Shown here piece by piece: positions 1-64,000 of a stretch of DNA of 64,000 nucleotides (position 1 is the first letter of the stretch; each line of letters starts with the position of its first letter). The notes beneath the pieces were generated by a model that saw only the letters and a list, made by a program, of their open reading frames with translations, did not search any database and was not told where the DNA came from. A program made the position numbers and the translations under genes. This stretch comes from Nymphaea colorata (taxonomy: Eukaryota > Streptophyta > Magnoliopsida > Nymphaeales > Nymphaeaceae): assembly GCF_008831285.2 (NCBI RefSeq), contig NC_045141.1:9475353-9539352 (forward strand), in the 5' to 3' direction.

Positions 1-2631
1 AAAATTGATAAAGTTCTTGACAATAACCTTATTTGCTTCTATTGTAAATGCAAAATTTTCTATGTATACATCATTTACCAGCTATACTGCTAAAGGCCTC
101 AAACTCAAGTAATTGTGCTACTATGCTTAGTCCCATAGGATAATCTTGCAAAGCAAAATGCTTCTGACCATTGTGCGGGTGGTTAAAGAAGCACTCATTT
201 GGCAAAGAAGTCGTTAGTATCTGAATCCATTTCTTGGAAAATGCAGCTTCTGCCTGCAGTCACTTATACTTAAAACCATAATCTGGCTAGAGGTTGATTA
301 GTCTGGTTCCAGTAAAAGACATGTGCATCATAAAAAGCTTCAATGATTGCAGAAAAGTTCAGGATCAAGGCCAAAAGTTCCCGACCAGCATATTTTGACA
401 TTGTTGCTTTATGATTTTAAACCACGGCTTGCATTGAAAAGATATTTATTACAACTTTATAAATGTCTTACTTCCTTTATTGTACATGATCCATAACTTT
501 TGTTATGGATAGTCTGCTAATGTAAAACTATGTCTATAGCTTCATCCAAAAAATTAAGCCACTCTGTAATGCTGAAGATTAGGGCATTTTTCATATATGT
601 TGACTACCCCAGAGGGAAGAAGTCAAAATAACCTTGACTAGGTATAATTTTGGAAAACGGGGTTCAGACCTAGGTTGGGCACAAATTTACTAGGCTCAAC
701 TTGAGTGTTGTCTTGTAAAACCCTAACTTAGTGAGAAATTGAAGTAGGATGCACTTGGGCTCAAGACTACAAGGTTCATGTGAAAGCATATAAAATGTTA
801 ACTTAGGTTCATGTGACTCCTAAGTTAGGTTTTATGGAAAATACATGTATGGTGTTAAATGATCAAAATATCATTGTGTGTGATTTTGGAACAAAATTGG
901 TCCAACATGGAGACTAGTTTGAAGCAAGGTTCTAGAAATCAAAGAAAATCATAAACCAAGGTATATGTGGCCTTTACCCTATGTTTATGCAGAAGAATAT
1001 GACTAAAAAAAATAACTGTTTTTCCCATGTCTATATTTCCGGAGTTCTGGATGAGTTTTTTAATCTGACTGAACTAACCTACGGGTCTTAGATTGGCTCT
1101 GATTAAAATGTTGCTAACAAATTCCACTCATATTGCTCTAAAAATAAAACATTAATTTTTACCAAGTCACAAATGTCATGTTTATAAAGTAAAATCGAGG
1201 AGGGCCATAAAAATCTGTTTTTTATTAGAATTTTCACAGGTGGAGCTAAGGGAGCTTGGACAAGTTACTTACCTGTAAGGATATGCTAAAAGAAAATTGA
1301 TTCAATTTTGCTAAATTGTGCTTGACAATAATTTATAGAGTGTAGCAAATACGGGAATGAGCTTCATGGCCTTCAAAACTAAATTGAGTCCAAACCGAGA
1401 CGAATAAAGTTGAACCAAACAAAAAGAAGATTGATTTATACATGACAAATGTGATCCTATCTTGGTTTCAGTTCACTCTGTTGGGTTGAGCTCAATTCTA
1501 GCTTAAACCTTTGAAAATGGGAGAGAGAAAGAGCTCAGAATTGAATTGAACTCAAACTGGGATGAATGTACTAAAACTGAACTATGAGAAACTTGATTTC
1601 TACATGATAAGCATGGTCCTACCTCCATTTCAAATCACCCCTAGTGGGTTGAGTTCAAATCCATCTCAAATCCCTGAAAATAAGAGAGGGAAAGACCTAG
1701 TGGCAATCTGCAAGTTAGTATAAGACTGAAACTTGGGCAGGCTAGCTCAATGTTAGTGAATAAAACTTTCTCTCCATTAAGGTAACTTGTTTTGGACTTG
1801 GTTGAGCTAAAGATCACAGTTTTAAATTCTAGTGATCTAATTTAAATTGCCGGGTTGCTGATTCAGGCTAGGATAACCCTAGTGAGCTGCCTTTAAGTAC
1901 TCCTAAGGTCATGTAAAGGTGAGAAAAGGCATAATTACTTAAATGTTAGGTAATTATAAAAAATCTGGGAAAAATCCATACATTTTAGGTCATAAATACA
2001 AGATATTGGAGCAAAACGGTAATTTTCAACTTGGGTAGGTTGAGCGATATGGGTTTAGGTGATTAATGCTAGAATGAAATGTGCTTGTTTGGTCCAGAAA
2101 TAAATTCTTGAGGTTTGACATCTCAAGGTGAAAGGTAAAATGATCATTTTAGAGTTGTAAAATTTTGGGTGTTCATATACATGAGGACATAGAAGATGAA
2201 GTTTTATGAAGTAATGAATATACACAGATGTTCAATGATGCTAGACAATAATTAACACTAAATACGAGAAATTCTCGAAGTTGTCTTTTATTATTCAATT
2301 ATGTCACATAAAGCATCGGTATAGATGAAGTAATAAATCATCTTTGATATGCTATTACAATTATTAGAAGAAGCATTTTCAAATGGCATGTAAATACCAA
2401 AGTCATATTATGAAAGGAAAAACGTTATTAAGCATCGGGTATGACTTGTGAAAAGACAAATGCATGTCCTTAGAATTGTTTGTTGTTTGTGGTGCTTCAA
2501 GATATTGAGAAGATACATAATAAAGAAGTAATACTACTGATGAAAAATAAAAAAAATTTGAAAGATAAAACCAACACATTGTATCATTTTCTCGTCATTG
2601 TATGACTGTTTTGGCTTGCTTTTTGTCGACA
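1..2631. other. AT-rich non-coding region, no gene recognised
   Basis: No long reading frame or recognisable domain was found on either strand. The sequence is AT-rich, with scattered degenerate phrases resembling 'aacctaggtt' and 'gggttgagctcaa' that recur near 56,000, 59,800 and 63,700, which suggests old decayed repeats. It may be intron or upstream sequence of the candidate plus-strand exons near 3266. Confidence 0.5.
1381..1695. repeat. Degenerate tandem duplication, period about 160 bp
   Basis: Two diverged head-to-tail copies begin near 1381 and 1543. Both run through the same ordered landmarks: a 'caaac(c/t)g(a/g)ga(c/t)gaat' start, a 'gat(t)tatacatga(c/t)aa' block, 'gtgggttgag(c/t)tcaa' and a 'gagagagaaag' end. 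Divergence is high, so the duplication is old. No coding potential was seen. Confidence 0.5.
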
Positions 2632-3265
2632 GGTTCAGCTGTTATCAATAGCAAGGATTCATACTTATCTTTCTTCAATCAGTGCATCTCCATATACTTA
2701 TAAGATGAGCGTTAAAGAAAGCAAGATAATAGGAGTTCAAGGTTATTCACCCCTTGCGGTCCTTTCTCTTCACCTGGAGTATTTCTTGATTCCATTCGAT
2801 TTCTTTCTCCTTCTCTTCTCTATATTCTGCATTTAATGATGACTGATCCTTTGTATCTCACCATGAGAATGAGAGTGAAATAAAATTGCCACCATGCTAT
2901 AGTAGATATAATATAGATTTATATTTATGTTTTCACTTTTCAGTATTATCAGTTCAAATCTTCAAACAAGTTTTTCATGAGTTTGTTTGTGATGTGAGCT
3001 GCTTTTGTTGATGTCCTATAGGTTGTGTGGTTTTATTGGTGATTTATTTTAATAGTTGTTTTAAGTAAACCTACCTACTGGCATTGCATACCGTAACAAC
3101 CCTGGCACATTTTTGTTGAAATACATGTCTAAGATGAACTGGAGTTAAGCAGGGACCTCCCTTTTGTTGCTATAGCTATCTATGCTGGTGATTTTAGGAA
3201 GAAGCTTATTTTTCATTTTAATTTGTAAATGAAAATTTTAACACTGTTAATTTTTTTGGGGGCAG

Positions 3266-3356
3266 GGGACAAAGATGTGGAGACCACACAAGGGCTTCAT
3301 ATGGTGCATATGCATACAGGGACTAACCAGTTTGAAGTCGTCAACCGGGCTGTGAA
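3266..3356 (+). other. Candidate coding exon of an unrecognised plus-strand gene
   Basis: A polypyrimidine stretch ending in AG at 3264-3265 precedes an open 91-base segment. It reads DKDVETTQGLHMVHMHTG and then TNQFEVVNRAVK, and runs directly into a consensus GTAAG donor at 3357. I do not recognise the protein. If it is spliced to the AG at 9768-9769, the frame continues KVIFVMIF and stops at 9794; that would put the whole copia insertion (3395..8859) inside one intron. A weaker upstream candidate exon lies at about 2633-2742. The call rests on splice-like boundaries and a plausible protein, not on homology. Confidence 0.3.
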
Positions 3357-3394
3357 GTAAGATCCATGATTTATGTGTTGTTATTACTAGTTTC

Positions 3395-3451
3395 TGATAG
3401 AAATGTAGCACCAATATCTGTAACCCGAAAACAGCACTCACGCAGGAAGAT

Positions 3452-3500
<49 letters not shown>

Positions 3501-3858
3501 ACAAGAAGAAACTGAGGAGAAGAAGCCGTAGCCAAAATGGTTTGCACGGCCTCTATTTATAATCCCATTTCCAGAATTCTAAGAGTCTCCAATCGTAGAA
3601 TCCTAGGAGATTTCACAAGCTCCAAGGACATTAATTACATCATAGAAACCTAAAAGACTTCACATATTACAAGGATATTAACTACAACATAGAATCCTAG
3701 GAGACTTCCCATATAACAAGGATATTAACTACAACATAGAATCCTAGGAGACTCTTCACATGTTACAAGGACATTAAATATTTTAACACATTCTACAAGG
3801 AGGTAGAATCCTAAGAGACTCCTCTTCAACGTGCTGGTGAAGGATTTATATTTTAACA
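3395..3858 (-). repeat. 3' LTR of the young copia element
   Basis: This 464-bp LTR matches 8394..8859 except for a GA run of 37 instead of 39 bases (3458..3494). On the minus strand it starts TGTTAAAATATAAATCC and ends TTTCTATCA. A TATA box (TATAAATAG on the minus strand, 3553..3561) sits in the middle. The U3 part holds degenerate tandem copies of about 47 bp; two near-identical ones start at 3670 and 3717. Confidence 0.96.
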
Positions 3859-6800
3859 CCCTCCCTCAAGTTGTACATGGTTTTGCACCATGTACAACTT
3901 GCCTTTTAAAAACCAGAATCGTTCCTTTGTTAATCCTTTTGTAAATAAGTCTGCAACTTGTTCATCTGTACGAACATAAATAGGCTGAATCTCCTTGTCT
4001 TCCACCTTTTGTCTAACAAAGTGTTGATCAATCTCAATGTGCTTTGTTCGACCATGTTGTACGGGATTAAAGGCAATGTTAATAGCGTTTTGATTATCGC
4101 ACATTAACATTGATGTTTTAATCTTTTCTCCAATGTCTTCTAGCAAATGTCTAACCCATGTAACTTCAGCAGTACCTGCAGCCATGCATCTGTATTCAGC
4201 TTCAGTGCTGGATCTTGCTACTGCCTTTTGCTTTCGACAACTCCAAGACACAAGATTACGTCCAATGAAAATACAAAAACCAGAAATGGACTTTCTTTGA
4301 TCGGGATCTCCAGCCCAATCTGCATCTGTGAATGTCATAAGTTGATGTCCAGTAGTTATATTTTCACTCTTACCATAAACTAAGCCATCTCCTGCTGTCC
4401 CTTTAAGATATCTTAATATTCTTTTGACAGCATCCATGTGAGTATCTCTAGGTGCATGCATAAATTGGGATACTTGATTCACAGCATATATAATATCTGG
4501 TCTAGTAAATGTAAGATATTGAAGTGCCCCAACAATACTTCGATATTGCGTAGGATCTTCATATAACTCCCCATCTTGAGCACTTAGTCTTTGATTTAGA
4601 ACACTAGGAGTTCCAACAGGCTTACAATCAGACATACCTGACTTTTTCAACAGATCCAACGTGTATTTCTGTTGTGTCAATGTGAGGCGATTATTGTGCC
4701 TATCAATCTCCACTCCAAGAAAGAATCGTAAATCACCAAGCTCTTTCATTTTGAAGTTTTGCATCATCAAAACTTTAGCTTCTTCTATGTGTTTTTCTGA
4801 ATTGCCTATGATAACAATATCATCAACATATATAAGAAGTAAAGTAAATATGTTTTCCTTTCGATAAATGAAAAGAGAGTGATCTAGAGGACATCTCCGA
4901 AAACCACATTCTTGAATCTTGCAAGAGAAACTGTCAAACCACGAACGTGAGGCCTGTTTAAGTCCATAAATAGATTTTCTTAGTTTGCAAACCCATGCAT
5001 GAGAGTCTCCTTTCGTGTATCCTGGAGGTTGTTCCATATATACTTCCTCCCTTAAATCACCATGAAGAAAAGCATTCTTCACGTCCATTTGATGTAGTCT
5101 CCATCCATATTCAACTGCCAATGATATAATCACGCGAATTGTTCCCATTTTGATCACAGGGCTGAATGTCTCATCATAATCTTCTCCATATTGTTGTGTA
5201 AACCCTTTTGCTACTAACCTTACTTTGTGTCTTTCTATGCTGCCGTCAGGTTTGTATTTAATTTTGTATACCCATTTGGAGCCCACTACGTTCTTTTCGT
5301 GTGGCCTTGGAACGATCTCCCATGTTCCACATTCATGCAAGGCATCCATTTCTTCTTTCATAGCCTTTCTCCAATGATGTGATTTTGATGCTTGATCAAA
5401 TGAAGTAGGTTCTTCCTCCTTGCCAACTTTTGCCATGAATAACTGAAAATCAAGTGATAAAGAATCATAGCTAACCCACCTGTGAATGGGATGACGAATG
5501 CGTTGGGATCTTCTAAGGTGGGGCATGTTGTCTTCTTCACTGTGAGCATCTCTGTCCCTTAGTCGTCGACTGTAGATAAGGCCCGAATACCGATGTGCAT
5601 CGTTGCTCTGTTCTTCATTATTGTTTTCGTGATGACTTGATGACTGTGTTGGATCTTCTTGATTTTCACTTTGAGCCATATCCGATGGTTGTATTGCTCT
5701 CTCTGAATCTTCACTTTGAGGCACATCATTTTCTATAACAGGATCTGCATTGAATAACTGTGTACTGGTCCAGGGATCATAAGATTCAATGGTCATAGGC
5801 ATTTCATTTGTATTATCAAAACTATGTTCATCAAAAATGACATTTCTTGAAGTTTTGATACGTTTAGTTGTTGGATCATAGCATCGAAAACCTTTATATT
5901 CATCAGCATATCCAACGAATCTACATTGAATAGCTTTGTCTTGAAACTTGTTCCTCAAGGCAGCATCAACGTGAACATAGCATACACAACAAAAAACCTT
6001 CAAGTTCTTGTAATCAGGTTGTTTGCCTAAGAGTGTAAAATATGGCGATTTAGACATCAAGAGTGTCATAGGCAAACAATTTATTATGTATACAGCAGTA
6101 TGGAAGGCTTCAGTCCACAAGGAAATGGGCACATTAGTATCATGCATCATGCTCATGGCGCTTTCAACTATATGTCGATGTTTTCGCTCAACTACACCAT
6201 TTTGTTGTGGTGTGTAAGGGCAGGAAATTTGTCTAGTTATCCCTTTTTCACGTAGAAATTCAATAAAATCAAGCGAGGAATATTCTCCCCCTCCATCACA
6301 TTGAAAATGCACCACATTGGATGAAAATTTAGTTTGAATCATGGCATAGAAGTTTCGAAATATGTGAGGTACTTCTGATTTGTGTTTCATGAAGTAAATC
6401 CAGGTGAAACGTGAGTAAGAGTCAATGAATAAGACATAATATCTTGACCCAGACATGGAATCAATAGGGGCTGGCCCCCATACATCAGAAAAAATAGTTT
6501 CAAAAGGTTTGGAAGCCCTTTGATTTATATTATGGAAAGGTAAAACATGACTCTTACAAAGTCCACAACTTGAACATTTTTTGACACTTGAAGTAAGAGG
6601 TAAACTTGATCTTGGAATGAGACTATCTGTGACAAGTTTTTCAATGAAATGTCGACCACAGTGTCCTAGCCGACTATGCCACAAATCAAACTCCAAAAAT
6701 TGGTTAGGGCCCCTTACTTTTGATTGAAAATGGCAAGAACTTGGCACTGATGACGCATTATGAGAAAGAGAAAATGTCTTCAATCCTATATCAAAAGTGG

Positions 6801-8172
6801 ATGAATCCTTGGGTAGACATTCCTTGAGGACGTACATATTCCCTTGACGCTCCCCTCTAGCGAACATTTTCTTCGTTTGGAGGTCCTTGACATAGACAGA
6901 AGAAGGTGTGAATTCAACAGAAGAGCTTGTATCATCAATGAGTTTAGAAATGGATATGATGTTCTTTTTGATATTGGGAGCAAGAACAACATTAGACAGT
7001 GATAGAGACGAGGATGACAATGGAATATGTGCATTTCCAATATGTGTAATAGGATGAGATTTTCCATCACCTGTTATAATGCAACTTCTACCGTAATGAG
7101 GGGATAAGTTAGTCAATTTACCTGCATTTCCTGTCACATGGGTAGCTGCACCTGAATCCAAGAACCATTCTCCCTGCTCATTTTGCTTTATAGTCATCTT
7201 TGAGAATGCGGCCATCAATAGCTGTTGCATATCTTCAGCGGTGGATTTAGAACTTTGTCCTCCTTGTTTATAATCATGTCTTACCCCTTTGTTTTTATTT
7301 TGAGGATTAAACCAACATTGTGCCTTCATGTGTCCTTTCTTGTTGCACTGAAAACAAATTGGTATTTTTCTTGAAGTATCCAAAGGAGACATACCTTGGT
7401 TATGTGGTGTTGGTAGAATGCCACGACCACCATGGTTGGAGTTCCCATGGCTCTTACCAAACTTTACATTCATAGCCAACACATTTTGGGAGTTCCCTTG
7501 ATCAGTCCTTTCAATGACTCTTTTCATATTCATTTCATGTTGGAGAAGTTTACCTTGTAGTTCGTTGAAGGAAGGCAGAACAGGAAGGACCTCAAGAGCT
7601 GTAATAAAAGCATGATAATCATGCCCAAGTCCATTCAAGGTTTGCTGCACCTTTTCCTTATCAGAAATGTTATTCCCTGAGGCAGCAAGTTGGTCTGCGA
7701 CGGCCTTAATACGCCCCAAATAATCCATGATAGACGTTGAACCTTTGCTCAAATTCTGAAATTCTTTCTTTAAGTACATAATTCGAGCTTCTGATATTTG
7801 GGAAAAGGTATCAGCAAGGGTTTCCCATAATTCTTCTGCAGTACAATCATCAGAAACTGAAAGTAACACTTGTTGAGATAAAGTGGACAAAATATACGCA
7901 ACCAGACTTTGATCACGTCTCATCCACATAGCATGTTCAGGATTGTTGTCTTCATGAACAGCAATAACTTCTCCTGCCTCATTTTTTATTTCCTGTAAGA
8001 CGGATATTGGTGGAGCCTTTGTTGAACCATCGAGATGTCCAAAGAGGCCTTGACTTCTTATGAAAGGCATGATTTGCCTTTTCCAGATCAGATAATTCTC
8101 ATGGTTGAGTTTTTCGGTAATAAGGTGAGGAAGAAAACTTGAGGACATGCTAGAATGCGAAAAGTTTTCCAT
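3853..8172 (-). CDS. Copia gag-pol polyprotein, intact
   Basis: This encodes the retrotransposon polyprotein of about 1,439 residues, uninterrupted. Gag (UBN2-type) occupies roughly the first 250 residues. A zinc knuckle of pattern CX2CX4HX4C lies at 273-286 and the aspartic protease DSG at about 339. A GAG-pre-integrase HxxLGH...CxxC region follows. The integrase catalytic triad is D563, D626 and E662, with 35 residues between D626 and E662. Reverse transcriptase carries YVDD at 1115-1118, and RNase H has TDADWAG near 1280. I chose the ATG at 8172 (MENFSHSS) because UBN2-type Gag similarity begins there. The frame stays open upstream to an ATG at 8271, but those 33 residues are hydrophobic and look like translated leader. 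No catalytic residue is missing, so the product could be functional. Confidence 0.95.
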   Translation of the reverse strand: MENFSHSSMSSSFLPHLITEKLNHENYLIWKRQIMPFIRSQGLFGHLDGSTKAPPISVLQEIKNEAGEVIAVHEDNNPEHAMWMRRDQSLVAYILSTLSQQVLLSVSDDCTAEELWETLADTFSQISEARIMYLKKEFQNLSKGSTSIMDYLGRIKAVADQLAASGNNISDKEKVQQTLNGLGHDYHAFITALEVLPVLPSFNELQGKLLQHEMNMKRVIERTDQGNSQNVLAMNVKFGKSHGNSNHGGRGILPTPHNQGMSPLDTSRKIPICFQCNKKGHMKAQCWFNPQNKNKGVRHDYKQGGQSSKSTAEDMQQLLMAAFSKMTIKQNEQGEWFLDSGAATHVTGNAGKLTNLSPHYGRSCIITGDGKSHPITHIGNAHIPLSSSSLSLSNVVLAPNIKKNIISISKLIDDTSSSVEFTPSSVYVKDLQTKKMFARGERQGNMYVLKECLPKDSSTFDIGLKTFSLSHNASSVPSSCHFQSKVRGPNQFLEFDLWHSRLGHCGRHFIEKLVTDSLIPRSSLPLTSSVKKCSSCGLCKSHVLPFHNINQRASKPFETIFSDVWGPAPIDSMSGSRYYVLFIDSYSRFTWIYFMKHKSEVPHIFRNFYAMIQTKFSSNVVHFQCDGGGEYSSLDFIEFLREKGITRQISCPYTPQQNGVVERKHRHIVESAMSMMHDTNVPISLWTEAFHTAVYIINCLPMTLLMSKSPYFTLLGKQPDYKNLKVFCCVCYVHVDAALRNKFQDKAIQCRFVGYADEYKGFRCYDPTTKRIKTSRNVIFDEHSFDNTNEMPMTIESYDPWTSTQLFNADPVIENDVPQSEDSERAIQPSDMAQSENQEDPTQSSSHHENNNEEQSNDAHRYSGLIYSRRLRDRDAHSEEDNMPHLRRSQRIRHPIHRWVSYDSLSLDFQLFMAKVGKEEEPTSFDQASKSHHWRKAMKEEMDALHECGTWEIVPRPHEKNVVGSKWVYKIKYKPDGSIERHKVRLVAKGFTQQYGEDYDETFSPVIKMGTIRVIISLAVEYGWRLHQMDVKNAFLHGDLREEVYMEQPPGYTKGDSHAWVCKLRKSIYGLKQASRSWFDSFSCKIQECGFRRCPLDHSLFIYRKENIFTLLLIYVDDIVIIGNSEKHIEEAKVLMMQNFKMKELGDLRFFLGVEIDRHNNRLTLTQQKYTLDLLKKSGMSDCKPVGTPSVLNQRLSAQDGELYEDPTQYRSIVGALQYLTFTRPDIIYAVNQVSQFMHAPRDTHMDAVKRILRYLKGTAGDGLVYGKSENITTGHQLMTFTDADWAGDPDQRKSISGFCIFIGRNLVSWSCRKQKAVARSSTEAEYRCMAAGTAEVTWVRHLLEDIGEKIKTSMLMCDNQNAINIAFNPVQHGRTKHIEIDQHFVRQKVEDKEIQPIYVRTDEQVADLFTKGLTKERFWFLKGKLYMVQNHVQLEGGC
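3859..3867 (-). other. Polypurine tract of the young copia element
   Basis: On the minus strand GAGGGAGGG lies immediately before the 3' LTR, where plus-strand DNA synthesis is primed. It doubles as the last codons of pol (LEGGC), and the stop codon is completed only by the first bases of the LTR (TGTTAA). Confidence 0.85.
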
Positions 8173-8381
8173 GACAGCAGAAAGGAATGGTATATAGGTA
8201 GAAGATGAGAGGGAAATAAGACACGATATAACAAGATGTGTCCTTGGGTAAGCAAGAAGAAAAAGGAACAAGAATTGCGCAAGAGAAAAGTAAATTCAGG
8301 ATAGAGACAAGATGAGAAAAGAGTTCTAACCAGATCAGACCTGTTTGGGCATTTCGTTTGGTAGAGATAACGTAACCTGGT

Positions 8382-8393
8382 GCTCTGATACCA
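8382..8393 (-). other. Primer binding site (initiator tRNA-Met)
   Basis: On the minus strand TGGTATCAGAGC begins directly after the 5' LTR end. This is the usual plant copia site complementary to the 3' end of initiator tRNA-Met, where minus-strand DNA synthesis starts. Confidence 0.92.
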
Positions 8394-8450
8394 TGATAGA
8401 AATGTAGCACCAATATCTGTAACCCGAAAACAGCACTCACGCAGGAAGAT

Positions 8451-8501
<51 letters not shown>

Positions 8502-8859
8502 ACAAGAAGAAACTGAGGAGAAGAAGCCGTAGCCAAAATGGTTTGCACGGCCTCTATTTATAATCCCATTTCCAGAATTCTAAGAGTCTCCAATCGTAGA
8601 ATCCTAGGAGATTTCACAAGCTCCAAGGACATTAATTACATCATAGAAACCTAAAAGACTTCACATATTACAAGGATATTAACTACAACATAGAATCCTA
8701 GGAGACTTCCCATATAACAAGGATATTAACTACAACATAGAATCCTAGGAGACTCTTCACATGTTACAAGGACATTAAATATTTTAACACATTCTACAAG
8801 GAGGTAGAATCCTAAGAGACTCCTCTTCAACGTGCTGGTGAAGGATTTATATTTTAACA
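8394..8859 (-). repeat. 5' LTR of the young copia element
   Basis: This 466-bp LTR carries the promoter of the element. The TATA box on the minus strand lies at 8553..8561. A GA run of 39 bases (8457..8495) lies downstream of it in the transcribed part. The rest appears identical to the other LTR. Confidence 0.96.
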
Positions 8860-8864
8860 GTTTC

Positions 8865-9769
8865 TCTTGCTTTTTGTTCGTTTGATGATGTATCTTGTTG
8901 GGAAATTGACCAAAAGTCTCTGATATGATTGTACTTCAAGTTTGCATGGTCGCTATTTCTTGGATAAATAATATAGTTCAAGAAAGTGAATATCGAATGA
9001 AGTTCATGCCTTTTTCATACTTTGCTCTCAAAATTAGTGATATGGCTTTCATGTTTTTGAGTTCAACAATTTGGAACAGTTATGGCTTATAATGTAGTGG
9101 GGGACATGAAAAGCAATGAGGGACATGAAAACTTTGGGAACAAATGAACGTGAACATGAATGAAGCATCTATTCATATATGCATTGTATATAGCCGCTCT
9201 CCATCCATTTGACATAGATTATGTTTATATTTCTGGTAGAGAAACTTGTATTGTCTTTGTATTATTGACCTGTACATCCCTGTGTGGTGAATGTGGTTTC
9301 TGTACAACATGCTGACTAAGAATCATCATATACAATCACACTTATTTATGAATAATAAAGCAATTTTGAATCTTGAATATGCTTGACTAGATTTTAGGTA
9401 TTGATCGATTCTCACTAAAACCTGTTTATGTACCACAATTAGCTGCTCTAAGTTTGATTTCTGCAAAATCAATCATGTATAAGAGTAGAGCATGTCACCA
9501 TGCACATCTTGCTTAGCCTCCTGCTCTCTCTCGGCTTTCTGCTATCTCCAAAATGAGAGTTAATGTCGAAAGAGGTGGAATAGATGACCATAATGTTTAC
9601 GTCTTCATATTGTTGGTTGCCATTAATTTGCTGTAGCAGTAAAAAACATTAATTGTCTGAAAGTTTGACTCATTAAAAGTAAGTATTTCATTACATATTT
9701 TGGTTTCAAATGATATAAATGTGCATTGATCTCAATGGTCAGCATTCATTGTTGTTGTTTTGTTTGCAG
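8865..9769. other. AT-rich non-coding region, no gene recognised
   Basis: No reading frame with recognisable protein similarity was found. It ends with a good 3' splice-site-like stretch (TTGTTTTGTTTGCAG ending at 9769). That fits intron sequence of the same candidate gene as the segment at 3266, but does not prove it. Confidence 0.4.
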
Positions 9770-10079
9770 GGTCATATTTGTAATGATATTTTAGGTGTAT
9801 GACTAGTGGGAAACCAGACTTTGATCAACAGGAAATATGCAGATTCCACGTAGGTAAGACTAATTTGCTTAAAGATGCAAAAAAAGATGGAGGAGCAATA
9901 CAAAAGAAGCTGAAATTGATCCACTTGTGGAAATTATGCAAAAGGAACCTGAATCTGATGACACTAAAAAGTATCCTCTTGTGGAATCCGTAGAGATTTT
10001 TCTTGATAACTTGGATATTGATGTTTTCAAATATGAAAACGAAGATACAGATGCATGCATTGGGAACCATTCCTTTTGA
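9770..10079 (+). pseudogene. Candidate terminal exon or gene fragment, unrecognised
   Basis: After the acceptor at 9768-9769 there are two overlapping plus-strand frames. The first starts at the ATG at 9799 (MTSGKPDFDQQEICRFHVGK). The second runs 9873..10079 and gives an acidic tail that includes EAEIDPLVEIMQKEPE and later ENEDTDACIGNHSF before a stop. Joining them needs one frameshift in the A-rich tract near 9905, so this could be a decayed exon. Alternatively 9770..9794 closes the upstream candidate gene (KVIFVMIF stop) and the rest is 3' UTR. I do not recognise the protein. Confidence 0.25.
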
Positions 10080-10932
10080 AGGTATTGCTGTTTCTGACTG
10101 TTATTTCTAGTGTAGTATGATGAAAGATGGCCACCAACTCAGTGGGAGTATATTTCATAATAGAACATGGCAATTGTTATTTCGTAGGTTTAATGTGGAA
10201 GACAGATCCAATGTGTATTTATTTCATACATGGGCAAAGAAGTAATCATTTCATGACCCAGAACGGTTACTTGACAAAGTAATATCTTCATTTCCATTAC
10301 AGAATACATAATTGTGATTCATTTTTAGTGCAGATAAAGGGCATGATGTGGGCTCTATTTCATGGTCTGTTCTTTTGTTTACCTGATGAACATGTTTGCA
10401 ATAGTGGGACAAAGACATTCTCCTTATTGTGAAACTTTCTCTCAAATTTGTGGAATATTTTGTTTCTCAGTGGACTATTATGTGCAATTGCGTACCTTTG
10501 TGTGATTAATACGTGTATATACTATATACATTTACCAGGTTTTTATTTATCTTGTATTTTTCTATTTTGTTTCTTTTTTGTAATTTTTCCTTTTGGCTGC
10601 AGCTGTTCTACTTCTAGCCTTTAGAAGCATCTGAAGGCTACATTCATAGCTCTTGAAAGCTTTTTGTCTACCAAAACCGATCCTCCTTGAAATTTATATG
10701 AGTATGCCTTTTTCTATTGTTGCTTCTTTAAAGCTTAGTTCGTAAATTATGCTTGATGCTATTTTTTTTTGTGTTTTCATGTAGAATCTGTGAGATCTGT
10801 CCTTAACATGAGTGCTTCTTTTCTTGTGAGTTATGAGCCGTCTGATATAATTTTTCATCTTTGTCGGTATTAATTTTCCTTTTCTTGGCCAAAAGCATCA
10901 TCCACTATCATCCAAGTTGTGCAAATTTAGAG

Positions 10933-10997
<65 letters not shown>

Positions 10998-11950
10998 GAG
11001 AGAGAGCAGCAGAAATGGAAGTGATCAACAAAGTACTTGTTGGTGTACAATGAAGCTTGAGGATTTTTTTTTAAAAAAAAAAGACAATAAGTGATGCACA
11101 ATTTCGTTACCAATAGTGAAGATTCAGTAACACATTATATTGTCTAACAATGTCATGAATTTGCAACAAAAAATTTCATCACTAAACCTTAACTTGATTC
11201 CACCCTACGTATGGAAATCATAAATCTACAATGTAGATTTTTGTTGTTATATATAATTAGTAATGAAAGATTTTCGTTGGTAAAAATATTTAGCCTCGAA
11301 AATGGTGTGTTACTAAAGGTTGATTCCCTTGTAGTGATTGTTTGCTTGTTATTGATACATTATTTATGATCTTGTATCATGTTGTACAAAACAATCTTGC
11401 ATGCTAGAAAGAGTGTTGCAGACAAATTATCGATAAATGTGTCAGACATTCTTGCATATTTCATCTCTACTCATGTCTGATATCGTCCACTGCAGGTTGT
11501 GCTTCCTACATTGTGGGAAGAGTGTCATCATTGGGTACGTAATGTGCTCGACATGTAGAACACTGATTGCGTGTACTACAATTCATTGAAAATACATGGA
11601 CTAATACCTCTTGAATTGATGGTCGACAAGATATGCTTAAAGAGTGAGTGTAGGATCAACATGGCTCAGTGGCACTTTTTCCATAGGAGGGAAGCTTCAC
11701 ACCAAAAAGTGTATTCATAATAAAGTATACTGAAGCAATATACAATGGGAATGAACCGACTTTTGATTGTGTAGTTAACAGATAAGCATCATATATTTCA
11801 CTTCAGATGTTGTTTTCTTGTTGACCAACATGTTGCTTTCTTCATAGGATGATACAACACATCTGAAAAAACAGATATGTGATGACTTTTAAAACATGTT
11901 ACATGAATAATGACAAAGTGAAAACAAAAAAACATATGAAGAAGAAGAAA
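10080..11950. other. AT-rich non-coding region with one microsatellite
   Basis: No gene or domain was recognised on either strand. The only clear structure is the AT/GA microsatellite at 10934..11006. Short open frames here are AT-rich and lack similarity to known families. Confidence 0.4.
10934..11006. repeat. Compound (AT)n(AG)n microsatellite
   Basis: About 29 bases of alternating AT run directly into about 44 bases of alternating AG with one GGG interruption. It is a simple-sequence repeat. Confidence 0.95.
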
Positions 11951-11954
11951 ACAA

Positions 11955-12075
11955 AAAGCAATGACATGAACAATGTACTTTATGTCTAACAAAGTGAAAG
12001 AAAATAACAAGTAATGACATGAACAATGTACTTTATGTCTAACAAAGTGAAAAAGAAAATAACAAGTAATGACAT
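11955..12075. repeat. Short tandem repeat, period 53-55 bp
   Basis: The phrase ATGACATGAACAAT recurs at 11961, 12014 and 12069. The first two copies are followed by an almost identical GTACTTTATGTCTAACAAAG stretch. Confidence 0.85.
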
Positions 12076-12805
12076 GAACAATTAACATACAATTGTTATC
12101 TAACATCATTTTCAAACAGCTGTTATCTCACAAAATTAACATACAGTCCTTATCTCACACCACTAACAGACAGTCATATTCATCGCACCATTAACGGATG
12201 GTTGTTATCTAATACCACTAACAAACAGTCATTATCTTACACTATTAATAAGGCAGGCATTATTTCTCACACCATTAGCATGCTTTCCTTTCCATTAATG
12301 GACACATGTTATCTCACGTTACCTTACATCATTAACAGACACACATTATTTCATGTTATCTTACACTATTAACAAACACTTGTTATCTTGCACCATTAAT
12401 AGGCACTCGTTATCTCACCCATTAACAACTGGTCCTTTCCATTAACAGATACTCGTTATCTCACACTATTAACAGACCATCCTTTCTTAACAGACATTCA
12501 TTATCTCACACCATGATAGACAATCTTTACTATTTTTAAACAGTTGTTATCTAACACTACTAATAGATAGTCGTTATTTCACAATTAACAAACACTTGTT
12601 ATCTCATACAATTAACGTGCATTCGTTATCATACACCATTAACAGATAACCCTTATCTCACACCATTAACAGACACTTGTTATCTCACATCCTTCAAATA
12701 ATCATTATCTCATACAATTAACTTATAGTCTTTATCTTACACCACTAACAAATAGTTGTATTCATCACATTATTGTCACAGTCATTATCTCACACTATTT
12801 AGAGT
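12076..12805. repeat. Degenerate minisatellite, unit about 27-34 bp
   Basis: More than 20 imperfect units follow the pattern 'attaaca-gacag/act-(c/t)gttatctcacac(c/t)a'. Unit length varies and single units are diverged, which rules out a CRISPR array. No coding function was seen. Confidence 0.85.
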
Positions 12806-12937
12806 CATCCTTTTTATGGCGTTTTGATTTTGGCAGGTTCTAATTCAATGAGTCGATTCTGTGAGTCAGAACAGAAATATGCCTAACAATTTGTCTTACC
12901 TCACAATGATACGATATTGGCCTATAGTCTCTGCATG

Positions 12938-13178
12938 CTCGTGGGATCGTTTAAGACAGATCTCTCTGCTAAAATTCTCTTAGGCTCATTTGCTATGGAT
13001 CTCTCTTCAACCATGCTCCTCCTCTGGAGTTGGTGTTCATGAAGGTGATGGTGATGGTCTCGTGGGCTTGTTTATGACAGATCTCTTTTTTAAAATGCTC
13101 TTAGGATCATTTGCTATGGATCTCCTTCCGACCATGCTCCTCCACTGGAGTTGGTGTGTATGATGGTGATGGTGATTA
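12938..13178. repeat. Tandem duplication, period 121 bp
   Basis: Two copies start at 12938 and 13059, both beginning CTCGTGGG. Both contain 'gacagatctct', 'catttgctatggatctc', 'ccatgctcctcc' and 'tggagttggtgt'. They are about 85-90 percent alike by eye. Confidence 0.85.
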
Positions 13179-13179
13179 T

Positions 13180-13860
13180 GATAAGTCAAATTGTGCATTT
13201 GTGGATGATGATCGAGGCAGGCAAGTTTCTTCATGTGTAGATGGTGATCGGGGTGAAGTTCTTGAAGTTGTAGATGGTTATTAACAATGAGACCACTCGA
13301 CCAAAAGGCTATGGGGTCTACGAGGATGCACTACATCTCAATACTGCTTGGGGTGCCATCCCACTGTGACGAGACTAGTTATGGAGCTTCTTCTTAAACA
13401 TATATTTCCTGCCAACTCCAGTCCCAAAAGCTGTTTTGTTCCTTACTTTTGTGTAGAGCTCGGGTGGCTATGGAATCGACCTACTCAAACAACACTCCAT
13501 GAGGACTCAACTGGCATGTTGCATTTCAACTTCATTCAAGCTGAATAACCAGACATATCCGCAAGACAGTTCAAGCACTTTACGATATTCCAATTGGTCT
13601 CTTTTCTAACATTGTATGATCTAAACAACACCTACACATCAATGGAATGTTACATAGTTCATAATCATTTTTGCACAATTATGCCTAAGGGACAACTGTA
13701 TTTGCGCATTTATATTGCCGGTTGGAGTGATGGAAGTGCAGAGTTGCTTCAATAGAAGGATTTTGGTTAGTGATACATGTATAGATAATGTGTTCATCAT
13801 GTTATTTTATTGCAAAAAAACTATCGCACATCTTGTAATATCTTTACTTGCTCTGCAGTT
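13180..13860. other. No gene recognised
   Basis: Short plus-strand frames exist (for example 13348..13548), but I see no convincing family match. This may be further decayed sequence belonging to the plant mobile domain fragment just downstream. Confidence 0.3.
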
Positions 13861-13864
13861 CTAG

Positions 13865-14047
13865 ATGTGGGAACACATACCTTCTCTTGGACTAATTGTG
13901 GACTGTCCATTTCTAGAGGCACAGCCATTACATGCACAATGGAGTGATATCTCTCCCAAAGATTACCATGATCCAGAAGTATCTAGGTCAATCATATTGA
14001 ATCTTCAGAACCTCCAATGCATGTTATGTTTAGCAAATAGTGTTTAA
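13865..14047 (+). pseudogene. Fragment resembling the C-terminal half of a plant mobile domain protein
   Basis: The frame opens with MWEHIPSLG and continues with LEAQPLHAQWSD and a spaced 'SRSIILNLQNLQ'. In plant mobile domain (PMD, aminotransferase-like) proteins a conserved 'LQ-W-(Y/E)-FP' helix is followed by a short linker, 'W', and then an arginine/leucine-rich segment; the pattern fits. The piece is 60 residues long, with no flanking gene on the same strand. It abuts, tail to tail, a minus-strand fragment that looks like the N-terminal half of the same kind of protein. The assignment is by pattern only. Confidence 0.35.
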
Positions 14048-14530
14048 TTTTCTATCAAGAATTGGATGTAGCACCAGCTTATTCTTGAGTTTGAATTGTC
14101 ACTAAATAGATAAAGGGCAAATATATAAAGAATAAAAAAATTCAATGTTTGGTCTGCTTCATGTGTTAGTACATCATATTGTACATACTGCCATTGATAC
14201 TGTAGCACTACCACAATCGATGTTAATTTTTTCTTGAAGCTAACAACATTCTCAAACTCAAACTCTGTCAGGTTTAGAAGATTGTTGTTGTTTCCTCTCA
14301 TGATGTAGCTAGATGTCTCCAACACGTGATTTTTGTGAATTTTCATATCAAATAGTCTAGCAACATCTTCTAGAATAACAGTTATCTTGAATCCATTGAA
14401 CACGAACGTGTTCGTCCAAAGATCCTACTTCTTGGCGAGGGAATGCAAAGGCCTCCATTGGATATCCAACAAACTATGGACCAGCAGCCCCTTGAATTTC
14501 ATCTTCTTCAGTCTCTCCTGAAAATTTGAA
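14044..14530 (-). pseudogene. Plant mobile domain (PMD) protein fragment, N-terminal half
   Basis: The minus strand reads FKGLLVHSLLDIQWRPLHSL, an in-frame stop, then TFVFNGFKITVILEDVARLF, and later FFILYIFALYLFSDNSNSRI. These match three PMD hallmarks: the 'L---ve-W-peThtF' lead-in, the 'GE-TiTLeDVa-llgl' motif, and the 'r-ylly-lg--lF-d-s---v' helix. The stop after LAKK (near 14,425) and the sudden end at 14044 make it a pseudogene. PMD proteins exist as host genes (MAIN family) and as passengers in transposons; which applies here cannot be told. Confidence 0.6.
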
Positions 14531-15439
14531 AGCATTTCATACCATTTGATCACAGGTCAACATTGGCAGCACTCGTATTTCTATAATACCATACAATTGT
14601 CAAAGACATTATCAAACAAATATACTTTAATTACAAAAAAGTTGAATAAACATTCATTATCTGACAATATGGAAAACATCATAAATTACTTACATTGATG
14701 TTACACATTTGCAGTCTTTCCTTCCCACCTTCCTCTCTCACTTCAATATTGGGTTGTTTTGTTTTCCTTTGCCTAGAACATCTCCTTTGTGATGCCGCTT
14801 TCTTATTGACATCTCCAACATGTGGCTCTAGTGCAACTTCCTCTCCATCTACTTTCTCGCTACTCAAGAATGTGTTTCTCAAGCATAGGAAGATATCCTC
14901 CATCCCTTCTACTGCCGGCTGCACGACTGCATATTATGCTCCCTCCAACAACCATTTGTTCTCATCATCTGCTACCACTCCCTTCTCATTTCATCTTTTC
15001 ATCCTTCCAACTTTTCCAACAATCGATTTTCCTCTATTATTTCAAGTCCTACCTCCTCTATAATGGTCTTCTGGATCGTTACCTCGATTTGCTCACCTCA
15101 TTTTCACTTTTCTCTTTATTCTCCTACTCCACCACTATTGGAACAACAACTTCAGCTGCCCTACCCTCTGCCTGTTCTACCAACTGATTATTTACACCTA
15201 TTCATCTATCTCGTACCAAGTTCTTTTTGTTTGGTCTAATGTACTATTCAACTTCATACTTGTAGATGTTGTATAATGAATGATTAGTGTGATATTCTTT
15301 TGTATGCCTTGAAGAAGTAGACATGGTCGATCTGCAGAAAGCAAAGAAATCATGCGATAATGTTTCAGTGTCTTCAATAATGTGTGGTACTATAATGTAT
15401 AAAATAACGAACGAGAGGGGGAACCAAACTTGGACGTAT
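14531..15439. other. No gene recognised
   Basis: Several short frames on both strands (for example around 14695..15187) are serine- and leucine-rich and lack recognisable motifs. The stretch may be further remains of the PMD-related sequence or plain intergenic DNA. Confidence 0.3.
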
Positions 15440-15977
15440 AGCATGCATTATCGAAGGCAGTATAGCATCTAAGATAACAAAGGGGTTCATTATCTTAGAT
15501 GCTCAAAGATGCTAAAGCATCCCCTTTCAGTATCTTACATGCTCAAAACTATAGGACACATTATCAAAGACAGTACACATCCCATATAGTATGAGATAAT
15601 GAAAGGGACGGGACAAACCTTGTGGACACAACCTGCCATGCTGTCTTTGATAGCATATCCTGAAACCGCCTACTATGTTGTCTTTGATAATGCATCATAT
15701 AGTGTCTAAAATAACAAAAGAGGTGGTATGAGCCTTGCAGACACCGCCTTTTATGTTATCTTCGATAACACGTTCTATAAAGTTTGAGATAATGAAAGGA
15801 CATGGCAAAACTTGTGGAGACCGCTTGCTATGTTGCCATCAATAAAATGTCCTATAACATCTGAGATAACGAAAGAGGTGAGACCAACCTTGTAGACAAC
15901 ACATTCTATAGCATCTGAGATAACAAAATGGATGGGACCAACCTTATTGACACCACCTTCTATGCTGTCTTCAATAA
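15440..15977. repeat. Satellite-like tandem array, left part
   Basis: Diverged units of roughly 55-120 bp repeat the ordered phrases 'gataa(c/t)gaaag(a/g)g', 'g(g/a)gac(a/c)aacctt', 'gaca(c/a)c', 'tatgttg(t)ctt(t)gataa' and 'catc(c)tatag'. The array is interrupted at 15977 by the inserted TIR element and resumes at 20801 with 'gataacgaaagaggcaggaccaa'. Confidence 0.75.
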
Positions 15978-16539
15978 GGGGGCGTTTGATACGCCGGAAA
16001 TCTACTGTAGCAGTGGAAAAAAAATTCAAACTTTCAAAATTTTTCCGGTTTATCAAATGCGGAAAAAAAAAATCGACCGTTACGGTCGATTTTGGAAATT
16101 TTTTTCCAGAAAAAAATTTCCAACCGGAGGGGTGGAAATTTTTTTCCGGAGAAATATTTTTGCCCGTTAGGGCACACCTCGCTTCTCCTTGCTTTCTCCT
16201 CCCGCAGCCCATCATCCTCTCTCTCGCCCGCAGCCGCACCAACCTTGCTTTCCGGGATAGTGTCCAAAATGTGTCTGGGGAAGAAGGCAGAAGGAGAGGC
16301 GAGGTTGTTGTGCTCGAAGGGGAGACAGATCGGTCGGCAATGGCGATGAGATCGGGATCCAGTCATCGGGCCAACATGATCGTCACCAACACGCCCGCCA
16401 CAGACCTGACCAAAACATTCTCGATTTCGTTTCTTTGAACGCTTTCCAACCAAGAATCGTACTCGAGCAGTCCCCAAGTTTGGGAGGAGGACGCTAGGAA
16501 AGGAATAAAAGAGAATATCAACAGACGGATAGTTAAAAG

Positions 16540-19436
16540 ATGCACAGAATTCCAAGGATCTTCTGTTCATATGCATGGAAGGGAAAACATAGAATTGGAG
16601 TCCTAAGAAATTACTCCACTACGTCTCTACTCTTTGATGATACGCAGAAGCAGGTTCCCCACCTCACCGTCTTCCATTTTTTCTGCAGCTTTTCTTCAGT
16701 CCTATTCGTGCTTTGTGCATAGGTTTTTGCCAGGTTCATGACCTGCCATTATTTTTGTTCAGTTCAAGGAAAGTGTTTCCCAGTTTGCGCAAGATAAGAT
16801 TGCTCCTCATGCAGCAAAGGTGGACGCTACCAACAACTTCCCAAAGGTTGCGCGTCCATGTCATTTTTCTGTTTTACTTTTCGCGTTTCTTTTTGCTTTC
16901 TTTTATTTTTTCCATATTCCTGCCTATTTTTTTCTTGTGAATATACTAGTCTGGTCACTTAGATGCTCTTCATTGTTAGGATGTTAATCTGTGGAAGCTC
17001 ATGGGGGACTTTAATCTTCACTGAATCACCGCTCCAGGTAATCCCTGTTTTACTGTCCCTATGAACTGTCGCTGCCAGACGATTTCAGTCAAGACTTGGC
17101 CAATGGTTTTAGGTCCTGGATGCTTACTTTTGCTAAGAAATACTTCTCATCGTGATAATTTTTAAAGTTTGTGGGTGCATTGTCTTGATTATGACTCCTG
17201 GTCCAAGTTTGTCCTACTTCGAAGTTACATAGCTGCTGATCAAATGATCGTCCAAACTCTGAAAAAAAGAAGGGCCATTGTGGATTAGAGTAAAATCGGC
17301 CCTAACCTACTAGTTTTTCTGCAAGAAGTGGCCCCTGCTCAATCTTAAATCCACGTGGAGATGCCAACTGCCTTTAATATCTTCGATGTGCAAATCACAA
17401 TTGTTTGTTTATATGTTTTCTGCCCAGTATCTTTTACGCACTGTTATTGCAAATTTCTTTTCCTGATAGTACAACTAACAATTAGTTTCTGGCATATCAA
17501 AACTGGTGGTTCACTCATCTCTAGTATGCTGCAGGAAATTGGTGCAAATTCCTATAAACTTTATTTGTTGTTCTGGAAATGTCATGAGAAAGTTAAAATA
17601 CAACATCCCTGGTTAATCTTGGCCTTTGAAAGTGCTAACATATTACATGGATAACTTAGAATGCCTAAATTTCTTCCACTGTCTGTGAAAATTTTGCCAT
17701 GGTGGCAGCAGTTGTTATTAGGAATTACTCCTTTAGGTGATTCATATAGCATTAAGGTCTCCCTTTTTCCTCATTGTGTGATATTGGGTTGTGGGAGATA
17801 ACGTCAATGAGGAAGATTTATTGCTTCATTCATTTGATGCACGTTGGATTCTGGTTGGGGATTGGGTTAGTCAAAGGCTACGTCACAGGGATGATCCACT
17901 TCCACATTTTGCAGAACCCTATGCTATATATAGGAAGGTTTAAGTTTCTGTTTATGCCCTATGGTGCTATTTAATAATCACTAACAAGTTTAGATTGGTA
18001 ATTCAAATCTGTATGTTATGTCTTTGAGGTTTATTATATATTTGCATACACATGCAGCATTTGTGACAAAGTAGAATGGGCAGCATAATTAACACACTAT
18101 GGTATGGCATGAGTTTCTGCTGAGCATCTAATGCCTAGGATGGACAAACTAAGTTTTCTGGATTTGATGGAGGTACTCTTCGGTGGAGCCCTGTTGCAGA
18201 AAATGATGGTTGTGCAGGAAGACAGCGCGAAGTCTTATTAGGGAAATGGTGGCATTGGGAAATAGGGATAAGGAGACTCCAGTTTTCCAAAAGTACCTAT
18301 CAGAAAGGCCATGCTAATTCTGACAATTTGTAAATGTTTGGTTCATCTGACATGCATGGGTTTGCTCAAGCTTCTGGATTGGGGGACAGAAACTGTATAT
18401 GCAATCATTTCTAACCTCTAATACTGAGTGATAACCATAAAAGCAATAAAGCATACTCTTACGAAATATAAAAGTCAGATTATGTTTGTTGAGCCACAGG
18501 GACTTGCTGAGTGTGAGAGGTCCTTATTGCAGAAGTTGTGGCATTTCCAGAATATTATGTTTATTACTAATTCAGTCTAAACTCTGAATTCACAGAACTG
18601 ATCCTAACATCTTTTGTGATGAACACTCAAGGAGCTTGCTGTTTAGTTGCCAAAAGCTTATCTGCAAGCATGATATTTATCCATTTCCATAAAGGCCATC
18701 AGGATTTGCACTGAAATTTTTTGTCTGGCTCATTTTGGGGGAAAGTACACAAATGTAAAATTTGAGGAAGAAGAGTTCATTTCTCCATCCATTGCTTTCA
18801 AATATAGGGAGCTAGCATCTCACCTTTGCCAATAATTATTCTTCCACTTGCCATTCACAGTCTAGCCTGGTCCAGATTCCTGTTGTATTGCTGCCGCTGG
18901 TTCATAGAAAATAAGTGGAGTCGATTTGGTGGTGATAGGTGCTTTAAGCGTGGTGTCCTGTTTTTTGGAAAGTAATGCAAGAACATTTTGGCATTACTTT
19001 TTTTGTAGAATAGTGGTGTACATGAGAGGATTCATGCTGATTTTTATTGGTTATTCAGATAAGTAGCTTGACTTAACACCTCCTGTATTTGGTCGCTGAG
19101 GAATAAGGATGTGATTTTCCATTCTTTACTAGTTTCTTAATTTCATTAGCTTTTCTGCTTGTTTCTTGCATGTTGATTCTTGATGTGTTTGTTTTTCTGG
19201 ATTTGTTTATTAAAACCTTTGAATGCTAATGCTCTTAAGCCTTTCATTTTCAATTTTTCACAATTCATCATTTTGACATGGTTATTTTATTGGTACCATT
19301 CCTGAAGTTTACATCTTCGTTTTCCTATAGAGGAGTATGGTGGACTTGGTCTTGGTTATTCATATCATTGCATAGCAATGGAAGAAATTAGTCGAGCTTC
19401 TGGAGCTGTTGGCCTTTCATATGGTGCACATTCAAG
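16540..19436 (+). pseudogene. IVD: Isovaleryl-CoA dehydrogenase gene fragment (exons 1-4)
   Basis: The intact enzyme is a mitochondrial FAD-dependent acyl-CoA dehydrogenase of leucine breakdown. Exon 1 is 16540..16653 (MHRIPRIFCSYAWK... ending SLLFDDTQKQ, an N-terminal targeting region). Exon 2 is 16763..16846 (FKESVSQFAQDKIAPHAAK). Exon 3 is 16980..17037 (DVNLWKLMGDFNLH). Exon 4 is 19331..19436 ([20 protein letters not shown], then YGAHS). All junctions obey GT-AG and the phases match. A TGA replaces the glycine codon expected after FNLH in exon 3, so the protein would stop early. Homology ends abruptly after GAHS, leaving only the N-terminal part of the protein. The 2.3-kb intron 3 is retained, so the capture was of genomic DNA. 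The fragment lies inside the TIR element. Confidence 0.9.
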
Positions 19437-19448
19437 TTGTTGATTTAA

Positions 19449-19649
19449 GGACTCTGTACTGAAAGATTGTTAGATGATGCTGAGTTGGTTCTAAGAGAGA
19501 TGATACGGCATGGATTTGTTCCTCGAATGGGAACCTGGAGAAGGCTTCTAAACAGAATGTTCCCAAGGGCTGGCAATATATATGTCCACAATGATGTTCT
19601 TGATGAATTAACACAACTAGAATGCATAGGTGGGATTTGTGAAAAGTGA
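19449..19649 (+). pseudogene. PPR protein C-terminal fragment captured in the TIR element
   Basis: The open frame reads GLCTERLLDDAELVLREM, then GFVPRMGTWRRLLNRMF, and ends CIGGICEK before a TGA. The 'GLC-egrlddAe-vl-eMi-hGfvP---TW--LL' spacing is that of a pentatricopeptide repeat from an organelle RNA-binding protein. The frame begins only 12 bases after the isovaleryl-CoA dehydrogenase homology stops, in a different frame and from an unrelated gene. It is therefore a chimeric join and not a natural gene. It is unrelated in sequence to the intact PPR gene at 22045. Confidence 0.75.
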
Positions 19650-19839
19650 TTGTGTTGCTGAAATGGTTTTAGTATATGTGTTACGTGTTTTCTTTCTGTT
19701 CTATGATAACTTTCTGTATAGTGTACATTCTTAGTTGGCTTCATATTTGTAAAGGATGGAGCATCTTTGTGATTGACCTATGCTAGAATGCTGAAATCAG
19801 ATGTTGACTTACTAACTGCATTCCCCTTGTACACTGCAG

Positions 19840-19948
19840 TGTTAATGTTACAGTTGGGATTTTAGAAGATAAACTAATGCTTACTGGTTTACATACTGTT
19901 GCTGACATCTATTGCAACTCTTGTCATCAACTCTTGGGGTGGAAATAT
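19840..19948 (+). pseudogene. Yippee-like protein exon captured in the TIR element
   Basis: A single exon between an acceptor (ACACTGCAG ending 19839) and a donor (GTAAAG from 19949) reads [20 protein letters not shown] and then [16 protein letters not shown]. This is the core of plant yippee-like (YPEL) proteins, small zinc-binding proteins. It includes the second CxxC (CNSC) of the zinc fold and the 'LGWKY' motif. The first CxxC half was not found. A second splice-bounded segment at about 20032-20082 could encode DEIEHGDGSISAEHSDDV before a stop, but I do not recognise it. The introns indicate DNA-level capture. Confidence 0.75.
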
Positions 19949-20803
19949 GTAAAGTCCCTTCTCATTTTTGTGCCAGACAAATTTTAGTATGAATAGTTAG
20001 CGTATTCATGACAGCTATTCTTTTTACAGTGACGAGATTGAACATGGAGATGGATCGATTTCTGCAGAGCACTCAGACGATGTATAAATAAGTCTAGATA
20101 CTAAGACCATGGCTCAAAAGACCAAACTGTGAATTTACTGTAAATCAACTTAATCTGAAACTGATTTAACATGTTCGAACTGCAAAGCACAACTGGAAAT
20201 GGACACATTCTTTCTTGGGAACATCTGCATAGGAAACACGAAGTACCAAAATTAATGGATTTCCTTGTGGCCTTATCAAAGGTTTTTGAAATTGTTGTCC
20301 AGAAACTTAGTAGAAATTAGCTCTTCATCAATGATCAAAGGATATACAAGAATTTCCAACGTTTTTATGTCTCATTTTTTTGTCGGATCGGAACTGCGAA
20401 TCCTTTGCCCTTGCATAAATTGTCCAAGCCCTCTACCCTTAGGAGGACCTGAATCAGATTGGTGGATTTAAATATTCCAAATAAGCAATGGAGGAGGAAA
20501 TTTCCTACACTCTGGAAATTAAAAAAAATAAGCAAAGATTGGTGTGGTCATTTATCTATAATTTCTGTAAATTTAGAAAAATGTTTCCTTATTATCAAAT
20601 AAGAATTAATTTTTTGGAAATCTAGAAATATAATTCTTTTTCATCAAACATAGAAATATATTTCTGGAAATATATTTCTCAGTCATCACACACACACACC
20701 AAAATTGGAATCGGAAAGATTTTCCCATTCATTTTTTCTAGGAAATATATTTTCAGAAATATATTTCCAATTCCACATTTCCAAACCATCAAACGGCCCC
20801 TAA

Positions 20804-22044
20804 TGTATCTTAGAGTTCTAGATAACGAAAGAGGCAGGACCAACCATGCAAAAACTGCCTTCTATTCTGGTTTCGATAACACATTCTATGTGTTTGAAAA
20901 TCGAAGATGGTTCTTTGCTGTCCGAGAGGGATATATTGGTTATAATGAAAAGACTGAAAATAATTTCCACCTTTCTTTTGAGAGCATTCTTATCTATCAA
21001 CTCCAGCTATATCAACTCCAGCTATATGCTTCCACACGATTGACCCGTACTAGAGTGCTGATTTGACATGTGATTGATAGTAGTCGACATGCATGAAATT
21101 ATCATGCACCAAAGGGTGTGTATATAACCCGCTTCATCCTTCACCAGGTGCAAGGTTAGCCTCTCGCCAACCAAGGAAGACTTTACAAGTGGTCAATAAT
21201 ATCTCCATTGAATTTTTTTCTTGGATAATGAGAACAACTATTATTACAATGCTTTCCATAGTTAATTTGTCACATGCTGATCCATTCATATTGTAGATAT
21301 TAATATACCTTTCTCGAAAGGTATTCTCGTTTAGAACTATGGCATAATGCTACTTCTGAGCACTATAAACATAAAAGTGGATGGCATTATAAGCAATCTT
21401 CAATCTAGGTCTACTTTCACATATGAAATTTAAACTAAAACGAACGTACTGAATTTCTGTATAGGACATAAAATTACTTCCTGCAAAACTGTTATTTTAC
21501 AGTAATATAATTTATTTGTCTTCCTAAGCTGGCAAAAAAAAAAGTTACATTTGTCATTTTGTTATTATTAGAATCACAAAAACACTTAAGTGTTACTTTA
21601 GAGTGAAAAAATTAAGATTGTTTTCCGAAATCTAAATAAGGGTAATACTCTATATATTTTCAAAATATAAAAGCAACAAAAAAAAAATCCAAGGAACGTA
21701 TTAAGCTTTTTTAAAATTTAGATTAATTATGACGGGTGTCCAAAACTTAACTGTTATATCCCAAGAACTCGTGTTTTTTTTTTTATTTACTGTACTCCAA
21801 TTTAATTGAAATATGTACCCACAAACAAAATTTCTGACCTCGCTCTTGCAGGCTTGCAGCCCATTGAGGTTCAATGCAAAGGTTTCCACAAAGTTTAATC
21901 AGCATAACATCAAAGTTTCTTAAGCTTAATACCCTGGCAAAGCACTTCTCAAGGGGAGTGTTGACAGCAGTAATGATGTATATAATTTGCATATATGCAA
22001 AGCTAAGTTCATCTTGCAAGGCTCAATAACCGACGCAGTTCCTC
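20804..22044. other. Intergenic; tail of tandem array then AT-rich DNA
   Basis: The first 100 bases or so continue the array that the TIR element interrupts. A small tandem 'atatcaactccagct' doublet lies near 21,000. The rest, up to the stop codon of the PPR gene, is AT-rich and shows no gene; its right end should hold that gene's 3' UTR. Confidence 0.5.
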
Positions 22045-24063
22045 TCATCTGCCAAATTTACTGACCTCTACCATACTACAGCCGGGCAATTTGGTTGCAC
22101 CCGTCTTTCCCAACAATGACCCATATCTCACTGCTTCTACCCATTTACCTTCTGTTGCATACATATTGCGCAACAGTACATAAACACCTCCATCTCCACA
22201 CTCTCCATCGACTAAAACCGAAGCAACGGAGCTTCCCAAGACATGGTCGCAGTGTTGACTGCAGGCACTAAGCAAAGCTCCATATGCTGTAAGGGTGGCT
22301 CTCCCTTGCATCTGAACCAACAGAGATCGAGCCTCATCAAGCAAACCAGCCCGGCCGAGAAGGTCCACCATGCATCCATAGTGTCTTTCATCTGGCTCAA
22401 TGCCAAATTCTTCGATCATGCGATTGAAGTACTGCCAACCCTTCTCAATCAGACCAGCATGGCTACAGGCTGACAACACGGACAAGAACGCAACCTGGTC
22501 GGGTCTAGCGCCTGAATTCACCATGCAATCGAACAGATCAAGTGCTTCTCCGGCTTGCCCATGTCTACCATACGCTGCAACCATTGAGCTCCAGCCGATC
22601 AAGTTCTCTCTGCTTGCACTCTTGAAGCACAGGATTGCATAATTCATGTTACCACATTTGGCATACATATCAGAAATGGCAGTAGATTCCATCCCACTGA
22701 AGCCTGTGAAGTGCCTAACCATGTAGCCGTGGATACACTTGCCTGGTTCCAACCTCCCTCTTCGGGCACAGGCAAGCAGTGCACACACGAAGGTGCCAGA
22801 ATCCGGCACCACGTTCTCCTGCTGCATTTCAGGCAGCAGACACAAAGCTTGCCTGCATAGTCCGCCATCAACAAATCCAGCCATCAGAGCAGTCCACGCA
22901 ACCACGTTTCTCTCCGGCATCCCGTCGAAAAATCGGCAAGCGGCTTCAAGCCCTCCACACTTGACAAATGCATCCAAAACCGACGTCTGAACTGATGCAT
23001 CTTCACCGATCCCACTTTTAAGAGAGTAAGGAACGACCATCATCACGTTCTCCAGCACACAACATGCCTTAATCACTCCTACCAAAGTGCCCGCGGTCGG
23101 CTTCTCATTCCCTGAAACCATTTCCATGAACACCCTAAAAGCTTCTTCTTCGAAACCGTTACAGGCAAAGCCACATATCATGGCGTTCCAAGCAACGACA
23201 TCTCTCTCAGGCGTTTCAACAAACACTTTGTACGCGTCATTCGAGTCTCCCAATTCTGAATACAAACCAATCAGACAGCTCGAGACACATGAGTCCGAAG
23301 CAAGCCCTGTTCTCACCGCGTACCCATGGATCCACTGGCCGCATAAAAGTCCTCGAGAACTCTCGCAGCATGCCTTCAGTGAGGCTGAGATCACGCCGCT
23401 GCTGGAGCTCGAATTAGCCTTCGATTTCCCAAACATGCTTAATGCCGCAAACCCGTCGCCATTCTCCGTGCAGGTAGTGATAATGGCGGCATACGCGACA
23501 TCATCGGCGGCTTCAATTCCGTCAAACACAGCCCTGGCATCACCCAAAATCCCCAGCTTACCGTACGCACGCAGCACGGCCGTCGCGACGGCAGCATCAC
23601 TGGCGTACCCGGCCCTGACAGCAAGCCCGTGGATCGCGCCGAGCCGTACCAGTGACGAGCAAGTCTGCGTCAGGAGAGGGAACGTGTAGCGGTTCGGCCG
23701 GTGGTCCGCCCTCCGCATTAGAGCCAGAAATCCTAGCGCCTCGTCGTGGAGGCCGAGTTCCGCCCATGCCCCGACAACGACGTTGTAGCAGAAAGCGTCA
23801 GGCTCCGGCTGGGCGCGGAGGACCTCCGACGCTGCGGCCGCACCCTGCCGGCCAGCGCTCCTCGCGTAGGCCTGCATGAGAGTCGTGGAGAGGGCGAGAT
23901 GGAGGTGGAGGCCCAACTGGACGAACCTGCCATGGAGCTGCTTCAACGGGCCGATGTGGTGGCATGAGCGCAGGGTCCGATCAAGGTTGTCCAAATGCGA
24001 ACAGCAGTGAAGGTTTGCAGTTTCGCTACAGGCGATGGCGAGGTGGCGGACGGCCATAGACAT
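22045..24063 (-). CDS. PLS-class PPR protein, E subgroup
   Basis: This is an intronless 672-residue gene. Pentatricopeptide repeat proteins of this class bind organelle transcripts, and E-type members often specify C-to-U editing sites. Repeats run from about residue 60 to 600 in alternating P, L and S lengths. Landmarks include 'RDVVAWNAMICGFACNGFEE', 'RNVVAWTALMAGFVDGGL' and 'ENLIGWSSMVAAYGRHGQ'. The typical 'RPDQVAFLSVLSACSHAGLI' and 'HYGCMVDLLGRAGLLDEA' follow. It ends in E-type motifs finishing LPGCSMVEVSKFGR, with no DYW deaminase domain, so editing would need a DYW partner. The first 25 residues lack acidic residues up to SET and could be an organelle transit peptide. GC content is clearly higher than in the surroundings. 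The start at 24063 faces the F-box gene 199 bp away. The RNA target is unknown. Confidence 0.93.
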   Translation of the reverse strand: MSMAVRHLAIACSETANLHCCSHLDNLDRTLRSCHHIGPLKQLHGRFVQLGLHLHLALSTTLMQAYARSAGRQGAAAASEVLRAQPEPDAFCYNVVVGAWAELGLHDEALGFLALMRRADHRPNRYTFPLLTQTCSSLVRLGAIHGLAVRAGYASDAAVATAVLRAYGKLGILGDARAVFDGIEAADDVAYAAIITTCTENGDGFAALSMFGKSKANSSSSSGVISASLKACCESSRGLLCGQWIHGYAVRTGLASDSCVSSCLIGLYSELGDSNDAYKVFVETPERDVVAWNAMICGFACNGFEEEAFRVFMEMVSGNEKPTAGTLVGVIKACCVLENVMMVVPYSLKSGIGEDASVQTSVLDAFVKCGGLEAACRFFDGMPERNVVAWTALMAGFVDGGLCRQALCLLPEMQQENVVPDSGTFVCALLACARRGRLEPGKCIHGYMVRHFTGFSGMESTAISDMYAKCGNMNYAILCFKSASRENLIGWSSMVAAYGRHGQAGEALDLFDCMVNSGARPDQVAFLSVLSACSHAGLIEKGWQYFNRMIEEFGIEPDERHYGCMVDLLGRAGLLDEARSLLVQMQGRATLTAYGALLSACSQHCDHVLGSSVASVLVDGECGDGGVYVLLRNMYATEGKWVEAVRYGSLLGKTGATKLPGCSMVEVSKFGR

Positions 24064-24262
24064 GAAAACCGGGAAGCGACATGGAGGGAAAGAATACCCA
24101 AACTTATGGGTAAAATTGGAAACTCATGGCCTTAACAATGCAACCCTCTTCTTGCGTCCCGGGAGAGGGAGAGAGAGAGAGAGAGAGCGGGTGGGGGTGC
24201 TTCCTCAGGGGGGAGAGAGAAAGAGGGAGGGTTGCAGCGGTTGAGGGAAAGATAGAGAGAGA
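24064..24262. promoter_or_regulatory. Shared 199-bp promoter of the PPR / F-box gene pair
   Basis: The two intact host genes are divergent, and only 199 bp separate their start codons, so promoters and 5' UTRs must lie here or overlap. The right half contains several GA-rich tracts (24165..24190 and 24211..24262) on the plus strand. They resemble plant GAGA/CT-rich core promoter elements. No obvious TATA box was seen in either direction, as is usual for constitutively expressed plant genes. Confidence 0.6.
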
Positions 24263-27029
24263 ATGGGGGATTGGAGGGAGATGACGAGGGAGTGCCTAGT
24301 CGACATAATGACGAGACTACCCCTGGAGGACCGGTGGAGGTGGTCGCCCCTCGTCTGCAGGTCCTGGCTGGCAGCGTCCCGCGATCCTTCCCTCTGGCGC
24401 ACCCTCGACCTCGAGCCTTGCTTCCTGTCCGGCGGTCCCGAGGAGCAGCCCCGCTGGTGGACCCCGGAATTCGAAGCCGCAATCGATGCCATGCTCCTCT
24501 CCGTCATCCAGTGGAGCTCTGGCGGCCTCAAGGAGGTCCTTCTTCGCCACTGCTCTGACCGCTCCCTCCTCGTCCTCGTCGAACGGTTCGTTTAATTCAC
24601 TCCCTTCTGATGCTTCTCTTGACTCAGCTTCGATCCGCCTTTGACTCCGTTCTGCGTAATTCACTTCTTTTCTTCTCATTTTTAGAATTAGGTTTGGAGT
24701 TTTTTTTCGCCTCTGTATCCATTTTGTGTAGATCTTCCGCGATTTCGGTTGGCATTACGGACGACCCCGTCAAGGTAAGGCTGAAAACGAAGTCGAGAAT
24801 CCGATTCTAGCTTTCAAAATTGCTTTTGAAGCTAGTTTCGATGCGGGAACCTGTTTTTAACAAAGGCTGATGGATTTATGCTTTTCTCCGTCGTGAATTA
24901 GATTAGAGAAGCGAAATTCGTTTTCGTTGGTGAAATTTTCGACTTCTCGCTTTTCGGTGGATAATTTGTTGCATTGGGACATCCTTCGGGTGCTTTTGCG
25001 GGATCGTGTATCTGGAAAAGTAAAAAAGAAATAGAGAATTGTATCTTTTTGGTTCTCGGAGTTTCAGACAGTGCATGATTGCGCGACTTGCTTTTTTTTT
25101 TTTTTTAAATTAGGAATTTGGATCGTCCCCCCTTTTTGAGTTGTAAATTAGGAACAGGGATCCCCGTACAAGTCTTATCTGCAAGGCTATGTACATCTGA
25201 AAACCTGAATATTTTATTTTCTCATCTTTGGGGTACAGGCGATCTATCTGGTTGATCAGATAAGAATCCACCTTGAATTGCCGGAGCCTACACGTTTACA
25301 AAAATCGTATAGCAATTTAAACATGGCTGGGAGAATGAGAATGTGGAAATTTGTCATTGTTGAAACAGAAAGCACATATTTGCATAGGAGAACACAAATT
25401 CTCAGATGTTGGATCAAAGTTATTGAGGTTCAAAAGGCAATAGGAGGTAATGTTATCAATTTTTTTTCTAGATCCAACCAGAGATAAAGAGTATTGTATA
25501 TTGCAATCTACTGTGAGATTCAAAAGACACTAGAAGCCAGAATGTAATCTTATCAACAACTTTTCTTTATATCCAACCCGAGATTCAGAGTACTGGGTAT
25601 TGCACTCTGCTGCTGGACTAGTGTTTTAACTTGGTTGGTTGATGTGGACAAAAGTGGACGAGATCGGGACACTTTTCTGGAGTTTCACGATGTAATTTTC
25701 TTGACTATCATTCTTTTTTGGTTCAGTACTTTATAGTTCCAATGCCATACGCATAAACTACAACTTGTGCCAGATGTGGCTTTCAGGTTTGGCGTTTGCA
25801 TGATGAAAGAGAACAATAGGTAAAAGCCAGAATCACCGGAATGTATCACAAATCCAATGCTTGAATAGTTGTCTGAATCCTTTCCTCTGTTGCGTTTGAA
25901 AGTTAAAATGTCTTTTGTTTGATTACTTTAGCATGGATTTCTTATGTATTCATAAAAACGTTATGGCTTTATTCCAAAATTACTTGATATGTGTTCCCAG
26001 CATGCTTGAGAGAGAGAGAGAGGGAGAGAACTTTGCGAAGTTTGTACAATCTAGGTACATTGTTGGCATTCCAATCCACGCTTTTGTGTTTGGGAACATT
26101 CTGGCATAGGTGTCAAGTTTCCGTTATTGCTGCTTTGCATGTGAAAGAGTTTAGTGGTGCTTGTGGAACAGTGACTTTACCAAGAACCTTAGTGGTGCTT
26201 CTTACTGCACCCATGGGATATAAACAGGAAGGAGAATGTAATCTTTGTTAACTTCAAGAAAGATACCAACAGAGCTTTTCCTGACTGGGCGAATGCATGC
26301 CTCTTTTGCTACACGATGCAAAGGAAAACATTTTCAACATGGTGCATCTATCTGATGGTTGTGTTATATCAAGTTTGATATCCGGTTGTGTATTGTATGA
26401 AATATTAGTTCTTCTCTCAAGGGAGTAAACTACTTTATGCTTATTCTCTTTGCAGATCCCCAGAGCTACGAGCTCTTTCAATTAAAAGCAGCCCAAATGT
26501 TACTGACTTATCCATATCTAAAATGGCTGCCAGTTGCCCAATGCTTGCAGAGCTGGACATTAGTTTCTGTTACAATGTTTCTCATGAATCATTGAAGTTG
26601 ATTGGTCATAACTGCCGAAATTTGAAAGTTTTAAGAAGGAATTTGTTGAATTGGCTGGACCCTTCTCAGCACAGAGGAATCATTCCTGCTGAGTATCTGA
26701 ATTCTGTCCCTCAGAATGGGGATGAGGAGGCTGCTGTTATTGCAAAATTCATGCCTAATCTTGTCCATTTAGATCTCCGTTTCTCCAAATTATCTCCTAA
26801 TGGACTAAAATTGATTGTGGAGGGATGTACAAAATTGGAGATTTTGGACCTCTTTGGATGTGCTAATTTGACAAGCAGGGCATTGCAAGATGCTGCAGAA
26901 GGTTTGAAGAACTTGAAGGTGTTTACACGACCCAATTTCTATATTCCCAGATCAGTTTTCCATACTGAGAGATATGGACATTGGAGGCTGTATGATGAAC
27001 GCTTTCAGACAAATGTTTTCCAAATCTGA
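24263..27029 (+). CDS. SKIP1: F-box/LRR protein, SKIP1-like
   Basis: The family is the substrate-receptor subunit of SCF ubiquitin ligases and binds SKP1/ASK proteins. Exon 1 is 24263..24585 and exon 2 is 26456..27029, joined across a 1,870-bp GT-AG intron that splits the arginine codon of 'VER|SPEL'. The protein is 298 residues, close to the roughly 300 of Arabidopsis SKIP1. The F-box lies at about 5-45 (REMTRECLVDIMTRLPLEDR, then VCRSWLAASRDPSLW). Leucine-rich repeats occupy about 100-250, with 'LAELDISFCYNVSHESLKLI' and 'KLEILDLFGCANLTSRAL'. The family signatures 'RNLLNWLDPSQH' and C-terminal 'TERYGHWRLYDERFQ' are both present. Exon 1 is GC-rich and exon 2 AT-rich. The gene appears intact. 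Confidence 0.94.
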
Positions 27030-27639
27030 ATCTCATGATCAGAGGTATCAATGTTGTATAGTCAGTTGCAATTCTGTTGATATAGCTTCCTGTAAATTAT
27101 CGTATTCTATTCTGCAATGCTAGACAAAGCAATCTGTGGCTCCATGTTCTCTTAGTATCCAGTATTTGGCATATTTCCTGCTATTTGTCAAAATAATATA
27201 TTTTACCCCCGTCGTCACGTTCGTAAACTGTATCTATGTGGAATATGTAATAGTCCTTCTACTTAAACCGGATAAAATGCAAGCACTGGTATCACTTTAA
27301 CAAGGTATATGTGGTGCCGTGATGGATTCTGCAAAGAATGTTTCTTTATTTAGAATCATTGCTAAGATTGACCTGCAGTAAACAGCTGGCGACTTCATGA
27401 GCTGGAACTAGCAGTTTATCGTTGTCACTCTTACACCTTATGTGCTGCATTTATGTCTTCGAATGAACAAAGGGAGAGCTGCCGACGTAAGTTCTCGTTG
27501 TATTTCAGACTTCATGGGGTGTGGATAAATCTCAGAACCTGAATGTGAATGTAAGGCGATATCAATGATTTATGTGCTGATTGTCACATCGTTACATTTT
27601 TGTTGCTATATGTTTCGTATCCATTTTCCGGGAAAGACT
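27030..27639. other. 3' flank of the SKIP1-like gene
   Basis: AT-rich sequence downstream of the stop codon, presumably with the 3' UTR and polyadenylation signals. No other gene was seen before the LINE 3' end near 27,640. Confidence 0.5.
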
Positions 27640-30600
27640 GTGTGGAGGGTAGGCCCCCAACCTTTATTAACCAAAAATATATGTATGTACAACAAAAAAC
27701 GGGCAGACAGCCCTAGACCAAAGCTGCCTTCTTACAAAAAGGGTTCCAATTATGGTTGGGAGCGACACATTTTTGGTTCCCATAGCGGCTGGAGTTTTCA
27801 AAAGGAGATAAACAGCGTCAGCAGCCAGCCAACTTCTTCTAATCTGGATATTTTGAAGTTGCCTAGCTACATTATGAATACAGTTCAAATCAGATTGATC
27901 ACTGCTGAGCCACTCTAGTAGATAAGCTTTCCAATTTCCATTGTTGGCCTTCACAACAATCGCCCCTTCCCCTTCTCGTCCGAAACCCTGGGACCCTTGC
28001 TTCTAGTCTATTCCATACTCATGTCTTGGCAGGTTCAAACTTGGGTTATCCTCCCACATCTGCTCGTCGTGACTATCCTTGGTTCGTGGGGTTGCTCAAG
28101 TTGATTCCAGCTTGGTGAAGAAGTCAGTTATTGGTTGGCCCTATACCTACAAGCTTTCCTTCATGAGCAGCTGAAGCACTCCAACTAGTAGTGACCATAT
28201 CTCGGGAGTGATACGAAGGAACAAAAGGGCGCCACTCCATCTATCTGTCCAAAGCTTACTTTTTTTTTTTTAATACTGTTCCACGAGTGAATTACTTTCT
28301 TCCAAGCGGCTGATATCCACTTTCCTCGACATTTGAAATCCCATATGTTTTTATTAAGGAGATAACCTTCCCTAATCATGCGAAACCACAAAGAGCCGGA
28401 GGAAAGAGCTCTACTAGAAAAGGTAAAATTAGCCTTGTTAACCTCCTTGAGACTTCGAACTCCTCCCCCCTCATATGGAAGGCAAAATTTTTTCCAGATA
28501 ACCCGGTGCCAATCTCTTGCATCCTCCGAGTTGCCCCACAGGAAACTAGCACACATCCTTTCTATTTTGGCACAAGTGTTAGAAGGAATCCATACAGAAA
28601 GGTTCTAGTAGACAGGCAAGGCCGCAAACATATGCTTCATCAAGCATGGCCTCTCTGCAAACGAAAGGATCTCCCTCTTCCATGGAGCCATTTTTGTTTT
28701 GCTTTAATCACCAGAGACTGGCATTTTCTCTCCGATAGGGCACCTTTCTGTAATGGGATGCCTAAATAAGATATTGGGAGATCTTTACAGGTCCACCCAT
28801 ACTCCTGTTCCACCTGCATGGAAGAATGGATGTCTATATTGAGCCCAAAAACTGAGCTCTTTGAAGCATCCATGATCAACCCACCGCCTTTCTCAAATTC
28901 TTCTAGGAATCTTTCAAACCCTTAAAGCACTTCTTTTTACTCACAAGGAAAAATAAGATGTCATCAGCATAAAAGGTAGAAAACAAATAGGGAGAAGCAT
29001 TACAACGTAGGGATCTCCCTACCTAAGGCTGTGCCTTGGGGAGAACCAAGGACCTTCCCTTCCATTAATAAGAATTGCCGAAGAGATTGTCATGATAATG
29101 GTCATTATTTTACTGATCATAGGTTTTGCTGAGATCGATTTTCACTATGGCCGCTTTGCTTCTTCTCATGAATTACTTTTTGATTGAACAAGAAACTAAT
29201 ACATTGCCCTTACAAAAAGGCATGCTAGTTATCCGAGAGGATGCGACTCAAGATCAGACGCACCCTAAGATACATGTGATGAACTTGAGGAGGCTATTGC
29301 AAAGCGAGATCCCTTCTCCCTCGGGATGAGTACAATATATGTTTTATTTAGGCTTATTACCAATCGCTTGATTCAAAGAAATTGCTAATGGCACAACCTA
29401 CATCACACCTTATGGGATTCCAATGCCTCAGGTAGAATCCATTGTCAAAGCCACCAGGCCCGCGAGCAGAATCTTTATCCGATTGGAGAAGTGCCCACAC
29501 AACCTTTTGGAGGGAGGCGTGCTTGCAAAGCATCATGTTTTCATCAAAAGTCACAATAGGCCCTAGTGTAATGTCCCTAGAAAAAAGACCTATGGAGTCG
29601 CTGTTGTCCAAGAGTGGTCTGACCATCACACAGTGAATTGATTTTGTTCTTCCTTCTTCGGCCCTTAACTTGTGCACGAAAACTTTGAGTGTTCTGATCC
29701 ACTTCCTCGAGCCATTTACACTGTGATTTCTGTCTCCAAGCCTTTTCTCCGCAATTTAACAGCCTAGTGAGTTCCATGTTGAGGCTATGTTCCTTGCCAA
29801 AGGTTTCCATATTACCCGCCTCCATGTCTATCTAGTTGGCATAGATCTCTTCTCGAACTAGCAAGATCTTTTGGGAGAGATCCCCAACACATGATCTTCT
29901 CCAGTTAACAATACCCTTCCTAACAACTTCTAGCTTCTGCAGCCTCTAACCATTGCACATTCATTAGTTTGAGAATTCCATCCGTCCTGGATGATTCCCA
30001 AACAACCATCTAAGTCCTCCCAAAACTGGTGCAACCTGAAGGGGAGTCTCCCACCGAGCAGATCAGTTTTTGCACTTGGTGTGCAGAACTATCAGATTAT
30101 GATTAGATATAGCTCGTGGAAGAATCTCCAAAGTCAGTAATTGACTATCATCTTATATCCAGTAGCTGGAAACATAACAGCGATCAATACGGTTTATGAC
30201 ATTGCTCACACCCGCTCTCTTGTTATTCTAAGTAAATTTCAGGTCACAATTACAGGTTTCAGAAAAGCCATAGTCTACAACAAAATTAGCAAGAGCCAAG
30301 CATGCGGCTGTTGCAGGGGCCCTTCCTGTTTTCTCACTCCCACCTTGGATGAAGTTGAAATTATCCATGCAAATGATAGGGGCAGGCCAATCCGAAAACT
30401 GAGAAGGCAAATCTGCAAACAAATGTCCCTGAATTCTAAAATCCAGGTGAAGGTATACTCCAACGACCGTTAACTCATCATTGGAAATGTTCAATTTGAA
30501 ACAGAGAAAAATCCAATATAAATGAACATACCAATTAAATAGTTGAACTCCACAGAATCAGAATACACGCCCAATTACCGTCGATCTGGACGTTCAAAAT

Positions 30601-30819
30601 CCTGTTATAATGAGGAAAATTGGGCAAGAACTTACTTAACTGAATGGCATTCCGCTTCAAGTCGACTAGGATGACAATTTCTGGTGCCTTCTCCTTGATC
30701 ATCCCAATCAGAACATGTTAGGCTGGTTCGGCCGCCATCCCATGAACATTCCTTGCAAAGCAAATCATTGAGTTGGAGGCTCCATTCCTCCCATCTAAAG
30801 GTCATCAACCAGAACCTCC
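27640..30819 (-). mobile_element. Decayed LINE (L1-type), 3' part with endonuclease and reverse transcriptase
   Basis: Reading the minus strand from right to left gives the pieces of a plant non-LTR element in correct order. Endonuclease remains lie at about 30820-30230 (VGVYLHLDFR, IICMDNFNFI). The linker 'AWRQKSQCKWLEEVDQNTQS' is near 29720, followed by reverse transcriptase 'SDKDSARGPGGFDNGFY' near 29450. 'FSPRHSLR' plus a stop plus 'GDP' is near 29030. The catalytic YADD box is near 28960. 'DLPISYLGIPLQKG' is near 28780, and the C-terminal zinc-binding region 'FLWGNSEDARDWHRVIWKK' near 28530. The 3' end near 27,640-27,690 has the 'ttaataaaggttggggg' tail style of plant LINEs. Stops and frameshifts are many, so it is dead. 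The 5' part continues at 40796. Confidence 0.9.
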
Positions 30820-31020
30820 CATTAGACGTTATGCAAATCAAACCTATATCGACAAGTGTATCTTTCCAAAATCTCACAGTTGTAAAATCCCTCTTTTGTT
30901 TCCTTGAGGATGAGATAACGCATGTACGTTATGCTCATTCTTGTATATATATATATTGTAATTTGTTAACAATGAATTCATCGAATTCTGTTTTTCTCTG
31001 TTCCTGCTCATAGTTTATCA
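30820..31020 (+). repeat. 5' LTR of the outer copia
   Basis: This LTR matches 40588..40795 with several small differences, including an indel in a T run and GTACGTTATG versus GAACGTTATG. A 'tatatatatattgtaa' TATA-like stretch lies near 30945. The first two bases are CA where TG is expected. Confidence 0.88.
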
Positions 31021-31034
31021 TGGTATCAGAGCAG
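31021..31034 (+). other. Primer binding site of the outer copia
   Basis: TGGTATCAGAGCAG starts immediately after the LTR. It is complementary to the 3' end of initiator tRNA-Met. Confidence 0.9.
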
Positions 31035-31045
31035 GTTGAAATTTG

Positions 31046-31267
31046 ACGATTCGGCCGAAGGAACAGCAAGAAGTCGTGGTTGAAGGTTTTCATGAAGCTT
31101 GTCAAGTACCACCACATCATGTGCACTCGCTACTCTCTTGACGTAGATCTCAAGGACGTCGTCACCCTCGACGCCCTTCAGTCCTGCAACAAGAAGATCA
31201 CCGCCGCCAAGGAGACAAAGTCTCGGCTAGAGTAAAGGTTAAAGCTCGGCAAGAACAAGTGGTTTTT
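31046..31267 (+). pseudogene. RPL27: Ribosomal protein L27 (eL27) 3' fragment captured in the copia leader
   Basis: In one frame the sequence reads [38 protein letters not shown] and [17 protein letters not shown], then a stop, then LGKNKWFF. This follows the C-terminal half of plant cytosolic 60S protein eL27 nearly residue by residue, with the characteristic '[18 protein letters not shown]' and the 'GKNrWFFTKLRF' tail. Upstream, 'gattcggcc' and following bases match the 'KDSAKKTAKK' part out of frame. One glutamate codon became TAA. No intron is present. The fragment starts about 12 bases after the primer binding site, so it is part of the element's leader. It breaks off at the inner copia insertion. 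Confidence 0.88.
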
Positions 31268-31509
31268 GATAAACAATGGACGGAAGACAACTGGAATTTG
31301 GTTAATTACATTGTAATCGAATTACAATATTTACACAAGAATGATCATAACGTCCAAGCGTTATCTCATAATCAGAAAAAAGGAAGAAAAAAAGGATTTT
31401 ACAACGGTGAGATCTTTGGAGAGATATTGCAACGGAGAGATATTGCAACGGAGAGATCTTGGAGAGATTCAACTTGCCTATATCAACTAGATTTGCATAA
31501 CGTCTAAGA
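31267..31509 (-). repeat. 3' LTR of the inner copia
   Basis: This LTR is 243 bp against 213 bp for its partner. The excess is due to a short internal tandem duplication and an A-rich expansion near 31376. Divergence from the partner shows an old insertion. Confidence 0.85.
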
Positions 31510-31541
31510 AGACTCCCCTTCAAGTTGAAGCTACTGATCAA

Positions 31542-34500
31542 TTAAGGCCAACCTCTCAACTTGAAAAATGATTCCTTTCCTAAAGGCTTTGTAAAGATAT
31601 CAGCAACTTGATTTTCAGAGTTTACGTGTTTGGTACAGATTTCTTTACTTTGGATTTTCTCGCGAACAACATGACAATCGATCTTTATATGCTTAGTCCT
31701 TTCATGAAACACCAGGTTTGCAGCGATATGTATTGCTGCATTATTGTCACAATGTAACTCCATAGGCTACTGATGAATGATTCCAAAATCTTTGAGAATA
31801 TGTTTTATTCAAGTCATTTCACAAGTGGCTAGAGCCATGGCTCTATACTTTGCTTCTGCTGAATATTTTGATACGGTGGATTGCTTTTTAACCTTCCATT
31901 ATATTGGGTTGTCTCCCATAAATATACAAAATTCGGAAGTTGATCTCCTTATCATTGGGCATGAGGCCCAGTCTGAGTCACAAAATCCTTTAACAACAAT
32001 GTTGCTATTAGATGATAAAAGAATACCATGTCCAGGCGATCATTTAATATATCAAAGGATGCAAAAAGCCATTTCCAAGTGAGTGGTACTTGGGTGTGCC
32101 ATGAATTGACTTAAAATGTGAACACTATAAAGAATATTCGGTCACATGGTGGTCAAATAGACTAGGCGACCAATGGTTTTTCTGAAGAAGGTAGGGTCTT
32201 CTAACAATTGACCTTTTTCGTCATCAGCCTTTAGATGTTGTTCCATTGGTGTACCATTCGGCTTGGCCCCACTATATTCAGCTTCTTGGAGAGTGTCCAT
32301 TATATATTTTTTTTGAGAAAGAAAAATTCCACGTTTTGACTTTGCAACTTCAATTCCTAAAAAGTATTTTAGTTCTCCCAAATCTTTCAATTGAAATTTA
32401 CCATTGATGATGACTTTCAACTGATCAATGGCTTGTTGATTGTCTCCTGCAATGTTAATGTCGTCAACATATACCACGATAAAAATACTGTCGTGCTCGT
32501 TAACCTTAGAGAACAAGGACTAATCTGCCTTAGATTGGGAAAAATCAAGGTGCTGAAGGAACTCAGTGAGTTTAAGAAACCAATTCTGAGATGACTGTTT
32601 CAACCCATAAAGAGATTTCTTTAGCCGATAAACAATGTTCTCCCATTGTCTGGTAAAACCAGGTGGAAAAGACATATATACTTCTTTCTTGCAAATCTCC
32701 ATGAAGGAAGGCATTATTGACGTCGACTTGATAAAGAGACTACCCTTTAATAGCAGCATTGGAAAGAAGACATTGAATAGTCGTAATTTTGGCAACGGGA
32801 GAAAAAGTCTTGGTGTAGTCGATGACTTCTGTTTGTGTATATCCTTTAGTAACAAGTCGTGCCTTATATCTGTCAATGGATCCATCGACTTTGTACTTGA
32901 TTTTGTAAACCCAGCGACAACCAATGGGTTTTTTGCGTGGTGGAAGAGAAGTGATTTCCCAAGTAGAGTTTGCCTCTAATGCTTGAAGCTCAGCATTCAT
33001 AGCATTTCTCCATTCCAGATACTGTATTGCCTCATTGAAGGATGATGGTTCTTGATTGTTGAGAATAGTAGTTAAAAAAGCTTGGTGACGGTGGGAGAAA
33101 TTATCAAGACAGAGAAAATGGTGCATTGAGTGATGTGTGGGTGTTGTAAAGTTAGTACCATTACCCGAATTAAAAGATTTGAGCGAGGTAGAGAAGAAGC
33201 ACCGATAGTCTTGTAGACGAGATGGTACCATGCGCTGCTGAGTAGAATGCCTTAATGGTAGGTGACTAACAGTGGTATCGTTGGGGTGAGGTTGTGGCAT
33301 AGCGGATGGTGGAGGTTCGTTTGGTAATGTTGACAGGGAGTTTTCATGTGGCAATGCGGTGGTAGTTGCATGAGATATAGAATCAGGACTAGGAAACAGT
33401 AAACGAGACCGTTTGGCAAGATGACAAATTGAACAATGTTCATCAACATGAGACAAATTAAGAAAACTAAATAAAGTTTTGAGTCTAGAGAAGGAAGGAT
33501 GACCAAGACAGTTGTGCCATAAGGTTGAAGAATCCAGCGTCACATGGGCAGAGGCTGGTTTCTCATTCTCCAATTTACCCTGCCCAATCATCCTCTTCGA
33601 GTGACGGTCCTGAACAATGCAACAAGAATCATTAAAAATAACATCACAGTTATTTTCAGTGACAGTTTAGGGACTGAAACAAGATTAAATGAAAAGGTTG
33701 GGACACAAAGAACATTGGATAACGTGAGAAGTGGATTTAACCGAACCTGTCCTATATGAGTGACAGGTGTAGTTGACCCATTTGGCATTTTAACAGGGTT
33801 ACAATCAGCTGGAATAGGAAAAAAGAGAATAAAAACGGAACTTGCCATGTGATGGGTGGCTCCGGTATCTATAATCCACCTTGGTGAATAAACAAAACAA
33901 GCAATAGGTTGGGATATCATACCTGCAATGTTCACCTTGGGAGTTTGTGTGTTTAAGAAATCCATGAATTGGCAGTACAAATATGGAGTGAAGCTGACAC
34001 CATCGGTTGGAGGTTTTGATGGTATATGAGTTGGCAATAAAGCATAAGAAGTTGAAGAGTTTACCTTAGGCGGTTGGCTTTGAGAATTAGAGATGCCCCT
34101 CTTACGAAAACCGTGAATGTGATAACATCAGGCCTTAGTGTGCCCCATTCTCCCACAATGTTCACATTGCAAACGTGATTTGCCTTTAAACTTAAGGTCC
34201 CTCTCATGATTTTGTCATTGAATGGCTGCAGCAGAAATGCTTTCGGATGGTAGAGAAACATGGACCTCTCGTTGACGCTCTTCTTGAACAAAACAAAGAA
34301 TAAGCACATGGAATAGAAGGCATTGGCTCCATAAGGAGGAATTGGCTATGGATAGCACTGTAGCTTTCATTGAGCCCCATTAAAAATTCAAGGAAACGTT
34401 GCTGTTCATATATCTCCTTAACTTGTCGCATGGCACCACAATCACATGCAGGCAAAATAACATATGAATCATACTCATCCCATAGAGATTTAAGCTGAGT

Positions 34501-34975
34501 GTAATAAACACCAATGGAAGACTGCAATTGTTTGCAGTTAATAATCTGTAGTTGTATATGATAAAGTCTAGGAGCATTGGATTGAGAAAAAGTGAGTTTT
34601 AAGTTCAGTCCAAACATGCGCTGTGTTGTTAGCATAAACGACTATTGATGACAAGGTTTTATTAAGGGAATTCAGCAGCCATGACAAGACCATATTGTTG
34701 CATCGCTCCCAAGAAACAACAAGAGATTTAGGAGATGTTGGCTTAGGAATGGAACCATCGGCAAAACCAAGTTTATTCTTGGCTGCCAAAACCATAGTCA
34801 TACCACGACGCCAAACTTCATAGTTTTCACCAGTTAAAGGTTGGGAAACAAGAACCGTACCAGGATTGTCTAAAGGATTGAGATAAAATGGATTGTCTTC
34901 ATCATATCCATGTTGAGGCGACTCTCCACCATGCGGAAACCATCCATCACCGGTGGGATTGTGCATCTGGTCCAT
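31542..34975 (-). pseudogene. gag-pol of the inner copia, broken, integrase core missing
   Basis: Gag starts at the ATG at 34975 (MDQMHNPTGDGWF) with 'NPFYLNPLDNPGTVLVSQPL', a UBN2_3/copia Gag signature. Protease keeps its active site (RWIIDTGATHH, near 33,885). The pre-integrase zinc region '[13 protein letters not shown]...[14 protein letters not shown]' then joins directly to 'PDSISHATT'. In the outer copy these points are separated by about 780 bp encoding the integrase core. Reverse transcriptase follows ([20 protein letters not shown], near 32,900) with YVDD intact near 32,470. RNase H remains end at '[15 protein letters not shown]'. Frameshifts and stops separate the pieces. Movement would have needed integrase from relatives. 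Confidence 0.85.
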
Positions 34976-35641
34976 TAGGTTTGCAATAAGGACATTCACA
35001 TAAAGTTCTTCACTTATCAGGCAGTCTGATCGCTTTCCCTTAAGCGAGGAGACAAGTAGAGTCAGAGTCGGCTGAAGCAGGGGACGTCTCACCCAAAACA
35101 GGGGACTTCTCTCCCAAAACAGGGGACCGCACAGGGACAGGCGGCTGGAAAAAGTGCGATTCCGACCGGCACAGGTGTCGGATTCGGTCGAGCACTGGAC
35201 CGTTGGAAGCACAACAAAAAGATGATGGTTCCTGTAGAGTCTCACGGCAACAGATGGTTGGTGGAAAAACGGTGAATTTCTGAAGTTGGCAGGTGGTGGT
35301 GTGTGCAGAAGAAAACTCTACAGCGATGTATTACGGAAATCTGGAGATTCCGGCTGGCTCAGGCGTCGGTTCTGGTCGAGCTTGGGCTCGTTGGAACCAG
35401 AATGAATGGAGGGTGCTGCCTGAGCACTATGGAGGCCAACGGTTGCCGACGCCGGTGGTGGCGAACAGAAGAAAAGGGGTGTAGGACTGTTGTTGAACAG
35501 AGGAAGAAGGGTCTGTAGTGTTTTGCTGCAAAGAAACACCAGCAAGACTTTTGTATTAGAATCCTGGTGCTGCAGAAGATCAAGATGGAGCAGATGCTGC
35601 CCGTGCTCGCCCTGGTCGATTTCGACCTGGTTCTGATACCA

Positions 35642-35854
35642 TGATAAACAATGGACGGAAGAAAACTGGAATTTGATTAATTACATTGTAAACGAATTAC
35701 AATATTTATACAAGAGTGATCGTAACGTCCAAGTGTTCTCTCATTTTCAGGGAAAGGAATTACAATGGTGAGATCTTTGAAGAGATATTGCAACGGTGAT
35801 ATCTTGGAGAGATTCAACTTGCCTATATCGACTAGATTTGCATAACGTCTAACA
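35642..35854 (-). repeat. 5' LTR of the inner copia
   Basis: This 213-bp LTR has TG...CA ends and the primer binding site adjoining at 35629..35641. On the minus strand it contains 'tataaatattgtaatt', a TATA-like region. Confidence 0.88.
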
Positions 35855-35855
35855 T

Positions 35856-36118
35856 TCTTCACACCTACGTGTGCTTCAATTAGTGTCTGCCGCTTTTGCA
35901 CCAAGGATCTCAACTTGTCTGTAGTGAAATTCATCCCCTAGAAATTGACCCTCGGAAGCAATTTTCGTGCCTTGGGTCTTGCTGAATAGGGTTTTGCCCA
36001 TTGTGCGAACATTGAAGATCGACGGTGCCTTCACACCGTACCAATCCTTCTTTAAGAACTGATCAACAGTCTTCTTTGCCTCCCTTCTTCCACTTTGATA
36101 TCCTCTTCATCATTTTGT
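35856..36118 (-). pseudogene. RPS3A: Ribosomal protein S3a (eS1) fragment captured in the copia leader
   Basis: The minus strand reads [11 protein letters not shown], then after a frameshift [40 protein letters not shown], then SEG. A jump follows to [20 protein letters not shown] and AHVGVK. This matches plant 40S protein eS1/S3a from near its N-terminus. About 55-60 codons between 'KIASEG' and '[13 protein letters not shown]' are missing. The frameshift and the deletion kill it. No intron interrupts the matched parts, although I recall plant S3a genes having introns; that suggests an RNA source. It lies antisense in the leader of the outer copia, head-on to the L27 fragment. Confidence 0.88.
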
Positions 36119-36404
36119 TTCGGCCCTCTGCGTTCCTTTGCATGGAGTTTCAGCGATGGCCAAAGCTTCAGTTCTGAATCGGCGGCCCCTTTTCTGAATT
36201 CTTCCAAAACAGGGAGGTGAGAGAAAGTGAAGAGAGAGGGACAGAGATATTCCCCTTGCTGCTGCGTCGTCCTCTCGGACATTTTCTCTCCTCAAGCGTC
36301 CGCAGGAGCTATTGTTCCCCAACTTGACTTTCTTTTCTGGTTATAGGTCTCTCAATTCTCCCTTCTTGACCTCCGGCACTCTGGACATCTGATTCTTATT
36401 GCCC
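36119..36404 (+). other. Remaining leader of the outer copia
   Basis: These bases lie between the ribosomal protein fragment and the gag start at 36405. No coding similarity was seen, and the inner copia's leader looks different. Confidence 0.4.
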
Positions 36405-39400
36405 ATGGTTGATCACAACAACGTGCATCACATTGGTGGAGAATCGTCTCAACATGGAGAATGACAAGCCATTTTATCTCCATCACTCGGACAACCCCTG
36501 GTATGGTCCTTGTTTCCCAACCTTTAATTGGCGAAACTATGAAGTTTGGCTTCATGTTGTGACTATGGCTTTGGCAGCCAAGAATAAACTTGGTTTTGTC
36601 AATGGGTTTATTCCTAAACCAACATCCCCTAAATCTCTTGTTGTTTTTTGGGAGCGATGTAACAACATGGTTCTGTTGTGGCTGCTGAATTCCCTTCACA
36701 AAACCTTGTCGTCAACAGTAGTTTATGCCCACAACACAACACATGTTTGGACTGAATTTAAAACTCTTTTTTCTCAGTCCAATGCTCCTAGATTTTATCA
36801 GATACAACTGCAGATTATTAACTACAAACAATTGCAGTCTTCCATTGGTGTTTGTTATACTCAACTTAAAGATCTATGTAATGAGTAAGAATCATATGTT
36901 ATTTTGCCTACATGTGACTGTGGTGCCATGCGACAAGTTAAGGAGATACATGAGCAGCAAAGTCTGCTTGAATTTTTAATGGGCCTCAATGAAAGCTACA
37001 GTGCTATCAGCAGCCAAATCCTCATTATGGAGCCAACGCCATCTATTCCACGTGCTTATTCTTTGCTTGTTCAAGAAGAGCATCAATGAGAGGTCTATGT
37101 TTCTCTACCCTCCGAAAGTATTTTTGCTGCAGCTATTCAACGACAAGATAATTGAGACCTTAATGCTAAGTTCAAAGGCAAGTCACGTATGCAATGTGAG
37201 CATTGTGGGAGAATGGGGCACACTAAGGCCCGCAGTTATCATATCCATGGTTTTCCTAAGAGGGGCATCTCTACTTCTGAAGGTCAGCAGCCTAAGGTAA
37301 ACTCTGCGACTTCCGATACTTTATTGTCGACTCATTCACCATCAAAGCCCTCAACTGGTGTCATCAGCTTCATTCCAGACTTGTACCACCAATTCATGGA
37401 TTTCTTAAATGCACAAACTCCCAAAGTGAACATTGCAGGTATGTTACCCCAGCCTATTGCTTGCTTTGTTTATTCACCAAGGTGAATTACATATACTAGA
37501 GCCACCCATCATATGGCAAGCTCAGTTTCTAGTCTCTCTTCTCCTATTCCAGCTAACTGTAATCTTGTTAAGATGCCAAATGGATCAGTCACACCTGTCA
37601 CTCATATAGGATAGGTTTGGTTAAACCCATTTCTCACCTTGTCCAATGTTCTTTGTGTCCCAACTTTTTCATTTAATATTGTTTCAGTCCCTAAACTTGT
37701 CACTGAAAATAACTATGATGTTATTTTTAATGCTTCTTGATCCATTGTTTAGGACTGTCACTCGAATAGGATGATTGGGCAGAGTAAGTTGGAGAATGGC
37801 CTATATGTTTTGGAGATTGAGAAACCAACTGCTGCTCATGTTACACCGGATTCTTCAACCCTACAACACTACCGTCTTGGTCACCCTTCATTCTCTAGAC
37901 TCAAAACTTTATTTAGTTCTCTTAATTTGTCTCATGTTGATGAACATTGTTCATTTTGTCGTCTTGCTAAACAATCCCGTTTACTGTTTGCCAATAGTTC
38001 TATTTCTACTACTAGATCTTTTCAATTGATTCATTGTCATATTTGGGGAGGCTTCCAAATGAAGTCATTTTCTAGTGCACATTATTTTTTGTCTATCGTC
38101 GATGATTTTTCTAGATCCACATGTTGCAAACATGATAACTTTTTTTGTAATTCAAAATTGTATTTGTATGGTGGGAAATCAGTTTCACATAAGGATAAAA
38201 GAAGATTCGCAGCGACAACAAAGTAGAAGTTTTTTCAAATGATATAATACAATTTTTTGCAAACCAAGGGCATAGAAAGACAACATTCTTGTGTCGGCAC
38301 TCCACGACAAAATGGAGCTGGCGAACGAAAGCATCAGGAACTCCTCAACATAACTCGTGCCCTTTAGATTTCAAGCCAAACTTCCTTTGAAATTTTGGGG
38401 AGATTGTGTTTTAACTGCAGCATATTTGTTAAATAGTTTGCCCACGAAACTATTAAAGGACAAAACTCCCTTCAAAATCCTTCACGGAAAACATCCAACT
38501 TATAATTATATTTGGACATTTAGTTGCTTATGCTTTGCTTACAATATTTCAAAACGTCATAAATTTGATGCTCGTTCGTGAAAGTGTGTCCTTATTGGAT
38601 ATCCATTTAGACAAAGTGCTTATAAACTTTATGATCTTGAAACACATGAAGTCTTTACAAGTCGGGACATTCATTTTGAAGAACTTGAGTTCTCTTTCTC
38701 TAGCATCCAAGATAGTGATAGTCAGCTTGTGTTGCCTCTCCCTACACATGAATCTCTTGAATATGAATACATTGTTCCTCGTCTTGATTCCATATCTAAT
38801 GGAACTACCACCACATTGCCACATGAAGACTCCCTGTCAATATCACAAAACGAACCTCTGCCACCCACTATGCCACAACCTGACCCCAACGATACCATTG
38901 TTAGTCATCTACAATTAACGCGTTCTACTCGGCAGTGCATGGTATCATCTTGTCTACAAGTCTATCAATGCTTCTACTCTACCTCACTCAAATCCTCTAA
39001 TTCAGGCAATGATACTAACTCTACAACGCCCACACATCACCCAATGCACTATTTTCTCCATCTTGATATTTTCTCCCAGCATCACCAAGCTTTTTTAACT
39101 ACTATTCTCAACAACTGAGAACCATCATAGGCAATACAATATCAGGAATGGAGAAATGCTATGGATGTTGAGCTTCAAGCATTAGAGGCGAATTCTACTT
39201 GGCAAATCACTTCTCTTCGCCAGGCAAAAAAACCCATTGGTTGTCACTGGGTTTACAAAATCAAGTATAAAGTTGACAGATTAGTTGAAAGATATAAGAC
39301 ACGACTCGTTGCTAAAGGATATACACAAATTGAAGGCATCGACTACACTGAGACCTTTTCTCCCGTTGCCAAAATTACAACTATTCGATGCCTCCTATCT

Positions 39401-40580
39401 ATTACTGCTATTAAATGGTGGTATCTTTATCAAGTCGACATCAATAATGCCTTTCTTCATGGAGATTTTCAAGAAGTCTACATGTCTCTTCCACCTGGTT
39501 TTACCCGATAAGGAGAGAACATTGTTTGTTGGCTAAAGAAATCTCTTTATGGGTTGAACAGTAATCTTAGAATTGGTTTTTTAAACTCACTAAATTCTTT
39601 CAACACCTTCGTTTTTCCCAATCTAAGGCAGATTACTCCTTGCTCTCCAATGTTAACAAGCATGGCAGTATTTTTATCATGGTATATGTTGACTATATTA
39701 TTATTGTAGGAGACAATTGACAAGCCATTGATCAATTGAAAGTTGTCATCAATGGTAAATTTCAATTGAAAGGTTTGGGAGAGCTAAAATATTTTTTGGG
39801 CTTTGAAGTTGCAAGGTCAAAACATGGAATTTTTCTTTCTCAAAAGAAATATACAATGGACATTCTCCATGAAGTTGGACATAGTGGGGCTAAATTTAGT
39901 GACACACCAATGGAACAACATCTAAAGATTGATGATGACAAAGGTCAATTGTTAGAAGACCCTACTTTTTTCAAAAAAATCATTGGTCGCCTAGTCTACT
40001 TGACCATCACACGACCAGATATTCTTCATAGAGTTCATATTTTAAGTCAGTTCATGGCACACCCAAGAACCACCCACTTGGAAATGGCTTTTCACATCCT
40101 TTGATATGTTAAATCGTCGCCTGGATGTGACATTTTTTATGTCATCTAATAGCAACATTGTTGTTAAGGGATTTTGTGACTCGGACTGGGCCTCATGTCC
40201 AATGACAAGGAGGTCAACTTCTGGACTTTGTACATTTATGGTAGACAACCCAATATCATGGAAGGTCAAGAAGCAATCCACTCTATCAAAGTCTTCAGCA
40301 GAAGCAGAGTATAGAGCCATGACTCTAGCCTATGGAATTACATTGTGCCAATAATGCAACAATACATATCGTTCCAAACCCGGCATTTCATGAAAGGACC
40401 AAGCATATAAAGGTCGACTGTCATGTTGTTTGCGAGAAATTCCAAAATAAAGAAATCATCACCAAACATGTGAACTTTGAAAATCAGGTTGCTAATATCT
40501 TTACATAGCCTTTAGGAAAGGAATCATTTTTCAAGTTAAGAGGTATGTTGGTCTTAATTGATTCAGGAGCTACAACTTGA
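36405..40580 (+). pseudogene. gag-pol of the outer copia, broken
   Basis: Gag begins at the ATG at 36405 and shows 'KPFYLHHSDNPW' and 'AAKNKLGFVNGFIPKPTSPK'. The zinc knuckle region 'CEHCGRMGHTKA' is near 37,200. The protease active site is destroyed: the inner copy has WIIDTGATHH, whereas here a TGA replaces W and the triad reads YTR. The pre-integrase region ([14 protein letters not shown], near 37,890) and integrase remains to about 38,580 (LPLKFWGDCVLTAAYLLNSL) are present. Reverse transcriptase ([20 protein letters not shown], near 39,260) has YVDY instead of YVDD near 39,690. RNase H remains include [17 protein letters not shown] near 40,190. Many stops and frameshifts make it long dead. 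Confidence 0.88.
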
Positions 40581-40587
40581 AGATGGG

Positions 40588-40795
40588 TGTTAGACTTTAT
40601 GCAAATCAAAGCTATATCAGCAAGTTGTATCTTTCCAAAATCTCACAATTGTAAAATCCCTCTTTTGTTTCCTTTTTTTTGAGGATGAAATAACGCATGA
40701 ACGTTATGCTCATTCTTGTTTATATATATATTGTAATTTGTTAACAATGAAATCATGAAATTCTGTTTTTCTCTGTTCTTGCTCATAGTTTATCA
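40588..40795 (+). repeat. 3' LTR of the outer copia
   Basis: This LTR starts TGTTAGACTTTATGC directly after the polypurine tract GAAGATGGG and ends TTTATCA. It is 208 bp. Confidence 0.9.
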
Positions 40796-41880
40796 CCTTC
40801 ACCCTCTATGGCATCAAGTTTTTTGTGCATAAACCCAACATTTCATTGTGAGAAACCTTTGGTCAGATGTCGACCATCATTTCTTGTCTGTCGTTTACCA
40901 TCTTTTCTGGCCACCTTCGCAAGCCTAGTTACAGAGTTTCTCTTTGAAGAGCTCTTTAGAAAATATGGGAGTGCTTGACATTTTCTTCAAAGCACTTAAT
41001 TCCTTGCATTTCAAACTACATTTGCCTTGATCTTACTCAGAGAGATAGGCCCGGACATGTCAAGTTTCCTTATCTCATCCCTTAGCGCAGCTGCCTTTGA
41101 CTCACCTGTCAAATGAGGTGGGTTTGCAACTTTGGACGCATCCAAAGACGTACCCTACTGCATCTGAACCGCTTCCCTACTGCTGATGTTGAGGGACTTC
41201 ATCGGACGCAGAGCCGGCCCTTCCACTGGTTTGGAGTGCTCCTCCTCTTCACCAGGGAGCATCTTCTCCGTAGGGTTAAACTGTTGATCCTTTGGCTGCA
41301 GGAGGTTAAACCTATTGGAGTTTGGCTCCACCTCTGGATTCTTACTACCCAACCGAGGCCTCCTCTTGGGAGTTTTATTTGTGCTCCAAGCATTTGGAGG
41401 GGCAACTACACCTCCACGTCTGAAATCAAGGTGAACCCCAAAGGAATTTCGACCTTAATATGAACAAATCCATAGCAAATCATGTCTCGAGTGTATGCAT
41501 TTGCTTCAATGAAGGTCACCCTATAGCTGAAGCACTAGTGATCTTTAAACATATATCTCGACCAGAGTTCCACCTGTAGCTGTAGCAGACGGATCTACAT
41601 GCAAACTTTGTTGGAGACTTCAATTTTTAGGCATTCCAAGAGTATGGAAATTGGTAATAAGTAGTTAGCCACCAACCAACCATCTCCCAGGTGACATTAT
41701 GAGGCAAATGTCTTCTTCAGACGAGCTCAGATGAGGAATAAACCTTTCCCAACGGAGGTAAAGTTCACTGTTGGCATTCCTATTCTAGCAGAGGTGCGAG
41801 TGTTTGGACTACCAAGAACTCTCTCACTGAACCTGAACCCTTTCTAATTGTAGTTCTTGCTCCTTGTCAAAATTTGGAAA
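40796..41880 (-). mobile_element. LINE 5' part (ORF1-like), continuation of 27640..30819
   Basis: On the minus strand, degenerate frames carry a pattern of plant LINE ORF1 (DUF4283-type): 'ANAYTRDMICYGFVHIKVEI' followed by 'LGFTLISDVEV' near 41,420-41,500. Upstream on that strand (higher coordinates) lie W- and L-rich remains that fit the start of ORF1. This half lies exactly beyond the outer copia's right LTR, as expected if that element split the LINE. The 5' limit near 41,880 is approximate and no target duplication was identified. Confidence 0.6.
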
Positions 41881-42404
41881 CTGTGAAATAGTCTACAATT
41901 TTGTCATATTGTCAAAAAGGCTGTCAAATTTTTCAAACATTAATGCTACAACATTTTTGCTAAAAACTTTTACAAAGGCTTACGAAAGTTAATTTCAGTG
42001 AAAACCTGGGATTTATATCAAATTACAAAAAGATAGAATCATTATAAATTTCTAAAAGAGGGTTCAGAAAAATTGTTTGCAATTTCAGCGGAAAACTGAG
42101 ATTTTATTTATAATTTCATATAGGTACCCTCAAACTTATTAAAAATTGTTGAAAGAGGGTTATGAAAATAGTTTTTGAAAATAAAGGAGGAAATTCATGC
42201 TTTGAAATTTAAAATTGAAATCTCCTTGGTTAGAGTGTTTTAGAATTTTGTTGATCATGTCTTGACATGATATCACTTGTGTTGCACATATCTAATGTGA
42301 TCTAAATTCCTCTTTGTTATTCTTAACTTGTCTTTAAAATCAAAACTTAGAAATGACTTTTAAAGTAGGAGCTTCAGAACTGGCCAAGACCGAAAAATGC
42401 TTAG
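41881..42404. other. AT-rich non-coding region, no gene recognised
   Basis: Low-complexity AT-rich DNA between the LINE 5' part and the first solo LTR. It has poly-A-like and 'aaagagggtt(a/c)' repeats near 42,055 and 42,150. Confidence 0.4.
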
Positions 42405-42409
42405 CAACA

Positions 42410-45400
42410 TGTCACACCCCAACCTTTTTGACCGTCAAACACATTTTTTTTTGTTAACATAAAGCGTTGAAGTGTGACGACACAACAATTCAAAAGAGGA
42501 AGCTATGCCATTAAAAACAATGGGGTGAACTTTCATTCATATAACAACTTTGATTCATACAAAATCACATCTAAGTGTATGGCAAAATGCTCCAAAGCAT
42601 ATAATTGATGTCTAACAAAAACAAGACATCAATACAATCAAAATAAGACGCACCGGCACTACAAAAGACCCAAAACCTCCCCAGTAGGACGTGAGTGAAA
42701 CCATCTGCTCAACCTGCTGCCCCTGGTCCACCAAAACCTGAAAAATAAAACAACAGAAGACTTAGTCTTCACAGTATGACAACAAGCCAGGAAAAATCCA
42801 AACCCTCTTAGGTAGGGCTCAAATATGAGAACAACCATAAAAACAATCTATCAACATGTCGTGTCAGGGCATAGCCACATCATTTGCCAAGAAGACCCCT
42901 AACATAGACCACGACATGTAAAGGCCAGTCAATGGCCACAGTAACACGTTTTCAACTCACATGCATGGCACAAACAAACATATCATTTCATTCATAACAT
43001 TCTCATGGAGATCAATCATATACATTTCATTTCATTAACTTTAATGAATTGACAGTTTCTATGGGTGCAAACACAGACACGTGCACACCACGGGCGGCCT
43101 ATAACCGAGAGATAACCCCCCTGGTGGCCCAGAACAGTATGGATCCATTCACCCGCTGCAGCGGTAGAGCACTCATCCATGGATGTGTGAATTCAAGGAG
43201 AGATACTCAGCCTTTCCTAGGACACCCAGGTTGGGAAGGCGGGAGCCCAACATTCCAAGCACAACACACCCCAGTACCCTGGGGCCTTGCACCGCCTGCG
43301 CTCCGAACAGGCGAGACCAGTGGCGAAAGCGGGACATCTCCCAAAGACATTGCCACAACCTACTGGCCTCTCATCCCTTATTCTTTCATTATTAACATTA
43401 CAAATGCACATTCACAAAATGACTAGCTAGCACATGAGGTTGGTTCACTTCACGAGTGCACCCACACCTCCAATCACCTCCACACGAGGTCTACATATAA
43501 CATTAACAGTCATAGATAGCCGTCATACAATACGTGTACAATTACCCTCTAAATCATTCATTTGCATCATTGCCCGTGGCAATGTGTATGCAACAAAACA
43601 CAACCTTCACATCAATTACCACATCAATCACCTCTTTGAAAAACTTAGCCAAACCACAGAGAGTAGTCTCGATCTGTGATTGGCTCGTAGCTGTCCTATG
43701 CAGTTATCATTCTAGGATGCTCTCTAATGCACAATTAGAGGGTCGAGGAGACACTCGACTCGATACCCCACCTCATCTGTCCTAAACAGTTATCAATTCT
43801 AGCATGCACATGCAAATGCATAATATTTTCAAAACATGCTTCTAATAGCCTTTCAAAACAAATCATATCATGTATCAAACTATTTGCATGCACAATTGTT
43901 CACAAAACAATCCATCCATCACATCACGATCCTAGGATCCCACGATCCTAGGAACACACATTCACACATTTACCCAGGCAGAGATTTACCTGGAATGCTG
44001 CCATACCTGTCGCGCACCGTCAAAACTTTTCAAAATACCTCGAGCTTCCAATCTAGTTGCTCAAGGTCGACGGAACGTGCCTGGTGTACCTACAGATAAG
44101 ATTTCTACTAGTTAGCTACACAATCCATACAAATATAAAACAAAATCATTGAGGCACATGTCATCACCTCAAGAAGGTGTCGACAGGTAGTGTCGACCTA
44201 CAAGCCCTCCAATAGGCCTCCTCCTAACTTCTTGGCGTTGCCCCCAAACATCAAAATTCAATGCTTCGATCAATCCTTCAATAACACATTTCTCATTACT
44301 TTTCCTTAGTTGAATCGTCTTCTCAATAATACACCCAACTTACATGCTCTACTCCAATTAACATAGGAATGCGTCCATAGACAAAAGTATGTGCCACATG
44401 CTCACTAAAACGATTCTAAATCTTCTCACCCACATCAAAACTCTACCATGCTTCCCTATTGCTTCGAACATCAACACGTCATGCCAGAAAAGCACTTACA
44501 CACATAAATCATCGTCTTCTCAACTTAGTCATAAACTTCCCCAAAATAGCAAAGTCGCTAATATATATCCCAAAATCACCAATCCTTAATTATATCATGC
44601 TCAAACAATATTTATACGTGCTCCAACAGAAAATTTACGACACTATAGGCTCGATTACGCCTTGCTCACCCCAATTAAAGAGTCCGAACTGATGCAGTCC
44701 TCCCGGTAGCCACCTCACGAGTTAGAGAGGTCCTCAAATGGCTAAAATCATGCAATGCCGCCACCACAACGCCTTCTATTCGCTGCTATGAAGAGAAAGA
44801 TGCAACCCCAAACTGCAATTCCAATCCAACAGCCGCAACTAGTGAGAAAAGTAAAACTATGCTAAAGACGAGGAGTTTGGCTAAGGGATTGATTCTGTTG
44901 GGGGAGGCAGGGAACAATGAGGAAGAGGGAAGCTGGGACTGAGAGAGAGAGCACGAGAGCTGTGAGTGGGAGGAGGCTGGTGGTATGGAGAGGAAGTGCA
45001 GTGAGAGAGGAGAGGGCAAGTAGAGAGGGTTCAGACAATTGGGGAGAAACGGACAAAGGGAGTAAGAGAGACAGTAGAGGGAGGTGCAAGTGAGGAGCAT
45101 GAGAGAAAAGAGGGAGACGGCCAGAGAGAGGGTGCTGACGGCGAGGGAAAAGTCTACGCAAGGGGGAGGAGGAGAAGAAGGGCGAGGAAGGAGGAAGAGG
45201 CGGAGAGATAGAGAGGCTTACCTGCGCCATCGTCGCCGTCCTCATCGCCACACTGCACCACCATTGTCTTCTTCTCTACACTGGCACGAGAGGCATCCAG
45301 GAGAAAGAAGGGGAGTGAAGAGAGAAAGGCGAGGGAGAAGGGCTCTTGCTTCAGGCCCTTCACGCCAAGGATTTCGGGTTCGGGTCTGGGTCCCAATCCG

Positions 45401-45432
45401 ACCCGACCTACCCAAAAACAGAATACGTTACA
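42410..45432 (-). mobile_element. Solo LTR, about 3.0 kb, probably Ty3/gypsy
   Basis: The unit begins TGTCACACCCCAACC and ends CGTTACA, with a perfect 5-bp duplication CAACA on both sides (42405-42409 and 45433-45437). No terminal direct repeat, primer binding site or coding domain lies inside, so it is read as a single LTR left by recombination. On the minus strand it ends GGTTGGGGTGTGACA, an LTR end common in plant gypsy elements, which sets the orientation. The right third is rich in CT/GA tracts and contains a GC-rich stretch with a splice-donor-like end near 45,220, possibly a leader exon of the original transcript. Confidence 0.75.
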
Positions 45433-45437
45433 CAACA

Positions 45438-47136
<1,699 letters not shown>

Positions 47137-47141
47137 ATGGT

Positions 47142-49787
47142 TGTTTGCATCCCCAATTTTTTTTTTGGTTTTTCATTTTTGAAGGCTCCAGAAAAATGAA
47201 GTTTTGTCTTGAAAATAAGAAAGAAATGAACTTGCCCGTCAGTACGAGGATTGACCATTCCTGGTGCCTTTACCGGGGGTAGTCAATCCAAAGGCTATGC
47301 TTATTTTCGATGCATTTCGTTTTGACTTGAACATCATTTTCATTATAAATGTGGTGTTGTGTTTGAGAAAATGTTGAAGATTTGATGCTTCAAACTTTTA
47401 AAAAAGTTCTTGAAGAATAACTTGAGAGTGTAAAACATTTTGATTTGAGAAAATCTTGAGTTGAGAAATCTTTACAAATACCATTTGGGAAAACTTGGGA
47501 AATCATTTTTGAAATCTCTTTAGTGCACTCTTAAGACTTTAAGCATGTTTGAGATTTTGCTTTAATTTGGTTAGTACCTAGTTAGAGCACCATCTCATCT
47601 TGCTTAAGTTCTTTTAGAGATATGGTTATAATCGTGAGTGATGTTAAGTAAATGTGGATGTATGGATGCATTGATCCTATATGATTGGAAGGAAATCATC
47701 ATTCCTACCATGACAATCGTCTATGAGCATCCCAACCACTATATACATCTAAGTTTCTCATTTTATAATTACCGTAAACATTTTTATGAACAAAGAAAAG
47801 TTTTTGAACATGGAATGAGGTTGTAGACCATCAAACATTATTCCAATATTAGGTCATTACTTGATTTAGGTCTTGATGAAGTTGACAAATGAAAAGATCT
47901 TGAGAGAAAAATGTTCAAAAGAATGGAAAAGATGAAAGACTTGATCACAAAAGAGATATAGAGAAAAAGAGATCTTGAAAATCACAAAATCAAATATTTA
48001 AAAGAGAGAGAAATACATATTCATTATACATATTTATATACACATATATATGGATATATATACGTATAGATACGTATATGAAAGCTTGTGAAAAAGAGGT
48101 TTAAATTAAATAGAGAGGAGAAGAGGATTTTAAAAAGAGAGAGAGATATTTTGAAATGGAATACGTATATATTCATATACACGTATACAAGAGTTTGAAA
48201 AAATTATGTTAAGACACAAATAGAGATTCATGTGCACGTATGCGTATATAACATGTATATATACATATGTCTTTATGAGTAATGAAATCAATAGATGGTT
48301 TAATAATATCCGACTTCGACTTTTATATAGACCGGAGAGGAACTTAGACTCATGCAAGAACCTAGGCTAGGTCTCCAAAGCCGCATTAAAGAGGGTATTT
48401 GCTTTTGAAAATCTTTTGAAAATATGATTTTAAATATTTGATGAGTGAACATAAAATCATGTTTATCACAAAAAAATTTAGTTCTCCCACCGTTGGGTAT
48501 GGAAGAAAATCAAACATTCATGAAATGAAAAGCAATGCAAGAAAACACTCATTGGGGTTTGCTAATCGGGTGATTAAGAAATAAAATAAATGTGAGAATG
48601 ACATGAAAATGCATATTAACATGTGCAAATTCGTGTGGGGCTTTCCTAGGTTGGACCAGCCCCAACCTAAAAAATCAACATAAAAATGAGGAAATCCCAA
48701 ACCAAACACTCGTTCTCACTGTGCATTTACTCAAACATAAACAATAAAGAAAGCATCATAGAAAGCATATTTTTGAGGAATAAATGAATAAATGGCACTT
48801 GTTTCACCTTGCTCATGCTCCTGATGCACTCCAGACATGGAAAATCATTTGAGCTTTCTTGCACGGCCATGGGAGGTGGCAAGAGGAAATGAGAATAAAA
48901 ATGAAGGATTACATACCTCGAATATAGATGAGCCTCCTCCATTGAATGATCTTAGGATCACCTCGGATGAAGCTCCAAGAGGATGAAAATGTCCCTCCAA
49001 GAGATCCCCTTGTGCTCTCTTGAAGAGTTTGGGCTTGCTGAAAATTGCTCCCAAGGTTGGAGAAGAGGAATGAAACAAAAAGAGTTAGCTAAAGGAAAAT
49101 AAAAAATTTCAAGTGAGGAAGCATGAGAGGTTCCTCCATGGTTGGCTCCTGCCTAAGATGGAAGATTGTGGGGGTATTTATAGAGAGTTTGAGGGAAGAT
49201 TGTAGGGGTATTTATGGAGAGTTTTGGAGCCAAAATTTAAAATTTGAAATTCAAAATTTCAAAATAAAAGGGCTGTTTAGTATAAAACTATTTTTTATTT
49301 AAAATGTGTATAAAAAAATGCTTGTTGTTACAAATGGGTGAGCCGACTCCGTTTTGAGTGACTCTAGGTTTGTTTTAAATATGAATTGGGTTCAATTGGT
49401 CGTCAATGCATCCTAGCGAGCGATTTAGGCTCAAAATGCATCTTGGTGCGAGAACAAAACATAAAACAAAGGGAAGAACCGTGCACACGCACGGGGTGAT
49501 CATAAATTCAAATTTTGTTGTTTTGATTTTGGCTTTGGAATTTGTGTTTGGAATTCTTGATTTGGATATAAAGTTAGATTTTGGATTTAATTTGGATATG
49601 ATAATTGGATTTTGGATTTGAATCTCGCGCCTAAGGTTGTGTTTTGAATTTGAATTTTGTGTTTGGGTTTGGACAATGCTTTAGAAATTCATTTTGGATC
49701 GAATAATTGCAAATTTTTTTTGGTTTAAAATTTAAATCCAAATAAATAAAATAACAATTTTTTTTTGAAAAATTTGAGATGATAACA
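47142..49787 (-). mobile_element. Solo LTR, about 2.65 kb, probably Ty3/gypsy
   Basis: The unit starts TGTTTGCATCCCC and ends GATAACA, flanked by a perfect 5-bp duplication ATGGT (47137-47141 and 49788-49792). No internal direct repeat or coding domain was found. On the minus strand a TATA box (TATAAATA, 49175..49182) lies in a 34-bp tandem duplication starting at 49161 and 49195; the second copy has a mutated TATA. That orients the promoter leftwards. The tail near 47,230-47,300 (on the minus strand 'accaggaatggtcaatcc') resembles the R/U5 region of long plant gypsy LTRs. Confidence 0.8.
49175..49182 (-). promoter_or_regulatory. TATA box in the solo LTR
   Basis: On the minus strand CTCTATAAATACCCC lies about 600 bp from the U3 end of the LTR. 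A mutated second copy lies 34 bp further right. Confidence 0.55.
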
Positions 49788-49792
49788 ATGGT

Positions 49793-51190
49793 TAAACACC
49801 CATATCTTGTTTATATTAGATCTAAGGATATTATGCTAATTGTTCAAGTGTAGATCCAACTATGCTAGTATGCTACTAAGTAAGTTCTTTTTTAAGAATG
49901 AATTTGTTTGTTCAATATTTGCATGGGGTATAAGATAATACTCATGAATATAATGAAATACACACTATTTAGATCCACATCGAGATATTTGGAACTCAAG
50001 AATGCATGTCAAATGCAGATCTAGAAATTAAAGAATATGTTTGCAAATACATATATATTGAATACAAAAATAAAGGTAGGGTATATGATGTTTTATGTAT
50101 AAGATTGAGATGTTTAAATAATAACCCAAATACAATGTTCCTATTGATGATCAAGTTTGATTTATCTGACATACTAAGCAGTCTGGCAATGTACCAATTG
50201 AGAATCAGTTTGGCAATAAACCAACTGAAGCTTATTAGTGAGTTCATTGATCATCTTGTGGATTGATTTATCAAACAGTTAGAGAAATAACCAACTAAGT
50301 TTGATTCCTCAATTTTTTAACACATTTGTAAGTCACAAAGCTTGAAAGCTCCTTGGTTATATTTAAATTGTTGGTGAATGCATTTGTTGGTGGAGTTACT
50401 TATTGACCTTGATTAAAAATAAATGGTAAATCTAACATGTTAGTAGGCAATAGATTCACTTGTGATAACCTAGAAATTCGCATTCATATATAGTAAGTTA
50501 AATATTTGATACAAGGTTATATTGATAAAGATAGTACAAGATGAAAATCCTTGTACAATTTAAAATAATGGTCGAGATAATTGTATTTTTTTATACATGA
50601 AGTCTCAATAATGATTGTATATGTTGTCAATGAGTTAGATGACTATGAACATTTGAAAAGTGGGAGCATGTTTGAGTATTATTGCCATATGAATATGTAT
50701 TGCATGAGTTTAGAATGAATGTTTTGAAACTCTTTGGAACTCCTGTTGTTAAAGGAGTTAAGTAATTGTAGAAAACAATAAAATGAAAATATACCCTTTG
50801 CTGTCAATGCATACTAGTTTAGATATTTGACTTGATACAAACTTTCTAATTATGGCTTGTCATTATATAAGAAAGTCTAGGTTGGCATTGTTTTAAGGCA
50901 GTTAAGTGTTTTTAGATATATGAATGAAACAAAAGATGTATTCATATAATTGCTAGCACTTTTAACAAAAGAAATTCCTAATGATTTACTTGCCAAGCAT
51001 ATAGCCCATATGGGCAAAGATATATTTGAAAGGTTGTGATGGAAAACCATTGAATGGAAAACCTCACTACAAACCTTGAACAAAATTTAAGTTACAGTGG
51101 ACAAACCAATTATGAAAACCACGTAACTAAAGTTCAAGAAAACCCACACATCGTGGAAGCAAATTGGCGGTTTCATGGGCAAGCGGGAGA
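49793..51190 (+). pseudogene. Probable remains of a copia element, 3' part
   Basis: Decayed plus-strand sequence. Near 50,800 the order 'AVNAYTSLDI', a stop, and later 'RYMNETKDV' resembles the 'GSLMYA--TRPDI...RYLKGT' region of copia pol. Near 50,970 'KEIPNDLLAKHIAHMG' resembles the 'LTKalp---f-khi--mG' C-terminus. It leads to a purine-rich tract (51181..51190, AAGCGGGAGA) followed by TGTTGGATAG, the usual layout of a polypurine tract and 3' LTR start. Stops are frequent. The 5' part shows no domain. Confidence 0.4.
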
Positions 51191-51349
51191 TGTTGGATAG
51201 TGGCCATGAGCCCTATCTCGTAACTGCAAGAGAGCCCACTTCCATTGATGAGATTAAATTACAAAACTGATTTTACAAATTAAAAGGTTATACATTAGTT
51301 CTGAATCATTCTCTCCCAAGGCATAACAGCCCATTGGGTACCAGGAAAA
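51191..51349 (+). repeat. Probable start of a copia 3' LTR, split by the hAT insertion
   Basis: It begins TGTTGGATAGTGGCC after a purine tract. The hAT element enters at 51350-51357, and flanking sequence resumes at 55893. The right end of the LTR was not located. Confidence 0.4.
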
Positions 51350-51357
51350 CTCTAGAT

Positions 51358-54300
51358 CATTGTTGTAAGAAGCGCATGCCTCACACAAACAAAAAGTCAC
51401 TCAAAGTCTTTTTTAGAAAAACTGCCTTGAGGTAGGGCTATGAGGCGCATGCATCCCTAAAGTGTGTGGCTCATTGGGTAGAGGCATACGCTCCATCCGT
51501 GGCACACTCTGTGCTCAAGGACAAAGTCTTGTTTAATTTTTTAATTAAAAAATTTAAAATTAAATAAAACTAGTCAAGTAAGCTTCACATGTAGCCCTAA
51601 CTAAACCCCGTTTGTACCACCAAATCCCTTTTTCTCAATCCCAAATCATCTGTGAAATTAAGGATTTCAACCATCGCTGCATGCCTGTGAAATTTCTAGA
51701 GGCTCGAGCTGCAGCTGGTGGAGCCATTGTACAATGTCAGAATTTCCTTGCAATTGTAGGTCTCTCTCTTTGAGTCTCTTTCTCTCCATGGTTAACACCA
51801 AAGATAGTGGCCACCTTTCTCTCTCTATCCACGGCTGGCACTGGCCATGGCCACCCTCTCACTCTCTCAGCTCTCTGGCCATGACTGGCCACCCTCTTTC
51901 TTGCTCTATGTGTCGTTGTGATCGTATATAGTGTGTCGTCATGGGGCTTTTGTACTATGTGTGTATCGCCATAGCCGATGTTGCGGCTTAGGTGTTGTGG
52001 CAATGTGGCTTACAAAGTAAAGACTTTGAACTTGTTTTCTTCATGTGTGTCATCCTTGCACTCATATTATGTGTTAATGCTACATATCATCTGATAAGAC
52101 ACTTTAATTATTCTTTGTTTTACTATTGTCATCATTTGGAGTCTCAACGTGTACTCAACGATTGGTGGTCCTCCTCCCATTGTTGCAAAATGTTGCAAGT
52201 GGTGTCTTAGTTTATTATATGTTTTGGCATTTGTACTTTTACTTTATGACTTGGCATTTAATGCATCTTTACTTTATTATTTTTTCTTTTAATTTTTTTA
52301 CATGCTTTAGTTCATGTGGTTTTTTTTGTGATTCATGGTAGGCAACAATGTTCAATCATTTAACAAATCAATTCAAGAGTATTTATTACATTGTTTTGTT
52401 TTATACAAATAAATAAAGAAATAGGAAAAATTTACATTACTACAATTTTTGGTTGATGCATTTTTTCTTTTTTGTTTGAGTTATATTTTTTGGTTTCTTT
52501 TACTTTATTTCTAGATTAAACTTGTTCTCATTTTGGAAGAGCTGCCTATCTTCTTTTCTTCTGTTAGGTATGGTTATCATGTTAAAGAATATGGCAATGG
52601 TAATTGATGCATTGTGGTAGACAATCTGTCTATATTTTGATGTGTTTTTTCAATAGTTGTTTTGCATTAAGTTTTGTAATATGTTGTTACTTGTTAATAA
52701 TTCAAATTTGTCGTATGGTGTGAATATTTGTTACATTATGTGTTATTAATATTTCGTTATGCTTGGTAATTTGAGATTTGGCATAAAATGTAATTGAACT
52801 CATTGGATGCTTATTGAATTTTATTTGTAGTACATTGTTTAGGTTTGAGAAAAAAAAATGCCACGGCGGGATCCAACATAGGAACATTGTGTTAAAGAAG
52901 ATCCTGATGATAAAGAGAAAAAAGGAAACTTGATATGCAATTATTGTAGGGAAACTTATAGAGGTGGTGTTTGCAGAATGAAACAATACTTGGCTGAAAC
53001 TAAAAAAAATACTAAAGCATGTGACAAGGCACCACAAAATGTTGTACAATTTTTCAATAATTATTTGCAGGTACAAAAAAGTGAAATGCAAAGAAAAAAA
53101 GATAATCTTGAATTGCATAGAAATGAATGTTTGGATGATGGAATAATCAATGTTCGTAATTTGAAATTTCATGATGGATCAATTTATAACTTCAGATATG
53201 CATCAACCAACAATCAACGGTGCCTTCAAGAAAGAAGAAAGAATGCAAGTATATTCTACCATAGATCAGTTATTTTTTGCGAATGCTTTATCATTTAACT
53301 TATGTAAAAATCTATATTTTGAGAGAATAATTGAAGCTGTAGGAAATTATGGTCGAGGATTGAAAGCACTAACCTACAACAATATGCGAACTTTGATTAT
53401 AAAAGAAGTTGACAATGTGCAAATGAATTTAGAGGACTACAAGAAGACATGGTTGAAGACTGGTTGTACCATAATGGTAGATGGCTGGACTGATGGTAAA
53501 AGTAGAAATTTGATTAACTTTCTTGTAAATAATCCTTCAGGTACAATTTTTCTAATGTCTTATGATATTAGTAGTGTAAAAAAGAAAGCTGATAATTTGA
53601 TAAAATTATTTATGGAGATAATTAAGAAGTTGGAGAGAAAAACATAATGCAGGTTGTTACTGATAGTGCTGCTAACTACAAAGCTACAGGTATGAAGTTA
53701 AAAGAAATTGATGGCATTCAACATATTTTTTGGACACCTTGTGCAGCTCATTGTCTAGATGTAATTCTTGAAGACATTGCTAAGATACGTTTGCATAAAG
53801 AAGTGATTGAAAAAGCAAAAGTTGTAAGTACATTTATATATGGACATACCTAGGTATTAAATTTGATGAAAAAATATACAAATGGTAAAGAACTACTATG
53901 ACCTGCTATTATACATTTTGCTCCTTTGTATCTTGCTTTGTAGAGTATTTGCACAAACAAAATAGCATTGAAGAACATGTTTTTGTCTCCAGAATTTCAA
54001 GGCGCAGTGATTATTATCCTAAAAATCTGAAAGATGGGGGGGGTAATGTGAATTGTTACTCAAGATGAAAGGTTTTGAAAGACAATATCATATATTATTA
54101 AAGTTACATTACCTTTAGTGAAGGTGTTGAAAGTTGTTGATTCAGATGAAAAGCCAGTTATGGGATTTTTGTATAATGATATGGGAAGGGCAAAAGAAGA
54201 AATAGCGTACAATGTAGATATTGATCAGAAAAGGTACATGAAAATTTAGCAAATAGTTGATAATAAGTGAGATAATCAAATGCATAATAGTTTACATGCT

Positions 54301-55884
54301 GCAAGGTATCATCTGACCCACATTTTCATTATGACGATGATGTCCTCAAAGATAGTAAAATAAAGGCTGGGCTATTGGAATGCTTAGAAATTATGGTGCC
54401 TACTGTAGAAGAAACATGTGATATTTTAGTTCAACTTGATTCATATGAGAATGAAGTTGGTATGTTCGGCGGATCATTAACAATTGGAACAAGAAAGAAA
54501 AAACATCATACTAGTGTCTTGATTTATATTATGAACTTATGAAGATCAAATAAAGTTATCTAAACTACTCTTCTTGTTTATTTTGTTAGCTAATTGCTGG
54601 AATACATTTGGCGATGATGCAAAAGAATTGAAGAATTTTGCTATGAGAATTATTAATCTTATATGCAATGCATCAGTATGTGAGTGTAATTGGAGCCCAT
54701 TCTCTTTGGTAAATAAATGAAACTTTCAAATAATTTGTTGTGCTGTCATTCAAATGTTTTTTTATAATCGTTAGATGATTAACTTATGCAATCACATGAT
54801 TGATACATACAAAAAAAAGAAATCGCCTTGAGCTAGAAAAACTTAATTCTTTAGTTTTCATCATGTATAATATGAAGTTGAATGAAAGAGATGAAAAAGA
54901 AAAGTACACAAGCTCCATTATGTTTTGATACTATTGATTTAGATGATTCTGTTTTACCACTTTGATTAGATGATTATTGGTTGCACTCGTCATTCGAGAT
55001 CGAAAAGATTAATATCTGCCCTTTCAAAGACATATCAAGGTCTATGAAAAAGCATAAAAATGCTTCATCTTCTCAAAAGAAAAGCTTGACAATAGTAATG
55101 CTATATATTTGTAATTTTTGAAATAAAGTTAAAAAGATTGTCTTTTCTCTTTACTAACTATGATATTTTGTTATGTGTTATTGTTTTTATATGAAGGTAA
55201 AACAGTAATAGAAGATTTACAACATTAGAGTTTTGATGATGAAGCAACTGAAGAGGAAGATGAACCTATTCAATGTATGCACAGTTCAAATGAAGATGAA
55301 CTGGCATCCATTAAAGAAGATGACAATGATGAAGATACAATTGACCAATTGCCTACAAAAATCATTTGAACTTTGTTAAATAACACTTGATAATTGCACA
55401 AATTAGTTACTTTTTGTACTTTTTGTAGATCTACATATTTCAGTTTGTTTATATTATTGTTTACCAATACTTGATATCTACTTATGCTCTTAGTTTATAT
55501 TATTATATGAAAAATCTTGGTTTTCCTAGGTTTAGTTATTTGTTATTCAATGATAGTTCTATAACATTTAAATGTTTAGGATAGATCGTGCTATGTGCCA
55601 ATTATGCAAGCACTCTTTGTACTATGTATGTTATGACATTTTATTTGTTTGGATTTACAAATTATTGTGGTTTTCATATCTTGTGTATTGTTCTTTATTG
55701 ATATGCTTAGTATTGTGTTCATTTTTTTCAATTTTTTTGTTATTTTTATAAATATTACATACACAAATTTGTCTGTGAATCTTACGCTTCAACTAACGCC
55801 TCGCCTCACCTCATAAGTGGCCCGATGCCTCGCCTCTTGAGAGGCTCAATGTCTTGCCTCCCCTTATCGCCTTTTACAACATCG
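51358..55884 (+). mobile_element. hAT DNA transposon, 4.5 kb, decayed
   Basis: A perfect 8-bp target duplication CTCTAGAT flanks it (51350-51357 and 55885-55892), the length expected for hAT. The left end is CATTGTTGTAAGAAGCG, and the reverse complement of the right end is CGATGTTGTAAAAGGCG; 13 of 17 positions match. The subterminal region of the right end is rich in 'cgcctcgcct' words, typical of hAT elements whose termini read 'TGTTGTAAAAGGCG'. A broken DUF659-type transposase gene lies inside in the plus direction. The element sits in what looks like a copia LTR. Confidence 0.92.
52858..55370 (+). pseudogene. hAT transposase (BED finger, DUF659, dimerisation domain), broken
   Basis: The frame opens MPRRDPT, then a TAG. 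The BED zinc finger follows (NLICNYCRETYRGGVCRMKQ near 52,940). DUF659 comes next (KTGCTIMVDGWTDGKSRNLI near 53,480; VVTDSAANYKATG near 53,650; WTPCAAHCLDVILEDI near 53,740). Degenerate central remains include 'FAPLY' and 'LPLVKVLKVVDSDEKPVMGF' near 54,130. The C-terminal hAT dimerisation motif is near 54,600-54,700 (FGDDAKELKNFAMRIINLIC, then CECNWSPF). An acidic tail follows to 55,370 (SNEDELASIKEDDND). At least six stops or frameshifts interrupt it, so it makes no transposase. Confidence 0.92.
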
Positions 55885-55892
55885 CTCTAGAT

Positions 55893-58800
55893 AGTCCTAA
55901 ATAGCCTTGCCTTATCCCTTCCCTAGGTTCTATCACATCAGACGTAGCAAAACCCCAAGTCAACCTTAGGCTTATTTTAACCGGGACACTAGAAATCCCT
56001 AGATATGGACCAACCTAAGTGTGTCAACTTCAACCGACTCTATTTGAAGCTTAGTTTGAACTTTAGAACCTTCATTTATGGTTTATTGGCACTCAACTCA
56101 ACTTAGTTTGCTTTGATCTTGCTCAATGCTGGTATGTTTTTCATCTCTTGTCTAACTGATCTTAGTTTAGATTCTTAACACTTTTTGTAGCTTAACTATA
56201 GTGACTCATTAAGTACAACTACTGAATTTTAGTTCCACGAAGTTTGGACCCTGTAGTCTGGCCCAATGCATTTCATTTTGGCAGGTTTAGCTCAATTTCA
56301 TCTCAACCCGAGTTTAATAGATCTAAATTGAGCTTAGGGCATGTTTATCACACTTACAATATCTAAATCTAACTTTGTTCTACAAATAAAATTTAATATA
56401 CTTTTCAAAATGTTTGGAGGTCACTCCCCAAGTGTCTAATGCCATTTTTAATGTTTTGACCTAAATTTTGATTTAATTCTATAGAGTCAACCCCTATCAA
56501 GTTGGGAAATGACCTCATCACAAGTAGATCTATCTTTTCCCAACTTAATGTCAACTAAATTTTTTTTGTACTGAAGTACAGTTTCAGTTTTACAAATTTA
56601 CTAACCTTATGTGCTTCACTCACTTAGTCACTTCACTTCTTTTTTTGTTCAAAACTTGTTCTAACTTGAGCTTTATTAAAATTTTCTGATTTCTAGACTA
56701 ATAATAGTCTGGAATCACTTTGTTAAAATTTTCTGAAATCATGATTAATCCACGTGGAATCCACTTTGACCCAGAGGGCTCAACATTGAGCTTAGTGGGG
56801 TCCACATCTGACTGTGCCTTCACCAAGAGATCAGTTTTGGCCAATGTCTTCAAACCTACTAAACTGAACCTAGCCATGTGTACTGAACACAATTTGCTAG
56901 CTAGGCTCAAACTATCCAGTCGAAGTCAACCCAGACTTGCCCAATTTTACTTAACTTGGTCAAAGCTCAGTCAAGCTTAGGTTGAATTCTAGCACAAACT
57001 AACTTCAATTTAACCTCAATATGCTTGAGCCAACTTAACCCAGTCTACAACCAGCTTGAATTTGACTCAATTGAGCACAGACTCAACCCAAGCTGAACAT
57101 TGTGAGACCCATATTAGAATACTCCTCCATTTCAGATCAATTTTCAAACTAGACTTGCAGTCTAAATCCAAGATTTGTGATTTGTTATATGTTTTGGGTC
57201 TGAATGGTCATCTCTGATCCTCAACCGTATCTCTATCATAAATCTTTATCTGATATCTGATATCTGAAATCCAAAATCTTTTCTTGCATACAGATCCCAG
57301 TTCAAATCTTTAATATTACATTTTATCTATGATTCAATACCATTTGCCAGATCTACATCGACAATTCAATCTTGCTATATGTGATCCAAGATCATTTGGA
57401 TGATCTAGAGCCACAATTCAAACTTTTCATCCTTGATCCAGTGTTATTGCTTGATCTAGACCCACATTCCAATTTTGCTATTGGTTTGATCTGGATTCAT
57501 GATCCAATTCAATCTCTGACCCAGTGTCATCTTTTGTATCAAGATCACTATGGATCAAACCCATGATTTATTTCTCATTTTAAATCCATATTTTAATCCC
57601 AATATCAAAATTTAAGGTATGAATGCATCATATTGTGCCACAAAACCTCTTAAGCAATCTTCAACATCAATGATAGGGCTTTATCTTTTTTAAATTACTT
57701 GGAAGTCCAACAGGGTTGCTTCTTTTTATTGTCCACCTTTTCTCCTTGCCTTTTTTTCATCCTTTTTTTATTGATCTCTCCTTCTTCTTGTTTTTTTTTT
57801 ATATTTTTAAGAAGAAAAAGAAAGGCTTTTGCATGAATAATTAGAGGGATCTCCAGGTGGGCTCCTTGAATCCCGGGGTTCCCTTCTCCCTTATTCTCTT
57901 AAAACTTTTACTATTTTGCATGTGTTTTTAGCTACTATATTGGCTAAAACAAGACTTCTCCCCCTTAGCATCATTGATACTCCGTAGAGGCTTATGGGAG
58001 CTCTCTCTAGTTGGTTTCTACAAAACCTTGGCAAAGGTCCAAGCCATTTTGTCCCATGCTTCCATTGATGTGCATTAAGCTTCTGTTTAATATTTTCTTC
58101 TCATTTTGGGTAGAGCTCCATATGAAGCCAAGAAATAATATTATTTGTGTTCCAAATTTTGTATTCATGTAGTTTCATGCATATTTATGTTTGGCACACA
58201 CAGCTATGTTTTGTGTCTTGTTAGCAGAAGGTGCCTCATAGCATATGTACTTACACCCATTATGTTAGGAACTTAGATTTGATATTTAAATCAGGTAGGC
58301 TTCTACCAGTGCATAGCAGATTTTTGGGAAACTTGTGTACAAAATAACTTCATTCTAGGAGGGTTTTTTTTATGTTTAAATTGGATTTGGATTAATCTAG
58401 ATGTCCATTTTTGTTTGATATTATTTTTAGGTGTTTTGGAATTTATTTACCACTTCTATCATACAAAATATAGAAACTTGTTTTTTGTGTTTTGCGTGAG
58501 CAGAAAATGGGATGACAAGATTTTGCGTAACTCTAAAGCATTGTACCTCATGATCTAGAAGGACACGAAGTCCGGTTTTCAGTGAACCTATTTGTTTGAA
58601 CATTTCAACTTTGTTTGACCCCTCTACCAATCAAATTACAGAAACATGTGCTTTATAATGCTATTTCTTTAGAAATAAATGACGAAAATGTGATGCATTT
58701 TCTTCATTTTTGAAATTGAGATTCTGATGTCATATTCTAGATCTGTTAATTAGACCATTTTTGCTAGTGTGACTAGATTCCCCTTGTAGTTTTGTTGGAT

Positions 58801-60745
58801 TTGGTTACCATTTAGTTGCTCGTGTAGTCTCCTACCTGATGCATGCTTTCTAGTTCTACTTTGCGGTTTTACTATATAAACAAATCCACATATTTTGGAT
58901 CCAATAAAATCAAAGTTAGGGAGACATTCAACAAAACCACAAGATGTAACCTGTTTTCCCATATACCAAATGTCCATTATCAAAACTGCAGTTTTGTAGA
59001 CCTTATAAAGCTCAGCTGGAGAATGATATTGACAAGTTATAAAGTGGATTTTCTTCATCTATATACTTATTTCAAATCCCTAAAATGCATTGCGTCATTT
59101 ATTCATGTTGCTACTCACCCAAAGTTGCCTACTAGATCACATGCACAAGATCTCACTTGATGTGTTTTAGTATTTTTGAAGAACTTGGGGCTGTCATTTC
59201 TGGTTGTTCGGTTACCATTTTTGCCTCAGTTAAGTGGGTCGGCCCAAACTAAGTTGGGATCATATGCTTTAGTGCTAGATTTGACCATTCTTGCCTTCAA
59301 TTCAAACAATTATATATCAGATGGAGCACAATTAAAGTTTCTCAGTCACTCTTGGAGTGCCATGTGCAGACGTTGTCATTAATGACTTCATGATTGGTTT
59401 TAGAGATCTAGGGCACCAACTTCCATTCTAATCACATCGATGGATTCAATGTCCCTGAAGAAGAGTGTTAGTGTGTTTTAGACAATGCCAAAAATCTCTA
59501 TTTCCCAATTTTCCCCTCACATTTCCATTTACATACTCAATTTCAGCTTGGTTAATTTCAAGGGCAAAATGAGGATTTTTTCATTCAAACTTGGCATCCT
59601 CCTAAATTGGACCCAACCTACATTTGAGTGAGGTCAAACTGCCAGCCCCCAATTTTGTGCCAAAGGTAAAATTGTTATTTCTACATGCATATGTTTTTTT
59701 TTTTTTGTGTAAACCGAAGTTTGGAGTTACATGGACCAAACCCAGAGTATTCCTAAAGCACTCCTAAGCCTAGTAAGGCTTATGCAAGGTTTGTGTTTGC
59801 TTAGAACTGAGGTCAACCAAGTTTGAACCTAGATGAACTAGGTTGACAGAACTAAACCCAGTTTGACCTAAACCCAGTCTGACCTATCTCCATCTAAGTC
59901 AAGACTTAGATCAAACCTAGGTTCACCTCCTAAACATTGAACCTATTTCGGGCACCCAAATCACAATATCAAAACTCATACTTTTAATATGCTTTGACTC
60001 AATCCAAACTTTTCTGATATCTGCATCTAAATTTCTCAATCCAGATCTTGACCTAGACTTTTGAATCAAGTTTTAGAACCAAATTCTTTTGCAGTTCATG
60101 ATCCACATCACTCTCAAACCCATATCATAAAATGAATCTGTATCTAAATTTAGAATCCAAATCTAAATTAATGTGGTGTTCACATATGTCAACCATCTAA
60201 CTATTTAGACGGATGACACATGTCACCCATCTAACTTTTCAATGGAGGACACTTGTCAAAATTATGGCTTTGGAATTCTGGTCAGAATCTTGGAGAGTCA
60301 TTCTTACCTAAGACTCCTTTGAAACTTACAAATATTTAGCCCTTCTTTTGGTGGAGGGGGTTGGAGGGGGGGGGGGGGGGCACGGTTGGGAAGGGGTGGA
60401 CATTACATCTAAACTCTCTCACACTCCTTCAATCTCCCTCTAAGTTCCAAGATTGTTGGTACACTCCATCCTTCTCTCTTTGTTTGCTATTTTGATTCTT
60501 CTTTTAGGTTTAAACATGTTTGAATTAATGGTTTGCTAGCTTTTATATCACCATATTTGTAGGCTTTATGTGTTTTAGAGATGTAACTTTTTAAGTTCAG
60601 ATATATAGACAATCAGAGTTTAACTTGACTTTAGAAGATTATATCTCTGTAACCAGATATCATACTGACAATCCATAAAAACCACATGTTTCTTCTTTGT
60701 GTTTAGTTTGTTTCCCCAAATTTCATCAGATTGTAAGCCTGTTTT
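55893..60745. other. AT-rich non-coding region, decayed repeats
   Basis: No gene or protein domain was recognised. Stretches around 55,970-57,100 and 59,740-59,950 are dense in 'aacctaggtt', 'tcaacttgagc' and 'ttgaactcaa' variants that also occur near 640-1,900 and 63,600-63,900. They probably derive from one old repeat family. The sequence just right of 55,892 should be the continuation of the copia LTR split by the hAT element. Confidence 0.4.
60366..60380. repeat. Poly-G run of 15 in a G-rich patch
   Basis: Fifteen consecutive G lie within a G-rich patch (60,351-60,396) that has four or more further G runs. The plus strand could form a G-quadruplex. Such runs are also frequent assembly error sites. 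Confidence 0.85.
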
Positions 60746-60753
60746 GTTATACA

Positions 60754-61893
60754 CTAAGTCACCGGAGTGCGGGTGCCGGTGCCGGTGCTGGCGTGGCGCA
60801 TCTTAAAAAATTTAGGTGCGGCGGTACGGGAAGACTATTTATTATTATAATGATTAATATATAATAATAATATGTTTGACAAAATTATCTCTAAACCATA
60901 AAATTATTAAATATCAAAATCAAAATTACATTTTTCTCCATTCCTTTCTTTCTTAATAAGGAGGTTAGGTTCCGGGTTGGAGGAAGGGGCAAAGCGTTCA
61001 GTAAGGAGGGTTATTCTTGTAACAGTTTTGGTTTTGGGTAAGTTAAATTAGATCAAAATCCAAATCCAGACCCGAACTATATCACTCGCCCGACCGGTTC
61101 CCCTTCCTCGTCTTCCTCTCTAATCTCTATGTCCCTCTTCCTTGCCCTCTCAATCTCACATTCCACAAGTGAGCATCGACACAGAGAAGAAGAGGAAGGA
61201 GCAGTGGCGGCGGCGGCGGTGCAGCAGGGCGGCGCTAGGTCTTCCTCCCGTCCTCACCTCTCTTCCTCCCTCTCCCATCCGTTTCCCCCTTTCCTCCCGT
61301 CCTCACCTCCCTTCCTCCCTCTCCCATCCGTTTCCCCCTTTCCTCCCGTCCTCACCTCCCTTCCTCCCTCCCTCTCCCATCCGTTTCCCCCTTTCCTCCC
61401 GTCCTCACCTCCCTTCCTCCCTCTCCCATCCATTTCCCCCTTTCCTCCCGTCCTCACCTCCCTTCCTCCCTCTCCCATCCGTTTCCCCATTTCCTCCCGT
61501 CCTCACCTCTCTTCCTCCCTCTCCCATCCTTTTCCCCCTTTCCTCCCGTCCTCACCTCCCTTCCTCCCTCTCCCATCCGTTTCCCCATTTCCTCCCGTCC
61601 TCACCTCTCTTCCTCCCTCTCCCATCCGTTTCCCCATTTCCTCCCGTCCTCACCTCTCTTCCTCCCTCTCCCATCCGTTTCCCCCTTTCCTCCCGTCCTC
61701 ACCTCTCTTCCTCCTTTGCTCTCCCTCTCCCTTTCCCCGAAATCGTCCCTTTCTCCCCCGGGTGCGGTTTGGGTGCGGGATTTTCATCGGGTGCTGATTG
61801 GGTGTGCACCTGGAGCGCACCCGCACCCGAACCCACACCTGCATCACGTCAGTGCGGGTGCGAGCTCAAAGAAAATGCACCCAGGTGACACAG
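60754..61893. mobile_element. Small hAT-like non-autonomous element carrying a minisatellite
   Basis: An 8-bp duplication GTTATACA flanks it (60746-60753 and 61894-61901). The left end reads CTAAGTCACCGGAGTGCG and the reverse complement of the right end CTGTGTCACCTGGGTGCA, matching at 13 of 18 positions. Subterminal zones contain repeated 'ggtgccggtgcc' (left) and 'gggtgcggg' (right). No transposase is present. The 1,140 bp are mostly a CT-rich 49-bp minisatellite plus GC-rich flanks, unlike the AT-rich surroundings. The TIR match is imperfect, so the call rests mainly on the duplication. Confidence 0.7.
61244..61737. repeat. 49-bp minisatellite, ten units
   Basis: Units beginning CCTCCCGTCCTCACC start at 61244, 61293, 61342, 61395, 61444, 61493, 61542, 61591, 61640 and 61689. 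The spacing is always 49 bp except one 53-bp unit with an extra CCCT. Units differ by single changes (CCCCC/CCCCA, CTCCC/CTCTC). One strand is almost purely pyrimidine. Confidence 0.97.
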
Positions 61894-61901
61894 GTTATAC
61901 A

Positions 61902-64000
61902 TTTGGTCTTTTTTCCAAAGACTGTTTCCTACAACTTTCAGACTGCATAAATCAGATTTTGAAAATTGTCTAAATTGGGGAACTCTATACGTTTTGTTTG
62001 AGAATTCAGACTTGCATTTTATAAAAATCACAAGTTGGATCTATATATCTAGTGTCTCCCCACTAAATTGTAGCCAATTTCAAGTTGATTTAACTAGTCA
62101 GTTAGTTGATTAATCAAAACTACTGCAAACTTTTTTGTAGAATTCTATGGAATCTTATATTTTGTCAACTTCGCCATGTTGTTTCTCACTCTTTGTTTAA
62201 CCTTTTTTAAAACTTTAAATTCATGTTGATTTTCTGCCATACCAATATTCTATCCCCAAAATTTAATCCCAAAAGGATATTTGATCCCGTCATGAAGTTA
62301 CATTTTAACTCTTTTTTTTGCAATGTCTGTATGTTTTAAATTTATACTCTAACTTTGTGAAACTTAACTTTTTGATCCAAACACGTTTTCTGATTCTGTA
62401 AATTGTTTTTTATTCTCTATTATACGAAGAAACTTCAGACTGATTTTCAAGATAAATCATGTTAATTTGATACCATCTTTGTCATTCAAATTGCGGTCAT
62501 GGAGTCATTAAGTTAATTCCATTTACGTGGTTTCTATGTCGTTCATGTTTCTGCCCTAAGTTTGCAATATGGTAATGTTTTACCCTACACATGTTTTTCT
62601 GATCTTATAATAATTTTGATTCTATATTATGAGAGAATCTACAGATCAATTTTGATATCAATCCAAGTTAGCTCTATGTGATGCAGAGAGTCTACAAACC
62701 AATTGGTTTTTACTCTATCTTATGGTTTTAGTCAAACAAAATGTAGCTCTTCAATCTGTTTTACATATTTTATTTTATCCAACTCCTAGTTTCTATCATA
62801 GGTTTTTGGTCCTATATCTTTCAGACCTCAAAAGAGTTTTTGGATATACAACTTGGAATTGATTGTCCCATGTATGGAGGCTCTTCCTACCAAATTTCAT
62901 GTCAATCCAATAAGATTGACCTAGTTTTTGACTTCGTCAAAGTCATACAATAGGTCAAGTGGTCGTGTTTCAAATGGACAAATTTTCATGTTTCTACTTG
63001 TTAAACTGAGTTAAAATTTAATTTAACATCTAGTTTTGATTTGTCTTGTATTTTAAACATAGTTGGGGTTTGTTTAGGGTTTCGTAATGAGTCCAAACAT
63101 TAGTCTAATGTGACTCAACCTTGCAAATCATGACTCAAATGCATTAGTTTACGTTCTTTTGCATATTATCTCAATTACATGTTCCTTCTTTCTGATTTCC
63201 AATCATATAGTACTCCATTCAATTTGGGATTTGAATTCGAATTCACCAAGAAACTTGAGCTTGCTCATCATTTGAATTGTGACAATAATCTATGCACGTT
63301 CATGATCTATCTTAATTCTTGCATCTATTCATCTTTCAAAAATCATGCATGTTATAATTACATGTGCTTTGGTTTGTTTGTTATGTTTGATATGCATTCA
63401 TGTAGCTTACTTTAGCTTTGCACCATGTATTCAATTAAAACTCGTGCACTTAGAAATAGGTCTATGTGAAAATCTGGTTGGATTGCAATCAACCACATGC
63501 ATGCAACAGTAGTACTTCCTTGCACTGGATCTAAATTGACTTTCATGTGAATGCAGTTTTTAAAAACATAGTTTTGAATGGCACATCTTTAAAGTTGAAC
63601 CTATTTTCAAACCTGTCCAGAATACAAAGTTTAAACATAATGGAAATCTAACCCTAGACCTATCCTACCTAATCCTTGCTAAACCTACTCGATGTTTGAA
63701 CCTAGACCTGACATCGAGTGCACTACAATAAGCCTCGTCTTTGCCCACATTAGAACTAGGTCAAAACCCTGAACCAGTTGAGTTCACCTTGGTCGACCCC
63801 CTTGAGCTCATAAACCTAGCTAGGTTTATCTAAATAAAATCTCAAATCAGATAGGTTCAACCTTGCAAACCTAGGTCAAAAATTGGATCTAGACCTTGGG
63901 AGCTAATTTGATTATATTTTGTATCTCACTTTGGACACTAATTTGGAGCTTCAGATCCACATTTCAGCCAATTTGGAATAACAATTTCAAATCCTATAGA
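61902..64000. other. AT-rich non-coding region, decayed repeats
   Basis: No gene was seen. A diverged duplication about 205 bp apart pairs 62,385-62,450 with 62,590-62,660 (both 'ttttctgat(t)ct' ... 'tctatattat' ... 'aga(c)tgattttcaa(g)at'). The last 400 bases again carry the 'aaacctaggtt' type of phrase seen near 60,000 and at the start of the window. Confidence 0.4.

Follow-up and report, generated by a model that had tools for sequence, protein, structure and literature searches.

Pieces of three host genes, in both orientations, within the leader of a copia retrotransposon of Nymphaea colorata

The stretch of Nymphaea colorata DNA analysed herein, referred to as the window, comprises 64,000 nt (C4:9475353-9539352) of a 407.8-Mb genome assembly, and positions without a further label are those of the window. 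Its plus strand harbours a copia element, the outer copia (30820-40795), with LTRs, a primer binding site (PBS) and gag-pol. The 5′ LTR occupies 30820-31020, with its terminal TG reading CA, and the 3′ LTR 40588-40795; the pair displays 12 differences over 199 aligned sites (K2P 0.063). The flanks, CCTCC (30815-30819) and CCTTC (40796-40800), form a target site duplication (TSD) in which 4 of 5 bases are alike. Adjoining the 5′ LTR is the PBS (31021-31038; TGGTATCAGAGC followed by AGGTTG), which was compared with that of a second, inner copia and those of nine other loci, and which we take to be of the initiator tRNA-Met type. A gag-proximal portion of copia leader is found at 36382-36408, and gag-pol (36405-40587) contains matches to Retrotran_gag_3 (2e-10), gag_pre-integrs (7e-12) and RVT_2 (2e-30), each in a separate frame. 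With paired LTRs, a PBS, a 5-bp TSD (4/5), a copia-type gag and RVT_2, this is a Ty1-copia element.

The inner copia lies on the minus strand at 31268-35854, with LTRs at 31268-31509 and 35642-35854, and has the ordinary leader of the family. Its minus-strand flanks read AAGAA on one side and AAAA on the other, and it looks like an ordinary later insertion at a junction between two host-derived pieces, eL27 and eS1, described below. It was considered as a part of the mosaic itself and rejected, as the flanks fit a 5-bp duplication, with one base lost, in a pre-existing eL27/eS1 junction. The inner pair displays 20 differences over 212 sites (K2P 0.101), and its nominally higher divergence relative to that of the outer pair (0.101 versus 0.063; Fisher P 0.27) is the reverse of what nesting predicts. 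The inner 3′ LTR (31268-31509) carries two blocks of 16 and 14 nt that are extra to the 5′ LTR, one being a repeated GTTGCAATATCTCTCC-like unit, whereas LTR pairs are expected to be identical at the time of insertion. At 33378-33395, between gag_pre-integrs and RVT_2, the inner copia also lacks the stretch matching 38009-38774 of the outer copia, which is where an integrase core would be expected. Further repeats in the window include two direct repeats of ~466 bp (99.6 % identical, ~5 kb apart) at 3395-8859, probably a young LTR element; a tandem repeat with a period of ~98 bp and copies 92-93 % alike at 61242-61758; and a simple-repeat palindrome at 46049-46137, which also matches 10935-10963.

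When the inner copia is excluded, the interval from the PBS to gag in the outer element (31036-36382) amounts to ~760 bp and is host-derived almost throughout. It is a mosaic of seven main segments from three donor genes, in both orientations. The first is an antisense piece of the 3′UTR of the ribosomal protein gene eL27 (31036-31066; L003 1836 to 1806, 29/31), followed by eL27 coding sequence in sense (31067-31267; L003 1536 to 1736, 90 % over 201 bp, with one in-frame TAA). Beyond the inner copia, the body of a second ribosomal protein gene, eS1, is antisense (35856-36107), with exons 2 and 3 and portions of exons 4 and 5 fused and three introns absent. The eS1 5′UTR, through ATGGCC, then appears inverted relative to this body, in sense (36098-36161; L014 reverse complement 1457 to 1520, 59/64). 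Next, eL27 resumes in sense with its C-terminal end, stop codon and 3′UTR (36162-36202), in two pieces (1741 to 1769 and 1787 to 1797, 37/40) between which 17 nt of the parent are missing. A stretch from upstream of a MIRO-type gene, probably its 5′UTR, lies on the plus strand in gene sense (36211-36362; C5:23630339 to 23630188, 88 % over 152 bp), and an antisense piece of the eL27 5′UTR (36356-36382; 1343 to 1317, 23/27) completes the series. Four of the segments are contributed by eL27, which forms the scaffold that holds the eS1 and MIRO pieces.

A segment model with three donors and both strands scored one half of the mosaic at 148 and the other at 289. Fifteen base shuffles of each half reached at most 5 and 7, respectively, and two control stretches scored 1 and 0. 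It placed the eL27 coding piece at 31067-31264 (179/198 identical), the eS1 body at 35856-35943 (81/88) and 35947-36095 (134/149), the C-terminal eL27 piece at 36163-36202, and the C5 piece at 36211-36348 (122/138), which BLAST extends to 36362. The weakest piece is the eL27 5′UTR, with an E-value of 4e-4 against two donors and a score of 34, where 100 dinucleotide shuffles reach no more than 27. At the protein level, Pfam returned Ribosomal_L27e at 31047-31235 (E 1.4e-14). Two frames on the opposite strand matched Ribosomal_S3Ae, at 35876-36106 (5e-9) and 35677-35937 (5e-6; at 26.7 bits, below the family cut-off of 29.3). Two further candidates were set aside. An antisense MIRO stretch of 12 nt (AAAACAGGGAGG) ahead of the sense MIRO piece hints at another fold-back, but is too short to claim, and a reading of 36247-36205 as eS1 intron 1 (score 38 versus a shuffle maximum of 33) is of low complexity and was displaced by the longer C5 match.

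An earlier note, made from the letters of the window alone, had placed a sense eL27 fragment directly after the PBS, and an antisense eS1 fragment with an internal deletion beyond the inner insertion. The latter is borne out by the Pfam matches and by ~113 nt missing inside exon 4. The eL27 fragment is likewise real, although the first 31 nt past the PBS are antisense 3′UTR. The picture of two ribosomal messages is too simple, since both are present within a mosaic of three donors, seven main segments and both strands. Host sequence does not end at 36118, where the range given in the note stops, but runs to 36382; eL27 is not confined to the vicinity of the PBS, and eS1 is not simply antisense.

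Parental genes for all three donors were located in the assembly. For eL27, which has three full-length genome matches, the donor is the gene on C6, with 90 % identity versus 78 % for the two genes on C1. The eS1 donor is the C2 gene, the closer of two intron-bearing genes, with 88-95 % identity per exon stretch. The third donor region, C5:23630188-23630339 on the minus strand, lies upstream of a MIRO-type GTPase frame, with ~520 bp between it and the ATG, and from this position the piece is probably the 5′UTR of that gene. The name MIRO rests on a PDB match: residues 10-66 of the first 68 in the frame match Mitochondrial Rho GTPase 1 (E 4.7e-8), which accounts for two of the four sequences matched, the other two being RhoD. 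A Pfam search of three further frames of the C5 gene yielded no MIRO family, only two matches below their cut-offs.

The eS1 body carries the joins 1656|1755, 1860|2965 and 3102|3175 (L014 reverse-complement coordinates), with the introns exactly absent. As all three are GT-AG introns in the C2 gene, the eS1 piece is evidently RNA-derived. Exon skipping was considered for the ~113-nt loss and rejected, because the exons on either side of the intron are still joined and the missing bases belong to the interior of an exon. The inverted 5′UTR piece begins at 1457, ~30 nt past TATATAAA (1427); this is the spacing seen between a TATA box and the transcription start, so that the piece probably begins near the start, or cap end, of the mRNA. 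By contrast, the eL27 coding sequence has no intron in its C6 parent. The absence of introns from both fragments, as remarked in the earlier note, is thus informative for eS1, which has lost three, and uninformative for eL27, leaving eS1 as the only proof of RNA origin. Since no intron falls within the pieces from eL27 and MIRO, genomic DNA is a possible source for these. Overall, host sequence with parents on C6, C2 and C5 lies between the LTRs of the element, and an RNA origin is recorded by eS1.

Eight junctions connect the segments with each other and with copia sequence. As read by eye, five share 3-10 nt between the adjoining sources, one shares 2 nt, one has no clear overlap and one was not read to the base. 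The shared letters are TTGAA (5 nt) where copia sequence past the PBS meets the eL27 3′UTR, CAA (3 nt) between antisense and sense eL27, TCTTCAC (7 nt) between eL27 and eS1, ATATCCTCTT (10 nt) between the eS1 body and its inverted 5′UTR, and TTCTCCC (7 nt) between MIRO and the eL27 5′UTR. The CC (2 nt) at the eS1/eL27 junction is near chance. The eL27/MIRO junction is the one with no clear overlap, and has 8 nt (TCCAAAAC) assigned to no donor, whilst the return from eL27 to copia is the one whose overlap was not read to the base. At a random junction, overlaps of at least 3, 5, 7 and 10 nt have chance probabilities of 0.05, 0.005, 0.0004 and 8e-6, respectively. Microhomology, the feature looked for in template switching, is therefore present at the junctions.

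With regard to the conservation of this arrangement within the family, an assembly search with 35855-36440 returned nine matches, of which only the window matched as a whole, the others being parts of eS1 genes and the C5 donor. A search with 30822-31268 returned 27 matches, all of which were read; the eL27 piece matched only the window and the C6 gene. The leader of the inner copia gave at least 48 matches, the window included, with 40 of the 70 candidates scored. Twenty of these loci were read, one being the window, and 11 of the other 19 were set aside as they had no LTR match; copy counts are accordingly lower bounds. Eleven further copies have a matched 5′ LTR with readable sequence behind it; none of these carries the host pieces, and 10 of them have all or part of the ordinary leader. 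Six display LTR, ordinary leader and gag (L027, L028, L029, L030, L031, L036), two have LTR and leader with no gag in reach (L032, L035), and two show the LTR with only the initial 72-123 nt of leader (L074, L075). The mosaic as the norm of the family is thereby rejected; among the copies read it occurs once. At ~760 bp it is similar in length to an ordinary leader, two of which measure ~785 and 660 bp.

The one copy without a leader, on C7 (C7:14632453-14636015), has LTR and gag. After its PBS it reads AA and then TGGAGGTATGATCCCCATCACCCATGG, and in the outer copia the corresponding sequence (TGGACATCTGATTCTTATTGCCCATGG) stands at 36382, directly after the mosaic, with 19 of 27 positions identical. 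In unrooted trees, the outer and C7 copies group apart from those with ordinary leaders, with support of 98/96 (gag, 9 rows) and 100/97 (LTR, 14 rows). Judged by plain identity, however, the outer gag is nearer to four other copies, namely L027, L028, L029 and the inner copia (87-89 %), than to C7 (82 %), with L030, L031 and L036 at 80-83 %. No branch of the gag tree is longer than that of C7. The C7 copy (L073, C7:14632000-14636500) has ~25 nt between PBS and gag together with internal deletions, and its LTRs have branches of 0.074 and 0.073, exceeding the 0.024 and 0.038 of the outer element. The short leader may be a deletion private to C7, and a single relative hardly suffices to establish that a short leader is ancestral.

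Taken together, the mosaic leader was probably built while the element was being reverse-transcribed, by a series of template switches of which the first took place at the PBS. In the replication of LTR elements, plus-strand strong-stop DNA has its 3′ end at the PBS. A virus-like particle would have held copia RNA along with mRNAs or cDNAs of eL27, eS1 and the MIRO-type gene. The plus strand would have copied the LTR and PBS and then left the copia minus strand, its 3′ end (...GGTTGAA) annealing to TTCAA in the eL27 3′UTR and copying eL27. From there the growing strand may have hopped repeatedly at short matches, with antisense segments arising where mRNA was copied directly and sense segments where first-strand cDNA served as template. 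As sense segments need cDNA or DNA templates, switching amongst RNAs only cannot make the mosaic. The inversion within eS1, with its 10-nt match and probable cap end, would fit the 3′ terminus of a full-length cDNA, or its fold-back. The strand would finally have returned to copia just ahead of gag, and the product, with its LTR ends retained, would have integrated. Had pieces of double-stranded cDNA instead been end-joined ahead of integration, the outcome would look the same, and the finished sequence does not distinguish this from strand hopping. Precedents for such switching come from Tnt1, a copia element of tobacco reported to switch templates experimentally (PMC2923131), and from a model, as outlined in a review, in which co-packaged mRNA becomes the new template at sites of microsimilarity (PMC5408686). 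The earlier note had suggested template switching as the means by which host mRNA was captured, and this is the reading best supported by the eS1 introns, the junction overlaps and the timing of capture, albeit with more than the two messages envisaged.

This timing can be approached from the changes accumulated by the fragments. Polarised against its paralogues, the eL27 piece displays 16 changes of its own, 1 on the parental side and 3 that are ambiguous in 201 sites; its 20 differences are spread 9/3/8 over codon positions 1, 2 and 3, from which the piece looks unconstrained. Together with three eS1 stretches, and leaving out the UTR pieces and one short exon, there are 31 own, 4 parental and 4 ambiguous changes in 407 sites. 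If the element had integrated first, and a double-strand break in its leader had then been patched with cDNA by microhomology-mediated end joining, the fragments should not exceed the LTRs in changes. They do exceed those of the outer element (31/407 versus 12/398 site-lineages, P 0.003), and also the pooled LTRs (P 0.006), with the excess over the inner LTRs not significant (P 0.06). The mosaic does not, therefore, look younger than the insertion, and the counts, subject to a caveat of base composition, argue against capture after insertion and favour capture at or before it. Such a repair would account for the mixed orientations, the short overlaps and the 8-nt stretch TCCAAAAC, which suit end joining too. 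Against it, the inner copia, with LTR divergence similar to that of the outer copia, already sits within the mosaic, and the left junction lies within ~5 nt of the end of the PBS, where the PBS of the nearest relative, the C7 copy, abuts pre-gag sequence. Repair after insertion is thus considered unlikely.

The excess itself may bear on an alternative in which a progenitor, since lost or missed by the assembly, acquired the mosaic in a previous cycle and passed it on to the present copy by retrotransposition, as a leader already in place. Fragment divergence per lineage is 2-2.5 times that of the LTRs, as an older capture would predict. The same excess may, however, stem from faster mutation of GC-rich coding DNA, with 12 of the 20 eL27 differences being C>T or G>A, and no second mosaic copy was encountered in searches of the assembly. 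An earlier origin of this kind is accordingly held to be improbable.

Independent LINE-type insertions of processed pseudogenes, one after another in the leader, would account for an eS1 without introns. Other readable copies of the family indeed lack the fragments, as such later insertions would have it; yet neither a poly-A tract nor a target duplication of their own was seen by eye at the fragment ends in the junction alignments, and separate insertions are not supported for this reason. The pieces are, moreover, internal or 5′UTR, eL27 resumes beyond eS1, and the junctions share letters, which renders this explanation very unlikely. A chimera of the assembly, for which there is only the finding of the arrangement once in one assembly, is scarcely credible, as the pieces are 5-17 % off their parents and carry private changes, neither of which mis-joined gene reads would show, and the inner copia sits within the mosaic.

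The route by which host sequence enters LTR elements is mostly deduced from end products. The copy described here, for which serial template switching is the preferred origin, keeps the steps readable in its eight junctions, its changes of orientation, the exact splice record of eS1 and a probable stop at a cap end, whilst the C7 relative resembles an empty site at the PBS. This suggests a specific point of entry, namely the end of plus-strand strong-stop DNA. More tentatively, and as a generalisation that we would hold with considerable doubt, strong-stop DNA halted at the PBS might take host mRNA packaged alongside it as its next template and, hopping alternately between strands, assemble a new leader. 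A leaderless lineage could in this manner have regained a leader of near-normal length, and the interval between PBS and gag might be exchangeable as a cassette and especially prone to the entry of host sequence.

Capture of host genes by plant LTR elements is already known, and is evidently common, with 672 and 1,343 captured genes reported for elements of rice and sorghum, respectively (PMC3726574). As presented there, these are captured annotated genes rather than multi-source mosaics, and the terms 'ribosomal' and 'template switching' do not occur in the main text of that paper. No ribosomal-protein leader mosaic appeared in the literature surveyed, which was covered by title and the beginning of the abstract and mostly without subscription papers; it is on this basis that the alternating-strand architecture is regarded as the new element here. 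In Magnaporthe, chimeras of WEIRD, Mg-SINE and MGL similarly fuse up to three transcripts by serial template jumps, although the account in PMC2104539 describes LINE machinery, whereas the present mosaic is in an LTR element with a PBS, LTRs and a copia-type TSD. BARE-2 and Veju (Sabot and Schulman 2007, PMC1950507) also provide chimeric elements with TSDs that derive from reverse transcription; the complex insertions outlined in that work join retrotransposon RNAs together, whereas the partners in our case are host messages. A further likeness is to LTR-mediated retroposition (Tan et al. 2016, as relayed in the review PMC5408686), in which host mRNA is joined to element cDNA at microsimilarity; unlike the process as summarised there, the mosaic has three donors, eight junctions, both strands and four visits to eL27. 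In gene content it resembles Bs1 of maize, another plant LTR element, which carries portions of three host genes (PMC13317346). In the mosaic, the pieces alternate in strand. Unlike Bs1, as portrayed in that source, the pieces are mainly from ribosomal protein genes, fill the interval between PBS and gag, and have no demonstrated reading frame.
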